A stretch of DNA of 64,000 nt from Amaricoccus macauensis (GTDB taxonomy: Bacteria; Pseudomonadota; Alphaproteobacteria; Rhodobacterales; Rhodobacteraceae): contig NZ_JACHFM010000002.1 in assembly GCF_014201905.1 (NCBI RefSeq), positions 620,001 to 684,000 of the forward strand, in the 5' to 3' direction. The translations under genes and the position numbers were made by a program. A model generated the notes under the pieces. That model searched no databases. It worked only from the letters and a program-made list of their open reading frames with translations, and was not told where the DNA came from. Positions 1-64,000 of this stretch are shown here, in pieces. The number at the start of each line of letters is the position of its first letter. The first letter of the stretch is position 1.

Positions 1-37
1 GAGTCGCTGCGTCCAATACAACTTAAGGCTGAGAAAA

Positions 38-274
38 ATGGCTGCCGAAAAACAAAACTTACAGGACGCATTTCTTAACAATGTTCGGAAGTCCAAGGTC
101 CCGGTGACGATCTTCCTGATGAACGGCGTGAAGCTGCAGGGCGTCATCACCTGGTTTGACAATTTCTGCGTTTTGCTGCGCAGGGACGGGCAGTCGCAGC
201 TGGTCTACAAGCACGCCATTTCGACTGTGATGCCGTCGCAGCCGATCACGCTCTACGAGGCCGAAGATCACTGA
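38..274 (+). CDS. hfq: RNA chaperone Hfq
   Basis: Hfq is a ring-forming Sm-like protein that helps small RNAs pair with mRNAs in the cytoplasm. The 78-residue product has the expected short alphaproteobacterial length. The Sm1 region begins with QDAFLNN and includes the family-typical segment [20 protein letters not shown]; the Sm2 motif YKHAIST follows near residues 57-63. A purine-rich Shine-Dalgarno (AAGG) sits about 10 bases before the ATG. It is followed after 13 bases by hflX, the classic hfq-hflX pair, which supports the call. The first 37 bases of the window are its leader; whatever lies upstream is outside the window. Very secure. Confidence 0.98.
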
Positions 275-287
275 CGATAGTGGGCGG

Positions 288-1535
288 ATGCGGGCGGTTG
301 TCCTGCATCCAGTCAGATCCAAAGACGGGCCGCGCGCGCCCCAGGATGCGCTCGACGAGGCGGTGAGCCTTGCGCGCGCCCTCGACCTCGACGTCGTGGG
401 CGCCGAGGTCGTGCCGCTCGCCAAGGCGCGGGCCGGCTATCTGTTCGGCAAGGGCAAGGTCGAGGAGCTGGGCGAGCGGATCGCCGAGCGTGAGGCGGGG
501 CTCGTCATCGTCGATGGCGCGCTCTCGCCGGTGCAGCAGCGCAATCTCGAAAAGCTCTGGAAGATCAAGATCCTCGATCGCACCGGGCTCATTCTCGAGA
601 TTTTCGGCGACCGGGCGCAGACGCGGGAAGGCGTGCTGCAGGTCGAGCTGGCGCATCTCTCCTATCAGAAGTCGCGGCTGGTGCGGTCGTGGACCCACCT
701 CGAGCGGCAGCGGGGCGGCTTCGGCTTTCTCGGCGGCCCGGGTGAGACGCAGATCGAGGCGGACCGCCGGGCGCTCGACGAGCGGATCCACCGGATCAAG
801 GAACAACTGCGCCGGGTGGTGCGGACGCGCGGCGAGCATCGTCGGGCGCGCCAGCGGGTGCCTTATCCCATCATCGCGCTGGTGGGATATACGAACGCCG
901 GCAAGTCGACGCTTTTCAACCGGTTGACCGGCTCGGCCGTCCTGGCGAAGGACATGCTTTTCGCGACGCTCGATCCGACGATGCGGGCGATCGCGCTGCC
1001 GGACGGCCGGCGGGCGATCCTCTCGGACACGGTGGGATTCATCTCGGCGCTGCCGACGCAGTTGGTCGCGGCCTTTCGGGCGACGCTCGAGGAGGTGCTG
1101 GAGGCCGACCTGATCCTGCACGTGCGCGACATCGCCCACGCGGAGACCGAGGTGCAGGCGCAGAGCGTTCGCGCGACGCTGGAGGATCTCGGGGTCGGGG
1201 CGGAGGCGCCGGTGATCGAGGTCTGGAACAAGGTGGACCTGCTCGACCCGGAGAGTGCCGAGACCGCGCGGGCGGTGGCGGCGCGCAGCCCGGAGGTCGC
1301 GGTCATCTCGGCGCTGAGCGGTGCAGGCGTCGAGGCGCTGATGGTTGCGGTTGCCGAGGCGCTTGCCGAGCCTGCGACCGAGGAGACGGTGCATCTCGCC
1401 TTCGACGACGGGCGGCGGCGGGCGTGGCTCTTCGATCGCAAGCTGGTCCGGGCGGAGCATTCGACCGACGACGGTTATGATCTCGACGTGCGCTGGACCG
1501 AGCGCGACCGGAACAAGTGGCTGGCACTCGGCTAG
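288..1535 (+). CDS. hflX: Ribosome-associated GTPase HflX
   Basis: HflX is a TRAFAC-class GTPase that binds the 50S subunit and splits stalled or heat-damaged ribosomes. The 415-residue product has the HflX N-terminal domain (GKGKVEEL near 54-61, the glycine-rich FGFLGGPGETQIEADRR segment). The G domain has G1 GYTNAGKST at 200-208, G3 DTVGF starting at 247 and G4 NKVD at 314. It lies 13 bases after hfq and is probably co-transcribed with it. The ATG is preceded by GGGCGG, a modest ribosome site. Length and all motifs are normal for the family. Confidence 0.97.
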   Translation: MRAVVLHPVRSKDGPRAPQDALDEAVSLARALDLDVVGAEVVPLAKARAGYLFGKGKVEELGERIAEREAGLVIVDGALSPVQQRNLEKLWKIKILDRTGLILEIFGDRAQTREGVLQVELAHLSYQKSRLVRSWTHLERQRGGFGFLGGPGETQIEADRRALDERIHRIKEQLRRVVRTRGEHRRARQRVPYPIIALVGYTNAGKSTLFNRLTGSAVLAKDMLFATLDPTMRAIALPDGRRAILSDTVGFISALPTQLVAAFRATLEEVLEADLILHVRDIAHAETEVQAQSVRATLEDLGVGAEAPVIEVWNKVDLLDPESAETARAVAARSPEVAVISALSGAGVEALMVAVAEALAEPATEETVHLAFDDGRRRAWLFDRKLVRAEHSTDDGYDLDVRWTERDRNKWLALG

Positions 1536-1650
1536 ACGCCTTGGCCTGACGCATACGTTGATCCGACAATGCGGATTTGTGAAAGCAGCGCCGGGAATGC
1601 GTTGACAGAGGCTCCGTGTGAGCGGTGAATACCCGAGGTGACGAAGCGGG

Positions 1651-1669
1651 GATCTGCTATAAGTAGATC
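1651..1669. promoter_or_regulatory. Imperfect dyad upstream of RTX gene
   Basis: The arms GATCTGC and GTAGATC (6 of 7 positions paired) flank TATAA about 50 bases before the start of the secreted RTX gene. The centre CTATAA could be a -10 element, but I see no convincing -35 at the right distance. A regulator site is possible; no regulator can be named. Confidence 0.3.
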
Positions 1670-1717
1670 TGACTCCGCATGTAGTACCGTTTAAGTAATT
1701 CCCGGGGGATTGTGCTG

Positions 1718-3853
1718 ATGGTGGTGAAACTCGATCAGCTCGACGGGACGAACGGGTTTCGTCTCGACGGGATCGACGCGTGGGATCAGTCGGGCTTTGC
1801 GGTCGCGGGGACGGGGGACGTCAACGGCGACGGCTACGACGACATGATCATCGGCGCGTTTGGCGCAGATGCGGACGGCGAGGCGCGATCGGGCGAGACC
1901 TATGTGGTTTTCGGCAAGGCGTCGGGCTTTCCGGCGCGCTTCGATCTCTCGACGCTCAACGGCAGGAACGGCTTTCAGCTCGACGGCATCGACTTCATGG
2001 ACGCAAGCGGCGTCGCGGTCTCGGCGGCGGGTGATGTGAACGGTGACGGGATTGCCGACCTCATGGTCGGTGCGGACTGGGCCGATCCGGACGGCAAGGA
2101 GCGGGCGGGTCAAGCCTACATCGTCTTCGGGACGAAGGCGGGCTTCGCGGCGAACATCGATCTCGACGCGCTCGACGGCGCGGATGGTTTCCGCATCAAC
2201 GGGACGGACGTGAAGGACGACCTCGGGTGGACGGTCGCGAGCGCGGGCGACGTGAACGGCGACGGCATCGGCGATGTGGTCATGGGGGCGTTCCGGCCGG
2301 ACGGATGGACCGGCGAGAGCTATGTGGTCTTCGGCACCAGAGCGGGATTTCCGACAGAGCTGCACATCTCGGACCTGACAGGGGCTGATGGGTTTCGGAT
2401 GCACGGGATCGATCCCGGTGACCGGACCGGCTGGTCGGTGGATGGCGCGGGCGACGTGAACGGCGACGGCATTGACGATGTGATCGTCGGCGCCTCGGAA
2501 GCTGACGCGAACGGCAAGTTCGACGCTGGCGAGACCTACGTGGTCTTTGGCAGCAAGAGCGGCTTCGCGGCCGACATCAACCTCGGCGACCTTGACGGCT
2601 CCGACGGCTTCCGCCTCAACGGCGTCAACGCGCGCGATCAGTCGGGCCGTTCGGTGGCGGGCATCGGCGACGTGAATGGCGACGGCATTGCCGACATGAT
2701 GATCGGTGCGCGCGGCGGCGATCCGGGTGGCAGGTCCGCGGCCGGCCAGAGCTACGTGCTCTTCGGGACGAAGGCGGGCTTCGCGGCGGAGATCGAGCTT
2801 TCAGACATCGACGGCACGAACGGCTTTCGCATCGACGGTGTCGATGCGGGCGGGCATTCCGGCAGCTGGGTGGCGGGTGCCGGGGACTTCAACGGCGATG
2901 GTATCGACGACATGCTCGTGGGTGCGATGCATGCCGATCCCGGTGGCCTGGTCGATGCTGGCGAGACGTATCTCGTGTTCGGCACGAAGGACGGCTTTGG
3001 CGCGACCCTCGATCTCTCGACCCTCAGCGACGCGACCGGACTGCGCCTCGAGGGGATCGAGGCTGGCGGCGCGCTCGGCCGGTCGGCCGAAGCCGCAGGC
3101 GACGTCAACGGCGACGGGTTCGACGACCTGATCATCGGAGCGTATCTTGAGGATGCGGGTGGCAAGCTCAACGCGGGCGCGAGCTACGTCGTCTTCGGCC
3201 ATGGCCCGGACGACGGGTCGCAGCGCCTCGTCGGAACGCCCGGAGCGGACCGGATCTCGGGCCTTGCAGGGGATGACACGATCTTCGGGCGCGGCGGCGA
3301 CGATCGGCTGTTTGGCAACACCGGGGACGACTCGCTCGTCGGCGCGGCTGGCAACGACTATCTCGCGGGAGGCGTCGGCAACGACGGCCTGTCCGGCGGC
3401 GTCGGCAACGACAGGCTGCTGGGCGAGGGCGGCAATGACACGCTCTCGGGGGGCGCGGATCACGACAGGCTCTCCGGTGGCGCGGGCATCGACGACCTGA
3501 CCGGCGAGATCGGCAACGACTTCCTGAGTGGCGGGGCCGCGCGCGACCGGCTGTTCGGCGGCGTCGGGCAGGACACGTTGCGTGGCGACGGCGGCAATGA
3601 CCAGTTGTCGGGAGGTCGTGGCGCGGACGTCTTCGAGTTCCAGCGCGGTGGCGGCACCGATCTCGTCACCGACTTCGGCTTCGGTGCCGACCGGATCGAC
3701 GTGACGGCATTCGACTTCGGCAGCGGCGCCGATGTGCTGGCGCTCTGCCGGCAGACTGGCGAGGATGTGAGCTTCACGCTGGGGTCGGGAATGAACGTCG
3801 TCCTCGCCGACCATCTGCTCACTGACCTGAGTGCGAGCGACTTCCTGGTTTGA
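1718..3853 (+). CDS. Secreted FG-GAP beta-propeller protein with RTX tail
   Basis: This 711-residue protein has two visible parts. Residues about 1-495 are seven FG-GAP/integrin-alpha-type repeats, each with a calcium-loop motif such as DVNGDGYDD, DVNGDGIAD or DFNGDGIDD followed by a YVVFG-type strand; seven repeats are what a complete seven-bladed propeller needs. Residues about 505-640 are RTX nonapeptide repeats (GGxGxDxLx type), then an RTX-type C-terminus rich in F, L and D. No N-terminal signal peptide is present, consistent with type I secretion through the C-terminal signal. ATG 1718 is chosen because GGGGGA ends 8 bases before it; GTG 1712 is possible but too close. The third repeat has a shorter inter-strand loop than the others. 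Role unknown: adhesion or extracellular binding is inferred only. No type I exporter lies in the window. Confidence 0.85.
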   Translation: MVVKLDQLDGTNGFRLDGIDAWDQSGFAVAGTGDVNGDGYDDMIIGAFGADADGEARSGETYVVFGKASGFPARFDLSTLNGRNGFQLDGIDFMDASGVAVSAAGDVNGDGIADLMVGADWADPDGKERAGQAYIVFGTKAGFAANIDLDALDGADGFRINGTDVKDDLGWTVASAGDVNGDGIGDVVMGAFRPDGWTGESYVVFGTRAGFPTELHISDLTGADGFRMHGIDPGDRTGWSVDGAGDVNGDGIDDVIVGASEADANGKFDAGETYVVFGSKSGFAADINLGDLDGSDGFRLNGVNARDQSGRSVAGIGDVNGDGIADMMIGARGGDPGGRSAAGQSYVLFGTKAGFAAEIELSDIDGTNGFRIDGVDAGGHSGSWVAGAGDFNGDGIDDMLVGAMHADPGGLVDAGETYLVFGTKDGFGATLDLSTLSDATGLRLEGIEAGGALGRSAEAAGDVNGDGFDDLIIGAYLEDAGGKLNAGASYVVFGHGPDDGSQRLVGTPGADRISGLAGDDTIFGRGGDDRLFGNTGDDSLVGAAGNDYLAGGVGNDGLSGGVGNDRLLGEGGNDTLSGGADHDRLSGGAGIDDLTGEIGNDFLSGGAARDRLFGGVGQDTLRGDGGNDQLSGGRGADVFEFQRGGGTDLVTDFGFGADRIDVTAFDFGSGADVLALCRQTGEDVSFTLGSGMNVVLADHLLTDLSASDFLV

Positions 3854-3863
3854 CCGTTTCGGG

Positions 3864-3891
3864 GGCATCGATGCGGGATTGCATCAATGCC
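3864..3891 (+). terminator. Hairpin after the FG-GAP/RTX gene
   Basis: GGCATCGATGC and GCATCAATGCC pair at 10 of 11 positions around a 6-base loop, 10 bases past the stop codon. There is no T-run, so this is a transcript-end hairpin candidate rather than a canonical intrinsic terminator. Confidence 0.4.
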
Positions 3892-3925
3892 ACCCGACAA
3901 GCCACGGTATTTGCTGGAATCGGAG

Positions 3926-4435
3926 TCAGGCCGGGCGTGCACGACGATCGAGCAGCAGGAGCCCGGCAGCGGCGAGAAGCAGGGCGACGCCGGAGGCGAT
4001 GGTGCGGATCAGGTTGAAGGCCTGCCAGCGCGAGGAGTAGGTCTGCCAGATCGGACCCGCCGTCGCGGCATCGTCCGGCACGGTAACGGTGGCGAGCGCC
4101 TCGTTCATCGGGACGTTGATGGTCATCGTCAGAAGCAATCCGAAGCAGACGTAGACGAGCGCCGCCGCGAGCAGCGCGGCCGCGCTCCGACGCTGGCCTT
4201 GCGTGAAGAGCAGGAGTGCGGTGAGGCCGAGGATGAACGGCGTGCCGAAGAACGCGGGCGCGAAGGCGAGATTTCGGACCGAGGCGTTCATCGCCTGCAT
4301 CGCCGCGATCGCGACCCGGGGGTCGGCGGTGTCGAGGCCCCACATGGTCGAGCAAACCCACGCGTAGAAGAAGCCGAAGATCGCCCCGGCCGAGAGGATG
4401 GAGGCGAGCATCATGACGTTGGTCAGCGGTCGCAT
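3926..4435 (-). CDS. DUF1772 (anthrone oxygenase-like) membrane protein
   Basis: The product is 169 residues counted from MRPLTNVMML; the reading frame extends upstream, but that stretch crosses the divergent promoter and is not membrane-like. Four hydrophobic segments are visible: near residues 6-26 (ASILSAGAIFGFFYAWV), about 55-75, about 82-102 (LLAAALVYVCFGLLLTM), and near the C-terminus (TIASGVALLLAAAGLLLL). The motif NVPMNEAL and a following W-x-x-Y/W-x-x-W region fit the DUF1772 family. Function is uncertain; some members oxidise aromatic polyketides, but many are undefined. It is divergent from a TetR repressor across an inverted-repeat operator, so it is probably that repressor's target. 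Confidence 0.75.
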   Translation of the reverse strand: MRPLTNVMMLASILSAGAIFGFFYAWVCSTMWGLDTADPRVAIAAMQAMNASVRNLAFAPAFFGTPFILGLTALLLFTQGQRRSAAALLAAALVYVCFGLLLTMTINVPMNEALATVTVPDDAATAGPIWQTYSSRWQAFNLIRTIASGVALLLAAAGLLLLDRRARPA

Positions 4436-4460
4436 GGGCGGCGCTCCTGAGCGTAAAGAT

Positions 4461-4495
4461 ATGTACGGTTGTATGGAGGCGTACGGATGTGTACG
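4461..4495. promoter_or_regulatory. Candidate TetR operator between divergent genes
   Basis: At 4480-4495, CGTAC and GTACG form a perfect inverted repeat around a 6-base spacer. A related, less symmetric element (ATGTACGGTTGTAT) lies at 4461-4474. Both sit between the divergent DUF1772 and TetR starts, the standard position for an autoregulatory TetR site. The overlap of the first site with ATG 4487 argues for a downstream TetR start. Confidence 0.5.
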
Positions 4496-4540
4496 GCTCG
4501 TGTCAAGCGGGCGCTGGCACGGGGCTTCGGGAGAGAACAG

Positions 4541-5155
4541 GTGGACGAGGGGCGAGTGAAGCGCCACCGGCAAATCGCCGAGGCGGCCTATGGCCAACTC
4601 GCGGAACACGGCTATGGCGGGGCGTCGATGCTGCGCATTGCCCGGGCCGCGAAGGCGTCGAACGAGACGCTTTACCGCTGGTACGGCGACAAGGACGGTC
4701 TCTTCGCGGCGATGGTGCGCGACAACGCCGAGGCGGCGCGGGCTCTGTTGCAGGAGGCCCTCGTCCGGGACGAGGCGCCGGCGGAGACGCTGGCGCGGGT
4801 CGCGCCGGTCTTGCTGTCGATGCTGCTCGGGGACCGGGCAATCCTGCTGAACCGGGCGGCGGCGGCGGACCCGAGCGGGCGGCTTGGCGCAGCCATCTCC
4901 GCCGGCGGCCGCGACGTGGTGATGCCGCTGCTCGAGCAGCTGATGGAGCGGCTGGGGGGGGACGTGGTTCCGGGGGAGGCTTCGGGATGGTTCCTTGGTC
5001 TGCTGGTGGGCGACCTGCAGGTCCGCCGGATCATCGGTGAACTAACCGAGCCCGGCGCCGAAGAGATCGCTGCGCGTTGTCACAGGGCGCTTGGCATCTT
5101 CAACCGCCTCCTCGGCGTCGGCGACGAAGATACCGCAAGTTCCAGTGGCGTCTGA
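4541..5155 (+). CDS. TetR/AcrR family transcriptional regulator
   Basis: The product is about 204 residues with a canonical TetR N-terminal helix-turn-helix: RHRQIAEAAYGQLAEHGY, then MLRIARAAKASNETLYRWYGDKDGLFAAM. The C-terminal ligand domain is poorly conserved, as usual. GTG 4541 is preferred because GGGAGA lies 6 bases upstream and the operator-like repeat stays outside the coding region; in-frame ATG 4487 and TTG 4469 would add a basic leader of 18 or 24 residues. It is divergent from the DUF1772 membrane gene and likely represses both. Effector unknown. Confidence 0.85.
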   Translation: MDEGRVKRHRQIAEAAYGQLAEHGYGGASMLRIARAAKASNETLYRWYGDKDGLFAAMVRDNAEAARALLQEALVRDEAPAETLARVAPVLLSMLLGDRAILLNRAAAADPSGRLGAAISAGGRDVVMPLLEQLMERLGGDVVPGEASGWFLGLLVGDLQVRRIIGELTEPGAEEIAARCHRALGIFNRLLGVGDEDTASSSGV

Positions 5156-5293
5156 ACCGGCCCCGGCGAGGCAGGCGGTTCATGCGTTTGAGCGGGCTTG
5201 GTGCATCTCCATGACAACTCGGGATTTTCCCGAAGTGGGGAATCGAGGGTTACCGATCGGTTAACATGGGGTGGGGGTCGAAGAGGCTGTCAA

Positions 5294-5309
5294 CCACTAT
5301 ATCTTGGGC
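5294..5309 (+). promoter_or_regulatory. NrdR-like box 1 upstream of nrdJ
   Basis: CCACTATATCTTGGGC closely resembles the published NrdR box pattern (CACTATAT core followed by TTG). It lies 130 bases upstream of the nrdJ start. NrdR is the global repressor of ribonucleotide reductase genes; the nrdR gene itself is not in this window. Assigned by eye to a remembered consensus. Confidence 0.55.
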
Positions 5310-5375
5310 CATGCGCCAAAAAAGCTGTTGCGACTCAAGCCACAATCGCATCCCTTGGTGGCGGCAGCGACGACG

Positions 5376-5391
5376 CCACAAAATCTGGTGG
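5376..5391 (+). promoter_or_regulatory. NrdR-like box 2 upstream of nrdJ
   Basis: CCACAAAATCTGGTGG has perfect outer arms (CCAC/GTGG) and an AT-rich centre, 82 bases downstream of box 1 (start to start). NrdR usually binds two boxes an integral number of helical turns apart; 82 is close to eight turns. It is less consensus-like than box 1. Confidence 0.45.
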
Positions 5392-5438
5392 CCACACACC
5401 AGGGCGCGCGAGCAGTAAACCGGCCAGGGAAAAAGACC

Positions 5439-8400
5439 ATGAAAATCGACCGCCGCTTCACGACCGACGAGACCGGAGCCTACGGGGCGCTGACCTTCCG
5501 CAATACGAGTTCCGAGATCCGCAATCCCGACGGTTCGATCGTCTTCCGTCTCGATAACCTCGAGGTGCCGGAGGGCTGGAGTCAGGTGGCGTCGGACGTG
5601 CTGGCGCAGAAGTACTTCCGCAAGGCGGGGGTTCCGGCGGTTCTGAAGGCGGTGCGCGAGAAGGGCGTGCCGTCATTCCTGTGGCGCTCGGTGGCGGACG
5701 AGGCGGCGCTGGCGAAGCTGCCGGAGGACGAGCGCTACGTCGGCGAGACGACGGCGCGGCAGGTGTTCGACCGCCTGGCGGGTGCCTGGGCCTATTGGGG
5801 CTGGAAGGGCGGCTATTTCTCGTCCGAGGCGGACGCGCGGGCGTACTACGACGAGATGCGCTTCATGCTGGCGACCCAGATGGGCGCACCGAACAGCCCG
5901 CAGTGGTTCAACACCGGGCTGCACTGGGCCTATGGCATCGACGGTCCGGGGCAGGGGCATTTCTACGTCGATTTCCAGTCGGGCGAACTGACCCGATCGA
6001 CCAGCGCCTACGAGCACCCGCAGCCGCATGCCTGCTTCATCCAGTCGGTTGCCGACGACCTCGTGAACGAGGGCGGCATCATGGATCTCTGGACCCGCGA
6101 GGCGCGGCTCTTCAAGTACGGCTCGGGCACCGGCACGAACTTCTCCTCGCTCCGGGCGGAGAGCGAGAAGCTCGCGGGCGGCGGCAAGTCGTCGGGGCTC
6201 ATGAGCTTCCTCAAGATCGGTGACCGGGCGGCGGGCGCGATCAAGTCGGGCGGCACCACGCGGCGCGCGGCGAAGATGGTGATCTGCGACATGGATCATC
6301 CGGACATCGAGGACTTCATCACCTGGAAGGTGATCGAGGAGCAGAAGGTCGCGGCGCTGGTCGCGGGCTCGAAGATCCATCGGGAGCGGCTCGGGGCGAT
6401 CCTTGACGCAATCCGGGCGTGGGACGGCGCGGAGGAGGCGGCGTTCGACCCCAAGGCCAACACCGCGCTCAAGGCGGCGATCCGGGCGGCGAAGAAGAGC
6501 TTCGTGCCCGACGCCTACGTGAAGCGCGTGCTGCAGCAGGCCGAGCAGGGCACGACGGAGATCGACTTCAAGACCTATGACACCGACTGGGATTCGGACG
6601 CCTACCTGACGGTTTCGGGGCAGAACTCCAACAACTCGGTGCGGGTGACGGACGCCTTCCTGCAGGCGGTGCGCGAGGACGGCGACTGGCAGCTCACCCG
6701 CCGCATCGACGGCAAGGTGACGAAGACGGTGAAGGCGCGCGATCTGTGGGAGAAGGTCGGGCATGCGGCCTGGGCCTGCGCCGATCCGGGCGTGCAGTTC
6801 CACGACACGATCAACGCCTGGCACACCTGCCCGGCCGACGGGCCGATCCGGGCGTCGAACCCGTGCTCGGAATACATGTTCCTCGACGACACGGCCTGCA
6901 ACCTCGCGTCGATGAACCTGCTGACGTTCCTGAAGAACGGCAAGTTCGACGCGCGCGCCTATGTCCACGCCACGCGGCTCTGGACGGTGACGCTCGAGAT
7001 CTCGGTGCTGATGGCGCAGTTCCCGAGCGAGCGGATTGCCGAGCTGTCGTATCGCTTCCGCACCCTCGGGCTCGGCTATGCCAACATCGGCGGCCTCCTG
7101 ATGACCATGGGGTTCGGCTATGACTCGGCCGAGGGGCGGGCGCTCTGCGGCGCGCTGTCGGCGATCATGACGGGCGCGGCCTATGCCACGTCGGCGCAGA
7201 TGGCGGCCGAACTCGGGGCGTTCCCGGGCTATGCGAAGAATGCCGAGGCGATGCTGCGGGTCATGCGCAACCACCGGCGCGCGGCGCAGGGGCTCTTGAC
7301 CGACTACGAGGGGCTGGCGGTCCCGCCGGTGGCGCTCGATCACGCGAACTGCCCGGACAGCGCGCTCGTGAACCTCGCCCACGCGGTCTGGGACGAGGCG
7401 CTGGAGCTCGGACAGAAGCATGGCTACCGCAACGCGCAGACCACGGTGATCGCGCCCACCGGCACGATCGGGCTGGTGATGGACTGCGACACCACCGGTA
7501 TCGAGCCGGACTTCGCGCTGGTGAAGTTCAAGAAGCTCGCGGGCGGCGGCTACTTCAAGATCATCAACCGCGCGGTGCCGGGTGCGCTCGTGAACCTCGG
7601 CTACAAGCCGGGCGAGATCGAGGACATCATTGGCTATGCCGTCGGCCGCGGCACGCTGGAAGGCGCGCCGGAGATCAACGCGACCGCGCTCGTTGGCCAC
7701 GGCTTTGGCCGGGCGGAGATCGAGAAGATCGAGGCCGCGCTGCCGACCGCCTTCGACATCCGCTTCGTCTTCAACCAGTGGACGCTTGGCGAGGAGTTCT
7801 GCACCGGCATCCTCGGCATTCCCGTCGAGAAGCTGCGCGATCCGGCGTTCGACCTGCTGCGCCATCTCGGCTTCGGCCGGGCGCAGGTCGAGGCGGCGAA
7901 CGGCTACGTCTGCGGCACCATGACGCTCGAAGGTGCGCCGCACCTGAAGCCCGAGCACTACACGGTCTTCGACTGCGCCAACCCCTGCGGCAAGCTCGGC
8001 ACGCGCTATCTCTCGGTCGACAGCCACATCCGCATGATGGCCGCGGCGCAAAGCTTCATCTCGGGGGCGATCTCGAAGACGATCAACATGCCGAACGACG
8101 CGACGATCGGCGACTGCCAGGCGGCTTACGAGCTTTCGTGGTCGCTGGGTGTGAAGGCGAACGCGCTCTATCGCGACGGCTCGAAGCTCAGCCAGCCGCT
8201 TTCGGCGGCGCTGATCGAGGACGACGAGGCGCTGGAGGAGGTGCTGACCGAGGCGCCGGTCCCCGAGCGCGTGACGGTTCTCGCGGAGAAGATCGTCGAG
8301 AAGGTGATCTATCGCGAGATCGTCAAGGCGAACCGCGAGCGGCTGCCGGAGCGGCGCAAGGGGTATACCCAGAAGGCGATGGTCGGCGGCCACAAGGTGT

Positions 8401-9074
8401 ATCTCAGGACCGGCGAGTACGGCGACGGTCGGCTGGGCGAGATCTTCATCGACATGCACAAGGAAGGTGCGGCCTTCCGGGCGATGATGAACAACTTCGC
8501 CATCGCGATCTCGGTCGGCCTGCAGTACGGCGTGCCGCTCGACGAGTTCGTGGAGGCCTTCACCTTCACCCGCTTCGAGCCGGCGGGGATGGTGCAGGGC
8601 AACGACTCGATCAAGTCGGCGACCTCGATCATCGACTACATCTTCCGGGAACTGGCGGTGTCGTACCTCGACCGCACCGACCTCGCGCATGTGAAGCCGA
8701 CCGGCGAGAGCTTCGACACGATCGGCGGCGGCGAGGGCGAGGGCAATGTCCGGCGGGTGGAGAGCGATGCGGCCCACAGCTCGATCGCGGTCATCAAGCA
8801 GCTGTCCTCGACCGGCTACCTGCGCAAGCGGCTGCCGCAGGAACTGATGGTGCTGCAGGGTGGTGCGTCGGTCGCGGGCGCGCTGGAACTCGGGACGCTC
8901 TCGCAGTTCGCGGTGCGCGAGACCATGGAGACCGCCCCCCTCGACATGCGGGCCAAGGCCCGGATGCAGGGCTATGAGGGCGATCCGTGCGGCGAGTGCG
9001 GCAACTTTACCCTGGTGCGGAACGGCACCTGCCTGAAGTGCAACACCTGCGGCGGCACCAGCGGTTGCAGCTGA
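5439..9074 (+). CDS. nrdJ: Vitamin B12-dependent (class II) ribonucleotide reductase NrdJ
   Basis: NrdJ reduces ribonucleotides to deoxyribonucleotides using adenosylcobalamin as radical source, with or without oxygen. The product is 1211 residues, typical of the long alphaproteobacterial form. Visible elements are the N-terminal [12 protein letters not shown] and HACFIQSV, the substrate-site segment [20 protein letters not shown], the [13 protein letters not shown] segment, and a C-terminal zinc-finger/redox tail with paired cysteines (CGECGNF then [14 protein letters not shown]). The frame is open for another 56 codons upstream, but that stretch contains the NrdR-like boxes; ATG 5439 follows AGGGA and starts the conserved KIDRRFT. 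It stands alone as a transcription unit. No NrdAB, NrdD or NrdR gene is visible in the window. Confidence 0.97.
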
Positions 9075-9156
9075 GCTGACGGGACGGCGACTTTTGGGGG
9101 GCTGCGGCAGAACCGGTCGAGCAGGACCAGACTGACAAAGGCCCGCAGAAGGAAGC

Positions 9157-9180
9157 GGGAGGGGGCTCAGGTCCCCTCCC
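9157..9180 (+). terminator. Probable nrdJ terminator
   Basis: GGGAGGGG and CCCCTCCC form a perfect 8-bp stem around an 8-base loop, about 80 bases after the nrdJ stop. GGCATTTT follows. Confidence 0.6.
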
Positions 9181-9301
9181 GGCATTTTGCGCCTTCGGCG
9201 AGGCGGGGCTGGCGGAGCGCCGGCCTCGGGGAGCCCGGGGCGCGGGCTCCCGCTCGGACGGCGCTGGTTGGTCGGCCGCCGTTGCGGCCTCCCTTCGGTG
9301 G

Positions 9302-9329
9302 CACGGGGCGCGCGCACGCGCGCCCCGTG
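9302..9329. repeat. Perfect 28-base GC palindrome in nrdJ-ROK gap
   Basis: CACGGGGCGCGCG and its exact reverse complement are separated by 2 bases. A further 7-bp hairpin (CCCCGCC/GGCGGGG, loop TGTT) lies at 9343-9360. The roughly 400-base stretch 9075-9480 holds no believable gene on either strand; it contains these hairpins, the nrdJ terminator and, at about 9449-9488, three degenerate copies of a unit resembling GATCAGTCGCTTTTG. Confidence 0.6.
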
Positions 9330-9480
9330 AGTCAGAGGTTCTCCCCGCCTGTTGGCGGGGCCCCGCGTTCCTGCCCGATAGGGTTTCCGCCAGTATGAAG
9401 ACCTGACGGATGCGCCCCACGGCGGGGTTCCGGTCGGACCCGGGCGTTGGTCAGTGGCTTTTTGATCAGTCGCTTTTGGA

Positions 9481-10704
9481 TCAGTCGGTGGGTAGGCTGC
9501 GGCCGGGGCTTGCCACCACGTGTGGGTCGACGAGGTAGCGGTCGAAGAGCGGCAGGCTGGCGCCGCCGAGGGCGCGGGCGAGCGGGCCGATGCCGCCGCC
9601 GCGGATTTCGGGCGGCTCGATACCCGAGAGGTCGAGCCGCCCGAGGCCGGCCTTGACGGCGTGGAGGAGGCGGGTCCGGACGTCTTCGGGAAACGGCCCG
9701 TCGATCACCACGGCCTCGAAGTCGATGATGGCCGAGCCCGCGGCGATTGCCTGGGCAATGCCGAGTCCGGCTTCGGCGAGCCAGTCGTCGAGGTGGGCGC
9801 CGAGGGTGGTCCAGTCGGCGCCCGGGTCGTAGATCGTGGAAGCGGGCAGGCCGGCGGCGCGCAGGCGGCGTTCGAGGACCACGAGCGAAGCCACGTCGAT
9901 GAGTTGCACCGAGCCACCGTGGCCGTCGGGCACCGGCATCGAGCCGAGCGCCGCGGCATTGCCGGTCCGCCCGGCAAAGAGCGCGCCCGAGAGCACGAGG
10001 CCGCCGCCGATGAAGGTGCCGATGTAGAAGTAGAGGAAGTCCTGCAATCCGGCGTTGTCGCTGAAGGCGAGTTCAGCGCCACAGGCGGCGGTGGCGTCGT
10101 TCTGCATGTAGACGGGATAGGGCAGCACCGCGTCGAGTTCGGCCCGCAGGTCGCGCGTGCGCCATGCGGCGAGGTGTCCCGGCGGCGCCTGGATCTCGTC
10201 CGACCATTCCCAGAGGCCGAAGGGCATCGCGAGGCCGAGCCCGGCAATCCGCGCGGCAAGCGGCCCGAGCTCTGCGGCACAGGCCGCGACCTGCTCGCGG
10301 ATGAGGGCGAGCACGTTGTCGGGCATGGGATAGGGGTAGCGGACCGAGGCGCGATGGCGCAGGCCGCCGGCGAAATCCACCAGCACCACGTCGAGGCTGC
10401 GCCGGCCGATCTTCGCGCCGATGAAGAAGGCGCCCTCCGGGTCGAGCGAGAGCGGTACCAGCGGCTGGCCGACGCGGCCGCGCTGCGGCTCACCCCGGCG
10501 CAGGAGGTGATCGGCTTCGAGGTGGCGCATGATGACCGAGACGGTCTGCGCCGAAAGCCCGGTCATCCGGGCGATCTCCGACTTGGCGAGCGAGCCGTGG
10601 CGGCGCACGAGGCTCAGGACCAGCCGTTCGTTGTGGGCGCGCATCCCGGCCTGGTTGGTGCCGCGCTGCGCGGGGAGCGGCGCGGTCTCACGCAATCCCT
10701 CCAT
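9481..10704 (-). CDS. frcR: ROK family transcriptional repressor (FrcR-like)
   Basis: The product is 407 residues counted from ATG 10704, which has AAGGAG about 8 bases upstream. The N-terminal winged helix-turn-helix reads NERLVLSLVRRHGSLAKSEIARMTGLSAQTVS; the remainder is a ROK/NagC-type sugar-kinase-like fold with a DVVLVDFAGG strand and a phosphate-binding-like region. It is divergent from frcBCA, with a perfect inverted repeat in the shared gap, so it is very likely the operon's sugar-responsive repressor, as in the rhizobial frc system. The symbol rests on context; the inducer (fructose or another sugar) is inferred. Confidence 0.85.
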   Translation of the reverse strand: MEGLRETAPLPAQRGTNQAGMRAHNERLVLSLVRRHGSLAKSEIARMTGLSAQTVSVIMRHLEADHLLRRGEPQRGRVGQPLVPLSLDPEGAFFIGAKIGRRSLDVVLVDFAGGLRHRASVRYPYPMPDNVLALIREQVAACAAELGPLAARIAGLGLAMPFGLWEWSDEIQAPPGHLAAWRTRDLRAELDAVLPYPVYMQNDATAACGAELAFSDNAGLQDFLYFYIGTFIGGGLVLSGALFAGRTGNAAALGSMPVPDGHGGSVQLIDVASLVVLERRLRAAGLPASTIYDPGADWTTLGAHLDDWLAEAGLGIAQAIAAGSAIIDFEAVVIDGPFPEDVRTRLLHAVKAGLGRLDLSGIEPPEIRGGGIGPLARALGGASLPLFDRYLVDPHVVASPGRSLPTD

Positions 10705-10768
10705 GCGGCGATCTCCTTGTGCCTCTGGTGTGGATGTCGGGGCCGCGCCGGAGCTTAGGGGAGGAAAA

Positions 10769-10785
10769 TAAATCATAGTGATTTA
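10769..10785. promoter_or_regulatory. ROK repressor operator
   Basis: TAAATCA-TAG-TGATTTA is a perfect 17-base inverted repeat in an AT-rich island between the divergent ROK gene and frcB. It ends 4 bases before the frcB TTGACA element. Position and symmetry fit a repressor site controlling frcBCA and perhaps the regulator. Confidence 0.65.
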
Positions 10786-10789
10786 ATTA

Positions 10790-10818
10790 TTGACAGACGC
10801 CGAGGATTGCAGTTTGCT
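10790..10818 (+). promoter_or_regulatory. Putative frcB promoter
   Basis: A consensus -35 hexamer TTGACA lies at 10790-10795. A -10 at 17-base spacing (TTTGCT, 10813-10818) is weak. The operator lies immediately upstream of the -35. Confidence 0.5.
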
Positions 10819-10880
10819 GTAAGCTACCGGTGAAACGAAGCGACCGGATGAAAATGCTGACAGGGAAGGACACCGCAATC

Positions 10881-11909
10881 ATGACGACCTCGACCCTCAA
10901 GGGCGCGCTGCTGGCGGCTGCGGCCGTGCTGGCGGTGAGTGCTGCGCCGGGTTTCGCGCAGGACGTTTCCGCCTGCCTGATCACCAAGACCGATTCCAAC
11001 CCGTTCTTCGTCAAGATGAAGGAGGGTGCGCTTGCCAAGGCCAAGGAACTCGGCGTCTCGCTGAAGACCTATGCCGGCAAGCAGGAAGGCGACAACGAGG
11101 GTCAGGTGCAGGCGGTCGAGACCTGCATCGCCGACGGCGCGAAGGGCATCCTGCTGGTGCCCACGGACTCCAAGGCCATCGTCGAGGCGGTGAAGAAGGC
11201 GCGCGACGCCGGGATCCTCGTGATCGCCCTCGACACGCCGCTCGAGCCGCTTGACGCCGCGGACGCGACGCTTGCCACCGACAACTTCGAGGCCGGCCGG
11301 CTGATCGGCGCCTGGGCGAAGGCGACGATGGGCCCCGAGGCCGAGACCGCGCGCATCGCCTTCCTCGACCTCATGCCGTCGCAGCCGACCGTGGACGTGT
11401 TGCGCGATCAGGGGTTCATGACCGGTTTCGGCATCGATCCGAAGGATCTGACCGTCATCGGTGATGAGGATGATCCGCGGATCGTCGGGCATGACATGAC
11501 GTACGGCACCGAGGAGGGCGGCCGTACCGCCATGGAGAACCTGCTCCAGAAAGACCCGATGGTGAACCTCGTCTACGCGATGAACGAGCCGGCCGCGGCG
11601 GGTGGCTATGAGGCGCTGAAGTCGATGGGGCGCGAGAGCGACGTGCTGATCGTCGCCATCGACGGCGGCTGCCCGGGCGTGACGAACGTGGCCGAGGGCG
11701 CGGTTGGCGCGACCTCGCAGCAGTATCCGCTGCTGATGGCCTCCATGGGGATCGAGGCGATCGCCCAGTACGCCAAGGACGGTACCCTGCCGAAGCCGAC
11801 CGAAGGCAAGGCGTTCACCGACACCGGGGCCGTGCTGGTGACCGACAAGCCCGTCGAGGGCATCCCGTCGATCGACACCAAGGAAGGTCTGGAGAAGTGC
11901 TGGGGCTGA
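10881..11909 (+). CDS. frcB: Sugar ABC transporter substrate-binding protein (FrcB-like)
   Basis: This is the periplasmic binding component of a CUT2 sugar importer. The 342-residue product starts with a clear signal peptide ([24 protein letters not shown], cleavage expected after AQ). The mature protein has the type I periplasmic-binding fold: [17 protein letters not shown], the [12 protein letters not shown] strand-turn, [10 protein letters not shown], and a C-terminal [15 protein letters not shown] 10881 is chosen for the signal peptide; GTG 10830 would add 17 charged residues before it. It is followed by frcC and frcA, and its length and motifs match the FrcB fructose/ribose/mannose-binding protein of rhizobia. 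Exact sugar inferred. Confidence 0.92.
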
Positions 11910-11948
11910 CGGCGCCTCATATGCTTCTTGCGGCAACGACCGGACGAG

Positions 11949-11971
11949 GGAGGCGGCACGGGGCCGCCTCC
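11949..11971 (+). promoter_or_regulatory. Intercistronic hairpin frcB-frcC
   Basis: GGAGGCGGC and GCCGCCTCC form a perfect 9-bp stem with a 5-base loop in the 122-base gap. Such stems often protect the binding-protein mRNA or attenuate read-through, giving more binding protein than permease. There is no T-run. Confidence 0.55.
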
Positions 11972-12031
11972 GACATGAGCGGGCGGGACCGGGGATAACA
12001 CCGGCTGCCGGAAGCCTTAGGGGGTGAAACG

Positions 12032-13105
12032 ATGGCCGAGGCGAAATCGCCGGCACAGGAGTTCGAGAAGGGTCTGACCGGCAGCTCGACGGATGTGGCG
12101 TCCTTCGAGCGCGAGGGCAAGACTTTCATCGAACGGGCGCAGCACGCGCTTCATTCCAATCCGGCGCTGGTGCCGCTCATCGTGCTGATGCTGTCGCTCG
12201 GGCTGTTCGGGGCGTTGCTCGGCTCGAAGTTTTTCTCGGCGTTCACGCTGACGCTCATCCTGCAGCAGGTGGCGATCACCGGTATTGTCGGCGCGGCGCA
12301 GACGCTGGTGGTGATAACCGCGGGCATTGAACTCTCGGTCGGCGCGATCATGGTGTTCTCCTCGGTGGTCATGGGGCAGTTCACCTTCCGCTACGGGATC
12401 CCCGCGCCGATCTCGATCCTCTGCGGATTCGCCGTGGGTGGCGGGATCGGCTGGATCAACGGGTTTCTGGTGGCGCGGGTGAAGCTGCCGCCGTTCATCG
12501 TGACGCTCGGCATGTGGCAGATCGTGCTGGCGGCGAACTTTCTCTACTCGCGGAACGAGACGATCCGCAGTCAGGACATCGAGGCGCAGGCGCCGCTGCT
12601 GCAGCTGTTCGGGGCGCAGCTGAAGATTGGCGGGGCGGTGTTCACGCTCGGTGTCATTGCCATGGTGGTGCTGGTCTTCGTGCTGAACTACGCGCTGACG
12701 CAGACCGCCTGGGGGCGGCACGTCTACGCGATCGGCGACGATCCGGAAGCGGCGAAGCTCGCGGGCGTCAAGGTGCAGAAGACGCTGATGTCGGTCTACA
12801 CGGTTTCGGGGCTGATCTGTGCGCTGGCGGGCTGGGTGTTGATCGGGCGCATCGGGTCGGTGTCGCCGACCGCCGGGCAGTTCGCGAACATCGAGTCGAT
12901 CACCGCGGTGGTGATCGGGGGCATATCGCTGTTCGGCGGCAGGGGGTCGATCCTCGGGATGCTGTTCGGCGCGCTGATCGTCGGGGTCTTTGCCCTTGGT
13001 CTGCGCCTTCTCGGGACCGATCCGCAGTGGACCTATCTGCTCATCGGCCTGCTCATCATCTTCGCGGTCGCCATCGACCAGTGGATCCGGAAGGTTGCGG
13101 GGTAA
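12032..13105 (+). CDS. frcC: Sugar ABC transporter permease (FrcC-like)
   Basis: FrcC is the CUT2-type inner-membrane permease. The 357-residue product has a cytoplasmic N-terminal extension of about 45 residues (VASFEREGKTFIERAQHALH), then eight to ten hydrophobic segments from ALVPLIVLMLSLGLFGALL onward. Family motifs include AGIELSVGAIM, LPPFIVTLGM and the EAA-like loop GDDPEAAKLAGVKV. GGGGGTG precedes the ATG. It lies between frcB and frcA and is separated from the latter by only 5 bases. Confidence 0.92.
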   Translation: MAEAKSPAQEFEKGLTGSSTDVASFEREGKTFIERAQHALHSNPALVPLIVLMLSLGLFGALLGSKFFSAFTLTLILQQVAITGIVGAAQTLVVITAGIELSVGAIMVFSSVVMGQFTFRYGIPAPISILCGFAVGGGIGWINGFLVARVKLPPFIVTLGMWQIVLAANFLYSRNETIRSQDIEAQAPLLQLFGAQLKIGGAVFTLGVIAMVVLVFVLNYALTQTAWGRHVYAIGDDPEAAKLAGVKVQKTLMSVYTVSGLICALAGWVLIGRIGSVSPTAGQFANIESITAVVIGGISLFGGRGSILGMLFGALIVGVFALGLRLLGTDPQWTYLLIGLLIIFAVAIDQWIRKVAG

Positions 13106-13110
13106 TCGAC

Positions 13111-13890
<780 letters not shown>

Positions 13891-13904
13891 CACATCGCTC
13901 GCGG

Positions 13905-13935
13905 CGATGCCGCCTCGGCCGGAGGTGCGGCATCG
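13905..13935 (+). terminator. Hairpin at end of frcBCA
   Basis: CGATGCCGC and GCGGCATCG pair perfectly, with an inner CCTC/GAGG extension, 15 bases after the frcA stop. There is no T-run, so termination is inferred from position. Confidence 0.45.
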
Positions 13936-13940
13936 GCGCT

Positions 13941-14172
13941 ACACTATCCAAGCAATTTATCCACAGGGGTGGCTTTGCGATTGCGCGAAGCCGCCCCTCT
14001 CACGAAATACTGCCGCGTGTCTATTGGTTGTCGGCCTCCCTGTGGGTTGGCTCACGTTGCAAATTCCCGTTCGCGGAACGCGCATGCGTAGACGGTACGG
14101 TTGAAAGTGTCTGACGGGGGGCGAACGCCCCCGTAAGCGATCGGCGGGTGCCGCTTTCGCGAGCACCCGCCT
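13941..14172 (+). other. Structured non-coding stretch, possible small RNA ending in terminator
   Basis: No believable gene lies in 13891-14502. The first half is hairpin-rich. GGGGTGGCTT pairs with AAGCCGCCCC, nested within CCACAGGG/CCCTGTGG arms about 60 bases apart. A stem ACGGGGG/CCCCCGT lies near 14114-14134. A strong 9-bp stem GGCGGGTGC/GCACCCGCC at 14143-14171 is followed by TTT. The last hairpin is 270 bases beyond frcA, so it may end an independent small transcript. No known RNA family was recognised and strand is uncertain. Confidence 0.35.
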
Positions 14173-14268
14173 TTCGGCTAGGCCGGGGAGACGGTTGAGG
14201 GATGGGGTGTATCGTCCCTGGCCCTGTGATCGTCTGGTTCGAGGGGATCACGTCCTCATTTTGCAACA

Positions 14269-14348
14269 TGCGAAAGTCACGCGCAACAGGCATGGCGGCC
14301 CGTGGTTGTCGCATCGCGATTGGCCTACACGCATTGCGAAAGTCACGC
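14269..14348. repeat. 14-base direct repeat, 66-base period
   Basis: TGCGAAAGTCACGC occurs at 14269-14282 and again at 14335-14348. Both copies are preceded by a CA-rich base context and followed within a few bases by a purine-rich ATG-containing stretch. They lie in the non-coding gap upstream (on the complementary strand, downstream) of nfeD. Function unknown. Confidence 0.6.
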
Positions 14349-14502
14349 AGGTATGACTGACCGTCATCGAGGGGCACATCGTCGAAGTTTCATTATATAC
14401 CAGCTGCTTAGACAGATCATTGAATTCGTTCCATCAGCATGGCCACTCGGCAATTTCTTGCCGATAGCGAACTTCGCGCGACCCGATCGACGGCAATGTC
14501 AC

Positions 14503-14940
14503 TCAAAGTGGTCGTACTAAGACGACAATTCCGTCGGCCGCCACGATCCGGACCCGATCCCCGGCAAGCGGGATGGGCAAGCCGCCCTCGAGTCGCGCCC
14601 GCCACGGGATGCCGTCGATCAGGATTCGCCCCTCGTTCTGGTCAAAGGCGAGGACTTCGCCATCGCGGCCGACGAGTTGATCGGCCCGGCGATTGAGCGG
14701 ACTGGCGGCGTCAGGCCGCGGGCTCCGGCGGGCGAGCACCAGACGCCCGACGAAGGTCAGAAGGATCGACAGTGCGGCGAAGGCGGCGACCTGCGCCGGC
14801 CAGTCGGTCGGGCCGATGACCCAGAACACCATGGCCGTGCCGAGGGCCGCGAGGGCCGACCAGAGCAGCAGGGTCGTGGTCGTGAGCATCTCGCCGGCAC
14901 CGAGGGCGATGGCGATCGCCACCCACCACCAGGGGCTCAT
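14503..14940 (-). CDS. NfeD family membrane protein
   Basis: The 145-residue product has two to three membrane segments (WWWVAIAIALGAGEM, LLWSALAALGTAMVFWVI, VAAFAALSILLTFVGRLVL) followed by a C-terminal OB-fold-like domain (LVGRDGEVLAFDQNEGRILIDG to VRIVAADGIVVLVRPL). This is the short NfeD form, lacking the ClpP-like protease domain. Its ATG overlaps the TGA of the upstream SPFH gene by 4 bases, so they are translationally coupled. Short NfeD partners of SPFH proteins are proposed to help membrane quality control; the precise role is not known. Confidence 0.88.
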   Translation of the reverse strand: MSPWWWVAIAIALGAGEMLTTTTLLLWSALAALGTAMVFWVIGPTDWPAQVAAFAALSILLTFVGRLVLARRSPRPDAASPLNRRADQLVGRDGEVLAFDQNEGRILIDGIPWRARLEGGLPIPLAGDRVRIVAADGIVVLVRPL

Positions 14941-15860
14941 GATTTCGATCCGCCGGCCCGGGCGGCGCGGGCGAGATCGGCGATGCCGGCGATCGAGCCG
15001 ATGAGGCTCGACGCTTCGAGCGGCATCAGCACGGTCTTCGAGTTCGGGCTCGCGGCGAGGTCGCGCAGCGCTTCGGTGTATTTCTGCGCGACGAAGTAGT
15101 TCACCGCCTGGACGTCACCGCGCGAGATCGCCTCGGAGACCATGGTGGTCGCCTTCGCCTCGGCCTCGGCCGCGCGTTCGCGCGCCTCGGCGTCGAGGAA
15201 GGCCGCCTGCCGCCGGCCTTCGGCTTCGCGAATCTGCGCCTCGCGCTGGCCCTCGGCCTTGAGGATCGCCGATTGCTTCTGACCTTCGGCGGTGAGGATT
15301 TCCGCGCGCTTCTCGCGTTCGGCCTTCATCTGCTGCGCCATGGCGTGGGTGATGTCCGGCGGGGGTGCCAGGTCGCGGATCTCGACCCGGGTCACCTTCA
15401 CGCCCCACGGCGTCGAGGCGTGGTCAATCACCCCGAGGAGCCGCTGGTTGATGGCGTCACGATTGGAAAGCGCCTCGTCGAGATCCATGGAGCCGAGAAC
15501 CGCGCGGATGTTGGTCTGGCTGATGTTCTTCAGCGCCAGTTCGAGGTTGCGCACCTCGTAGGCGGCCTTTGACGCATCGACCACCTGATAGAAGGCCACG
15601 GCGTCGGACTTCAGCATGGCGTTGTCGCGGGAGATCACCTCCTGCTCCTCCACGTCGAGCACCGTTTCCATCATGTTGATGCGCCGGCCCACCCGTTCGA
15701 TGATCGGAATGAGGATCGCAAGGCCCGGCTGGAGCGTGCGGACGTAGCGGCCGAAGCGTTCCACCGTCCAGTTCTCGCCCTGTGGCACCGATTTCACCGT
15801 GGTGAACACAAGGATCACGGCGAAAATCAGGACGGCGATTGCCACCGTGTAGATCGGCAT
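14937..15860 (-). CDS. qmcA: SPFH/band 7 protein (QmcA/stomatin-like)
   Basis: The 307-residue product has one N-terminal membrane anchor (YTVAIAVLIFAVILVFTTV), then the SPFH domain (VPQGENWTVERFGRYVRTLQPG, ISRDNAMLKSDAVAFYQV, RDAINQRLLGVIDHAS). A long charged coiled-coil flotillin-like tail follows (about 195-260, rich in AEGQKQ/EAEGRRQ repeats). GGAAGGAGA precedes ATG 15860; the longer frame upstream is not conserved-looking. With nfeD it forms the common SPFH-NfeD pair, thought to scaffold membrane microdomains and proteostasis. It is divergent from the ExbB-like gene at 15982. Confidence 0.9.
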   Translation of the reverse strand: MPIYTVAIAVLIFAVILVFTTVKSVPQGENWTVERFGRYVRTLQPGLAILIPIIERVGRRINMMETVLDVEEQEVISRDNAMLKSDAVAFYQVVDASKAAYEVRNLELALKNISQTNIRAVLGSMDLDEALSNRDAINQRLLGVIDHASTPWGVKVTRVEIRDLAPPPDITHAMAQQMKAEREKRAEILTAEGQKQSAILKAEGQREAQIREAEGRRQAAFLDAEARERAAEAEAKATTMVSEAISRGDVQAVNYFVAQKYTEALRDLAASPNSKTVLMPLEASSLIGSIAGIADLARAARAGGSKS

Positions 15861-15981
15861 TGGATCGATCTCCTTCCATGCGCACTTCCGGAGTGCACTA
15901 CGCGACAATTGTGCTGCAAGAGAAGCCGGTTGGAAAGCGAAGCGGCGCATCGTAAGGTCCGCCGCGACCCCGGAGCGGAGA

Positions 15982-17157
15982 TTGCCCTTGGCCAGAAAGA
16001 TGGTGTTGAGCCACACCAGCGAGCCCCAGTTCAGCCAGCCGGTCCGCCAGATCGTCTCGATGCTGATCGTGCTCGGCCTTGTGGCGGCGGTCGCCGTGCT
16101 GCTCTTTCCGCACGTGAAGCCGGTCTTCCTCGCCTCGATCTATCTCAACGTCTTCATCGTCTTCGTCTTTCTCGTCGGCATCCTCGCCTGTTTCTGGCAG
16201 GTGGCCTCACTCATCAGTTCGGTGAGCTGGATCGAGGGATTTGCGCTCGACGTCCCCGGGGCCGACTTTGCGCGGCCACCGCGCCTGCTTGCACCGCTGG
16301 CCGCGATGCTCTCGGAGCGTCGGGCGCGGCGGGCGCTCACCTCGTCCTCGACCCGCTCGATCCTCGATTCCGTCGGCACGCGGATCGAGGAGCAACGGGA
16401 TCTGACGCGCTACCTGATCAACCTGTTGATCTTTCTCGGTCTGCTCGGCACGTTCTACGGGCTGTCGACCGTGGTTCCGGCGGTGGTGAACACCATCCGC
16501 ACGCTGGCGCCGCAGGAGGGGCAATCCGCCGTCGAGGTGTTCGACAAGCTGATGAGCGGCCTCGAGGGCCAGCTCGGCGGCATGGGCACGGCATTTGCCT
16601 CGTCGCTCATCGGTCTTTCCGGCTCGCTGGTGGTGGGGCTGCTCGAGCTTTTCGCGAGCCATGCGCAGAACCGGTTCTACCGCGAGCTGGAGGAGTGGCT
16701 GTCGTCGATCACCAAGCTCGGGATCACCGGGGTCGATCCCGAGGAGGCGCTGACCGCGGCGAACGTGCTGACGGTCATCGGCGAGACCGGGGCGCAGATC
16801 GACGCGTTGCGGGCCAGCGTCGAGCAGAGCGTGGAGCGCAGTGCCGCGACGGAGGCCCGGGTGGTCGAGCTGATGGAAACGCTGGCGGCACCAAGGCCCG
16901 ACGCGGTCGACCGGGCGCTCTTCGAGCGGCTGATCGCCTCGCAGGAGCGGGTGGCCGGGATCCTCGCCAATCGCGACGAGGAGGCGGGCGGGCTCGATGC
17001 CGAGACGCGGGCGCGCCTGCGCTCGATCGACACGCAGGTCCTGCGCATTCTCGAAGACCTTTCGGCCGGGCGGCAGGACATGGTGACCGAAATCCGCCAG
17101 GACATCGCCCAGCTGACCGAGGCGTTGCGCGCGGTCGCCTCCCGCGCGAGGCACTGA
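15982..17157 (+). CDS. ExbB/MotA-like proton-channel subunit
   Basis: The product is about 391 residues. Hydrophobic segments lie near residues 28-47, 55-75, about 150-170 (LINLLIFLGLLGTFYGLS) and about 205-230 (GTAFASSLIGLSGSLVVGLLELF), the last two matching the MotA/TolQ/ExbB pore region. The segment GQLGGMGTAFASSLIGL is typical. A C-terminal coiled-coil of about 120 residues follows. It is coupled to the OmpA-like gene 1 base downstream, so the two probably form an inner-membrane motor or force-transducing complex anchored to peptidoglycan. It is not flagellar MotA: no flagellar genes are nearby. Start uncertain: TTG 15982, TTG 15988 or ATG 16000, with GGAGCGGAG just upstream. Confidence 0.78.
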   Translation: MPLARKMVLSHTSEPQFSQPVRQIVSMLIVLGLVAAVAVLLFPHVKPVFLASIYLNVFIVFVFLVGILACFWQVASLISSVSWIEGFALDVPGADFARPPRLLAPLAAMLSERRARRALTSSSTRSILDSVGTRIEEQRDLTRYLINLLIFLGLLGTFYGLSTVVPAVVNTIRTLAPQEGQSAVEVFDKLMSGLEGQLGGMGTAFASSLIGLSGSLVVGLLELFASHAQNRFYRELEEWLSSITKLGITGVDPEEALTAANVLTVIGETGAQIDALRASVEQSVERSAATEARVVELMETLAAPRPDAVDRALFERLIASQERVAGILANRDEEAGGLDAETRARLRSIDTQVLRILEDLSAGRQDMVTEIRQDIAQLTEALRAVASRARH

Positions 17158-17158
17158 G

Positions 17159-18616
17159 GTGGGACTTTCCCGACGCTCGCGGATGCCGCCGTCGATCTGG
17201 CCGGGCTTCGTCGACGCGATGACGGCGCTCGTCCTCGTGTTGTTCTTCGTGATCTCGATCTTCATGATCGTGCAGTTCGTGCTGCGCGACACGATCTCCG
17301 GGCAGACGCGCGAGCTCGACGAGCTGTCACTGCAGGTGGCGAACCTCGCCGACGCGCTCGGGCTCGAGCGCACGCGGGCCGATCGCAGCGAGGCGCTGGT
17401 TTCGACCTTGCAGGCGGCGCAGACTGAAGCGCAGGCGCGCATTGCCGGGCTCACCGGCGAGAAGGCGGCGGCGGAGGCGAGGGTCACCGACTTCGAGGCG
17501 CAGGTGGCGAGCCTGATTGCGCGCAACACCGAGCTGCAGGGCACCGTCGATGCCGGCGAGGCGGCTGCGCGGCTTGCGGAGGCCAAGCGCGTGGCGCTCG
17601 AGGCGCTGGCGGCGTCGTTGCAGAAGGATGTGGACGCCGCGAAGCTCGATGCGGGCAAGCTCTCCGACGCGGAAGCCGCGCGGTTGGCCGAAGCGGCGGC
17701 GGCGGAGGAGTTGCGCAAGAAGCTCGCGGGTTCCGACGCCGAGCTGACGGCGATGACGCTCGCGCTCGAAGCCGAGCGGAAGAAGGCGGAGGACACGCTG
17801 ACGCTTCTCGCCGCGGCCGAGGCGGCGAAGAAGGGGCTCGAGGGAGAGAGGAGCACGGCGCTCACCGACGCGCAGAAGCGGCTGGCCGAACTGGCGCAGG
17901 CCAACGCGCTTCTCGCCGAGCAGAAGCAGGTGTCGGCCGAGGGGCAGCGGCAGGTTGCGCTCCTGAACCAGCAGACCGCCGAGCTTCGGGCGCAGCTCGG
18001 CTCGCTTCAGGGCGTGCTGGACGCCTCCGCGGAGAAGGATGCCGCCGCTCAGGTGCAGATCAAGACGCTCGGATCGAGCCTCAACGCGGCACTTGCGAAG
18101 CTCGCGATCTCCGATGCCCGCGAGAAGCTGCGGTTGCAGGAGGAAGCGAAGGATCTCGCGAACTACCGCTCGGAGTTCTTCGGGCGGATGCGGCAGATCC
18201 TCGGCGAGCGTGAGGGCGTGCAGGTGGTGGGCGATCGCTTCGTCTTCCCCTCGGAGGTGTTGTTCGCGCCGGGCTCGGCAACGCTGAACCCGGAGGGGCG
18301 CGCGCAGGTCGCGCGGGTTGCCTCGGTGATCCGCGAGGTTGCGGACCAGATCCCGGCGGATATCCCGTGGATCCTCCGCGTGGACGGCCACACCGACACG
18401 ACGCCGGTCGGCCCGACGAGCCAGTTCCGCGACAACTGGGATCTGTCTGAGGCACGGGCGCTCTCGGTGGTGCGCTACATCATCGAGGAGCAGGGCCTGC
18501 CCCCCGATCGGCTGGCCGCGACCGGGTTCGGGGAGTTCCAGCCGATCGACCCGGGCACGTCCCCCGACGCGCTGGCGCGGAACCGGCGGATCGAGCTCAA
18601 GCTGACCGAGCGCTAG
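17159..18616 (+). CDS. OmpA/MotB-like peptidoglycan-binding protein with long coiled coil
   Basis: The 485-residue product has an N-terminal membrane anchor (FVDAMTALVLVLFFVISIFMIVQFVL) with an Asp (FVDAM) just before the helix, as in MotB/ExbD/TolR proton-channel partners. About 280 residues of alanine/glutamate-rich coiled coil follow. A C-terminal OmpA domain then runs from about 370 to 485 (FAPGSATLNPEGRAQVARVA, RVDGHTDTTPV, LSEARALSVVRYII, ATGFGEFQPI, NRRIELKLTER). GTG 17159 follows the upstream stop by 1 base. Together with the ExbB-like protein it looks like a stator-type complex spanning the envelope; its output is unknown. Confidence 0.82.
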   Translation: MGLSRRSRMPPSIWPGFVDAMTALVLVLFFVISIFMIVQFVLRDTISGQTRELDELSLQVANLADALGLERTRADRSEALVSTLQAAQTEAQARIAGLTGEKAAAEARVTDFEAQVASLIARNTELQGTVDAGEAAARLAEAKRVALEALAASLQKDVDAAKLDAGKLSDAEAARLAEAAAAEELRKKLAGSDAELTAMTLALEAERKKAEDTLTLLAAAEAAKKGLEGERSTALTDAQKRLAELAQANALLAEQKQVSAEGQRQVALLNQQTAELRAQLGSLQGVLDASAEKDAAAQVQIKTLGSSLNAALAKLAISDAREKLRLQEEAKDLANYRSEFFGRMRQILGEREGVQVVGDRFVFPSEVLFAPGSATLNPEGRAQVARVASVIREVADQIPADIPWILRVDGHTDTTPVGPTSQFRDNWDLSEARALSVVRYIIEEQGLPPDRLAATGFGEFQPIDPGTSPDALARNRRIELKLTER

Positions 18617-18750
18617 GCCGGAGGGGCGGCTGGCCGGGGGACCGGGGCGAAGGGCTTCGGGGTTCAGCGTCGCCGATCTCAGCCTTGATGACAGGGTCGG
18701 AAAACCCCGGCAATATGCCGCGCGCAACACAAAAAAATGGGGAGGTGGCC

Positions 18751-19995
18751 ATGGCCAAGCTCATCGCCTACACGGCGACGGACATGAGTTTGCTCGACAT
18801 CTATTACGGCAGGATCGAAAAATACACCGAGAGCCAGCTGGTGATCGGAGATGGAGCACATTCAACGATTTACGGGGGCGAGTTCCTCTATACCTATGAG
18901 GGAGAGGTCTTCGGCACACTTCAGTCGATCGACCAGAAGTTCGGGCGGGCAACGCTCTGGAGAGCCTGGGACATCGACCGCGACGCCAACACGTTCAGCT
19001 ACTACATCAACGCCGACGACAGCGAGGGTGCGAAGGCTTACGTGCTGTCCGGGCACGACGAGTTTTCCGGGTCGTCGGGCAATGACGTTCTGCAGGGCTA
19101 TGCCGGCAGCGACACCATCGCGGGCGGAGATGGCGACGATCGGCTGGAAGGCGGTTGGGGGGCCGACTACCTGGTCGGCGGCGCCGGCCGCGACGTGCTC
19201 GATGGCGGCGCGGGCGGCGACTGGATGGAGGGCGGCGCCGGCGGCGACTCCTATCTGGTCGATCATCCCGGGGACATGGTCGTGGAAGAGGGTGGCGGGT
19301 TCGACCGGATCTTCTCGGTGCTGTCGCTCCGGCTGCCGAGCCTCGTCGAGGCGCTGACGCTGGTCGGGAGCGAGCCGCTGACCGGGATCGGCAATCCGCT
19401 CAACAACGCAATCTCCGGGGGCTCGGGTGACGACCGGCTCATGGGGCTCGGCGGCGGCGACCGGCTGTCGGGTGCCGATGGCGATGACGTGCTCCTCGGC
19501 GGTGCGGGTGATGACCTGCTCTTTGGCAATGCCGGCAATGACTCGCTGGTGGACGGCGCGGGCAACGATGTGCTGCGTGGCGGCGCGGGCATGGACGTGC
19601 TGCGCGGGGGCGCCGGGGACGATCAGCTCTTCGGGGACTGGGGCCGTGACATTCTGGTCGGAGGGCTCGGGGCGGACGTGCTGACAGGCGGCACCGGCAA
19701 TGATGTCTTCCGTTTCCTTTCCGTGGCGGAGATCGGCAACGGCGCGACGGCCGACACGATCACCGACTTCCTCCCGGGCGACCGGATCGACCTGCGTGGC
19801 ATCGACGCCGACGAGTTCATGCCCGGCCACCAGACCTTCCAGTTCATCGACGACGCGGCGTTTTCCGGCGTCGCGGGTGAGCTCAGGTTCTGGGGCGGTC
19901 GGCTGATGGGGGACATTGACGGCGACATGCTGGTCGACTTCGGTCTCATGCTGCCGGGAACCAGTCAGGTGACGCTGAGCGACCTGCTGCTCTGA
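18751..19995 (+). CDS. RTX calcium-binding secreted protein
   Basis: The 414-residue product has an N-terminal domain of about 105 residues with no recognised family (IAYTATDMSLLDIYYGRI). Two blocks of RTX nonapeptides follow: about 106-165 (GGDGDDRLEGG type) and about 225-320 (GNAGNDSL, GGAGDDQLFGD), separated by a beta-rich spacer. A serralysin-type C-terminal segment follows (TGGTGNDVFRF, ADTITDFLPGDRIDLRGID) and ends in SDLLL, as in type I secretion substrates. GGGGAGG lies 5 bases before ATG 18751. No peptidase motif (HExxH) is present, so it is not an M10 protease despite the M10-like tail. It is convergent with the RND operon. Confidence 0.82.
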   Translation: MAKLIAYTATDMSLLDIYYGRIEKYTESQLVIGDGAHSTIYGGEFLYTYEGEVFGTLQSIDQKFGRATLWRAWDIDRDANTFSYYINADDSEGAKAYVLSGHDEFSGSSGNDVLQGYAGSDTIAGGDGDDRLEGGWGADYLVGGAGRDVLDGGAGGDWMEGGAGGDSYLVDHPGDMVVEEGGGFDRIFSVLSLRLPSLVEALTLVGSEPLTGIGNPLNNAISGGSGDDRLMGLGGGDRLSGADGDDVLLGGAGDDLLFGNAGNDSLVDGAGNDVLRGGAGMDVLRGGAGDDQLFGDWGRDILVGGLGADVLTGGTGNDVFRFLSVAEIGNGATADTITDFLPGDRIDLRGIDADEFMPGHQTFQFIDDAAFSGVAGELRFWGGRLMGDIDGDMLVDFGLMLPGTSQVTLSDLLL

Positions 19996-20038
19996 GGCGC
20001 GCGGGGCCGCCGCGCCGAGCGGGCCCGGCCCTCACCCG

Positions 20039-21391
20039 TCAGTTCGTCGGCGGCCCCACGGCCCAGCCACGGCCGGTGGCGACCTGGAGCGCCGTCCAGT
20101 CGTTGGCGAGGCCCTGGATCGAGGCGGCGAGCGCGAGGGCGCTGTTGCCGGCGGAGCGCTCCGCATCGAGCAGGTCGAGGAAGGTCGTCGTGCCCGCCTC
20201 GTAGGTCTCGCGGGAGAGATCGCGTGCCTGCCGGTAGGTCTCGGTCGCGGCCTGCTGGGCGGCGACCTCGCGGCGGTCGCGCTGGGTGGCACCCTGCTGG
20301 GCCTGCACCGACTCGACCGCGGCGAAGACAGAGGAGCGCCACGCAAGCTCCGCCTGCCGGGCCAGGGAGACCGCCTGATCGCGGTTCGCCCGCAACAGCG
20401 GCTGATTGAGGACCGGCAGCACGAGCGAGGGTCCGAACCCCCAACTGGACGGGTTCGCCACGGTGACGACGCCGGAGAGGTCGAGCGCAGGATAGAGGCT
20501 CGCTTCCGCCACGCCGATCGCCGCCACCGCCGAGGCATAGCCGCGTTCGGCCGCCCGCACGTCGGGCCGGTTGCGCAGGATGTCGGCGGGAACGCCGGCT
20601 TCGCTCGACCGGGGCGGACGGGGCTGGGCGCCGCCGCGCTGGAGACCGTCGAGGAGCGGCTGGGCCGGTTCCGCCAGCAGTGTCGCGATGGCATAGATCG
20701 AGCTGTAGTACCCCTGCTCGAAGCGCGGGAGGGTGGCGCGGGTCTGTTCGAGCAGGGCGCGCGCCTGCAGGACGTCGAGGTCGGTCGAGAGGCCGGCGGC
20801 ACGCTGGCGCTCGACGAGTTCGAGCGTCTGCTGCCGGGCGTCGATCAGGTTGCGGGTGATCGCGGCGGCTTCCTGGAAGTAGCGCGCGTCGATGTAGTCG
20901 CCGACGAGGCTCGAAAGGAATGCAAGCCGCGCGGTTCCGACGTCGAGCTGGCTGGCTTCGAGTTCGGCCATCGCCTCTTGGCGCGACCGGGCCTCGCCGC
21001 CGAAGAGGTCGATCACCAGCGCCGCCGACGCCGAGCCGGACGACTCGGTCGCGATGGCACCCGACTGCCCCTTGGCCCGCGTGGTGTCAGCGCTGACGTT
21101 TCCCGTGACCAGCGCCGAAGCGCCGGTCGCCCGGAGCGCCGCCTGCGACTGGTTGATCCGCTCGACTGCGGTCGCGACATCGAGGTTCTGGGCGAGGCCC
21201 CGGCTGGCGAGGGCGTTCAGGTTCGCGTCCCCGAAGCCCTCCCACCAGCGGTCGAGTGCCACGTCGCCAATGCTCGCCCCGCCGCTTTCGGCGAAACGCG
21301 ACGTCACGCCGATGTCCGGCGCCTTGTAGTCCGGGCCGACGGTGCAGGCGGCGAGGCCGGCGAGGAGGAGGAGGGGAAGGACAGGCTTCAC
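20039..21391 (-). CDS. RND efflux outer-membrane lipoprotein (NodT/OprM family)
   Basis: The 450-residue product begins at GTG 21391 with a lipoprotein signal (KPVLPLLLLAGLAACTVGPDY, lipobox LAAC), then two outer-membrane-efflux repeats. The typical first-repeat text is LDRWWEGFGDANLNALASRGL; the second contains NRPDVRAAERGYASAVAAIGVAEASLYPAL. It would form the TolC-like exit duct for the adjacent RND pump. Its start overlaps the pump's TGA (GTGA). The frame remains open far upstream, but only because it shadows the pump gene. Confidence 0.93.
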   Translation of the reverse strand: MKPVLPLLLLAGLAACTVGPDYKAPDIGVTSRFAESGGASIGDVALDRWWEGFGDANLNALASRGLAQNLDVATAVERINQSQAALRATGASALVTGNVSADTTRAKGQSGAIATESSGSASAALVIDLFGGEARSRQEAMAELEASQLDVGTARLAFLSSLVGDYIDARYFQEAAAITRNLIDARQQTLELVERQRAAGLSTDLDVLQARALLEQTRATLPRFEQGYYSSIYAIATLLAEPAQPLLDGLQRGGAQPRPPRSSEAGVPADILRNRPDVRAAERGYASAVAAIGVAEASLYPALDLSGVVTVANPSSWGFGPSLVLPVLNQPLLRANRDQAVSLARQAELAWRSSVFAAVESVQAQQGATQRDRREVAAQQAATETYRQARDLSRETYEAGTTTFLDLLDAERSAGNSALALAASIQGLANDWTALQVATGRGWAVGPPTN

Positions 21392-24300
21392 GCGGGGCTC
21401 CGGGCTTTGGTGCCGCCGAAGATCCGGCGCACGACGACGTAGAAGGCTGGCACCATGAAGATGCCGATGAAGGTTGCGGTCAACACGCCACCGAGGACGC
21501 CGATGCCGATCGAGTTCTGCGCCGCCGCCCCGGCGCCGGTCGCGATGGCGAGGGGCAGCACGCCAAGGGTGAAGGCGATCGAGGTCATCAGGATCGGCCG
21601 GAGGCGCAACGATGCCGCCTCGATGGTGGCCTCGATCAGGCCCGTGCCGCGCTTCTCGCTGTCGGCGGCGAATTCCACGATCAGGATGGCGTTCTTCGCG
21701 GCAAGGCCGATTGTCGTCAGGATCCCCACCTTGAAGTAGACATCGTTCGACTGGCCGAAGAAGGACGCGGCCGCGAGGGCGCCGAGCACGCCCACCGGCA
21801 CCGCGAGCATGACCGAGAGCGGCACGGTCCAGCTCTCGTAGAGCGCGGCGAGGCAGAGAAAGACCACGAGCACGCTCAGGGCGTAGAGGTAGGGCGCCTG
21901 ATTGCCGGACTGCTGTTCCTGATAGCTGATGCCGGTCCATGCGACCCCGTAGCCCCCGGGGATTTCCGCCGCGAGTTCCGCCATCGCCGTCATTGCCTCG
22001 CCGGAGGAGATGCCGGGGCCGGGCTGTCCGGTGATCTGCAGCGCCGGCTGGCCGTTGAACCGGGCGAGGCGTGGCGCGACCGGCGCCCATTCGGTGGTCA
22101 TGAAGGCGTGGAACGGCACCATCTCACCCCGATCGTTGCGGGCGTACCAGTCGTCCACGTTCTCGGGCTGCATGCGGAACGGGGCGTCGGCCTCCACCAT
22201 GACCGGCCGGAGCGAGTCGCCGAGGATGAAGTCATTAACCTCGCTGCCGCCGAAGATCACCGACAGCATGGTGTTCACCTCCGAAAGCGACAGGCCGAAG
22301 CTCTCGGCCTTCTGCTGGTCGATGACGAGTTTCAGCGCGCTCTCGGCTTCGAGGCCATTCGCCACGATCGCCTGGAGCCGGGCGTCGTTGGAGGCGAGGG
22401 TCTCGAGTTCGGTTGCCGCTTCGATCAGCGGGTCGATCCCGGCGCCGGCCTGATCGACGAGGTACATCGAGAAGCCGGCGGTGTTGCCGATGCCCGGGAT
22501 TGCCGGCGGCAGCATGAAGAGCAACTGGCCGTTGCGGTAGCCGGCGAAATGCCGGTTGGCCCGGAGGGCGACGTCACCCGCCGACTGGCCGGCACCCGTA
22601 CGGTTGGCGAAGTCGTCGAGCTTCACGAACATCAGCGCGGTGTTCTGGCCCGTACCGGAGAAGCCGAAGCCGAGGGCGGCGAAGGTGGTGGTGACGAGGC
22701 CTTTCTCCTCGGTCTTGAGATAGGTCTCCACGTCCTTCACCGCGGCGATCGTCTGGGCCTGGGTCGCGCCCTCGACGAGCTGGATGCGCACCATGACCGC
22801 GCCCTGATCCTCCTGCGGCAGGAACGACGAGCTCAGGCGGCTGTAGAGCTGCCACGCGCCGAGCAGGACGAGGCCGAGCACCAGCAGCATCCAGAAGGGC
22901 CGCGCGACGATGCGGCGCACCGCCCCGACGTAGGCCCGGGTCAGCGCGTCGAAGCCGCGGTTGAAGAGCCGCGCCGGCAGGAACTCGCGGCCGCTGTGGG
23001 GCTTCAGCATCATCGCGCAGAGCGCCGGGGTGAGGATGAGCGCCACGAGGGCCGAGAGCAGCATCGCGGTGATGATCGTTGCCGAGAACTGCCGGTAGAT
23101 GACACCGGTCGAGCCGCCGAAGAACGCCATGGGCAGGAAGACCGCCGAGAGCACCAGCGCGATGCCGACGAGCGCGCCGGTGATCTGGCCCATGCTCTTC
23201 TCGGTGGCCTCGACCGGGGGCAACCCTTCGTCGCGCATCAGCCGCTCGACGTTCTCGACGACGACGATGGCGTCGTCGACCAGCAGGCCGATCGCCAGCA
23301 CCATGGCGAACATCGTCAGCGTGTTGATCGAGAAGCCGAGGCCCCAGAGCATGGCGAAGGTGCCGAGCAGCACCACGGGGACGGCGATGATCGGGATGAG
23401 GGTTGCCCGCCAGTTCTGCAGGAAGACGAGGATGACGAGGAAGACGAGGACGATCGCCTCGATGAGCGTCCTGTAGACCTTCTCGATCGACGCCTTGACG
23501 AAGGGGGACGTGTCGTGGGCGATCTGGAATTCGACGCCCGAGGGCAGGGACGGGGCCAGCCGGTCGAGGGTGGCGCGGACCGCCGCCGCGGTATCGACGG
23601 CATTGGCGCCGGTCGCGAGGTTGACGCCGAAGCCCGCCGCCGGCAACCCGTTGAAGCGGGAGTCCGAGCCGTAGCTTTCCTGTCCGATCTCGATGCGCGC
23701 CACGTCGCCAAGGGTGACGGAGGCGCCGGCTTCGTCGGTCTTCAGCAGGATGCCCTCGAAATCCGGCACGGTCCTGAGCTGGCTTTGCGCGGTCATCGTC
23801 GCGGTGAACTGCTGGCCCCGGGTCGAGGGCAGCGCGCCCAGCGAGCCCACGGAGACCGTGGTGTTCTGCGCCCTGACGGCGGCGACCACATCATTCGGCG
23901 TCAGGGCGTAGCGCGCCAGCGCGAGCGGGTCGAGCCAGACGCGCATGGCATAGCCTGAGCCGAAGACGTTGACGTCGCCGACGCCCTCGGTCCGCAGCAC
24001 CGCGTCCTGGACGCTGTTCGTGAGGATGTCGCCGAGCTCGACCGGCCGGCGCGTGCCGTCAGTGGAGACGAGCGTGCCGACCAGCAGGATAGACGAGGTG
24101 GAGTGCGTGACGCGCACGCCGCTGGTCTGAACGCTCGTGGGCAGCCGGTTTTCCACCTGCCTGACCTTGGTCTGGACCTCGTTCTGCGCGTCGATCGGGT
24201 TGGTCGCCTCATCGAACGTCAGCGTGATCGACGATCGCCCTTCGGAAGAGGTCGACTCGGTGTAGAGCAGCCCGTCGAGCCCGGTCAGCGCGTCCTCGAT

Positions 24301-24492
24301 GACGATCGTCACCGAGTTCTGCACGGCCTCGGCCGTGGCGCCGGAGTAACTTGCGCTGACCCGCACCGTGGTGGGAGCGATGTCGGGGTATTGCGAGACC
24401 GCGAGCCGGGTCATGGCGAAGGCGCCGGCAAGCATGGTGACGATGGCGAGCACCATCGCGAAGACCGGCCGGTGGATGAAGAAGCGGGCCAT
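21388..24492 (-). CDS. RND multidrug efflux transporter, HAE1 family (AcrB/MexB-like)
   Basis: The pump is an inner-membrane proton antiporter of 1034 residues, full length for HAE1. It opens with ARFFIHRPVFAMVLAIVTMLAG and has the porter-domain start ISQYPDI-like VSQYPDIAPTTV. TM4 carries the proton-relay pair in GLLVDDAIVVVENVER (both Asp present), and the second half repeats the fold (SVLVVFLCLAALYESWTVPLSVM, GLAAKNAILIVEFA with the Lys). It sits between membrane-fusion and outer-membrane genes in one operon. Substrates cannot be read from sequence. Confidence 0.96.
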   Translation of the reverse strand: MARFFIHRPVFAMVLAIVTMLAGAFAMTRLAVSQYPDIAPTTVRVSASYSGATAEAVQNSVTIVIEDALTGLDGLLYTESTSSEGRSSITLTFDEATNPIDAQNEVQTKVRQVENRLPTSVQTSGVRVTHSTSSILLVGTLVSTDGTRRPVELGDILTNSVQDAVLRTEGVGDVNVFGSGYAMRVWLDPLALARYALTPNDVVAAVRAQNTTVSVGSLGALPSTRGQQFTATMTAQSQLRTVPDFEGILLKTDEAGASVTLGDVARIEIGQESYGSDSRFNGLPAAGFGVNLATGANAVDTAAAVRATLDRLAPSLPSGVEFQIAHDTSPFVKASIEKVYRTLIEAIVLVFLVILVFLQNWRATLIPIIAVPVVLLGTFAMLWGLGFSINTLTMFAMVLAIGLLVDDAIVVVENVERLMRDEGLPPVEATEKSMGQITGALVGIALVLSAVFLPMAFFGGSTGVIYRQFSATIITAMLLSALVALILTPALCAMMLKPHSGREFLPARLFNRGFDALTRAYVGAVRRIVARPFWMLLVLGLVLLGAWQLYSRLSSSFLPQEDQGAVMVRIQLVEGATQAQTIAAVKDVETYLKTEEKGLVTTTFAALGFGFSGTGQNTALMFVKLDDFANRTGAGQSAGDVALRANRHFAGYRNGQLLFMLPPAIPGIGNTAGFSMYLVDQAGAGIDPLIEAATELETLASNDARLQAIVANGLEAESALKLVIDQQKAESFGLSLSEVNTMLSVIFGGSEVNDFILGDSLRPVMVEADAPFRMQPENVDDWYARNDRGEMVPFHAFMTTEWAPVAPRLARFNGQPALQITGQPGPGISSGEAMTAMAELAAEIPGGYGVAWTGISYQEQQSGNQAPYLYALSVLVVFLCLAALYESWTVPLSVMLAVPVGVLGALAAASFFGQSNDVYFKVGILTTIGLAAKNAILIVEFAADSEKRGTGLIEATIEAASLRLRPILMTSIAFTLGVLPLAIATGAGAAAQNSIGIGVLGGVLTATFIGIFMVPAFYVVVRRIFGGTKARSPA

Positions 24493-24495
24493 GCG

Positions 24496-25716
24496 TCAGT
24501 TGCCCTGCGACGGCGGCTGCGGGGCTGTCGCGGGCGCGTCCGTCGGTGCCTCCGCGGGGGCCGCGACCGGATGCGTCAGTCCGTCGTCGCCGACCGTCAC
24601 CGGCACCGTCTCGACTTCATCGCCGTTTCGCAGGTTCTTCAGGCCGTCGACGATCAGCAGGTCGCCCGGGTCGAGCCCGTCGGTCACGATCCACGCATCC
24701 CCGTGGCTTCCGGCATCGGTCAGCGTCACCTGCACCGCCTTGCCGTCGCGCGCCACGAACGCGGTCAGGACGCCGGTCGAACTGCGGCTGGTGGCGCGCT
24801 GCGGCACCAGAATGCCGCTGGTCGTGCCAAGTGTCGCCTCCATGCGCAGGAACTGGCCCGGCATGATGTCGCGGTTGGGGTTGGGGAACTTCACCCGGAT
24901 GTTCAGGGTGCCGGTGGTCTGGGACACCAGAACCCCGGGGCTGATGACCTCGCCCGTGGCGTCGTAGACCTTGCCGTTCTCGAGGGTGAGGGTCATCTGC
25001 ACCCGCTCGCCGGGTTTGAGGCTGCCCTCGGCGATGCGTTCGCGCACCCGGAGCATCCGGGCGCTCGATTCCGCCACGTCGACGTAGATCGGATCGAGCC
25101 GGGTGACCGTGGTGAGCGCGTCGGTCTGCGCCGCGGTCACGAGGGCGCCGACCGAGACGGCGGGCACATCGGCGATCCCGTCGATCGGGCTCCGGATGTC
25201 CGTGCGGTCGAGATTGAGCTGTGCGGTCTGTAACGCCGCCTGGGCGCTTTTCAGCGTGGCTTCCGCCTGCAGCTCGGCGACCCGCGCCGAGTCGACGGTT
25301 TCCTGCGTGACGCCTGCGCCCTCGAGGCGCTGATAGCGCTGGAGCGTCACCTGCGCCGCCTGCAACGCGCTCTCGGCCTGCGAGACCGCCGCTTCCGCTG
25401 CGGTCGCCTCGGCGGCGTAGCTGTCGCGTTCAAGGCGGAACAGCACGTCGCCGACCGCCAGCGGGCGCCCGGGCGCGTACGGGATCTCGACCACCATGCC
25501 CTCGACGCGCGGCCGGATGTCGGCCTGCTCGAAAGCGACCGCCCGGCCGGGAAGCACGACCGTGTAGGGCACGGACTCCTGCTCGATCTCGATGACCCCG
25601 ACGGACTTCGGCCCGGGCGGGGGACGTCCGGCGCCGGCCTGCGGCAGGGCAGGTGCCGCGAGAAGCATCGCGATTGCCAGACCGAGACCGGCCCGGGCAC
25701 AAAGACCAGCTCTCAT
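24496..25716 (-). CDS. RND efflux periplasmic adaptor (AcrA/MexA-like)
   Basis: This membrane-fusion protein links pump and outer-membrane duct. The 406-residue product has an N-terminal signal peptide (GLGLAIAMLLAAPALPQ) without a lipobox Cys. It then has the lipoyl/barrel-sandwich half (GRAVAFEQADIRPRVEGMVVEI), an alpha-hairpin of about residues 95-165, the second lipoyl half (DRTDIRSPIDGIADVPAVSVG), beta-barrel (FPNPNRDIMPGQFLRMEA) and a proline/alanine-rich C-terminus. GAGGGAG precedes the ATG. It is the first gene of the efflux operon; no regulator gene is adjacent. Confidence 0.94.
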   Translation of the reverse strand: MRAGLCARAGLGLAIAMLLAAPALPQAGAGRPPPGPKSVGVIEIEQESVPYTVVLPGRAVAFEQADIRPRVEGMVVEIPYAPGRPLAVGDVLFRLERDSYAAEATAAEAAVSQAESALQAAQVTLQRYQRLEGAGVTQETVDSARVAELQAEATLKSAQAALQTAQLNLDRTDIRSPIDGIADVPAVSVGALVTAAQTDALTTVTRLDPIYVDVAESSARMLRVRERIAEGSLKPGERVQMTLTLENGKVYDATGEVISPGVLVSQTTGTLNIRVKFPNPNRDIMPGQFLRMEATLGTTSGILVPQRATSRSSTGVLTAFVARDGKAVQVTLTDAGSHGDAWIVTDGLDPGDLLIVDGLKNLRNGDEVETVPVTVGDDGLTHPVAAPAEAPTDAPATAPQPPSQGN

Positions 25717-26060
25717 CCGCGATGCTCCCTCGTTTCGCGTTTAACGCAACCGCATCGCAACTCCGTCGTAAGGTCCAGCCTCGGACGCTCACGGCCTTGT
25801 GAGGGCACGCATGCGACGCACCCAATCGTGCCTGACGTCGAGATCAGTGCTACCAGAGGGAGAGCGGCGATCGCGCTGGTCTTGTCCGGCTCTGATCACG
25901 CTTTGGCGCACGGATTGGCGGGGCGTTGACACATTCGGGAATGCCATTCATATTCAAGCGGATGTCCGCTTTGTGCAGAAGTGCCGTCTGATCCCCCGCC
26001 CGGATACCTTCGTCGCGTCTTCGGCGATTCCGGGGCTTCTCAAGATCTCAGCGCCAACCG
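25717..26060. other. Intergenic region between divergent efflux and peptidase genes
   Basis: These 344 bases separate divergently transcribed genes and must hold both promoters. The stretch 25915-25985 is relatively AT-rich (around ATTCATATTCAAGC). I see no gene, no clear operator palindrome and no RNA structure. Confidence 0.5.
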
Positions 26061-27578
26061 ATGCAGCCCTTGATCCGACCTCTGCTCCTGCTGATCTGCC
26101 TGGCGTTTCCGCCGGCGTCGCTGACGGTTGCCTCTCTGACGACGGCGTCGCGCGCATCGGCACAGGCGACACCCCGACCGGCTTCCGAGACGCCTCAGGC
26201 GTCCGAGCGTCTGCCCGGCCCGAGCATCACCCACCATGAGCTCACGCTGCCGGACCGGACGCTCGCCTTCCGGACCGAGGCCTCGGCGATCACCATCACC
26301 GCGCCCGACGGCCGCGAGGAAGCCGACATCGCCTTCGTCGCCTATCGGCTTGACGGCGGCGACAGCTCCCGGCGCCCGGTGACCTTCCTGGTGAATGGCG
26401 GGCCGGGTGCCGCTTCGGCGTATCTCCAGATCGGCGCGATCGGCCCATGGCTTCTGCCGCTCGGCGGCGAGCGGATCGCCCCATCGCAGCCGGCTGATCT
26501 TCGGCCGAATGCCGAGACATGGCTCGACTTCACCGACCTGGTCTTCATCGACCCGGTCGGCACCGGATTCAGCCGCCTGATCAATCCCGACGACAGCCTC
26601 CGCCGACGCTATCTTTCGGTCAATGGTGATGCCGCGGTGCTCGCCGACATGATCCGGCGCTGGCTGGTGGCGAATGACCGGATCGGCTCGCCGAAGTACT
26701 TCGTCGGCGAGAGCTACGGCGGCTTCCGTGCGCCACTTGTCGCCGAGCATCTGCGCGATGATCATGGCATTGCCGTCTCGGGCCTGACGCTGGTGTCGCC
26801 GGTGCTCGATTTCGGCTGGTGGCAGCAGCCGGACTATGCGCCGCTTCCCATGGTGACCCTGTTGCCGTCGCTCGCGGCGGTCCACATGGAGGCGGAGGGC
26901 ACGTTTTCCGAGGCGCGGTTGCGCGAGGTCGAGGAATACGCGGCTGGCCAGTTTCTTGCTGATCTGATGCGGGGCGTCCATGACAAGGCCGCGGTGGCCC
27001 GGCTGACCGACCAGGTGAGCTTGCTGACCGGTCTTGACCGCGACGCGGTCGCCCGGCAGGACGGCCGGATCAACGCGCGCGAGTTCTCACGGGAGAGCCG
27101 GCGCGACGATCACCTTCGCACCAGTGTCTATGATGCCACTGTCACCGCCCAGGGGCGCGACCGGGGGAGTGACCCGGTGCTCGACGCCATGACCGCGCCA
27201 CTTACCACCGCGATGCTCGGCTTCTATGGCGAGACGCTCAAGTGGCTGCCGAACCGGGAATATCAGCTCCTGAACCGCGACGTGGCGCGCAGCTGGGACT
27301 GGGGCCGGCACCGTGGCCAGCCGGAGGCAGTCACCGATCTCGTGGACCTCGTGTCGCTTGATCCGACCCTGAGCATCCTCGTAACCCACGGCCGCACCGA
27401 TCTGGTGACGCCCTATTTCGGGACCGCCCTGATCCTGCGCCAGCTCGACGTCGCCGATGGTGACCAGCGGCTCAGGCAGGTCACGTACCCCGGCGGGCAC
27501 ATGTTCTACACCCGGACCGATTCGCGCCGGGCATTCCGCGAAGACGCGCGAGCGCTTTACAGCGGAGAGGCCGGCTGA
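26061..27578 (+). CDS. Secreted S10 family serine carboxypeptidase
   Basis: The 505-residue product has a signal peptide (LIRPLLLLICLAFPPASLTV to about residue 35), then a serine-carboxypeptidase fold. The substrate-binding motif is NGGPGAAS near 110-117 and the nucleophile is Ser218 in GESYGG. The acid is Asp447 in THGRTDLVTPY and the base is His480 in PGGHMFY. The full catalytic triad is therefore present, and it should release C-terminal amino acids from peptides in the periplasm or outside. Length fits the bacterial S10 group. It stands alone; the CobW-type gene follows after 95 bases. Confidence 0.92.
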   Translation: MQPLIRPLLLLICLAFPPASLTVASLTTASRASAQATPRPASETPQASERLPGPSITHHELTLPDRTLAFRTEASAITITAPDGREEADIAFVAYRLDGGDSSRRPVTFLVNGGPGAASAYLQIGAIGPWLLPLGGERIAPSQPADLRPNAETWLDFTDLVFIDPVGTGFSRLINPDDSLRRRYLSVNGDAAVLADMIRRWLVANDRIGSPKYFVGESYGGFRAPLVAEHLRDDHGIAVSGLTLVSPVLDFGWWQQPDYAPLPMVTLLPSLAAVHMEAEGTFSEARLREVEEYAAGQFLADLMRGVHDKAAVARLTDQVSLLTGLDRDAVARQDGRINAREFSRESRRDDHLRTSVYDATVTAQGRDRGSDPVLDAMTAPLTTAMLGFYGETLKWLPNREYQLLNRDVARSWDWGRHRGQPEAVTDLVDLVSLDPTLSILVTHGRTDLVTPYFGTALILRQLDVADGDQRLRQVTYPGGHMFYTRTDSRRAFREDARALYSGEAG

Positions 27579-27673
27579 TCATCCGAATACGCGAGTAACC
27601 ATATCCATTCTGGCGAGTGGTGCGGCGGGCACTGAGCGGTACAATCGAGACGTGTACCGGAGTGTCCAGAGTC

Positions 27674-28819
27674 ATGTCATCTGCAGCGCGTCTACCCGTC
27701 ACCGTCCTGTCCGGATTCCTTGGCTCGGGCAAGACGACGCTCCTGAACCACGCGCTGCGCAACCGGCAGGGGCTCCGGATCGCGGTCATCGTCAACGACA
27801 TGTCCGAGGTGAACATCGACGCGGACCGTGTCCGTGCCGAGGGCCCGGCGGTACTGCGCCGCGACGAGCAACTGGTCGAGATGACCAACGGCTGCATCTG
27901 CTGCACGCTGCGCGGCGATCTCCTGACCGAGGTGCGGCGGCTCGCGGCGGAGGGGCGCTTTGACTATCTGCTCGTCGAGTCGACCGGGATCGGCGAGCCG
28001 TTGCCTGTGGCTGCCACCTTCGACTATCGCGACGAGGACGGCGCCCGGCTCGCCGACGTCGCCCGGCTCGACACCATGGTGACCGTGGTCGACGCGGCGA
28101 ACCTGACCGCCGATTTCGCGAGCCACGATTTCCTGTCCCAGCGGGGCGAGGTTCGGGACGAGAGCGATACCCGGACACTGGTCGAGTTGCTGGTGGATCA
28201 GATCGAGTTCGCCGACGTCATCGTTCTCAACAAGGTCTCGAGCGCCGGGCCGGAGCGGCTCGCTGCCGCGCGGCGGATCATTGCCGGGCTCAATCCGTCG
28301 GCGCGGCTGATCGAGAGCGATTTCTGCGACGTGCCGCTGGGGAGCGTCTTTGACACCGGCCTCTTCGACTTCGAGGCGGCGCGGACCCGGCCGCTCTGGG
28401 TGCAGGAGATGACGGGCTTCACGGACCACGTGCCGGAGACCGAGGAATACGGCATCTCGTCCTTCGTCTGGCGCGCCCGGGCGCCGTTCGATCTCGCGCG
28501 GGTGCGCGCAGTGCTGACGGGAGAATTGCCGGGCGTGATGCGGGCCAAGGGGTGGTTCTGGGTGGCGAACCAGCCGGACTACATTCTCGAGCTCTCCCTC
28601 GCCGGGGCGCTCGCGGACATCCGCCCGATGGGGCGCTGGTGGGCGGCAATGCCGCGGACGCACTGGCCGCCGGAGGCCGACGCACAGGCACGCATCCGGA
28701 GCAACTGGCGTGCTCCCTTCGGCGACCGGCGGCAGGAACTCGTGTTCATCGGCTCAGGCTATGACCGGGCGGCGATCAGCGCGGCGCTCGATGACTGTCT
28801 GGTGCAAGGGCCTCACTGA
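27674..28819 (+). CDS. CobW/COG0523 family metal-chaperone GTPase
   Basis: The 381-residue product has the G1 loop SGFLGSGKTTLLNH near the N-terminus, the invariant metal-binding CICC in TNGCICCTLRGDL, LLVESTGIGEP, a NKVSS G4 motif, and a CobW_C-type C-terminal domain (YGISSFVWRARAPFD to LVFIGSGYD). The family inserts or delivers zinc or other metals. Without a cobalamin gene neighbour, the ZigA/YciC-like zinc subgroup is more likely than true CobW. ATG 27674 starts at the conserved N-terminus. I saw no convincing Zur operator upstream. Confidence 0.88.
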   Translation: MSSAARLPVTVLSGFLGSGKTTLLNHALRNRQGLRIAVIVNDMSEVNIDADRVRAEGPAVLRRDEQLVEMTNGCICCTLRGDLLTEVRRLAAEGRFDYLLVESTGIGEPLPVAATFDYRDEDGARLADVARLDTMVTVVDAANLTADFASHDFLSQRGEVRDESDTRTLVELLVDQIEFADVIVLNKVSSAGPERLAAARRIIAGLNPSARLIESDFCDVPLGSVFDTGLFDFEAARTRPLWVQEMTGFTDHVPETEEYGISSFVWRARAPFDLARVRAVLTGELPGVMRAKGWFWVANQPDYILELSLAGALADIRPMGRWWAAMPRTHWPPEADAQARIRSNWRAPFGDRRQELVFIGSGYDRAAISAALDDCLVQGPH

Positions 28820-28875
28820 GAACATGCCGAATCGGCGAATGCACTGGCCTCCGGTGCATTTTGCACGTTCACAAG

Positions 28876-28895
28876 TATAGTTAATAATTACTATA
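28876..28895. promoter_or_regulatory. AT-rich dyad upstream of DMFase-like gene
   Basis: TATAGT and ACTATA form a perfect 6-bp inverted repeat around 8 A/T bases. It lies about 30 bases upstream of a TTGACA element, in an island that is far more AT-rich than the rest of the window. It is a plausible regulator site. Confidence 0.45.
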
Positions 28896-28925
28896 GTAAA
28901 TGACGCGAATATGCGTAGATTTATT

Positions 28926-28954
28926 TTGACATTGGACGTGAATAATATTTAACT
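28926..28954 (+). promoter_or_regulatory. Putative sigma-70-type promoter of DMFase-like gene
   Basis: TTGACA (28926-28931) and TTAACT (28949-28954) are spaced by 17 bases. Just downstream, CTACTC/GAGTAG forms a 6-bp hairpin at 28953-28972 in the expected 5' leader. Confidence 0.5.
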
Positions 28955-29057
28955 ACTCCCGTTAGAGAGTAGCAGGGTCTGATGGCGGCCGGGTTTGTCG
29001 CCATTGCGGTTTGAGGGAGCCGCCGCCCTGCTCGAGCGAGTGGGGGAGTGTGGTACT

Positions 29058-32000
29058 TTGAACAAGATCGTTGACGAGAATGCCATCATCGAGGGGCGTG
29101 CTCCGAAGTCCTATTGGGATGTCGAGCACAGCAACCGGATCGAGGGCTTTGCCACCGACATGAGCGTCAATGCAGGGACGCGGGTGGACTTCAAGATCAA
29201 CGTCAACGACGTTGCTGGCAGCGATTACAAGGTTGAGATATTTCGCCTCGGCTACTACGGCGGCGATGGCGCCCGCGAGGTTGCCGAGTGGACCAACACC
29301 AACGCCACCGTGCAGGTGGACGCGCTCTATGACGCGACCCGCGGGATGGTGGACGCCGGCAACTGGTCGGTGACCGACAGCTGGCAGGTGCCCGACGACG
29401 CGGTCTCGGGCGTCTACCTCGCGAGGTTGCAGCGGCTCGATGCCAACGGCAACGCGATCGACGGCGCGGTCAACCAGATCCCGTTCATCGTCCGCAATGA
29501 CGGCGAGAAGCACGACATCGTGCTGCAGACCTCCGACACCACCTGGCAGGCCTACAACGGCTGGGGCGGCAACAACGGCCATGTGGGCGCCAACCTCTAC
29601 GGCGATCCGAGCGGCCGGGTCGACTGGGACCCGATCGAGGGGGCTGGAGCCCATTCGCAGGACCGCGCCTACGCTGTCAGCTACAATCGCCCGCTCATCA
29701 CGGACACCGGCGAGAGCACCGCGTCCGGGCCGCAGGACTATCTCTTTGGCGCGGACTATGCCGCGATCCACTGGCTCGAAAAGAACGGCTACGACGTCTC
29801 CTACATCTCCGGCGTCGATACCGATCGGCTGGGCGCGTCCTATCTCGAGAACTACAAGGCCTTCCTCTCCGTCGGCCATGACGAGTACTGGTCCGGGGGC
29901 CAGCGCGCCAACGTCGAGGCGGCGCGCGACGCAGGCGTGAACCTGCTCTTCTGGAGCGGCAACGAAGTCTACTGGAAGACCCGCTGGGAGACCTCGATCA
30001 GCGCCGACGGCACCGAGTACCGCACGCTCGTCTGCTACAAGGAAACCCTCGCGGTCGCCGACCCGAACGCGGGGCCGGAGGACTATTACAACCTCGATCC
30101 CAGCGATATCTGGACCGGCACCTGGCGCGATGTCCGTTTCCACGGCAATCCGCTCGCCGGTGGCGGCAACCCGGCCGACGTCGATCCGATCACCGGGCTC
30201 TGCCCCTATTGCCACTGCGGCGAGAACGCGCTGACCGGCCAGCTCTTCGGGCCGGACGGCACCGGCCAGTTCGGCGGCGCGCTCGATGTCCCGGCGGAAT
30301 ACGCCGGTCTCCGGGTCTGGCGGGATACCACCGTCGCGAACGGCGGCAAGCTCGACATCGCGCCCGGTATCCTTGGCTACGAGTGGGACACCTCGCCCGA
30401 TGATCTGCTTCGGCCCGCCGGCCTCGTCAAGCTTTCGGGCACGACGATCCCGTGGGACGGCATCCTGATCGACCAAGGCAACAACATCTCCCCCGGCATG
30501 GCCACCCACAACCTGTCGCTCTACCGCACCGAGAGCGGTTCCCTGGTCTTCGGCGCCGGCACCACCTTCTGGAGCTGGGGCCTGAGCGACATGCACGACA
30601 GCTCGCCCTACGGCGCGCAGATCGAGAATACCGACCTGCAGCAGTTCACCATCAACATGTTCGCCGACATGGGGATCCAGCCGGGCGTCACCGACGCGAT
30701 GCTGATCTCCCAGGGGCTGAAGCGGGCGAGCGCGTCGGATGATCACGTGGCGGCGACCGCCTCCATCGACGAGTCCCAGGGGCACCTCGCCGCGCTGTCG
30801 CCGGTGACGATCACCGGCACCGCGACCGATGACGACCACAACGCCCAGACCCGGGACGGCAAGGTCGCGGTGGTCGAGGTCTCGGTCGACGGAGGGACCA
30901 CGTGGCGGGTGGCGAGCACCACCGACGGTTGGGCGACCTGGAGCTACACCTGGCAGCCGGCGAGCGAGGGCAACTACACCGTGCTTGCCCGCGCGATTGA
31001 CGACAGTCTCAACATCTCGAGCATTGTCTCGGATCGCCAGACCCTCGCGGTCGGCGCGCCCGATTACTACAGCTTCTTCAACGGCACGGCGCCGAAGAGC
31101 GACGCCGCGACGCTGCACAACGACGGTGCGGCGGTCGAGCTCGGCATGCGCTTCAGCGTTGACCAGGCGGGTCAGGTGACGGAACTGAAGTACTGGCGCT
31201 CGAGCCTCGACGCCGGCGACACCGACGTCCGGGAAGGGCACCTCTGGCGCGCCGACGGGACGCTTCTCGGCACGGTCCAGTTCAAGTCGTCGGCGGGCGA
31301 CGCCGGCTGGCAGACCGCAACGCTCGCCACGCCTGTCGCGCTGCAGGCTGGCGTGGAATACATCGTCTCCTATCGCACAGCCGACAACTACGTGGCTTCG
31401 AACGGCTTCTTCGGGGCGGATCGTGAGCAGGCGTTCGACGGGCTCGACAACGACTCGTTCTGGGGCCCCTACGGCGTCGTCCGCTCACCGATGAGCGGCA
31501 CCGGTGGCGGCAACGGCGTCTATGGCTATGGCACAGGCATGCCGAATGCGAGCTGGGCGTCGTCGAACTACTGGGTGGATCTCACCTTCGATCCGGCCGA
31601 TCCGGCAACCAATCATGCGCCGGAGATCACGTCGCCGGTGAGCTTCACCGTGGCGGAAAACCGCGCGAGCGTCGGCCTCGTGACCGCGACGGACGCGGAC
31701 GGCAACGCGATCACCTACGGGATCAGCGGCGGCGCCGACGCGGCCCGGTTCAAGATCAACGCCCAGACGGGCCAGCTCTCCTTCATCCAGACGCCGAATT
31801 TCGAGCTGCCGATGGATGCCAATGGCGACAACCTCTACCAGGTGAGGGTGACCGCCAGCGACGGCATTGCCGCCGCGGTGACAAAGGCTCTGACGATCGG
31901 TGTCACCGACGTCGACGAACGGGGGTACATCTCGCACGCGTTCCAGGCTGGCGCGGCGCCCACGACGGTCGAGACGGGCGACCCGACCGACTATGAGCTC

Positions 32001-33770
32001 GGGATGCGGTTCCAGTCGAACGCCTCGGGCCACGTCACCGAACTTCGCTATTTCCGCGGCGCCGCGGACGCCAACGACAGCGATACCCGCACGCTCACGC
32101 TCTGGACCGCGAGCGGCGAGAGACTCGGGCAGGCGACCATCACCTCGGCTGTCGGCGCCACCGGCTGGCAGACGGCGACGCTGGCGACGGCGATCGGGCT
32201 TTCGGCGAACACCACTTACGTCGTCTCCTACGGGACCACCGACAACTACGCCTATACCGGCGGCTGGTTCGGCACGGAGCACCCGAGCAACGACGGCGTG
32301 CTTTCGGGGCTCGCCGGCGTATTCTCGGCGGGGCCGGGCTCGTTTCCGACCATGGCCTATGGCTCGACGAACTACTGGGTGGATGTCACCTTCCGGCAGA
32401 GCCTGAACGGTGCGCCGAGGATCGCTTCCATCGTCGCGCCTGCGACGAACGAGGATGCCGCCGCCGTGGCGATCAATCTGCTCGCAGGCGCGAGCGATCC
32501 CGACGGCGACACGTTGAGCCTGGCGGGGCCGGTTGCCGTCACGTCGTCCAACAGCAGCCGGACCGTGGCCTTCACGGTTTCGGCGGCGGGCGTCCTCACG
32601 CTCAATCCCGGCCAGTTCGGTGATCTTGCCGGCGGCCAGTCGGAGACCGTGACCATCAGCTACGCGATCACCGATGGCCAGCATGCGGGCGTGGCCAATA
32701 CCGCGACGATCGTCATCGAGGGCCGTGATGAGGCGGGGCTGGTCCTGACCGGCAACTACTGGCGGAACTCCCTCACCGGGACCGCCGGCAATGACCTGAT
32801 CCGCGGCCTGCAAAGCGACGACACCTTGCTCGGCAACGGCGGCAACGACACGCTCGACGGCGGTACCGGCAGGGACCGGATCGACGGTGGTGCCGGCAAC
32901 GATCTCATCCTGGTGCGCACGACCGAGATGCAGGGTGACACGATCGCCGGCGGCACTGGCACCGATACGCTGAAGATCGACGGGTCCTCCAATCTGGTGG
33001 TGAGCACGCTGAGCGGCGTCAGCGGCGTCGAAATCCTCGACGGCTCAGGCAGGGGTCTGCAGGGCACGTCCTACTCCGACGTCCTCAGCCTCGCCGGCTT
33101 CGAGACGGTGACGGGCCTCACCGGTGTCCATGGTCTCGCCGGCAACGACAGTCTGGTCGGGAGTGCCAGCGCGGACACGCTCGACGGCGGGAGTGGCATC
33201 GATACCGTGCGGGGCGGGGCCGGCAACGACACCATCATGATCCGCGGCAATAATGCCCAAAGGGACCTGATGGATGGCGGAGAGGGCCAGGACCGCATCG
33301 TCATCAACCCGGCCGGCGGGGCCGTCACCATCGAGCACTCGAGCCGGATTTCCGGGATCGAGACGATCGATGGCCAGGGCGCCGGCATTCAGGGCACGAG
33401 CGGCGCGAACCTGCTCGACTTCTCGAAGGTCGACCTCGTCAACGTCGCGCGCATCAACGGCCACTACGGCTGGGACACCCTCGCGGGCGGCACCGGCAAC
33501 GACACCCTGACCGGTGGTTCGGGGAATGACACGTTCCTCTTCCATTCCGGCGACGTGTCGGGAGACGACCTGATCACCGACTTCGACGCGAGCGGCAACG
33601 ACGTGATCAATCTCCGGGGCTATTCGGAGACCACGTATCTCGCTCAGGCCGTGAGCTTCGACGCGCTCGGGGCGCTCATTGATCTCTCCGAGATCGGCGG
33701 GCACGGTACGATCCGGCTGGCCGGGGTCTCGACACTGTCGTTCGGACAGGAGGATTTCATCTTCAGCTGA
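29058..33770 (+). CDS. Giant secreted protein: DMFase-like domain, two DUF4082, cadherin-like, RTX tail
   Basis: The 1570-residue product is modular. Residues about 20-560 resemble the large (beta) subunit of N,N-dimethylformamidase: RLGYYGGDGAREVA, QTSDTTWQAYNGWGG, YAVSYNRPL, KNGYDVSYISGVD, SVGHDEYWSGGQR, LLFWSGNEVYWKTRW and GYEWDTSPDD. An Ig-like segment follows (about 575-670). Then come a DUF4082 module (about 680-845, PDYYSFFNGTAPKSD), a cadherin-like module (about 850-950), a second DUF4082 module (about 955-1110), another cadherin-like stretch and RTX repeats from about 1230, ending in an RTX tail. There is no signal peptide, so type I secretion is likely. TTG 29058 is chosen because GGGGGAG lies 9 bases upstream; the frame opens at TTG 28995. 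An amide-hydrolase or carbohydrate-related activity is possible but unproven. Confidence 0.82.
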   Translation: MNKIVDENAIIEGRAPKSYWDVEHSNRIEGFATDMSVNAGTRVDFKINVNDVAGSDYKVEIFRLGYYGGDGAREVAEWTNTNATVQVDALYDATRGMVDAGNWSVTDSWQVPDDAVSGVYLARLQRLDANGNAIDGAVNQIPFIVRNDGEKHDIVLQTSDTTWQAYNGWGGNNGHVGANLYGDPSGRVDWDPIEGAGAHSQDRAYAVSYNRPLITDTGESTASGPQDYLFGADYAAIHWLEKNGYDVSYISGVDTDRLGASYLENYKAFLSVGHDEYWSGGQRANVEAARDAGVNLLFWSGNEVYWKTRWETSISADGTEYRTLVCYKETLAVADPNAGPEDYYNLDPSDIWTGTWRDVRFHGNPLAGGGNPADVDPITGLCPYCHCGENALTGQLFGPDGTGQFGGALDVPAEYAGLRVWRDTTVANGGKLDIAPGILGYEWDTSPDDLLRPAGLVKLSGTTIPWDGILIDQGNNISPGMATHNLSLYRTESGSLVFGAGTTFWSWGLSDMHDSSPYGAQIENTDLQQFTINMFADMGIQPGVTDAMLISQGLKRASASDDHVAATASIDESQGHLAALSPVTITGTATDDDHNAQTRDGKVAVVEVSVDGGTTWRVASTTDGWATWSYTWQPASEGNYTVLARAIDDSLNISSIVSDRQTLAVGAPDYYSFFNGTAPKSDAATLHNDGAAVELGMRFSVDQAGQVTELKYWRSSLDAGDTDVREGHLWRADGTLLGTVQFKSSAGDAGWQTATLATPVALQAGVEYIVSYRTADNYVASNGFFGADREQAFDGLDNDSFWGPYGVVRSPMSGTGGGNGVYGYGTGMPNASWASSNYWVDLTFDPADPATNHAPEITSPVSFTVAENRASVGLVTATDADGNAITYGISGGADAARFKINAQTGQLSFIQTPNFELPMDANGDNLYQVRVTASDGIAAAVTKALTIGVTDVDERGYISHAFQAGAAPTTVETGDPTDYELGMRFQSNASGHVTELRYFRGAADANDSDTRTLTLWTASGERLGQATITSAVGATGWQTATLATAIGLSANTTYVVSYGTTDNYAYTGGWFGTEHPSNDGVLSGLAGVFSAGPGSFPTMAYGSTNYWVDVTFRQSLNGAPRIASIVAPATNEDAAAVAINLLAGASDPDGDTLSLAGPVAVTSSNSSRTVAFTVSAAGVLTLNPGQFGDLAGGQSETVTISYAITDGQHAGVANTATIVIEGRDEAGLVLTGNYWRNSLTGTAGNDLIRGLQSDDTLLGNGGNDTLDGGTGRDRIDGGAGNDLILVRTTEMQGDTIAGGTGTDTLKIDGSSNLVVSTLSGVSGVEILDGSGRGLQGTSYSDVLSLAGFETVTGLTGVHGLAGNDSLVGSASADTLDGGSGIDTVRGGAGNDTIMIRGNNAQRDLMDGGEGQDRIVINPAGGAVTIEHSSRISGIETIDGQGAGIQGTSGANLLDFSKVDLVNVARINGHYGWDTLAGGTGNDTLTGGSGNDTFLFHSGDVSGDDLITDFDASGNDVINLRGYSETTYLAQAVSFDALGALIDLSEIGGHGTIRLAGVSTLSFGQEDFIFS

Positions 33771-33846
33771 AGTGCCCCCCTGTGCGCCTCGCGGTTGCGT
33801 GCTACGTCTGTGAGCAGGCGGACAGGACGCATCGCGGGGGGCATCC

Positions 33847-34602
33847 ATGTCAGGGCTGAGCGAGGCAGCGCGGGCGCGTCTGGCGGAGATCGCTGCACGG
33901 CACGGCGTCACACCCGAGACAGCCGGACATGTCCTCGAGGCCCTGCGCGGGGGCGCCGGTGAGCGGGCGCGGTTTGATGTGCCGGAGCTCGGCGGCGTGG
34001 GGCAGTGGGCGCGCGACGGCTCGGTCATCACGGGCGACATGCTCGACACCGATCTCAAGGCGCGCGTCGATGCGCTCTGCCGCGAACTCGCTCCCCTCGT
34101 GACCCTGCCCGGTCTCGCAGAACCGGAGGCGCCGCGCTCGGATCCGAAGATCGGCGGAGGTGTGGGCAGCGGCTGGCCGACCTGGCCAGGAGTGGCGTCG
34201 GCCAGCGGTGCGCAGAACGACCTGCGCTACGCGGTCTTTCCGGGCCGTCGCCGGCTTGCGGTGGCTCGGGGGGAGGCGATGACGGCTCATTGCGTCGGTG
34301 AGCCCGCGACCGGAGGTGTGTCGCGTTCCGATGGCACGCCGCGGAGCGTCACCGGCCGGTCCGGATCGGTCAGTGCCGGTGACTGCCCGGATGACCGTCC
34401 AGTCGTCGAACCGCGGGGGGCCAGCACGGGTGCCGGCGCGCCGACGGCTGAGGAGGCTGGGAGGCGCGGAGCCCCGGCGGCGCCAACGCGGTTGGCCGAC
34501 CCGGTCGTCCTGATCGAGCGGCTCGCGGATCTTCATGCGCGAGGCATCCTGACGGACGGGGAGTTCGCGAAAAAGAAGGCGGAACTCCTCGCCCGGCTCT
34601 GA
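33847..34602 (+). CDS. SHOCT domain-containing protein
   Basis: The 251-residue product has no membrane segment. Residues about 1-95 have no recognised family ([20 protein letters not shown], a helical segment, then [24 protein letters not shown]). The middle (about 95-210) is low-complexity and rich in G, S, R, P. The C-terminal 33 residues are a SHOCT motif ([31 protein letters not shown] split by its usual Gly turn). SHOCT is a short oligomerisation domain of unknown specific role. An ATG with GGGGGG about 8 bases upstream supports the start. Confidence 0.75.
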
Positions 34603-34690
34603 CGGGGGTGCGGATCGCGGATGCGGACGCGTTTTGCATTCACCCCGAGGCCGGGCTATCAGACGCGCGACAAATCCCGGAATCGAGCCC

Positions 34691-35413
34691 ATGATCCTCT
34701 ATCCCGCCATCGACCTGAAGGACGGCCAGTGCGTGCGGCTGCTGCGCGGCGACATGCAGGCTGCGACCGTGTTCGGCGACGACCCCGCGGCGCAGGCCCG
34801 GGCGTTCGCCGCGGCGGGCTGCGAGTGGCTGCATATCGTCGACCTGAACGGCGCCTTCGCCGGGCGCCCGGTCAACGGCGACGCGGTGAGCGCGATCCTC
34901 GGGGCGGTGGCGGTCCCGGTGCAGCTGGGTGGCGGCATCCGCGATCGCGCGGCGATCGAGGGTTGGCTGGAGGCTGGCGTGGCGCGGGTGATCCTCGGCA
35001 CCGTGGCTCTGCGCGACCCCGGTCTCGTCCGCGAGGCCGCGCGGGCCAATCCCGGCCGGGTGGCGGTGGGGATCGATGCGAGGGACGGCATGGTGGCCGT
35101 CGAGGGCTGGGCGGAGACCTCGGACGTGACGGCGACCGATCTCGCGCGCCGCTTCGAGGACGCGGGCGTCGCGGCGATCATCTACACCGATATCGACCGG
35201 GACGGCGCGATGCAGGGCCCGAATGTGGCGGCGACCGCGGCGCTGGCGCGCGCGGTCTCGATCCCGGTGATCGCGAGTGGCGGCGTCTCGTCGCTCGACG
35301 ACCTACGGGCATTGAAGGAGAGCGGTGCGCCGCTCGATGGGGCGATCTCGGGGCGCGCGCTCTACGAGGGCCGGCTCGACCTGCGGGAAGCCGTCCGGTT
35401 TCTGGCGGCGTGA
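34691..35413 (+). CDS. hisA: HisA, ProFAR isomerase
   Basis: HisA isomerises ProFAR to PRFAR, the fourth step of histidine synthesis. The 240-residue TIM barrel starts [20 protein letters not shown] with the catalytic Asp in AIDLK. It contains [16 protein letters not shown] and [15 protein letters not shown] with the second catalytic Asp, and VIASGGVSS binding the phosphate. ATG 34691 begins the conserved N-terminus. hisF follows after 10 bases and hisE overlaps hisF, so hisAFE is one unit. Confidence 0.97.
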
Positions 35414-35423
35414 GGGGGACGGG

Positions 35424-36185
35424 ATGCTGAAGGTCCGGGTGATCCCCTGCCTCGACGTCAAGGAGGGCCGCGTCGTCAAGGGCGTGAACTTCGTCGATCT
35501 GATCGATGCCGGTGATCCGGTCGAGGCGGCGCGGGCCTATGACGCGGCGGGGGCGGACGAGCTCTGCTTTCTCGACATCGCGGCGAGCCAGGAGAACCGC
35601 GGCACGCTGCTCGACCTCGCGCGCCGGACGGCGGAGCAGTGCTTCATGCCGCTGACCGTCGGCGGTGGCGTGCGGACGCCCGAGGATGTGCGCGCGCTGT
35701 TGCTGGCCGGTGCCGACAAGGTGAGCTTCAACACCGCCGCAGTGGCGAACCCCGACGTGATCGGCCATGCGGCCGAGAAGTTCGGCGCGCAGTGCATCAC
35801 CGTGGCGATCGACGCAAAGACCGTGGCGCCGGGGCGGTGGGAGATCTTCACCCACGGCGGCACGCGGGAGACCGGCATTGACGCGGTCGCCTTTGCCCGC
35901 GAGATGGCGCGGCGCGGGGCAGGGGAGATCCTGCTCACCTCGATGGATCGCGACGGCACGCGGGCCGGATACAACCTCCCCCTGACCCGGGCGATCGCCG
36001 ACGCCGTCCCGATCCCGGTGATCGCCAGCGGCGGCGTGGGGTCGCTCGAGCATCTGGTCGAGGGCGTGACCGAGGGCCACGCCTCGGCGGTGCTCGCGGC
36101 GTCGATCTTTCACTTCGGGCAATTCTCCATCGGCGAGGCCAAGGCGGCGATGGCGGCGGCGGGCATTCCGGTGAGGCTGACATGA
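35424..36185 (+). CDS. hisF: HisF, imidazole glycerol phosphate synthase cyclase
   Basis: HisF takes ammonia from HisH and converts PRFAR to imidazole glycerol phosphate and AICAR. The 253-residue barrel starts [22 protein letters not shown] with the catalytic Asp in CLDV. It has [47 protein letters not shown] with the second catalytic Asp, and VIASGGVGS. It overlaps hisE by 4 bases (ATGA). hisH is not in the window. Confidence 0.97.
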
Positions 36186-36499
36186 GCGAGGTTCTGGCGC
36201 GGCTCTGGGCGACGGTCGAGGCGCGGGCGGGTGCCGACCCGGCGAGTTCGCACACCGCGGCGATGCTCGCGAAGGGCCGGGGGAAATGCGCCGAGAAGTT
36301 CGGGGAGGAGGCCGTCGAGGCGATCGTCGCGGCGGCCTCGGGCGATGCGGCGGGGCTGACCCACGAAGCCGCCGACGTGCTCTATCACCTTCAGGTCATG
36401 CTGAAGGCCGCCGGCGTGCCCTGGGACGCGGTGCTCACGGAGCTCGAACGGCGCGAGGGGCGCTCGGGGATCGCGGAGAAGGCGAGCCGCCCGCGCTGA
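36182..36499 (+). CDS. hisE: HisE, phosphoribosyl-ATP pyrophosphatase
   Basis: HisE hydrolyses PR-ATP to PR-AMP, the second step of histidine synthesis. The 105-residue all-helical MazG-like protein has the metal-binding pattern [17 protein letters not shown], then [13 protein letters not shown]. It is a stand-alone HisE, not fused to HisI. Its ATG overlaps the hisF stop. The transcript probably ends before the structured RNAs at 36588, though I saw no clear terminator. Confidence 0.95.
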
Positions 36500-36587
36500 C
36501 GGCAGGGCGCCCGGCAGGCCCGACGCGGTCGTGCTCGCGCGCCTCAGACAGTTCTTGCATATTGCAGGAAGACGTGGCACATGATGC

Positions 36588-36660
36588 GTGTGCTCGTGGC
36601 CGTAGGGCGCGGTTCCTTCGATTCGAATCGCAAACCGCACCCGCCTCTTTCCCGAGCACA
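36588..36660 (+). ncRNA. Candidate Y RNA 1 (Ro-binding small RNA)
   Basis: The 8-bp closing stem is TGTGCTCG (36589-36596) with CGAGCACA (36653-36660). Inside are a 1x7 internal loop (T opposite TCTTTCC), GGC:GCC pairs, a CGTA bulge, then GGG-C-GCGGTT paired with AACCGC-A-CCC. The apical loop contains TTCGAATC, like a tRNA T-loop, recalling the tRNA-mimic part of YrlA-type Y RNAs. The same bulge, internal loop and blocks GTGGCCGTAGGG, CGGTTNCTTCG and CGCCTCWTTCCC recur in the RNA that abuts it. It sits directly upstream of the Ro60 ortholog gene. The fold was drawn by eye; exact ends and strand are inferred. Confidence 0.7.
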
Positions 36661-36752
36661 TCGGAGCGCCGGGTGGCCGTAGGGATCGGTTACTTCGCAT
36701 CAACTGCAGAGCGCCTACGTGCCGGTCTCGCCTCATTCCCCCGGCGCTCCGA
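36661..36752 (+). ncRNA. Candidate Y RNA 2 (Ro-binding small RNA)
   Basis: A perfect 13-bp closing stem pairs TCGGAGCGCCGGG (36661-36673) with CCCGGCGCTCCGA (36740-36752). The interior repeats RNA 1: T opposite TCATTCC, GGC:GCC, CGTA bulge, then GGGATCGG paired with CCGGTCTC (8 pairs, two of them G-U). The 5' block aligns with RNA 1 at 22 of 25 positions at a 77-base offset. The closing stems differ in sequence but both pair perfectly, which is compensatory evidence for structure. The 32-base apical loop is longer than in RNA 1. It could be a separate RNA or the second module of one tandem transcript. Confidence 0.72.
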
Positions 36753-36764
36753 TGTGGACGGCCA

Positions 36765-36784
36765 CGGCTTCTCCAAAGGAGCCG
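36765..36784 (+). promoter_or_regulatory. Hairpin covering the rsr ribosome-binding site
   Basis: CGG-CTT-CTCC pairs with GGAG-CCG around AAA (7 bp with a 3-base bulge). The 3' arm contains the AGGAG that precedes the rsr ATG at 36788. It could limit translation. Small and predicted by eye. Confidence 0.35.
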
Positions 36785-36787
36785 AAG

Positions 36788-38146
36788 ATGCGACTGAACA
36801 CTGCTGCCGGCTTCGCCACCCACGAGGGCGGCCGCGCCGCGCCCCTGACCCCGATGCAGGCGCTGCGCCGGTCGGTCATGTCCTGCCTGCTCTGGGAGCG
36901 GGAATTCTACGAGGACGGCGAGGAGATCGCCGGCCGGATCGCGCGCCTCGCGGCGGCGGTGCCGGCGGCCGATCTCGCCGCGCTGGCGGTCGAGGTGCGC
37001 GTGGAGGCGAAGCTCCGCCACGCGCCGCTCCTGCTCCTGTCCGTCCTTGCCGAGACCGGTCATGGCCGGATGGTCGCGGACGCGATTGCCGAAACCATCG
37101 CGCGAGCCGACGAGATGGGCGAGTTCCTCACGATCCATGCGGCGCGCAAGGGCGTCTTGCCCGGGGGCCTGAAGGCGAAGGGCGTTCTGACCAAGCAGGT
37201 CCGCCTCGGTCTCGCGCGGGCGCTCGGCAAGTTCGACGCCTACCAGCTCGCCAAGTATGACCGGGACGCCGCCGTGAAGATCCGCGACGTGATCCGCCTC
37301 GCCCGGCCCCGCCCGGCCGATGCGGCGCAATCGGCGCTCTGGAAGGCGGCGGTCGAGCGGTCGCTGCCGGTGCCCGACACCTGGGAGGTGGCGCTCTCGG
37401 GTGGTGCGGACAAGCGCGAGACCTTCACCCGGCTGCTGGAGGAGCGGAAGCTTGGCTACCTCGCGTTGCTCCGCAATCTGCGCAACATGGCGGAGGCGGG
37501 CGTGGATCCGGGCCTGATGCGGGAGGCGATCATTGCCCGCCGTGGTGCGCAGAACGTGCTGCCCTTCCGCTATGTGGCGGCGGCGCGGGCCTGTCCGCAG
37601 ATGGAGCCGGCGCTCGACGAGGCGCTGTCGGAGGCCGTGCTCGAATCGCCGGTGCTGCCGGGCCGGACCGTGGTTCTGGTGGACGTGTCGGGGTCGATGG
37701 AGGTGCCCCTGTCGCTGCGCTCCGACCTGACACGCCTCGATGCAGCGGCGACGCTCGCCTCTGTCATCCACGGCGAGCGCCGCGTGTTCTCGTTCGCGTC
37801 GGGAAACGCCCGGTACCGGGAGGACATCTGGAACGGGAAGCCGATTCTCGTGGAGGTTCCGCCGCGGCTCGGCATGGCCGGTGTCGATGCGATCGACACG
37901 TCGCAGTTCCACGGCGGCACGATGCTGGGGCAGGCGGTGCTGGAGGCGAACGCCATCCCGCATGACCGGCTGATCGTCATCACCGACGAGCAGAGCGAGG
38001 ACCCGGTGCCCGAGCCCGTCGCCCGGCACGCCTACGTCATCAACGTCGCCTCGGCGCGCCATGGCGTCGGCTATGGCCGCTGGACCCACATCGACGGGTT
38101 CAGCGAGACCGTCCTGCGCTGGATCGGCGCGTTCGAGCGCGCATGA
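36788..38146 (+). CDS. rsr: Ro60 ortholog Rsr: TROVE and von Willebrand A RNA-binding protein
   Basis: Bacterial Ro60 proteins are HEAT-repeat rings that bind Y RNAs and misfolded RNA and guide exonucleases such as PNPase. The 452-residue product has a TROVE domain (about 10-285): MQALRRSVMSCLLWEREFYEDG, RHAPLLLLSVLAETG, GVLTKQVRLGLARALGKFDAYQLAKY and LRNLRNMAEAGVDPGLM. The vWA domain begins with a MIDAS motif DVSGSM at residue 299, then HGGTMLGQAV and IVITDEQSED. ATG 36788 follows AAAGGAG and begins the family-like N-terminus. Upstream are two tandem Y-like RNAs; its stop overlaps a small downstream gene. Shorter than animal Ro60, as usual in bacteria. No rtcBA/RtcR is in the window. Confidence 0.93.
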   Translation: MRLNTAAGFATHEGGRAAPLTPMQALRRSVMSCLLWEREFYEDGEEIAGRIARLAAAVPAADLAALAVEVRVEAKLRHAPLLLLSVLAETGHGRMVADAIAETIARADEMGEFLTIHAARKGVLPGGLKAKGVLTKQVRLGLARALGKFDAYQLAKYDRDAAVKIRDVIRLARPRPADAAQSALWKAAVERSLPVPDTWEVALSGGADKRETFTRLLEERKLGYLALLRNLRNMAEAGVDPGLMREAIIARRGAQNVLPFRYVAAARACPQMEPALDEALSEAVLESPVLPGRTVVLVDVSGSMEVPLSLRSDLTRLDAAATLASVIHGERRVFSFASGNARYREDIWNGKPILVEVPPRLGMAGVDAIDTSQFHGGTMLGQAVLEANAIPHDRLIVITDEQSEDPVPEPVARHAYVINVASARHGVGYGRWTHIDGFSETVLRWIGAFERA

Positions 38147-38349
38147 CGGCGGAGGAACTCCGCCAGGCCGGACTCCGCTTGTTCGGCCCGGAGCGCGGCT
38201 GGAAGGCGCGGCTCGCCCGCGCCCTCAGGTCCGAGGACTCGTCGGTCTCGCGCTGGCTGAGCGGCCAGATCGCCGTTCCCGGACCCGTCGCCGCCGCCGT
38301 CGACTGCTGGCTCCGGCACGGACCGCCGGATGAGCGCGGGAACGGGTGA
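38143..38349 (+). CDS. Small helix-turn-helix-like protein coupled to rsr
   Basis: The 68-residue product starts at an ATG overlapping the rsr TGA (ATGA), indicating translational coupling. The sequence EELRQAGLRLFGPERGWKAR, then ARALRSEDSSVSRWLSGQIAVP, resembles the helix-turn-helix of small Cro/XRE-like proteins (recognition region SSVSRWLSG). A helical tail AAAVDCWLRHG follows. It could be a DNA-binding regulator or an Rsr partner; no known family was assigned. Its coupling to rsr suggests a related job. Confidence 0.65.
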   Translation: MTAEELRQAGLRLFGPERGWKARLARALRSEDSSVSRWLSGQIAVPGPVAAAVDCWLRHGPPDERGNG

Positions 38350-38404
38350 GCGGTCCTGACCGACGCAGCGGGGACGTGCTCAGCCTCGTTTTGTCTGGAA
38401 GGGA

Positions 38405-38479
38405 TGGTGGGCGATGCAAGGATCGAACTTGCGACATCTTCGATGTGAACGAAGCGCTCTACCGCTGAGCTAATCGCCC
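38405..38479 (-). tRNA. tRNA-Val (anticodon CAC)
   Basis: Read on the minus strand, the acceptor GGGCGAT pairs with ATCGCCC, with encoded CCA at the 3' end. The D arm contains AGCTCAGCGGTAGAGC. The anticodon stem CTTCG/CGAAG holds loop TTCACAT, giving anticodon CAC (codon GTG). The T arm GCAAGTTCGATCCTTGC is intact. Length 75 with CCA. Confidence 0.95.
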
Positions 38480-38543
38480 TTCCGGAGCGCCTGATAGCGG
38501 CAATCGGCGGGCACATCAAGGGCCGCCGGAGCGGATTTTTCCG

Positions 38544-38951
38544 TCAGCTCGGGCGGGGGTGAAGGCGCGCGTGACTGGTCGCCGGGCGGGAGATCGGATC
38601 GGGTCCGTAGCGGTTCGCACCGACGGTGCCGGGCAGGACGGCAAGCGCGAGGTGGAAGACGAAGCCGACGTAAGGCACGAGCCCGAGGATCGCCAGCCAG
38701 CCGCTCCAGCCGAGGTCACGGCAGCGCTGCGCAGTGACGGCGAGGCTCGCCCATGCGAGCGGGAGAATCCCGACCAGCCAGATGATCGCAACGAACGTTC
38801 CCACATCCTCGCTCGCGATGGTCCCGACGAGCACGAAGAGGACGGTGACTGCGAATAGCAGCGTCAGGCACGCAAGGAAGAAGAGGATGTAGCTCAACCG
38901 GTTGCGGCGTCCTCTGGCGCGAAGGATGTCGTCGAACACCGGCTTGGACAT
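38544..38951 (-). CDS. DUF805 membrane protein
   Basis: The 135-residue product counted from SKPVFDDILRARGRRNRLSY (ATG 38951) has four membrane helices: SYILFFLACLTLLFAVTVLF, then GTFVAIIWLVGILPLAWASL, and WLAILGLVPYVGFVFHLALA. The DUF805 signature R-N-R-x-x-Y near the N-terminus and QRCRDLGWSGW in the middle are present. Role unknown. The longer upstream frame is unlikely because GAGGTG precedes ATG 38951. The C-terminal tail (GTVGANRYGPDPIS) is typical of the family. Confidence 0.85.
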   Translation of the reverse strand: MSKPVFDDILRARGRRNRLSYILFFLACLTLLFAVTVLFVLVGTIASEDVGTFVAIIWLVGILPLAWASLAVTAQRCRDLGWSGWLAILGLVPYVGFVFHLALAVLPGTVGANRYGPDPISRPATSHARLHPRPS

Positions 38952-39090
38952 GGCACACCTCGGGACACGGAACTCCACCACCATGCCCGAGGCCGGGGTG
39001 ATCCAGAATGCCGGTGTGCATTGATGGTTAAGCACCGCGCGAGGCCGGAGCGGCCATGTCCCGGTGCCTGAAGAGGCCCGCAAAAGCAAA

Positions 39091-39112
39091 AGCCCCGGCC
39101 GGAGCCGGGGCT
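39091..39112 (-). terminator. lon terminator
   Basis: AGCCCCGGC and GCCGGGGCT form a perfect 9-bp stem with a 4-base loop, 15 bases past the lon stop. On the minus strand it is followed by TTTTGCTTTTG. The plus side also has TTTCTC, so it may act in both directions. Confidence 0.85.
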
Positions 39113-39126
39113 TTCTCTCGTTCAGG

Positions 39127-41535
39127 TCAGTGCGCCGCGGCGCTCGGGGCTGCGGCGGCGGCCCGGGCAGCGGCTGCTGCCTCTGCCTCCATCGCCTCGT
39201 TCCACTCGATCGGCTCGGGCATCCTGACCAGCGCGTTCCTCAGCACGTCCATCACCGACGACACCGGGATGATCGCCATCCCCTGCTTCACGGTGTCGGG
39301 AATGTCCCGCAGATCCTTCACGTTGTCGCTCGGGATCATCACCGTGGTGATGCCGCCGCGGAGCGCGGCCAGCAGCTTCTCCTTCAGTCCGCCGATCGGC
39401 AGCACATTGCCGCGCAGCGTCACCTCGCCGGTCATTGCCACGTCGCGGCGGACCGGGATGCCGGTCAGTACCGAGACGATGGACGTCACCATCGCGATGC
39501 CCGCCGACGGGCCGTCCTTGGGCGTCGCGCCCTCGGGGACGTGCACGTGGATGTCGGTCGCCTCGAACATCGTCGGCTTCAGGCCGAGCTCCGGCGCCTT
39601 GGAGCGCACGAAGGACGACGCCGCGTCGATCGACTCCTTCATCACGTCGCCGAGCTTGCCGGTCGTCTTCATCCGCCCCTTGCCGGGCAGACGCAGCGCC
39701 TCGATCGAGAGGAGGTCGCCCCCCACTTCCGTCCAGGCCAGACCGGTCACGGCGCCAACCTGATCGGACGTCTCCGCGAGGCCGTACTTGAACCGGCGCA
39801 CACCGAGGAACTCCTCGAGGTTCTCCGGGGTCACGGTGACCTTCGTCGACTTGCCCTTGACGATCTCGGTCACCGCCTTGCGGCAGAGCTTCGCGATCTC
39901 GCGCTCGAGGTTCCGCACGCCGGCTTCGCGGGTATAGTACCGCACGATGTCGCGCAGGGCGCCGTCGGTCAGCTCGAACTCCGCAGACTTCAGGCCGTGG
40001 CCCTTCTCCTGCTTGCCGATCAGATGCTGCCGCGCGATGCCGACCTTCTCGTCCTCGGTGTAGCCGGAGATCGAGATGATCTCCATTCGGTCGAGGAGCG
40101 GCCGCGGCATGTTGTAGCTGTTGGCCGTGGTGATGAACATCACCTGAGACAGGTCGTACTCCACCTCCAGGTAGTGATCCATGAAGGTCGCGTTCTGCTC
40201 CGGGTCGAGCACCTCAAGCATGGCGGACGCCGGATCGCCCCGGAAGTCCTGACCCATCTTGTCGATCTCGTCGAGCAGGATCAGCGGGTTGACCGTCTTC
40301 GCCTTCTTCATCGACTGGATGATCTTGCCGGGCATCGAGCCGATGTAGGTCCGCCGGTGGCCGCGGATCTCCGCCTCGTCCCGGACACCGCCGAGCGAGA
40401 TACGGATGAACTCACGTCCCGTCGCCCGCGCGACCGACTTGCCGAGCGAGGTCTTGCCGACGCCGGGAGGTCCGACGAGGCAGAGGATCGGGCCCTTGAG
40501 CTTGTCGCTGCGCGACTGCACCGCGAGGAACTCGATGATCCGCTCCTTGACCTTCTCGAGGCCGTAGTGGTCGGCGTCGAGCACGGCTTCCGCATGGCCG
40601 AGATCCTTGCGGATCCGCGACTTCTTGCCCCACGGGATCGAGAGCATCCAGTCGAGGTAGTTGCGCACGACGGTGGCCTCGGCGGACATCGGCGACATGG
40701 AGCGGAGCTTCTTCACTTCCGCCAGCGCCTTGTCCTTGGCCTCCTTCGAGAGCCTGGTCTTGCCGATGCGCTCCTCGAACTCCGAGGCATCGTCCTGACC
40801 ACCTTCCTCGCCGCCCAGCTCGCGCTGGATCGCCTTCATCTGCTCGTTCAGATAGTATTCGCGCTGGGTGCGCTCCATCTGCGTCTTGACGCGGCTCTTG
40901 ATCTTCTTCTCGACCTTCAGGACCGACATCTCGCCCTGCATCAGGCCGTAGATCGCTTCCAGCCGCTCACCCACGTCGGCTTCCTCGAGGAGCTTCTGCT
41001 TGTCCTCGAGCTTCGGGCCGATGTGGCCGGCGACGGTGTCGGCGAGCTTCGAGGCGGGCATCGCCTCTCCCACGGCGGAGACGGCCTCCTCCGGGATGTT
41101 CCGGTTGAGCTTGGCGTAACGCTCGAACTCTTCGGAGACGGCGCGCACGAGGGCCTTGATCGCGTCCGGATCCTTCTCCGTCTCCTCGATCGTGTGGGCC
41201 TCGGCCTCGAAATAGTCTTCGTTGTCGGCGAACCGCTCGATCAGCACCCGCGCCTTGCCCTCGACCAGCACCTTCACGGTGCCGTCGGGCAGCTTCAGGA
41301 GCTGCAGGACGTTCGCGAGAACGCCGGTGCGATAGATGCCGTCGGCATTGGGCTCGTCCTCCGAGGCGTCCTTCTGGCTCGCGAGGAGGATCTGCTTGTC
41401 GTCCTTCATCACCGCTTCGAGGGCGCGCACGGACTTCTCGCGGCCCACGAAGAGCGGCACGATCATATGCGGAAAGACCACGATGTCGCGCAGCGGAAGG
41501 ACGGGATAGGTGGGCGAACTGCTCTGGTCTGTCAT
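39127..41535 (-). CDS. lon: ATP-dependent protease Lon
   Basis: Lon is a hexameric AAA+ serine protease that degrades damaged and specific regulatory proteins in the cytosol. The 802-residue product is full length. It has an N-terminal substrate domain ([20 protein letters not shown]), coiled coil, Walker A ([10 protein letters not shown]), Walker B (LILLDEIDK), sensor elements and a C-terminal protease domain with the catalytic Ser in [10 protein letters not shown] and Lys later in [17 protein letters not shown] precedes ATG 41535. A heat-shock sigma-32-type promoter lies 73-101 bases upstream of the start. It is followed by a strong terminator. Confidence 0.98.
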
Positions 41536-41607
41536 GGACTTATTATCCTTTCTGGCAAAGCGCCCGGCCCCGACCGCTTCGGCGACGTGGGCGTTTCCTT
41601 TGCGAAC

Positions 41608-41636
41608 AAATGGCGCCGCGGGTGCGGCGTTTCAAG
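41608..41636 (-). promoter_or_regulatory. Heat-shock (RpoH/sigma-32) promoter of lon
   Basis: On the minus strand, CTTGAAA (41636-41630) and CGCCATTT (41615-41608) are separated by 14 bases. This matches the sigma-32 pattern CTTGAAA and CCCCATnT at nearly every position. The predicted start leaves about 65 bases of leader. The rest of 41536-42067 contains no convincing gene. Confidence 0.75.
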
Positions 41637-42067
41637 TCGGAGTTTGCGGTGCCCCCGAGGGGGGTGCAAGGCGTCATCGAAGCGCCATCCTTGGACTGGC
41701 ACGATCGCCCATTGCTGCGCGGGAGCGGGAAACGTCGGGCCTGCGCGGACTCCGGCGCTCCTCCTCCGGCGCCGCGGACAGGACCGCGGAACGATGGCGG
41801 CGAGTGGCATGGTCCCCATGAAGTAGGTCGGGCAGGGAAGATTGCAATTTCTCCGTCTGGCCCGGGCACGTTCGCCCCGGGGCCCTTCAGAGAAGTCTCG
41901 GCCCCGCTGATGATGAGCCCTTGATGACCAGCCGTTAACGAAACGTGACCGGCCCTGGGGCGGGTGGGAGCGCCGGCCCGCGGTGCGGCGTTCAGGCCGG
42001 GGCCCGCGCCTCGACTCTCCTGCGGAGGCGGCGCATGATGCGCAGGTCGATGCCCGAGGTGACTCAA

Positions 42068-42268
42068 ATGATCCACGATCCGCTGTTCATTCTGGTCGCC
42101 ATTGCCTGCGCGGTTGTGGTTGTGATCCTGATGGTCGGGGTCGGCGGCTTTGCCCGGGGCGGCAGTTTCAATGCGAAGTATGCGAACAAGATCATGCGGC
42201 TGCGGCTTCTGGCCCAGTTCATTGCGGTGATCCTCATCGTGCTCTTCGTCTGGGTCTCGAAGCACTGA
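42068..42268 (+). CDS. Small twin-transmembrane protein (HIG1-like)
   Basis: The 66-residue product has two hydrophobic helices (LFILVAIACAVVVVILMVGV and LLAQFIAVILIVLFVWV) joined by a polar loop containing FARGGSFNAKYANKIMRLR. This layout and loop match the twin transmembrane/HIG1-type small proteins conserved beside cobalamin adenosyltransferase genes in alphaproteobacteria. ATG 42068 follows GAGGTGA. A respiratory-complex role is possible by analogy to HIG1 but not shown. The adenosyltransferase gene starts 27 bases downstream. Confidence 0.8.
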   Translation: MIHDPLFILVAIACAVVVVILMVGVGGFARGGSFNAKYANKIMRLRLLAQFIAVILIVLFVWVSKH

Positions 42269-42295
42269 GGGCAGTAACCGAATGGACCGGAGCGC

Positions 42296-42868
42296 ATGGT
42301 CGTACTGAACAAGATCTACACCCGTACCGGAGACAAGGGCACGACGGCGCTGAGCAATGGGGCGCGGGTCGAGAAGGACTCGGTCCGGGTCGGCTCCTAT
42401 GGCTCCGTCGACGAGGTGAACGCCACGCTCGGCCTCGCCCAGCTTCATGCGGCTGATGACATGGCGGTCGCCCTCTCCCGGGTGCAGAACGATCTCTTCG
42501 ATCTGGGCGCCGATCTCGCCACTCCCGACCCCGACAAGGACGCCGAGGCGCCTTATCCCCGGCTGCGCATCGTCGCGGCGCAGGTCGAGCGGCTCGAGCG
42601 CGAGATCGACGCGATGAACGCGTCGCTGAAGCCGCTCCGGAGCTTCATTCTGCCGGGCGGCAGTGCGCTTGCATCGTATCTGCATCTCTCGCGCACGGTT
42701 TGCCGTCGGGCGGAACGCGAGGCGGTGACGCTGGCGCGGGAGGAGACGGTGAACCCGGAGGCGGTGCGCTATCTCAACCGTCTCTCGGACTGGCTCTTCG
42801 TCGCGGCGCGCGCCGCCAATCAGGGCGGCGAGGGCGACGTTCTCTGGGTGCCCGGCGCGAACCGTTGA
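42296..42868 (+). CDS. Cob(I)alamin adenosyltransferase, PduO type
   Basis: This enzyme transfers adenosyl from ATP to cob(I)alamin to make adenosylcobalamin. The 190-residue product starts with the ATP-binding motif LNKIYTRTGDKGTTALSNG, then GSYGSVDEVNATLG, FILPGGSALASYLHLSRTVCRRAER and LNRLSDWLFVAARAAN, all PduO-family signatures. Its product is the cofactor NrdJ needs. It lies just after the twin-TM gene; GGAG lies close to the ATG. Confidence 0.94.
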   Translation: MVVLNKIYTRTGDKGTTALSNGARVEKDSVRVGSYGSVDEVNATLGLAQLHAADDMAVALSRVQNDLFDLGADLATPDPDKDAEAPYPRLRIVAAQVERLEREIDAMNASLKPLRSFILPGGSALASYLHLSRTVCRRAEREAVTLAREETVNPEAVRYLNRLSDWLFVAARAANQGGEGDVLWVPGANR

Positions 42869-42989
42869 AGCGACGGGCGTTCGCTCCCACGTAAATCATG
42901 TCCTCAGACCGCGTTCCGTCGGGACGCGGTTTCTGATTGAGTGACAGGTGAGGGGGGGCCGGATGCCAGCCCTTCGGGGGGAGCGCGAG

Positions 42990-43652
42990 ATGTTCACGCG
43001 CGAGCGCGCGCCGTTGGTCTACACGCGGGCGGAGCTCCTGAGCGACGCCGTGGTGCACGTCGTCGGGATCCTCGCTGCTCTCGTTGCGTTTCCACTGCTC
43101 GTCTGGCTCGCGCTGACCCGGAGCGGGGATCGCGCCACGGTTCTGGCGCTGATGGTCTACGGCATTTCGGTGCTGGTGCTCCTCGTTTCCTCGGCGCTCA
43201 ACAACATGCTGCGCCAGTCGGCGTGGAAGCCGCTTCTGAGCCGGGTCGACCAGTCCGCGATCTACGTGAAGATCGCCGGAAGCTACACGCCCTTTGCCGT
43301 CCTTGCCGGCACCCAGGCGGGGGTGTTCCTCACCGGGCTCTGGGGTGCCGCATTCTTCGGTGCGTGCCTCAGGCTCTCGAGCGGGGCGCGGCTCAAGTGG
43401 GCAAGCATCTTGCTCTATCTGTCGATGGGCTGGGCCGGAGCGATCCTGGGAGGTCCGATCGTCGAGGCACTGTCGCCGACCGCGGCCCTGCTGATCCTGG
43501 CGGCCGGGCTCACCTACACGGTCGGAGTGGTCTTCTTCGTCTGGGAGCGGCTGCCGTTTCACAACACCATCTGGCACGTCTTCGTGCTGGCAGGCAGCTG
43601 CGTGCTCTACGCCGCGGTGCTCGTCGAGGTTTCGAGCCGCATGACCGCCTGA
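42990..43652 (+). CDS. Hemolysin III/PAQR-family membrane protein
   Basis: The 220-residue product has seven hydrophobic segments (for example VVHVVGILAALVAFPLLVWLA and ALLILAAGLTYTVGVVFF). PAQR/YqfA family marks are YTRAELLSDAVVHVVG, SSALNNM, DQSAIYVKIAGSYTPF and a late PFHNTIWHVFVLAGS containing conserved histidines. Despite the family name, most bacterial members are not haemolysins; they affect membrane lipids or are undefined. ATG 42990 follows GGGGGGAG at good spacing; ATG 42963 and GTG 42948 are also possible. Confidence 0.87.
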   Translation: MFTRERAPLVYTRAELLSDAVVHVVGILAALVAFPLLVWLALTRSGDRATVLALMVYGISVLVLLVSSALNNMLRQSAWKPLLSRVDQSAIYVKIAGSYTPFAVLAGTQAGVFLTGLWGAAFFGACLRLSSGARLKWASILLYLSMGWAGAILGGPIVEALSPTAALLILAAGLTYTVGVVFFVWERLPFHNTIWHVFVLAGSCVLYAAVLVEVSSRMTA

Positions 43653-43799
43653 ACCCGCCACCCGAGCGGCAGGGCGTGTCGCGGGACGCACCTGGAACGG
43701 CGCATACCGCCTTGCACGGCCCGTCCTCAATCCGTAGACCGGCGGACGGTTGAGGCCGCGTGTGGGCGGTCGATCAGGTCGGCGTCAGGGGGCTTGCCC

Positions 43800-44561
43800 A
43801 TGAAGATCCTTGTGCCCGTTAAGCGGGTGATTGACTACAACGTGAAGGTCCGGGTGAAGGCCGACGGGTCGGGCGTTGATCTTGCGAACGTCAAGATGAG
43901 CATGAACCCGTTCGACGAGATCGCCGTGGAAGAGGCGATCCGTCTGAAGGAGAAGGGCGCGGCCTCTGAGGTGATCGCAGTCTCGATCGGGGTGAAGCAG
44001 GCGCAGGAGACGTTGCGCACGGCGCTGGCGATGGGGGCGGATCGCGCGATCCTCGTCATCGCGGCGGAGGATGCCGCGACCGACATCGAGCCGCTGGCGG
44101 TGGCGAAGATCCTCAAGGGTGTCGCCGAGGCCGAGGGCGCGGGGCTGGTTCTCGCCGGCAAGCAGGCGATCGACAACGACATGAACGCGACGGGCCAGAT
44201 GCTGGCGGCGCTGCTCGGCTGGCCGCAGGCGACCTTCGCCTCGAAGGTCGAGATCGGCGACGGCAAGGCCGAGGTGACCCGCGAGGTGGACGGCGGCCTG
44301 CAGACGATCGCGGTCAACCTGCCGGCGGTGGTGACGGTGGACCTGCGGCTGAACGAGCCGCGTTACGCGAGCCTGCCGAACATCATGAAGGCGAAGAAGA
44401 AGCCGCTCGAGGAGAAGACGCCGGCCGACTACGGCGTGGACGTCAGCCCGCGGCTGAAGGTGGTGAAGGTCGCCGAGCCCGGCTCGCGCAAGGCCGGTGT
44501 GAAGGTCGGCTCGGTCGACGAGCTGGTGGCGAAGCTGAAGACCGAAGCGGGGGTGATCTGA
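43800..44561 (+). CDS. etfB: Electron transfer flavoprotein beta subunit
   Basis: EtfB and EtfA carry electrons from acyl-CoA and other dehydrogenases to ETF:ubiquinone oxidoreductase. The 253-residue product starts [19 protein letters not shown] and has [19 protein letters not shown]. The signature [20 protein letters not shown] binds AMP. A C-terminal arm ends KLKTEAGVI. Its stop shares a base with the etfA ATG (TGATG). Confidence 0.97.
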
Positions 44562-45490
44562 TGGCGGTTCTCGTTCTCGCAAAGCACGACAACGCCCACC
44601 TGAACGACGCGACCGCGAAGACCGTGACCGCGGCGAAGGCGATGGGGGGCGACATCACCGTCCTCGTCGCCGGTGAAGGCGCGGGCGCCGTCGCCGAGGA
44701 AGCCGCGAAGCTCGACGGGGTGGCGAAGGTTCTCCACGTGGAGAGTGCCGCCTACGGCCACCGCCTCGCCGAGCCGCTGACCGATCTCGTGGTCTCGCTC
44801 GCCGGCGACTACGAGCACATCGTCTTCCCGGCCACCACCTCCGGCAAGAACGTGGCGCCGCGGGTGGCGGCACTGCTCGACGTGATGGTGATTTCCGACA
44901 TCACCGGCGTCGTCTCGGGGGACACCTTCGAGCGGCCGATCTACGCCGGCAACGCCATCCAGACGGTGCAGTCCTCCGACGCGAAGAAGGTCGTGACCGT
45001 GCGTCCGGCGAACTTTGCCGCGACGGGCGAGCAGGCGGCGGCGGCGGTCGAGACCGGGACGGCGGGTGCCGACGGCGGGATCTCGGCCTGGGTCGAGGAC
45101 AAGGTGGCGGCGTCCGACCGGCCGGAGCTCACGAGCGCGAAGATCGTGGTCTCGGGCGGCCGCGGCGTCGGTTCGGAGGAGAACTTCCGCATCATCGAGG
45201 CGCTGGCCGACAAGCTCGGCGCGGCGGTCGGCGCGAGCCGGGCGGCGGTCGACTCAGGCTTCGCCCCGAACGACCTGCAGGTCGGCCAGACGGGCAAGGT
45301 GGTGGCGCCCGAGCTCTACATCGCCATCGGCATCTCCGGCGCGATCCAGCACCTCGCCGGCATGAAGGACTCCAAGGTCATCGTCGCCATCAACAAGGAC
45401 GAGGAAGCCCCGATCTTCCAGGTCGCCGACTACGGCCTCGTCGGAGACCTCTTCCAGATCGTCCCCGAGCTTGAAAAGAAGCTCGGCTGA
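44561..45490 (+). CDS. etfA: Electron transfer flavoprotein alpha subunit
   Basis: The 309-residue FAD-binding partner of EtfB. The N-terminal domain includes [19 protein letters not shown]. The C-terminal FAD domain has [36 protein letters not shown] and the closing signature [19 protein letters not shown] then [12 protein letters not shown]. It is coupled to etfB and ends in a strong terminator. Confidence 0.97.
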
Positions 45491-45512
45491 CGCCTGGCCT
45501 GAAGACATCAAG

Positions 45513-45544
45513 AGGCCGTCGCGCGCCCGCGCGGCGGCCTTTTT
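45513..45544 (+). terminator. etfBA terminator
   Basis: AGGCCG-T-CGCGC pairs with GCGCG-G-CGGCCT (one internal mismatch), followed immediately by TTTTT. Canonical intrinsic terminator 23 bases after the etfA stop. Confidence 0.9.
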
Positions 45545-45781
45545 GATTCCGCTTCGTGCGTCGAAATCCGGCCGCATATCGCCGCGATGTGGCGCATCCC
45601 TGCAATTCACGGCGCGACGTTTCACGGCCTGACGTTTCTGAATCTCGCCCACGGCGCGGAAGGCTGCGCCGCGTTGTCGCATCGGTTCGTGAACCTGCCG
45701 CATCCGTTCTATACGGCGGCGAGCGCGCGTGAAACAACGCGCGGGACCACTCTCCCGGACCGCCGCCAGTCGAGGAAAAGC

Positions 45782-46666
45782 ATGAAGACCTTTGTTCTGA
45801 CCGTCACCTGCCAGTCCCGGCGCGGCATCGTCGCGGCCATCTCCGGGTTCCTGTCGGACAAGGGCTGCAACATCACCGACGCGGCGCAGTTCGACGACGC
45901 CGAGACCGGCCGGTTCTTCACCCGGGTGACGTTCGTCTCCGAAACCGGTGCCACCCATGACGACCTTCTGGCGGGCTTCGGGCCGGTCGCGGAGTCGTTC
46001 GGGATGGAGTGGGCGATCGACGACACCGGGACGAAGATGAAGATCATCGTCATGGTGTCGAACTTCGGCCACTGCCTGAACGATCTGCTCTACCGCTGGC
46101 GCATCGGGGCGCTGCCGGTCGACATCGTCGCGGTGGTATCGAACCACATGACCTATCAGAAGGTCGTGGTGAATCACGACATTCCCTTCCACCAGATTCG
46201 GGTGACCAAGACGAACAAGCCCGAGGCCGAGGCGCAACTGCTCGCGCTCGTCGAGGAGACCGGCGCCGAGCTGATCGTGCTCGCGCGCTACATGCAGGTG
46301 CTCTCGGACGCGCTCTGCCAGAAGATGTCCGGGCGGATCATCAACATCCACCATTCGTTCCTGCCGTCCTTCAAGGGGGCGAACCCCTACAAGCAGGCCT
46401 TCGAGCGCGGGGTGAAGCTGATCGGTGCGACGGCGCACTATGTCACTGCCGATCTCGATGAGGGTCCGATCATCGAGCAGGACACGGTGCGCATCACCCA
46501 CGCCCAGAGCCCGGACGACTACGTCTCGCTCGGGCGCGACGTTGAGGCCTCGGTGCTCGCCCGGGCGGTCCACGCGCATATCCACCACCGCTCGTTCCTG
46601 AACGGCAACAAGACGGTGGTTTTCCCTGCCTCTCCGGGGTCCTACGCCTCCGAGCGCATGGGCTGA
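45782..46666 (+). CDS. purU: Formyltetrahydrofolate deformylase PurU
   Basis: PurU hydrolyses 10-formyltetrahydrofolate to formate and tetrahydrofolate, balancing one-carbon pools. The 294-residue product has an N-terminal ACT domain (FVLTVTCQSRRGIVAAISGF, about 3-80). The formyltransferase-like domain then runs through IIVMVSNFGHCLNDLLYRW, VVSNH and INIHHSFLPSFKGANPY with the catalytic His, to HYVTADLDEGPII with the catalytic Asp. The upstream frame extension is ignored; ATG 45782 follows GAGGAAAAG. Confidence 0.95.
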   Translation: MKTFVLTVTCQSRRGIVAAISGFLSDKGCNITDAAQFDDAETGRFFTRVTFVSETGATHDDLLAGFGPVAESFGMEWAIDDTGTKMKIIVMVSNFGHCLNDLLYRWRIGALPVDIVAVVSNHMTYQKVVVNHDIPFHQIRVTKTNKPEAEAQLLALVEETGAELIVLARYMQVLSDALCQKMSGRIINIHHSFLPSFKGANPYKQAFERGVKLIGATAHYVTADLDEGPIIEQDTVRITHAQSPDDYVSLGRDVEASVLARAVHAHIHHRSFLNGNKTVVFPASPGSYASERMG

Positions 46667-46726
46667 CCCGGCGCCGCCGGGCCGATCTGCGATTTCGCAT
46701 GTTTGCGGGGCGTGTTACGCAGGGCC

Positions 46727-47620
46727 ATGCGAAAAGGTACACTGAAATGGGATGACCTGCGGGTCTTCCTGGCCGTGGTCCGCGAAGGCCGGCTGCAGTC
46801 AGCGGGGAAGCTCCTCGGGCTTGATCCGACCACGGCGGGGCGTCGCATCGCGGCGCTCGAGACGGCCCTTGGTCAGCGGCTCTTCGAGCGCACGGCTGAC
46901 GGCTACGTGCCGACGGAGGCCGGGCGCGAACTGGTGGCGCCGGCGCAGGCAATGGAGGCTCAGGCCGCCGCGCTGCTCGGTGCCGCGACCGGCAAGGCGG
47001 AGGGGCTGTCCGGCACGGTGCGCATCAACGCGCCGGACGGGGTGACGAACTATCTGCTGGTCGACGCCTGCGAGGCGCTCGTGCGGGACAATCCGGATCT
47101 GCAGGTGCAGGTGGTGGCGGTGCCGCGGGTCTTTTCCATGTCGCAGGGCGAGGCGGACCTCACCATCACTGTCTCCCCGCCGACGACCGGGCGTCTTACC
47201 GTGCGCAAGATCGCCGACTACCGCCTGCATCTCTATGCCCGTGCCGACCTGGTGGCAGCCGTCGGGCCGGTCAGGACCATGGAAGATCTGCGCGGCGTGC
47301 GGGGCATCGGCTACATCTCGGACATGGTCTTCGACCGGGAGCTCGACTACTATTCGATGATCGGCCGGGAGGGCGAGCCGGCCCTGAGCTCGAACAGCCT
47401 CATCACGCAGATCCGCTGGTGTCTGAGCGGCTATGGCATCTGCATCCTGCCGGAGTTCATCGGCCGACGGCACGCCGAACTCGTCGAGCTCCTCGCCGAC
47501 GACATCCGCCTGACCCGGAGCTTCTATCTCGTGCTGCACCAGAAGGACGCGCGCGACGATCGGATCAATCGAATGGCCGATGTCGTGGTGCGCTGGGTGC
47601 GTGACGCGCTCACCCCGTGA
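46727..47620 (+). CDS. LysR family transcriptional regulator
   Basis: The 297-residue product has the N-terminal LysR winged helix (DDLRVFLAVVREGRLQSAGKLL, then GRRIAALETALGQRLFERTADGYVPT). A substrate-binding domain of the periplasmic-binding fold follows (about 90-297, GTVRINAPDGVTNYLL to YGICILPEFIGRR). Regulated genes are unknown; both flanking genes point the same way, so the classic divergent target is absent. ATG 46727 begins the conserved N-terminus. Confidence 0.92.
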   Translation: MRKGTLKWDDLRVFLAVVREGRLQSAGKLLGLDPTTAGRRIAALETALGQRLFERTADGYVPTEAGRELVAPAQAMEAQAAALLGAATGKAEGLSGTVRINAPDGVTNYLLVDACEALVRDNPDLQVQVVAVPRVFSMSQGEADLTITVSPPTTGRLTVRKIADYRLHLYARADLVAAVGPVRTMEDLRGVRGIGYISDMVFDRELDYYSMIGREGEPALSSNSLITQIRWCLSGYGICILPEFIGRRHAELVELLADDIRLTRSFYLVLHQKDARDDRINRMADVVVRWVRDALTP

Positions 47621-47752
47621 GCACACGGGCCGCGTGTGAAGGTGTTGCGACGGGATCGTCCCGGAGAAACCGTTGCGGCGCTGGCTTCTCTTGACTTGCT
47701 GGTGCCGCGCTGGGAGAGTTTCCGAGGGCCAGAACGCGGGGAAATTCCAAAG

Positions 47753-48193
47753 ATGATCAACGTCCGCCATATCGTCGGGATGAAATCAACGACCCAGATC
47801 CTGAGCGTGAAGCCGACAGATCTGGTGCAGGACGTGACGCAGTTGCTTGCGAAGTATCGGATCGGCGCTGTGATTGTCAGCCGGGATGGCGATATCGTCG
47901 ACGGGATCCTGTCGGAACGCGACATCGTCCGAGCGCTTGGCACCCGCGGCGCGAGCGTGCTTCAGGAGCGTGCACAGGATCTGATGACCTCGGTGGTGAT
48001 CGGCTGCAAGCCGGAGGATCCGGCGCTCGACGTGCTCGAGAAGATGACCGATGGACGCTTCCGCCACATGCCGGTGATCGAGGAGAACCGGATGGTTGCG
48101 GTCATCTCGATCGGAGACGTGGTGAAGGCGCGCATCCAGGAAATCCAGTCGGAGAATGCCGCTCTGACCGACATGATTTCGAACAGCTGGTAG
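47753..48193 (+). CDS. CBS-domain pair protein
   Basis: The 146-residue product is essentially two CBS motifs (ILSVKPTDLVQDVTQLLAKY with IGAVIVSRDGDIVDGILSER, then MTSVVIGCKPEDPALDVLEK with FRHMPVIEENRMVAVISIGD). Such stand-alone pairs bind adenosine nucleotides and act as energy sensors. The partner is not evident. ATG 47753 gives the usual short leader NVRHIVGMK. The frame opens further upstream but without family similarity. Confidence 0.9.
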   Translation: MINVRHIVGMKSTTQILSVKPTDLVQDVTQLLAKYRIGAVIVSRDGDIVDGILSERDIVRALGTRGASVLQERAQDLMTSVVIGCKPEDPALDVLEKMTDGRFRHMPVIEENRMVAVISIGDVVKARIQEIQSENAALTDMISNSW

Positions 48194-48287
48194 TTCTTCT
48201 GGTGCCAACGCACCTTGACCGGAACCGCACGGCATTGTTGCTGCCTCAGGCCGGTTCGACTGGCCGGGGCAAAGGGGAATTACTGTG

Positions 48288-48806
48288 ATGCGGATCGGGC
48301 TCTATCCGGGGACGTTTGATCCCCTGACGCTTGGGCATATCGACATCATCCGGCGCGCGTGCAGCCTGGTCGACCGGCTGGTGATCGGGATTGCCGTCAA
48401 TCGCGACAAGGGGCCGATGTTCACGCTCGAGGAGCGGGTGGAGACGGTGGAGCGGGAATGCGCGCCCATCGCGCGCAGTACCGAGACCGAGATCGTCGCG
48501 CACCCGTTCGAGAACCTGCTGATCCACTGCGCGGAAGAGGTGAACGCGCATGTGATCATCCGAGGCCTGCGCGCCGTCTCCGACTTCGAGTACGAGTTTC
48601 AGATGGTCGGCATGAACCGGGCGATGAACGACACGATCGAGACGGTGTTTCTGATGGCCGACGCACATCATCAGGCGATTGCCTCGCGGCTGGTGAAGGA
48701 GATTGCCCGGCTGGGCGGCGACGTGCGGCGCTTCGTGCCGCCGCTGGTCGTCGAGGAACTGCTCCAGCGGCTGCGCGAGCAAAAGTTGGCGGCTGCGGCC
48801 GTTTGA
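48288..48806 (+). CDS. coaD: Phosphopantetheine adenylyltransferase CoaD
   Basis: CoaD makes dephospho-CoA from 4'-phosphopantetheine and ATP. The 172-residue product starts RIGLYPGTFDPLTLGHIDII with the T/HxGH nucleotidyltransferase motif. It continues with IGIAVNRDKGPMFTLEERVE, VIIRGLRAVSDFEYEFQM and a C-terminal SRLVKEIARLGGDVRRFVPP. ATG 48288 is preferred over the adjoining GTG 48285 because it starts the conserved N-terminus; AAAGGGGA lies upstream. Confidence 0.96.
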   Translation: MRIGLYPGTFDPLTLGHIDIIRRACSLVDRLVIGIAVNRDKGPMFTLEERVETVERECAPIARSTETEIVAHPFENLLIHCAEEVNAHVIIRGLRAVSDFEYEFQMVGMNRAMNDTIETVFLMADAHHQAIASRLVKEIARLGGDVRRFVPPLVVEELLQRLREQKLAAAAV

Positions 48807-48873
48807 ACCTTTCCGCCGCGGGCCACCCGGCCTAGGGTCCGCGGCCGAATGGGCTGATACGGAGGACGAAGCA

Positions 48874-49374
48874 ATGGCCGATCCCGAGAACACGCTGGTG
48901 ATCGAACTCAAGGACGGCGGCGCCGTCGAGATCGAGATGCTGCCCGATGTGGCACCGAAGCACGTGGAGCGGATCAAGGCGTTGGCGCGTGCCGGCGAAT
49001 ACGACAACGTTGCCTTCCATCGGGTGATCGAGGGCTTCATGGCGCAGACCGGCGACGTGGAGAACGGCGACATGGAGGACGGCTTCAACATCCGCCGGGC
49101 CGGCACGGGCGGGTCGAGCCAGCCGGACCTTCCGGCGGAATTCTCGAAGCTGCCGTTCGACCGGGGCGCGGTCGGCATGGCGCGTTCGCAGAACCCGAAC
49201 AGCGGCAACAGCCAGTTCTTCATCATGTTCCAGGACGGCCACTTCCTGAACGGCCAGTACACCGTATGGGGCCGCGTCACGAAGGGTATGGAGCACGTGG
49301 ACAACATCACCCGTGGCGAGCCGCCGGCAAGCCCCGACCGGATGGTGAAGGTCCGGGTGGCGGCCGACGCATGA
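48874..49374 (+). CDS. Cytoplasmic cyclophilin-type peptidyl-prolyl isomerase
   Basis: The 166-residue product is a cyclophilin (PPIase) that speeds proline isomerisation in protein folding. Core text is VAFHRVIEGFMAQTGD (Arg and Phe of the active site), RAGTGGSSQPDLPAEF, VGMARSQNPNSGNSQFFIMF and the TVWGRV strand. No signal peptide, so cytoplasmic. GGAGGA precedes ATG 48874. A second cyclophilin with a signal peptide overlaps its stop (ATGA), giving one cytoplasmic and one exported isomerase in tandem. Confidence 0.93.
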   Translation: MADPENTLVIELKDGGAVEIEMLPDVAPKHVERIKALARAGEYDNVAFHRVIEGFMAQTGDVENGDMEDGFNIRRAGTGGSSQPDLPAEFSKLPFDRGAVGMARSQNPNSGNSQFFIMFQDGHFLNGQYTVWGRVTKGMEHVDNITRGEPPASPDRMVKVRVAADA

Positions 49375-49928
49375 GGAGGCTCGCGCTTGGCCTCGCAGTC
49401 GTCGCCCTTGGCGCGACTGCGGCTGCGGCCGATACGCTCCAGATCGACGTCGACGGCTCGGTCAAGGGAACTGTCGAGATCGAACTCCTGCCGGAGGTCG
49501 CACCGCAGCATGTGGCGCAGATCGAGGCGCTGGCGAAGGCCGGCGCCTATGACGGGGTGGTGTTCCACCGGGTGATCGAAGGCTTCATGGCGCAGACCGG
49601 CGACGTGCAGTTCGGCAAGAAGGGCTCGCCGAACATCGCGCAGGCGGGAATGGGCGGGTCGGACATGCCGGACCTGAAGGCGGAGTTCTCCGACCTCAAG
49701 TTCGAGCGGGGCACCGTCGGCATGGCGCGCGCGATGGATCCCGACTCGGCGAACAGTCAGTTCTTCATCATGTTTGAGCCTGCGCCGAGCCTCGATGGGC
49801 AGTATACTGTCGTGGGCAAGGTCATCTCCGGCCAGGACGTGGTCGATCAGATCCGGCGGGGCGACGGGCCCAACGGTGAGGTCAGTGATCCCGACTGGAT
49901 GGCGAAAGTCACGGTGAAGGCCGACTGA
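49371..49928 (+). CDS. Exported cyclophilin-type peptidyl-prolyl isomerase
   Basis: The 185-residue product starts with a signal peptide (RRLALGLAVVALGATAAAAD, cleavage after AAA expected), so it acts in the periplasm. The cyclophilin core repeats the cytoplasmic neighbour: VVFHRVIEGFMAQTGDV, IAQAGMGGSDMPDLKAEF, VGMARAMDPDSANSQFFIMF. It is translationally coupled to that gene. The close similarity suggests local duplication plus acquisition of an export signal. Confidence 0.93.
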   Translation: MRRLALGLAVVALGATAAAADTLQIDVDGSVKGTVEIELLPEVAPQHVAQIEALAKAGAYDGVVFHRVIEGFMAQTGDVQFGKKGSPNIAQAGMGGSDMPDLKAEFSDLKFERGTVGMARAMDPDSANSQFFIMFEPAPSLDGQYTVVGKVISGQDVVDQIRRGDGPNGEVSDPDWMAKVTVKAD

Positions 49929-49943
49929 GAAGGAGAAGCAACG

Positions 49944-50192
49944 ATGGCGAAGCCGGATCTCGACGAGCGGATGAAGGCGCTCGAGGCTGCAATCGAGTCG
50001 GCGCGATCACGGCTCGTTGGTCGCGATGAGTTCGCGGGCGACGACATCGGTGATCTGCTCGCGACCATCAACCACGATTTCGACAAGGTCGCCCATGACG
50101 ATGTGGCCGCCGCCCATGCCCGCTACGACGCGATCGAGAAGCGGCTTGCGGCGGTGCAGGGCCGGATTGACAGCGCCGCGTCGAAAGACTGA
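49944..50192 (+). CDS. Small hypothetical protein after cyclophilins
   Basis: The 82-residue acidic, helical product (PDLDERMKALEAAIESAR, then FDKVAHDDVAAAHARYDAIE) looks like a short coiled-coil or helical-bundle protein. No family recognised and no signal peptide. A good ribosome site (AAGGAG) lies about 8 bases before ATG 49944. It is probably in the cyclophilin operon. Gene status rests on position, ribosome site and plausible composition. Confidence 0.65.
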   Translation: MAKPDLDERMKALEAAIESARSRLVGRDEFAGDDIGDLLATINHDFDKVAHDDVAAAHARYDAIEKRLAAVQGRIDSAASKD

Positions 50193-50249
50193 CGCAGTCG
50201 GCGCGGCCTTCGTGGCCGCGCCGATGTCACGACCGGCCAGGGGGGAGGC

Positions 50250-52169
50250 GTGTTGTTTCGGATCGCGACGTTGGAGGACATCCGCGCCGTTGAGGCAGAG
50301 ATGCCATGGTCTGAACGGCTGCACGCCTCCTCGCTCTACGACCAATTGGTCCTGACCACCGAGCGGTTCCCGGGACGCCCGGCGCTCACCTTTCAGCTTC
50401 GCAGCCGCCCTTCCGACAAGGTCGTGACGCTCGACTGGACGACGTTCCGGGCGGACGTCACCCGGGCAGCCAACCTGTTCCGGCGTCTTGGCGTCGGCGA
50501 CGGCGACACGGTCGCCTTCGTGCTGCCGAACACGATCGAGACGGCGGTGACGATCCTCGCCGGTTCGACCGCCGGTATCGTCATGCCGATAAACCCGCTG
50601 CTGCCCCCGGAGCATATCGCCCATCTCCTGCGGGACGCTGGCGCGCGGGTGGTGGTGACGCTCACGCCGTTTCCGAAGTCTGATCTCGCGGACCGGGTCG
50701 CCGAAGCGGTCGCGCTGGCACCGGATGTGCGGACGGTGGTGGAGGTCGATCTTCGCCGCTATCTGTCCGGAGCGCTCCGGATCCTCGTGCCGCTGCTCCG
50801 GCCACGCCGGCGGGTCAGCCATCACGCGGAGACCGTCGATTTCTGGTCGGCGCTCGGTCGGGAGCGTGGGGACGCGCTCGATTTCGTCGAGACCAAGGGC
50901 GACCGGATCTGCGCACGCTTTCATACCGGCGGCACCACCGGCCTGCCGAAGCTCGCACAGCACCGGGCGAGCGGAATCCTCTACAACGGCTGGTGCGGCG
51001 CGTCCTACGCATTCACCGAAGCCGACGTGCTCCTGTGCCCGCTGCCGCTGTTTCACGTCTTTGCCGCCTACCCGGTGCTGGCGTCGTGCCTCTTGTCGGG
51101 TGCGAGCATGGTGATGCCGACACCCATGGGCTACCGCGGCGACGGGGTTCTCGACAACTTCTGGAAGCTGATCGAGCGGCACCGGGTGACGTTCCTCATC
51201 GCCGTGCCGACAGCGGTCGCGGCGCTGATGCAGCGCAAGGTCGATGCCGATGTCTCGACCCTGCGGCTGGCGATCTGCGGCTCGTCGGCAATGCCCGTCG
51301 AGCTCTTCCGCCGCTTCGAGGAGGCGGCCGGGGTCACGGTGATCGAGGGGTACGGGATGACCGAGGCGACCTGCCTCGTCGCCGTCAATCCGCCGTTCGG
51401 TGAGCGCCGGGTCGGCAGCGTCGGTCTGCCGGTGCCCTATACCGAGGTCAGGATCCTGCACTGTGACAGCGAGGGCCGCGTGGTGCGGACCTGTGGCACG
51501 GAGGAGGTGGGCGAAATCTGCCTGCGAGCGCCCGGCGTGCACGCGGAGATCTACACCGACCCCCGGCTCAACCGGAAGACCTTCGCGGACGGCGGCTTTC
51601 TTCGCACCGGAGACCTCGGGCGGCTCGACGCGGAGGGGTATCTCTGGATCACCGGCCGGGCGAAGGATCTCATCATCCGGGGTGGCCACAATATCGATCC
51701 CGCAGTGATCGAGGAGGCGCTCATGCGCCACCCGCACGTCGCCTTTGCCGGCGCGATCGGCCAGCCCGACCCGCTGTCGGGCGAGGTACCGGCCGCCTAT
51801 GTCGAGCTTGTCGCCGGAGAGAGCATCGAGCCGGAGGCGCTGATCGCCCATGTGCGGGCACAGGCGCTGGAGCCGGCAGCCTTGCCGAAGCACCTCGAGA
51901 TCCTGCCAGAGTTGCCGAAGACGGCGGTTGGCAAGATCTTCAAGCCCGACCTGCGGCGCAGGGCGATCACCCGGGTCTTCGACGCGGCGCTTGCCGCGGC
52001 GGGAAGCGAGGCGCGGGTCACCGAGGTGGTCGAGGATCGGCGTCGTGGCCTGGTTGCGCGCATTCGTCCGGGGGCCGGTGGTCCCGACGATGCCGCGGCC
52101 GCGGGGGCTCTCGGCGGCTTCGCGGTGGCATGGGAATGGGTCAGGCCGGAGGGGCCCGCCGACCCCTGA
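50250..52169 (+). CDS. Acyl-CoA synthetase (AMP-forming)
   Basis: This adenylate-forming enzyme would activate a carboxylic acid to its CoA thioester. The 639-residue product has the P-loop ARFHTGGTTGLPKL, the YGMTEATCLV motif, GEICLRAPGVH, and the A8/A10 region LRTGDLGRLDAEGYLWITGR with KDLIIRGGHNIDP, ending in the catalytic Lys in LPKTAVGKIFK. A C-terminal extension of about 60 residues follows. GTG 50250 starts the frame with GGGGGAGG close by. Substrate not readable; etfBA in the window fits fatty-acid use. Confidence 0.92.
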   Translation: MLFRIATLEDIRAVEAEMPWSERLHASSLYDQLVLTTERFPGRPALTFQLRSRPSDKVVTLDWTTFRADVTRAANLFRRLGVGDGDTVAFVLPNTIETAVTILAGSTAGIVMPINPLLPPEHIAHLLRDAGARVVVTLTPFPKSDLADRVAEAVALAPDVRTVVEVDLRRYLSGALRILVPLLRPRRRVSHHAETVDFWSALGRERGDALDFVETKGDRICARFHTGGTTGLPKLAQHRASGILYNGWCGASYAFTEADVLLCPLPLFHVFAAYPVLASCLLSGASMVMPTPMGYRGDGVLDNFWKLIERHRVTFLIAVPTAVAALMQRKVDADVSTLRLAICGSSAMPVELFRRFEEAAGVTVIEGYGMTEATCLVAVNPPFGERRVGSVGLPVPYTEVRILHCDSEGRVVRTCGTEEVGEICLRAPGVHAEIYTDPRLNRKTFADGGFLRTGDLGRLDAEGYLWITGRAKDLIIRGGHNIDPAVIEEALMRHPHVAFAGAIGQPDPLSGEVPAAYVELVAGESIEPEALIAHVRAQALEPAALPKHLEILPELPKTAVGKIFKPDLRRRAITRVFDAALAAAGSEARVTEVVEDRRRGLVARIRPGAGGPDDAAAAGALGGFAVAWEWVRPEGPADP

Positions 52170-52249
52170 GCCGCCGCCGTTGGCTGATGTCTGCTCTTGC
52201 CTGTCGGCCCGGACTTGCCCACTAGAGGCATGAGCGCGCCTGCGGAGGG

Positions 52250-53224
52250 ATGCCGATGATCTTTGGGTACACCGTTGAGAATGGGCGACTTCGGGAGAGA
52301 CCATCGCCCGAGCAGAGCCTGGCGGACCTCGTCTGGATCGATCTCGACAACCCGACGCGCGAGGAGGAGAAGGCAATCGAGGCGGCACTCGGCTTTGAGG
52401 TACCAACGCCCGCGGAGATGCACGAGATCGAGGTGTCGAGCCGGCTCTACATCGAAGACGGCGCGGCCTTCATGACCGCGAACCTGCCGGTGCACTTCGA
52501 GACGGACGAGCCGGAGCTTGCGCCGGTGACGTTCGTGCTGAAATCGGGGCGGCTGCTGACGCTGCGCTATCACCAGCCCCGGACGTTTCGCACCTTCATC
52601 ACCCGCGCCGAGCGGGTGGATGTGGGCTGCACCAACGGGCTGACCGTGCTTCTCGGGCTCCTTGAGGTGGTGATCGACCGGGTGGCCGACATCATCGAAG
52701 GGGTCGGGCGCGAGGTCGAGGCGCTCTCGCGCACCATCTTCCGCTCGCAGCCGAGCCGGCCGGGCAAGGGCCCGGACTATACTGGCATCCTGCGCGGGCT
52801 CGGGCGGCAGGGCGACCTGCTTGCGGGCGGGATCGACAGTCTGGTGACGCTTGAGCGCATCATCGCCTTTCTGTCGGCCGGCAGCGTGGCGAACGCCGAC
52901 AAGGATGGACGGGTCCGGCTGAAGTCCGCCGGTCGCGACGCGCGGTTCCTTGCGGAACACTCGAATGCGCTCCTGCAGAAGCTGAACTTCCTGCTCGACG
53001 CCACGCTTGGCATGATCTCGATCGAGCAGAACAACATCATCAAGATCTTTTCGGTGGCCGCGGTGGTGTTCCTGCCGCCGACCCTCATCGCCTCGATCTA
53101 CGGGATGAATTTCGTGCTGATGCCGGAACTGGAGTGGGTCGCGGGCTACCCCTTCGCGATCGGTCTCATGGTGCTCTCGGCCGTGGTGTCCTACGGAATC
53201 TTCAAGTCGCGCGGCTGGCTCTGA
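52250..53224 (+). CDS. corA: CorA family magnesium transporter
   Basis: CorA is a pentameric Mg2+/Co2+/Ni2+ channel. The 324-residue product has a large cytoplasmic funnel (FEVPTPAEMHEIEVSSRLY, the MxxIxxSS-like start) and a long helix. Two C-terminal membrane segments (IKIFSVAAVVFLPPTLIASIYG, then YPFAIGLMVLSAVVSYGIF) flank the diagnostic YGMNF pore motif. The C-terminal tail KSRGWL is short and basic, as expected. Confidence 0.95.
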   Translation: MPMIFGYTVENGRLRERPSPEQSLADLVWIDLDNPTREEEKAIEAALGFEVPTPAEMHEIEVSSRLYIEDGAAFMTANLPVHFETDEPELAPVTFVLKSGRLLTLRYHQPRTFRTFITRAERVDVGCTNGLTVLLGLLEVVIDRVADIIEGVGREVEALSRTIFRSQPSRPGKGPDYTGILRGLGRQGDLLAGGIDSLVTLERIIAFLSAGSVANADKDGRVRLKSAGRDARFLAEHSNALLQKLNFLLDATLGMISIEQNNIIKIFSVAAVVFLPPTLIASIYGMNFVLMPELEWVAGYPFAIGLMVLSAVVSYGIFKSRGWL

Positions 53225-53228
53225 AGCG

Positions 53229-53408
53229 TCAGGAGTCCTGCGCGGCCGGTGCGGCCGCCCGCGCGAGGGCGTCCCGGCCCTCGATGATCAGCAGCACCAT
53301 GGCATCGTCGAGCTTTTCGGCAAGCTGCGCCAGGCCGTTTGCCGCCGCGTATACCCGCAGCTCGGTCAGGATATCGTACATCTGGCGATGATCTTCCGGC
53401 AGGTACAT
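53229..53408 (-). CDS. Small hypothetical protein, 59 residues
   Basis: A reading frame below the usual length cut encodes a 59-residue protein: YLPEDHRQMYDILTELRVYA, then a helical stretch with LAEKLDDAMVLLIIEG. It reads antisense to the corA end and toward it. Composition and third-base use look coding (few rare residues, amphipathic helices). No strong ribosome site precedes ATG 53408. It may be a small conserved protein of this clade, but that cannot be checked here. Confidence 0.5.
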   Translation of the reverse strand: MYLPEDHRQMYDILTELRVYAAANGLAQLAEKLDDAMVLLIIEGRDALARAAAPAAQDS

Positions 53409-53508
53409 GGCATGCGATCCCAGCAGCGATTTCTACTGTTCTATTGCCGTGTTGCGGGCGCGGACAGATGATTCTTGCGGAACGATGAAGAAGCCGGTGG
53501 CGGCCGAG

Positions 53509-53748
53509 TCACCAGTGGGGCGGCGCCACGTTCGCGGCCGGCGTCTCGGCGTCGTCCCCGGCGGCCTCGACCCGCTGCGCGAGCCGCAGGAGAATGCGTT
53601 CGAGACGGTCGATGCGATCCGACTGGGCGCGGATAACGTCGCTCAGATCATCCGTCAGCCGTTCCTGGTGGGCGAGGGCGATCTCGAGCTCGGTCAGGCG
53701 ATCGGTGTCGGGCAAGGCGGGCTCCGGGGTGCGAGGCGGGGCCGGCAT
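53509..53748 (-). CDS. slyX: SlyX family protein
   Basis: SlyX proteins are short coiled-coil proteins of unknown function. The 79-residue product has a coiled coil (DRLTELEIALAHQERLTDDL, then SDVIRAQSDRIDRLERILLRL) and the hallmark C-terminus ending PPHW (PPHY in most members). ATG 53748 is chosen over TTG 53769. Confidence 0.88.
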   Translation of the reverse strand: MPAPPRTPEPALPDTDRLTELEIALAHQERLTDDLSDVIRAQSDRIDRLERILLRLAQRVEAAGDDAETPAANVAPPHW

Positions 53749-53814
53749 TCTAGCATCGACTCGTGACAATGCAGCCGCTAAACCCGGCGGGCCTTTAAAC
53801 CCCGGGGGAAGGCC

Positions 53815-54291
53815 TTGCCGGAATTCACGGATAGGGAGCTGCGCGACGCGCTCGGGCGGTTTGCCACCGGCGTCACGGTGGTGACGACCGAGGGCCCGGA
53901 CGGGCCGCTCGGCATCACCGCGAACAGCTTTGCGTCGGTGTCGCTCGATCCGCCGCTGGTGCTCTGGTCACCGGCGCGCAAGTCGCGGCGTTTCCCCGCG
54001 TTCGAGGCGGCATCGCACTTCGCCGTCCATGTGCTCAGCAGCGGGCAGCGGCACCTCGCGGAGCGCTTTGCCGGATCCGAGCAGGGGTTCATCGGGCTCG
54101 AGTTCGAGCGCGGGATCGGCGAGGTGCCGTTGCTCGCCGGTTGCGCCGCGCGACTTGAGTGCCGGCACGCGGCGGGCCACGACGGAGGCGATCACCTGAT
54201 TGTCGTCGGCGAGGTGCTGAGGGTCGAGGAGACCGACCTGCCGCCGCTGGTCTACTGGCGCGGCGGCTATCACGAGCCGACGCTCGGCTGA
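53815..54291 (+). CDS. Flavin reductase-like (FMN-binding split barrel) protein
   Basis: The 158-residue product fits the flavin-reductase domain: [59 protein letters not shown] and YWRGGYHEP. It would reduce FMN with NAD(P)H for a flavin monooxygenase partner, none of which is adjacent. TTG 53815 is used because GGGGGAAG lies 3-9 bases upstream and no ATG fits. Confidence 0.87.
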
Positions 54292-54359
54292 GCCCGGCTT
54301 GCCCTTGCGGGGTCCCCGCGGTAGGAGGGCGCCGCGAACCCGGAGGCGAGCCGTTTTCC

Positions 54360-55862
54360 ATGGCCAAGGACAAGATCAAGAAGCCGCGCCGGCCCCGTGC
54401 CGAGACGCCGCGCGGGTTCCGTGACTATTTCGGTGCCGAGGTGCGGGCGCGGGCGACCATGCTCGGGCGGATCACCGATGTCTATCACGCCTACGGATTC
54501 GATCCGCTTGAGACGAGCGCGGTCGAGACCGTCGAGGCGCTGGGGAAGTTCCTCCCCGACGTCGACCGCCCGAACGAGGGCGTGTTTGCGTGGCAGGACG
54601 AGGACGACAGCTGGCTGGCCCTGCGCTATGATCTGACCGCGCCGCTGGCGCGGGTCTACGCCCAGAACCGGATGCGCCTGCCGAGCCCTTACCGCCGCTA
54701 TCAGATTGGTCCGGTCTGGCGCAACGAGAAGCCGGGACCGGGACGGTTCCGGCAATTCTATCAATGTGATGCCGACACGGTCGGCTCTGGCAACGTTGCG
54801 GCGGATGCCGAGATCTGCGCCATGCTCGGCGATGCGCTCGAAGCTGCGGGGATCGCGCGAAGCGACTTCGTGGTGCGGATCAACAACCGCAAGGTGCTGA
54901 ACGGGGTGATGGAGACGATCGGTCTCCTCGACCCGTCGGACCCGGAGAAGGACAGCGCCCGGCGCGGCATCGTCATGCGGGCGATCGACAAGATCGACCG
55001 GCTCGGGCCCGAAGGCGTGCGGCTCCTGATGGGGCCGGGGCGCAAGGACGAGAGCGGCGACTTCACGGCGGGCGCCGGCTGCGGCGCGGAAGAGGCGGAT
55101 CTGGTGCTGGCCTTCATGGCCGCGCGTGGCAGCGACGGGGCGGCAACCTGCGCGCGGCTGCGCGAGCTTGTGGGCGCGTCGGCGGCAGGGCTCGCGGGCG
55201 TGGAGGAACTCGAGGCGATTGCTGAGCTTCTGCAGGCGCGCGGTGCGTCGGGGGTGATCGACCCCTCGGTGGTGCGTGGCCTCGGCTACTACACCGGCCC
55301 GGTCTACGAGGCGGAACTGACGTTTGACGTGGTCGGCGACGACGGCAAGCCGCGGCAGTTCGGCTCGGTCGCGGGCGGTGGACGTTACGACGATCTGGTC
55401 AAGCGCTTCACCGGCGAAGCGGTGCCGGCGACGGGCATCTCGATCGGTGTCGACCGGCTGCTGGCGGCGCTTGGCGAGAAGGGCCGCCTCGCCTCGGAAG
55501 AGGCGGGACCGGTGGTCATCACCGTGATGGATCGCGACGCCATGCCCGGCTATCAGGCGATGGCGGCTGAGTTGCGCGCGGCGGGGATCCGGGCCGAGGT
55601 CTTCCTCGGCGGTGGCGGCATGGGCAAGCAGCTCAAGTATGCCGACCAGCGCCGCAGCGCTGTCGCGATCATCGAGGGCGCCGACGAGCGGGACCGGGGC
55701 GTGGTGCAGATCAAGGATCTGGCCCTCGGCGCACAGCTCGCCAGCGAGATCGAGAGCCACGACGACTGGAAGGCGCAGCCGGCACAGGTCGAGGCAGCCC
55801 GCGACCAGCTGGTCGCGGAGGTTCGGGCAATGCTGGCGCGCGGATCGGGCGGACAGCCCTGA
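54360..55862 (+). CDS. hisS: Histidyl-tRNA synthetase
   Basis: HisS charges tRNA-His. The 500-residue class II synthetase has motif 1 (around [20 protein letters not shown]), motif 2 ([20 protein letters not shown]), the histidine-A region ([13 protein letters not shown]) and motif 3 ([13 protein letters not shown], then [10 protein letters not shown]). The anticodon-binding domain is at the C-terminus. Long form as in Rhodobacterales. Its TGA overlaps the hisZ ATG by one base. Confidence 0.97.
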
Positions 55863-57001
55863 TGGTCGCGGACCGGGCGTATCTCAAAGGCGCGCGGATC
55901 GGTGAGCCGCTGTCACGGCTCGATGCCGAGGTGGCACGCATTGTCGCCGCGCTCGGCGCGACTGGCGCGGTCCGGGTGGAGCCCGAGGCTCTGCAACCGG
56001 CGGACGTGCTGCTCGACCTCTACGGCGAGGACATCCGGGCGCGCGCGTTCACCGTGCGCGACGAGGGCGGCGAGATGATGCTCCGTCCCGATTTCACCGT
56101 GCCGATCGTGCGGCTGCACATGGACGCCGGCGCGGAGCCCGCCCGCTACGTCTATTGCGGGCCGGTCTGGCGCAGGCAGGATGCGGGCAGCCGGCGGCCG
56201 CGCGAGTACCTTCAGGCGGGATTCGAGATCTTCGAGGCCGGTGACCCGGCGGCGCAGGATGCCGAGGCGCTGGCCGTGATCCGCGGTGCCCTTGGCGATG
56301 CACCTGTCCGGCTCGTCACCGGCGATCTCGGGCTCATCCTCGCGACGATCGACGCACTCGACACCAGTGCGCCCCGCAAGGCCGCTCTCCGGCGTCACGT
56401 GTGGCGGCCGCACCGGTTTCACGCGCTGCTCCAGCGCTATGGTGTAGGCCACGCGTCGGCAACTGCCGCGCGCGCCGAGCTTCTGGCGGCGGAGGCAGCC
56501 GGCGGGACGCAGGCGATGATCACAGCCGGCGGGGTTGTGGTCGGGCTCCGGGAAGTCGCCGAAGTCGCAGCCCGGGTCTCGGTGCTGGCGACCGAGGCCG
56601 CAACCGCGCCGCTTGCGAGGCAAGACGTCGACCGGATCGAGGCGGTGCTCGCGGTTGAAGGCTCCGCATCGGAGGCGCTTGTCGCGCTTCGCGGTCTGGC
56701 ACACGGCCTGCCCGCGCTTGACGCCGCCGTCGATCGCTATGCCCGGCGGCTCGATGCGCTGGCGGAGCGCGGCATCTCCCCGGACGAGCTGCGCTTCGAG
56801 GGCAGTTTCGGGCGCACGACGCTCGAATACTACGATGGCTTCGTCTTCGGCGCCCTGCCGGTCGGACGCGACGACCTGCCGCCGATCGCCACCGGCGGCC
56901 GCTACGACGCCCTGACGCGGGTGCTGGGGCAGGGGGCCGGCATCCCCGCGGTTGGCGGCATCGTGCGGCCGGAGGCGCTGATGGCGCTCATGGAGGGCTG
57001 A
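55862..57001 (+). CDS. hisZ: HisZ, regulatory subunit of ATP phosphoribosyltransferase
   Basis: HisZ is a HisS paralog without charging activity that activates short HisG and senses histidine. The 379-residue product has the HisS-like core (VLLDLYGEDIRARAFTVRDE, MMLRPDFTVPIVRLH, YCGPVWRRQDAGSRRPREYL) but lacks the anticodon-binding domain. It is coupled to hisS upstream and hisG downstream (one-base overlaps), as expected for a HisZ-HisG complex. Confidence 0.96.
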   Translation: MVADRAYLKGARIGEPLSRLDAEVARIVAALGATGAVRVEPEALQPADVLLDLYGEDIRARAFTVRDEGGEMMLRPDFTVPIVRLHMDAGAEPARYVYCGPVWRRQDAGSRRPREYLQAGFEIFEAGDPAAQDAEALAVIRGALGDAPVRLVTGDLGLILATIDALDTSAPRKAALRRHVWRPHRFHALLQRYGVGHASATAARAELLAAEAAGGTQAMITAGGVVVGLREVAEVAARVSVLATEAATAPLARQDVDRIEAVLAVEGSASEALVALRGLAHGLPALDAAVDRYARRLDALAERGISPDELRFEGSFGRTTLEYYDGFVFGALPVGRDDLPPIATGGRYDALTRVLGQGAGIPAVGGIVRPEALMALMEG

Positions 57002-57708
57002 TGCTGAAGCTCGGGGTGCCGTCGAAGGGCCGGCTGCAGGAAGAGACCATCCGCTGGTTCGCTGCGCGCGGCGTCGAACTCGCGCGCGTCGGCGGTGAGC
57101 GCGAGTATCGCGGCATGGTCGAGGGCGTGGACGGCGTCGAGCTCGTGCTGATCTCCGCCGGCGAGATCCCGGGCGAGTTGCTGGCCGGGCGGCTGCACCT
57201 CGGCGTGACGGGCCAGGACCTGATCCGCGAGCGCCTGCCGCGCTGGCAGGACCGGGTGGACGAACTCGCGCCCATGGCCTTCGGGCGCGCCGATCTGGTG
57301 GTCGCGGTACCAGCGTTCTGGGTCGACGTGCGCGACATGGGCGATCTCGACGCCGCCGCCGGCGCCTTCCGGGCGCGGCACGGGCACCGGCTCAGGGTGG
57401 CGACCAAGTACCACCATCTCGTCCGCAGCTTCTTCGAGCATCACGGCGTCGCCGACTACCAGCTGGTGGACAGTCAGGGCGCCACCGAGGGCACCGTGAA
57501 GAACCTGACCGCCGAGGCAATCGCCGACATCACCAGCACCGGCTCGACGCTGCGCGACAACCATCTGCGCATCCTCGACGACGGCCTGATCCTGCAGAGC
57601 GAGGCGACCCTCTTCCTCTCCAAGGCCGCAACCTGGGGAGCGCCCGAGACGGCCGCCCTCGACGCGCTGCGCACGCGGCTCGGGCTGGAGAACGCTCCGG
57701 CCGAGTGA
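57001..57708 (+). CDS. hisG: ATP phosphoribosyltransferase HisG, short form
   Basis: HisG starts histidine synthesis by joining ATP and PRPP. The 235-residue product is the short form that needs HisZ. It has KLGVPSKGRLQEETIRWF, VTGQDLIRERLP, VAVPAFWVDV, RVATKYHHLVRSFF and the PRPP-binding region ATEGTVKNLTAEAIADITST. The C-terminal regulatory domain of long HisG is absent, matching the neighbouring hisZ. Confidence 0.97.
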   Translation: MLKLGVPSKGRLQEETIRWFAARGVELARVGGEREYRGMVEGVDGVELVLISAGEIPGELLAGRLHLGVTGQDLIRERLPRWQDRVDELAPMAFGRADLVVAVPAFWVDVRDMGDLDAAAGAFRARHGHRLRVATKYHHLVRSFFEHHGVADYQLVDSQGATEGTVKNLTAEAIADITSTGSTLRDNHLRILDDGLILQSEATLFLSKAATWGAPETAALDALRTRLGLENAPAE

Positions 57709-58006
57709 TGGCCGGGGGTCTCCGCGCACACGTCTCTACCGGGCCGAGTTGACAGAAGAACGGGCGAAACGGCGCCGGCCAGAAGGACGATCGGGTCACT
57801 GGACGAACGGAACGAGTTCCCATCGCGTCACCGGGCGGTTTCTGGCGTCGAATACGATTCTCATCTTTCAATCCGAGGCCGGCGACAGTTACTGTTGGTG
57901 TGGCCCCCGACAGGTGATTGATCTGAGTGATTGCTCTTCTTCGGTCAACCGAATCTGAACGCGCCTCCTGTCGGTGCCGTGCGCCGATCCTCGCCGGAGA
58001 TACCGC

Positions 58007-58936
58007 ATGACCGACGTCAGCTTTGACCGTCTGCGCGACGTGGCGCTGCGGGATGCGTGGCGGCATGAGTCGAACGACTTCACGCCCTGGCTCGCGCAGA
58101 ACATCGACCACATCGCCGAGGCCGTTGGCATGCCGCTCGAGATCACCGGCACGGAGGTTCTCGTCGGCACCTTCTATGCCGACATCCTCGCGCGCAATCC
58201 GCAGGACGACGGCGTGGTCCTGATCGAGAACCAGCTCGAACAGACCGATCACGCCCACCTCGGCCAGATCATGACCTACCTCGCCGGCCTCGAGGCGAAG
58301 ACCGTCATCTGGATCGCTCCGGCCTTCCGCGAGCCGCACCTTTCCGCGATCCGCTGGCTGAACCAGCACACGGCCGACGGCTTTTCGTTCTTCGCCCTCC
58401 GGCTCCGCGTCGTGCGGATCGGCGAGAGCCCGTTCGCGCCGATGTTCGAGATCGTGGAGCAGCCGGACAACTGGCAGCGCATCGTCAGGCAGGTCGCACC
58501 CACCTCGGATTGGGCCGAATACTACGACGTGAAGCAGAAGTTCTGGCTGATGGCGCTCGAGCGTCACCCGGATCTCGCGAGCCTTGGCTTCAAACCCTAC
58601 CGGTACGCGAACAACTACACCTACCTGCTCGCCGAGCCTGAAGCGCAGCTCTCCGCATGGTTCGGCAAGACGCAGAGCGGCGTCTTCGTGCGCGGCGGGC
58701 GGGGCGAGGGCCCCGACGCGCTGGCGGCGGTCCTCGAGCCGCATCGGGGCGCGCTCGAAACCCGCCTCGGAACGGCACTCGGCCCGGCGGGACGCACCGG
58801 CTACTTCCTCCAGAAGGGCTATCCTCACGGTCAGCTCGACGAGGCGGCCTGGCCCGGGATCATCGACTGGATGGTGACGACGGTTGCGGACTACCGCGCC
58901 GCGTTCGCAGTCATCGTCGGGGGCGAGCCCGGATGA
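58007..58936 (+). CDS. DUF4268-like protein with PD-(D/E)XK nuclease-type core
   Basis: The 309-residue product opens LRDVALRDAWRHESNDFTPW. It contains GTEVLVGTFYADILARNPQ then VVLIENQLEQTDHAHLGQIM and YLAGLEAKTVIWIA. The D..IENQ..H.HLGQ pattern resembles a degraded PD-(D/E)XK nuclease core. The C-terminal half (DWAEYYDVKQKFWLMALERH to YFLQKGYPHGQLDEAAWP) resembles DUF4268. Such proteins are often linked to defence or DNA repair, but no partner is near. ATG 58007 fits; the preceding gap (57709-58006) shows nothing clear. Confidence 0.72.
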   Translation: MTDVSFDRLRDVALRDAWRHESNDFTPWLAQNIDHIAEAVGMPLEITGTEVLVGTFYADILARNPQDDGVVLIENQLEQTDHAHLGQIMTYLAGLEAKTVIWIAPAFREPHLSAIRWLNQHTADGFSFFALRLRVVRIGESPFAPMFEIVEQPDNWQRIVRQVAPTSDWAEYYDVKQKFWLMALERHPDLASLGFKPYRYANNYTYLLAEPEAQLSAWFGKTQSGVFVRGGRGEGPDALAAVLEPHRGALETRLGTALGPAGRTGYFLQKGYPHGQLDEAAWPGIIDWMVTTVADYRAAFAVIVGGEPG

Positions 58937-59054
58937 CCCGCGGCGGGTGGCGCGGGATTCTTGCCCGGCTCGCTCGTTAGCCGCAGCGTGCGGCGATCGT
59001 CGTGTCGTCGGAGGGCCGGCCGTGGACAGAGCCGAGAAGCGGGGCGCCCAACGT

Positions 59055-59080
59055 CAAAAACTCCCCACGAGGGAGAGTTT
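59055..59080 (-). terminator. tRNA-Asp terminator
   Basis: On the minus strand, AACTC-T-CCC pairs with GGG-GAGTT (one bulge) and is followed by TTT, about 40 bases past the tRNA CCA. Confidence 0.75.
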
Positions 59081-59119
59081 CAACGAACCGGGTCGACTCC
59101 GGCCAAGTCACTGAGATAT

Positions 59120-59196
59120 TGGCGCGGTTGACGGGGCTCGAACCCGCGACCTCCGGCGTGACAGGCCGGCACTCTAACCGACTGAGCTACAACCGC
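59120..59196 (-). tRNA. tRNA-Asp (anticodon GTC)
   Basis: On the minus strand, the acceptor GCGGTTG pairs with CAACCGC, with encoded CCA. The D arm contains GTAGCTCAGTCGGTTAGAGT. The anticodon stem CCGGC/GCCGG holds loop CTGTCAC, giving GTC. The T arm GCGGGTTCGAGCCCCGT is intact. Length 77. Confidence 0.96.
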
Positions 59197-59222
59197 GCTT
59201 TGTGATCTGGCGTAGCGCCTCG

Positions 59223-59459
59223 TCACGCGGGCGTTGTAGGTGGGGCGTGGGGGGGCGTCAAGCGGGATTCACCAGTTTCCGCGCGGGTATTTTCTGGCCG
59301 ATCATCGGCCGGGTGATCGTCGTAACGATCCGAGAGAATCCGCGTCGCCTGGCCCTGCAAATCCTCATAGTGACCGGTGCGCAGCGTCCAGAGAAAGCCC
59401 ACGAGACCGAGGCCGCCAAGCACCAGCGCGATCGGGATCAGGTAGACGAGAACGTTCAT
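59223..59459 (-). CDS. ccoS: CcoS, cbb3 oxidase maturation protein
   Basis: CcoS is a small inner-membrane protein needed for cofactor insertion into cbb3-type cytochrome oxidase. The 78-residue product has one N-terminal helix (VLVYLIPIALVLGGLGLVGFLW) then TLRTGHYEDLQGQATRIL, the CcoS mark. The tail is longer than usual and proline-rich. Its ATG overlaps the ccoI TGA. Confidence 0.92.
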   Translation of the reverse strand: MNVLVYLIPIALVLGGLGLVGFLWTLRTGHYEDLQGQATRILSDRYDDHPADDRPENTRAETGESRLTPPHAPPTTPA

Positions 59460-61669
59460 GGCCGCGCTGCCGGCTGGCGGGGCCCGAGGCGGAGCGCGTT
59501 CAGGGCGACAATGAGCGAACTCGTCGACATGATGATTGCGGCGTTCAGCGGTGTCACGAGCCCGGCGAAGGCGAGGGGCACCGAGACGACGTTGTAGGCG
59601 AAGGCGAAGGTGAAGTTCTCGAGGATACGCCTGCGCGCGACGCGGGCGAGTGCCAGCGCGTCGGCGGCCCGATCCAGGCGGTCGCCGAGGATGATGAGAT
59701 CGGCGGCGCTGCGGCTCGCGTCGACCGCCGAGGCGGGCGAGATCGAGACGTGTGCGGCGGCGAGGGCGGCGGCGTCGTTCAGGCCGTCGCCGATCATCAG
59801 GACGCGGTGGCCCTGCGCGCCGAGCGCCTGGATCTCGCCGACCTTCTCTGCCGGCGTGGCGCGGGAGATGGCGCGGTCGAGGCCGAGCCGGTCCGCGAGG
59901 GCCGCGACCGGCGTTTCCGAGTCGCCCGAGAGGAGGGTCACCGGCAGTCCGTCCGCCCGCAGCCGGGCGATCGTCCCCGGGGCTTCCGGCCGGAGCTCGT
60001 CCTCGAAGCGGAACGCGACCGGAGGTGCGGTGTCGATCCGCAGCCACGCAGCCGTCACGTCGAGGGCCGTGCCGCCGGCCCACTCGGCCCGCCCGAGACG
60101 CACGACGCTCTGGCCGATGCGCCCCTCGCTGCCGAGGCCGGGATGCTCGACGACGGCAGCGGCATTGACCGGCGGGACACCCCGCCCGGTTGCGGCGCGC
60201 GTGATGGCGCAGGAGAGCGGATGGCTGCTGCCGGCGGCGAGGGCGGCGGCAAAGGCGAGATCGCGCGGGGCGATGGCGTCGGCGTTGGTCAGGACCGGCC
60301 GACCCGTGGTGAGCGTGCCGGTCTTGTCGACGACCACGGCATCGACAAGCGCGAGCTTCTCGAGCGCCTCGCCGTCCTTCAGGAGCACGCCCTGCCGGAA
60401 AAGCCTGCCGGAGGCGGCGGTCAGCACCGCCGGCACCGCGAGACCGAGGCCGCAGGGGCAGGTGATGATGAGCACCGCCGCGGCGATGTTGGTGGCGTGG
60501 CGCCAGTCGCCGCCCCAGACGCCCCAGACCAACAGCGCCGCGGTAGCGGTCAGGTAGACGATGGGCGCGTAGGCCGACGATGCGCGGTCGGCGAGGCTCG
60601 CATAGCGGCCACGGCTTCGCTCCGCCGTCTCCACGAGGCGACCGATCTCGCGGAGCAGCGTGTCATCGCCAAGGGCATCGGCGCGGACTTCGAGGGGGCC
60701 GGTGAGGTTCAGGAGGCCGGCGCGCAGCGTCGAGCCGGGTGCCACCGGCTCGGGCATGGTCTCGCCGGTCAGGAGCGAGGGGTCGATCTCGGAGCGGCCC
60801 GCCATGACGGTGCCGTCGACCGGCACCCGGGCACCCGGCGCAACGGCGAGCACGTCGCCTGCGCGCACGGCGTCGAGCGGCACGGTCTCGCGGGTGCCGT
60901 CAGCGCGGATGCGCTCGGCCATGTGCACCTCAAGCGCCGCGATCTCGGCGGCGGCCGAACGGGCGGAAGCGCGTGTGAGATGGGAGAGATAGCGCCCGAC
61001 GAGGAGAAAGAAGGTGAGCATCACCGCCGCCTCGAAAAAGGCGCGCGGGCCAGAAAGCACTGTCTCGCGCAGCGAGACGGCGAGCGCCATCAGGATCGCC
61101 GTGGAGATCGGCACGTCCATGTCGAGCCGGCGGGCGCGCAGCGCGCGGTAGGCGTTGCGGAAGAACGGCTGGGCGGCGAAGGCGACGGCGGGCAGCGCGA
61201 TCGCGGCGGAAACCCAGTGCATGAGGTCGCGCGTCGCGCCTGTGGCGCCGGCCCAGACCGCGACCGAGAGCAGCATCACGTTCATCGAGGCGAAACCCGC
61301 GACGCCGATGCGGGCGAGCAGGTCGCGGCCCTCGGCGTCGCTGCGGGTGGCCTCCAGCGCGGCGCTGTCGAGGGGGTGGGCCTCGAAGCCGCGAGCGTCG
61401 AGGGCGGCGATCAGACGGTCCTCGACGCCGGGCGCGTCCTCGACGGTGACGGCGGCGCGCTTCAGGGTGAGATTTACCCGCGCGGCGGCGACGCCCGGCT
61501 CGGCCTCGAGGGTCCGCTCGACACCGGTGATGCAGGCGGCGCAGTGGATGGCGGGCAGCGCGATCTCGATGCGCCTGAGCGGCCCCGGGCGGATCGGCGC
61601 GGGTGCGACGCTGGCGGCGTCAGGTGCCGCTGCGCAGGCGGGGCAGGCGGCTAGGACGGCGTCGGTCAT
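59456..61669 (-). CDS. ccoI: CcoI/FixI copper P-type ATPase
   Basis: CcoI exports copper for cbb3 oxidase assembly. The 737-residue P1B-ATPase has an N-terminal HMA domain with C43-A-A-C46 and an additional Cys-rich leader (AACPACAAAP). The membrane metal site C404-P-C406 lies in ITCPCGLGLAVP. Phosphorylation motif DKTGTLT, HP motif (SSHPLSCAI) and MIGDGLNDAAAL are all present. It is in the ccoGHIS cluster and coupled to neighbours by 4-base overlaps. An alternative name is FixI. Confidence 0.95.
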   Translation of the reverse strand: MTDAVLAACPACAAAPDAASVAPAPIRPGPLRRIEIALPAIHCAACITGVERTLEAEPGVAAARVNLTLKRAAVTVEDAPGVEDRLIAALDARGFEAHPLDSAALEATRSDAEGRDLLARIGVAGFASMNVMLLSVAVWAGATGATRDLMHWVSAAIALPAVAFAAQPFFRNAYRALRARRLDMDVPISTAILMALAVSLRETVLSGPRAFFEAAVMLTFFLLVGRYLSHLTRASARSAAAEIAALEVHMAERIRADGTRETVPLDAVRAGDVLAVAPGARVPVDGTVMAGRSEIDPSLLTGETMPEPVAPGSTLRAGLLNLTGPLEVRADALGDDTLLREIGRLVETAERSRGRYASLADRASSAYAPIVYLTATAALLVWGVWGGDWRHATNIAAAVLIITCPCGLGLAVPAVLTAASGRLFRQGVLLKDGEALEKLALVDAVVVDKTGTLTTGRPVLTNADAIAPRDLAFAAALAAGSSHPLSCAITRAATGRGVPPVNAAAVVEHPGLGSEGRIGQSVVRLGRAEWAGGTALDVTAAWLRIDTAPPVAFRFEDELRPEAPGTIARLRADGLPVTLLSGDSETPVAALADRLGLDRAISRATPAEKVGEIQALGAQGHRVLMIGDGLNDAAALAAAHVSISPASAVDASRSAADLIILGDRLDRAADALALARVARRRILENFTFAFAYNVVSVPLAFAGLVTPLNAAIIMSTSSLIVALNALRLGPRQPAARP

Positions 61670-62151
61670 GGCTTTGCGGTCTTCGCATCGACCCAGATAT
61701 CGTGGCTCTGGCGGAAGGCGGTGCCGTCCGCTGCGCTGGCGGCGATTTCGACGCGCCAGTGACCGGGCGCAAAGACCGCCACGCCGGCGTAGCCGCCGGG
61801 GGTTTCAAGAAGGGTGATGGTCCGGTCGTCGCGTGTGGTCGTGGGCCGGCCCATGGCGACGGCAAGGCTCGCCGGGCGGACGGCGTGTCCGGCGGCATCG
61901 GTGATGGTAAGCTGGAGCACATCGTCGGCGTGCTCGAGCGCGACGCTCCAGCCGAGGGCGACCTGCGCCGCCTTAAGCCTGTCGAAATCCTGGCTCGCCA
62001 CGTAGCTGTCATTGACCACGACGCCGGAGAAGGTGCGCGCCGCGGTAACCGCGAGAATGATGTTCGGCGTCAGCATGACGAGGAAGGCTACCACCGCGAT
62101 CATGAGGACGCCACGGCCCCCGAGGCGGTGCGACCGTGCGTCGCCCTTCAT
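61666..62151 (-). CDS. ccoH: FixH/CcoH family protein
   Basis: CcoH/FixH stabilises cbb3 oxidase assembly in the inner membrane. The 161-residue product has one membrane anchor (VLMIAVVAFLVMLTPNIILA) followed by a periplasmic beta-rich domain (SYVASQDFDRLKAAQVALGW, ETPGGYAGVAVFAPGHWRVE). Order ccoG-ccoH-ccoI-ccoS is conserved. It overlaps ccoI and ccoG by 4 bases. Confidence 0.92.
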   Translation of the reverse strand: MKGDARSHRLGGRGVLMIAVVAFLVMLTPNIILAVTAARTFSGVVVNDSYVASQDFDRLKAAQVALGWSVALEHADDVLQLTITDAAGHAVRPASLAVAMGRPTTTRDDRTITLLETPGGYAGVAVFAPGHWRVEIAASAADGTAFRQSHDIWVDAKTAKP

Positions 62152-63704
62152 TGCTGCCTCCCGCGGAACACGGTTTCCTCGCGCGCCGTCCGGCCCGAGC
62201 CGTCATCGGTCGCGACGATGGCGACGGGGAGCAGGGCCTGGGTGCTCGCCGGACTCGCCGGGTCGCCGGTGAGATAGATCCGCTGCTTCAGCGTGGTGTT
62301 CGGCGGGACCGCAACCGTGAGCCCGGAGATGCCCTGCAGCTCGAGATGCAGGGGATCCGGGGTCTCCACCGACAGGGTGAAGTCGCGCTCGTACCCGGTC
62401 ATGTTTCTGAGGCGGATTTCGTAGGCATTGCGGATCGAGCCGTCCGAAAGCGTGACGTTGACCGGGTTCCGGACCGGATCGACACCGATCGACATGTCGG
62501 TGCGGAACACAAGCGCCGCGATGAGCGCGAGGCCAAAGCCCGACCAGAGCACGGTATAGAGCAGCACGCGTGGCCGGAGGATGCGGCGCCAGACCGAGAC
62601 GTCCTCGCCCCCCTCGCGCTCCCGCTCGCCGTCGGCGAGGGTGAGGTAGCCGATGAGGTTCGGCGGCTTGCCGATCTTCTCCATCACCTCGTCGCAGGCG
62701 TCGATGCAGAGCGCGCAGGTGATGCAGGCGAGTTGCTGGCCATCACGGATATCAATGCCCATGGGGCAGACGTTGACGCAGGCGTTGCAGTCGATGCAGT
62801 CGCCGAGCGTCTCCTTCTCGGTGACCGTCCCGAGGCCCGAGGCACGGCCCGGCATCGGCTTCGCGGGCGAGCGTGAACCTTCGACCGCGCCGGCGGCGCG
62901 CGTGGTGGCGATCGCGACTTCTGCCTTCTCGGCCATCTCGCGCCGGCGACGGTGCTTGCCGCGCGGCTCGCCGCGCCAGTCGCGATAGCCGACGGTGATC
63001 GTCTGCTCGTCCATCATCGCCGCCTGGATGCGCGGCCACGGGCACATGTAGATGCAGACCTGCTCCCGCATGAAGCCGCCGAAGGTGAAGGTGGTGGCAG
63101 CGAGGATCGCGACTGTCAGGTAGGCGACGGCGGGGGCCTGAAAGGTCAGGAACTGGTGCAGAAGCGTCGGGGCATCGGCAAAGTAGAAGATCCACGCGCC
63201 GCCGGTGGCGAGCGAGATCAGCAGCCAGAGCGTCCACTTGATCCCGCGCTTGCGGATCTTTTCGGCCGTCCAGGGTTGATTCCACAGCTTCACGCGGGCG
63301 TTGCGATCGCCCTCGACCCAGCGCTCGACGAGGATGAAGAGGTCGGTCCACACCGTCTGCGGGCAGGTGTAGCCGCACCAGACCCGGCCGAGCGCCGACG
63401 TAAAGAGAAAGAGGCCAAGGCCGGCCATGATGAGGAGGCCGGCGACGAAATAGAATTCCTGTGGCCAGATCTCGATGAAGAAGAAATAGAACCGGCGGTT
63501 TGCGAGGTCGATGAGGACCGCCTGATCTGGCAGGGCCGGGCCGCGGTCCCATCGGAGCCAGGGGAATATATAATAAATTCCCAGCGTGACCGCCAATATC
63601 CACCACTTGAGTGTGCGGAACTTGCCAGAAACGCGCCGGGGGAAGATCGGCTCGCGCGCGATGTAGAGGGGCGGCGGATCCTGAGGGGTGTTCGTCGTGG
63701 TCAA
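62148..63704 (-). CDS. ccoG: CcoG/FixG ferredoxin-type membrane protein
   Basis: CcoG is a polyferredoxin that reduces copper during cbb3 assembly. The 518-residue product has several membrane helices (LKWWILAVTLGIYYIF, FVAGLLIMAGLGLFLF), the CGYTCPQTVWTDLF mark, EQVCIYMCPWPRIQ, and two 4Fe-4S cysteine motifs (CIDCNACVNVCPMGIDI; CITCALCIDACDEVM). A FixG C-terminal immunoglobulin-like domain follows. TTG 63704 is chosen for the start: GGGAG lies 6 bases upstream and no nearby ATG exists. Confidence 0.95.
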   Translation of the reverse strand: MTTTNTPQDPPPLYIAREPIFPRRVSGKFRTLKWWILAVTLGIYYIFPWLRWDRGPALPDQAVLIDLANRRFYFFFIEIWPQEFYFVAGLLIMAGLGLFLFTSALGRVWCGYTCPQTVWTDLFILVERWVEGDRNARVKLWNQPWTAEKIRKRGIKWTLWLLISLATGGAWIFYFADAPTLLHQFLTFQAPAVAYLTVAILAATTFTFGGFMREQVCIYMCPWPRIQAAMMDEQTITVGYRDWRGEPRGKHRRRREMAEKAEVAIATTRAAGAVEGSRSPAKPMPGRASGLGTVTEKETLGDCIDCNACVNVCPMGIDIRDGQQLACITCALCIDACDEVMEKIGKPPNLIGYLTLADGEREREGGEDVSVWRRILRPRVLLYTVLWSGFGLALIAALVFRTDMSIGVDPVRNPVNVTLSDGSIRNAYEIRLRNMTGYERDFTLSVETPDPLHLELQGISGLTVAVPPNTTLKQRIYLTGDPASPASTQALLPVAIVATDDGSGRTAREETVFRGRQQ

Positions 63705-63768
63705 GGCTGGCTCCCGGGCGGGCTTCGCCCGTTCACGGTACAACTAAGACATCGTGGAGTTGAACTCC

Positions 63769-63782
63769 TTGATCCACGTCAT
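63769..63782 (-). promoter_or_regulatory. Candidate FNR/FnrL box upstream of ccoG
   Basis: TTGAT-CCAC-GTCAT matches the FNR box TTGAT-N4-ATCAA fully in one half and at TCA in the other. It is centred about 72 bases upstream of the ccoG start, suitable for class II activation with a 30-base leader. A perfect 13-base palindrome GGAGTTGAACTCC abuts it at 63756-63768. Confidence 0.45.
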
Positions 63783-63877
63783 GCTCAGACATCGATTTGG
63801 GCGCGTTGGTCCGGGCCGGAGCCAGGCGTCCAGCGAGCCCGGCCGGGCTCAGGAAACCCGAGGTCCGCCGGCCGGCT

Positions 63878-64000
63878 TCAGCCCTGTCTGGCGGTTGCGT
63901 CCCGGTAGGCGGTGCGGACTTCCTCGAGCTGGCGCTCGGTGGCGGCGAGGCCGGCGCGGGTCCGGGCAAGCTCGGCCTCGATCTCGGCAGCGCGCCGATC
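63878..64000 (-). CDS. C-terminal end of a coiled-coil protein (partial)
   Basis: The last 40 residues and stop of a gene that continues beyond the window: charged, heptad-like text (RRAAEIEAELARTRAGLAA, then TERQLEEVRTAYRDATARQG). It is rich in E, R, A and L, so a coiled coil is likely. It is not a CcoP or CcoN terminus. Family cannot be named from 40 residues. Confidence 0.7.
   Translation of the reverse strand, partial: DRRAAEIEAELARTRAGLAATERQLEEVRTAYRDATARQG

Follow-up and report, generated by a model that had tools for sequence, protein, structure and literature searches.

A Ro60 gene of Amaricoccus macauensis with two predicted Y RNAs, a palindrome and a small HTH gene: a candidate self-regulated operon

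The rsr locus

The window, meaning the whole stretch of 64,000 nucleotides of Amaricoccus macauensis DNA that was analysed, carries on its plus strand, in this order, a palindrome, two hairpins designated Y1 and Y2, an AAAGGAG motif, the rsr gene with its ATG at 36788, and a 68-codon helix-turn-helix (HTH) gene. The rsr gene (36788-38146, plus strand) encodes a 452-amino acid orthologue of Ro60, and AAAGGAG (36775-36781, plus strand) was read from the sequence as its likely ribosome-binding site. The presence of a Ro60-type gene downstream of two hairpins, proposed in a preliminary description of this DNA, is confirmed by a match of the rsr product to the TROVE profile PF05731 (E 1e-10, with residues 193-250 as the best stretch). 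Solved TROVE proteins 9l5y and 9kop align to residues 7-406 (E 1.1e-19), and this alignment together with the PF05731 match gives the product the combination typical of Ro60/Rsr proteins, a TROVE part and a vWA-like C-terminal part. TROVE was the match found in the profile search, which returned no separate vWA match; the product contains a DVSGS motif of the kind seen in a MIDAS site. Across its own genome, rsr is the only TROVE match.

Consistent with the preliminary description, which set the locus apart from the rsr-yrl-rtc arrangement by its missing rtcB, the whole genome (99 percent complete) gave no match to RtcB (PF01139), neither in the operon nor elsewhere. RNA repair by the Salmonella route is thus unlikely here. 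A consensus scan of 36450-38420 found no sigma-70 promoter or terminator. A sigma-54 promoter requires a spacing of about 10 nt between GG and GC, and a candidate at TGGCAC (36575-36580) was rejected because GC follows GG by just 8 nt.

Predicted Y RNAs upstream of rsr

Y1 (36588-36661, plus strand) is predicted from its fold, from a structural descriptor and from alignment with the short first Y RNA of three related loci (L009, L019 and L011) to be a short Y RNA without a tRNA-like insert, and Y2 (36657-36756, plus strand) is predicted by fold, descriptor and alignment to be a Y RNA with a 17-bp outer stem and without T-arm and acceptor stem. Two adjoining hairpins 5' of rsr had been described, and they fold as claimed and better than shuffled sequences, with z-scores of -3.3 for 36588-36659, -2.5 for 36580-36665 (Y1 with flanks), -3.9 for 36660-36752 and -5.4 for 36655-36757, which takes in the longer stem of Y2. 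The closing stem of Y1 has the 8 bp first assigned to it (8 Watson-Crick pairs, 36589-36596 with 36653-36660, or 9 counting a G-U). For Y2 the claim of perfect pairing stood and the length of 13 bp did not, as there are 17 perfect pairs (36657-36673 with 36740-36756). Bases 36657-36661 are common to the two outer stems, so these cannot both form fully; which hairpin obtains the shared bases may be decided by trimming after cleavage or by the order of co-transcriptional folding.

Both hairpins lie directly 5' of the TROVE gene, and in their predicted structures both have paired ends and a conserved lower stem with bulge and internal loop. Sequence blocks were said to be shared between them, and the plus strand of the window does contain exactly two copies of GTGGCCGTAGGG, one at 36596 and one at 36673. 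Furthermore, alignment with related Y RNAs shows GG, bulge, TTC and 3' blocks in common. At gathering score no Rfam family covers Y1 or Y2, and Rfam may or may not contain a bacterial Y-RNA model; the sole match at E up to 10, the microRNA family MIR7486, was judged spurious, as expected of a long GC-rich hairpin.

For comparison, 80 related rsr loci were fetched, and the upstream sequence of 17 was read before the descriptor was written. The descriptor calls for an outer helix, a short strand opposite a 6-9 nt loop, pairing of GGY with GCC or the like, a 3-5 nt bulge, an inner helix, and a YWTC motif. Its strict form matched 140 times within 1000 nt of upstream sequence, at 64 of 81 rsr genes; the opposite strand (77,867 nt) had no match, and rsr itself had none on its plus or its minus strand (104,577 nt each). 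A looser form, applied to 1200 nt at 100 distinct loci, gave 191 upstream matches in 85 loci, set against 8 in the controls (2 on the opposite strand upstream, 0 and 6 on the plus and minus strands of rsr, and 0 on both strands downstream); since the descriptor itself demands pairing, the evidence in these counts is their specificity for strand and position, and not covariation as such. The 15 loci of 100 without a match to the looser form include short contigs with little upstream sequence. In L022 and L023, which gave no match, similar blocks can be read by eye.

Loci with matches hold one to five tandem Y-type RNAs each, some of them about 900 nt upstream of rsr. An Rfam search of eight related loci returned 8 matches, all to the tRNA family and none to a Y-RNA family, and one of these (L025:1589-1659) overlaps a predicted Y RNA. 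The comparative test named when the Y-RNA reading was first put forward thus came out in its favour, in that related rsr loci mostly carry the blocks and the paired stems (85 of 100). Y1 and Y2 are best read as bacterial Y RNAs, members of a predicted family that precedes rsr at most of the related loci in the comparison.

The tRNA-like insert of related Y RNAs

When the 191 predicted RNAs were scanned with loose motifs, 102 had both a T-arm and a D-arm, 36 a T-arm only, 14 a D-arm only, and 39 neither. The same scan found neither motif in Y1 or Y2, so that the tRNA mimicry of known bacterial Y RNAs, to which the preliminary description had pointed, does not apply to the window's pair, and the insert of T-, D- and acceptor arms that marks YrlA-type RNAs is missing from both. 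The counterpart of Y2 is the second RNA of L009, L019 and L011, compared with which Y2 is without the T-arm and acceptor stem and keeps the 3' block; it also retains AGAGCGCC, which resembles the D-arm region and may be a remnant. The window is one of nine loci, among the 85 with matches, in which every detected Y RNA is without a T-arm. The nearest relative of the window's rsr is that of L011, from a Bauldia MAG (support 97/96 on a 50-row tree), and the second RNA of L011 has the full insert. The simplest reading is that the tRNA-like insert was lost in the lineage of the window.

A small HTH gene downstream of rsr

The gene that follows rsr (38143-38349, plus strand) encodes a 68-amino acid HTH protein, here proposed as an autoregulator. 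As the preliminary description had it, the gene is coupled to rsr, its start overlapping the rsr stop in the sequence ATGA, and the coupling is conserved among relatives. Of the 98 bacterial loci that could be scored (2 of the 100 could not), 29 have a gene of this kind 3' of rsr. In the main group of the Caulobacteraceae it accompanies all 18 near-complete rsr genes (L095-L112); it also follows the fragment L113, and it is missing after the second paralogue, L116. A search of five HTH-bearing genomes with one HTH query found the rsr-linked copy only in four and a second, distant copy in Pelagibius.

Family profile matches of the HTH protein are weak and of Cro, YdaS and HTH_31 type, and NCBIfam gave nothing above its cut-offs. 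The P22 Cro profile matches 10 of 12 HTH family members (best E 0.00018), and 7 of 12 show weak similarity to the phage CII profile (best E 0.028). An AlphaFold2 model with a pLDDT of 92 has four helices, and its nearest solved folds by Foldseek include HigA2, Aca2, P22 c2 and 434 Cro. For these the query TM-scores are 0.59-0.71, the E-values weak (best 0.046) and the identity 17-30 percent. The HTH fold of the proposed autoregulator is, in short, a confident predicted model whose matches to solved relatives have weak E-values.

A palindrome in the presumed promoter

A proposed operator, TTCTTGCATATTGCAGGAA, lies at 36552-36570, 17 nt before Y1, with 8-bp half-sites that match at 7 of 8 positions around a 3-bp spacer. 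It was absent from the preliminary description and is considered the main new point. A palindrome ahead of the first Y RNA was noticed when the upstream regions of related loci were read, and a strict search then found such sites in nine of 12 HTH loci and in L024, and in none of 68 others. The L024 contig ends right after rsr. The final pattern, R2, consists of five variants that were assembled after viewing HTH loci, including that of the window, whose site is imperfect and whose variant had to be added. R2 occurs in 28 of 29 bacterial HTH loci, a count inflated because the pattern was built on such loci, against none of 69 without the HTH gene; the control sequence, coding and downstream together (347,330 nt), is free of it as well. 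The one HTH locus without it is L113, where rsr is a fragment and a related site lies at the edge. Most of the 29 loci are Caulobacterales-type kin, and 24 of the 28 on a 97-row bacterial tree form one branch; the HTH label needs 4 changes on this tree, of which supported branches force only 1. Six loci without the gene stand amid HTH loci on that tree (L020-L023, L025 and L116, partly on weak forks), and all are without R2; the L116 genome also carries L112, an rsr with both HTH gene and palindrome.

Many loci have two or three R2 sites. A Y-core follows 61 of the sites, at a distance of 12-79 nt in 59 cases, and 3 further sites have no core after them. Of these 61, 44 fall within 30-75 nt of the Y-core, compared with 21 percent for random points. 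A simple rule of 19-bp symmetry is satisfied in 23 of 29 HTH loci versus 6 of 69 others, and the GC-rich palindromes in those six are judged to be acceptor-stem hairpins inside predicted Bradyrhizobium Y RNAs, and not promoter sites. In the window's genome, the site with one mismatch allowed gave 19 strand matches, against 6 for a reversed control, so other targets are possible. By eye, -10-like hexamers follow palindrome sites in relatives. LexA was considered as the reader of the palindrome and rejected, since the alphaproteobacterial LexA box is a direct repeat and the site here is a palindrome.

Viral rsr loci

R2 was frozen before 37 viral rsr loci were fetched, of which 35 had enough flanking sequence. 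In this first set the site occurs in four of eight loci with an HTH gene near rsr and in none of 27 without. When the HTH alignment alone served as query on viral contigs, 18 loci were found, and as 16 of these also carry rsr, the HTH family is largely a partner of rsr in the viral collection. This second set has the R2 site in eight of the 13, among the 16, with usable upstream sequence. One locus counted as lacking the gene (L157) proved to be the same contig as L202, with the gene further off, which turns 0 of 27 into 0 of 26; the combined count is 12 of 21 viral loci with the HTH gene versus 0 of 26 without. A Fisher test on 12 and 9 versus 0 of 27 gives 4e-6, uncorrected for kinship, and the viral set includes near copies (L158/L159 and L198/L200).

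R2 is missing from nine of the 21 (L153, L163, L164, L171, L202, L190, L196, L198 and L203). Other palindromes are visible by eye in L153, L163, L164, L171 and L202, and L190 has a one-mismatch site; no palindrome was found in L196, L198 or L203, with only 222 nt available upstream in L198. Comparison of bacterial and viral contigs shows that the HTH gene and the putative promoter palindrome go together, the palindrome lying in the presumed promoter of the gene's own operon; at 12 of 21 viral HTH loci, the association is not universal for R2 as defined here.

Half-sites and recognition helices

The bacterial loci suggest that the sequence of the half-site is related to the residue after a conserved Asp of the HTH protein. 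All 25 with Arg at this position and a site have TTGCA (8 also TTGCG), most of them close kin; the Gly (L009) and Thr (L019) loci have GTGCA, and the Arg locus L113 has no counted site. The window's own protein has Asp here, and its site has TTGCA with a TGCAG partner. Among viral loci, TTGCA accompanies Arg in L155, L191-L195 and L197, and GTGCA accompanies Gly in L154 and Thr in L158 and L159. Gln (L205) and Tyr (L200) also occur with TTGCA, and an R2 site was not found in L196 (Gly), L202 (Thr), or L190 and L203 (Arg). The rule was set after the first viral set, and the second covers Arg only (6 of 6 with a site), TTGCA being the commonest class. Divergent recognition helices accompany the divergent palindromes seen by eye in L163, L164 and L171. 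The half-site seems to follow the recognition helix, a relation put forward here as a hypothesis.

Proposed control of the operon

It is probable that the locus is a self-regulated Ro60/Y-RNA operon, made up of operator and promoter, Y1, Y2, rsr and hth, with the HTH protein as the proposed binder of the palindrome. The architecture, its conservation and the co-occurrence of its parts are what the sequence comparison establishes, and on these the following steps are proposed. A single Y1-Y2-rsr-hth transcript would start just 5' of Y1. The hairpins would be cut or trimmed from its leader and stabilised by Rsr bound to their bulged lower stems, as is established for bacterial Y RNAs. The pair could then gate the Rsr ring and, having no tRNA-like insert, would tether PNPase or tRNA enzymes less well than many of the relatives' Y RNAs. 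The HTH protein would be made from rsr mRNA by translational coupling, and its dimer, on TGCA-N3-TGCA over the promoter, would keep the operon repressed until some signal relieved it. Release of repression would supply Rsr and its Y RNAs together, and the HTH protein would hold the place that RtcR has in Salmonella.

One alternative keeps the Y RNAs and Rsr as described and makes the palindrome and the HTH gene a single mobile block, with another factor, and not the HTH protein, binding at the promoter. In its favour, the gene and the palindrome both sit beside the same rsr and might move as one, the Caulobacteraceae loci are close kin, and near-matches of the site occur elsewhere in the window's genome. 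Against it stands a mixed tree of 50 hand-chosen rsr rows, 23 from bacteria and 27 from viruses. On this tree 10 changes are required for the HTH label, of which supported branches force at least 5, and 9 for the palindrome label, of which they force at least 6, and all 20 palindrome rows are also HTH rows; given 10 and 9 changes, gene and palindrome are not one inherited block. The block is also at odds with the empty counts at rsr loci without the gene, bacterial as well as viral, and with a half-site that seems to follow the recognition helix, and we regard it as unlikely.

Still less likely is that the HTH protein activates the operon, or joins the Ro RNP as an RNA-binding partner, instead of acting as a repressor. 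Phage CII is an activator, which lends some weight to the weak CII profile similarity, and by eye several sites overlap a presumed -35, for instance TTGTTGCAT before TCTAGA in L013, a position where either an activator or a repressor could sit. However, in L009, L019 and L164 the palindrome lies, again by eye, between -35-like and -10-like hexamers, as is typical of repressors; P22 Cro is the better profile match, and repressors (HigA2, Aca2, P22 c2 and 434 Cro) are among the closest folds.

Just as improbable are leader structures that control rsr translation or mRNA stability, as a riboregulator or attenuator and not as free Y RNAs: the hairpins do belong to the rsr leader, no intervening terminator was found, their outer stems have bases in common, and 31 nt separate them from the start codon, but the tandem copies of relatives, many with tRNA-like inserts and some far upstream, the several loci in which two or three palindromes mostly stand shortly before a Y-core, and a ribosome-binding site outside the hairpin structures all argue against it.

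Returning to autorepression by the HTH protein, a broader version, to which we give somewhat better than even credence, is that a mobile Ro60/Y-RNA module, common to Alphaproteobacteria and viruses, comes with a small repressor of its own. In the recognition helix of this repressor, the residue that follows the conserved Asp would recognise the outer base of TGCA-N3-TGCA (Arg for TTGCA, Gly or Thr for GTGCA). Phage-style autorepression would here replace RtcR and provide Y RNA on demand, and the Y RNAs of the window's lineage would have been stripped to an Rsr-binding gate.

Known systems and the origin of the locus

Six papers, in the parts consulted here, jointly describe an rsr-yrl-rtc operon under RtcR, the tRNA-like domain of YrlA, and Ro60/TROVE proteins in jumbo phages (PMC7790460, PMC4726728, PMC8394870, PMC7765460, PMC7824862, PMC8533742). 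The window resembles Salmonella Rsr-YrlA/YrlB (rsr-yrlBA-rtcBA) in having rsr beside Y RNAs with paired ends, and many relatives of its RNAs share the T-arm and D-arm motifs with which YrlA is described in the text consulted (PMC8394870). Unlike in Salmonella, the window's Y RNAs precede rsr and are without the tRNA-like insert of YrlA, no RtcB was found, and a small HTH gene follows rsr. The Rsr-Y RNA-PNPase machine of Deinococcus radiodurans (RYPER), as outlined in the sections of PMC4726728 used, offers the likeness of an Rsr working with a Y RNA, presumably by gating and tethering, and the difference that those sections mention no such HTH gene or palindrome. Deinococcus Rsr is, according to the consulted part of PMC8533742, induced by mitomycin C, yet is not under the XRE repressor DdrO.

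Aca and HigA proteins repress their own operons. The window's gene is like those of Aca2 and HigA in its small HTH fold, in its place within the operon it is proposed to control, and in the palindrome at the operon promoter; it differs in that its cargo is Ro60 and Y RNAs, identity is 17-30 percent, and its DNA binding is predicted. Titles and abstract openings in the literature searched name no such HTH regulator, and an earlier report is possible in the main bacterial Y-RNA papers. In the parts of the literature covered, control of a bacterial Ro60/Y-RNA operon has been worked out for the Salmonella RtcR operon. If true, a regulator specific to this operon, with an operator that can be read, would be a direct handle on constitutive Ro60, and its occurrence in viral contigs makes one ask what use an RNA-decay ring is to a phage. 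The set of 191 predicted Y RNAs, unnamed by Rfam in the window and the eight loci searched, could also serve as the basis of a proper family model. Because the window's pair is without the tRNA mimic, comparing it with the RNAs of relatives would help to tell the gate function from that of the tether.

Among 394 genomes of the window's family, its own included, this type of rsr occurs in the window's genome only, and 6 others match it at 26-39 percent identity. Acquisition of the rsr module, perhaps by phage, is plausible. The neighbours of the locus do not look like prophage, and include hisE and a DUF805 gene (by Pfam) and tRNA-Val, with other his genes and lon seen by eye. Same-genus relatives gave no clean empty site for the module, and in two of the four of their loci with hisE, that gene is followed by tRNA-Arg.

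Predicted Y RNAs upstream of rsr

Y1 and Y2, the two Y RNAs predicted upstream of the Ro60 orthologue gene rsr, have outer stems that overlap in the sequence CACAT (window 36657-36661), so that only one of the hairpins can be fully formed at a time. Among related loci, two from Bradyrhizobium (L022 and L023), whose rsr is of a different lineage, carry three GCCGTA[GA] blocks upstream of the gene that were not picked up by the structural descriptor used for Y RNAs, and the Y-RNA counts are therefore lower bounds. Upstream of rsr at a further locus, L025, there are seven matches to the Rfam tRNA family (76-1659), of which at least the final one (1589-1659) falls within a predicted Y RNA; the 5' half of that RNA resembles an entire tRNA.

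Loci with an altered arrangement of rsr, HTH gene and palindrome

Genome G518 encodes two rsr genes, one linked to the HTH gene and a second paralogue (L116) with neither the HTH gene nor the palindrome at its locus. The sequence upstream of this second rsr contains several readable Y-like RNAs, and the promoter-like stretch TTTTTAATTGACAGT is present on either side of the gene. At L113, a C-terminal fragment of rsr is immediately preceded by an operator-like site, TTGCGTAATGCAA, and followed by an HTH match, and it is possible that this is a decayed locus that has retained the regulator and a putative operator. In Pelagibius, a distant copy of the HTH gene (L117, 3108-3293) lies away from rsr, and the palindrome is absent from the 4.5 kb of sequence around this copy.

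Other features of the window

A tRNA-Val gene (window 38405-38479) lies on the minus strand with its 3' end toward the rsr cassette; mobile DNA commonly lands at tRNA 3' ends. The window also contains a very long ORF of 1591 codons (28995-33770), the C-terminal part of which resembles, by eye, the calcium-binding repeats of secreted proteins.
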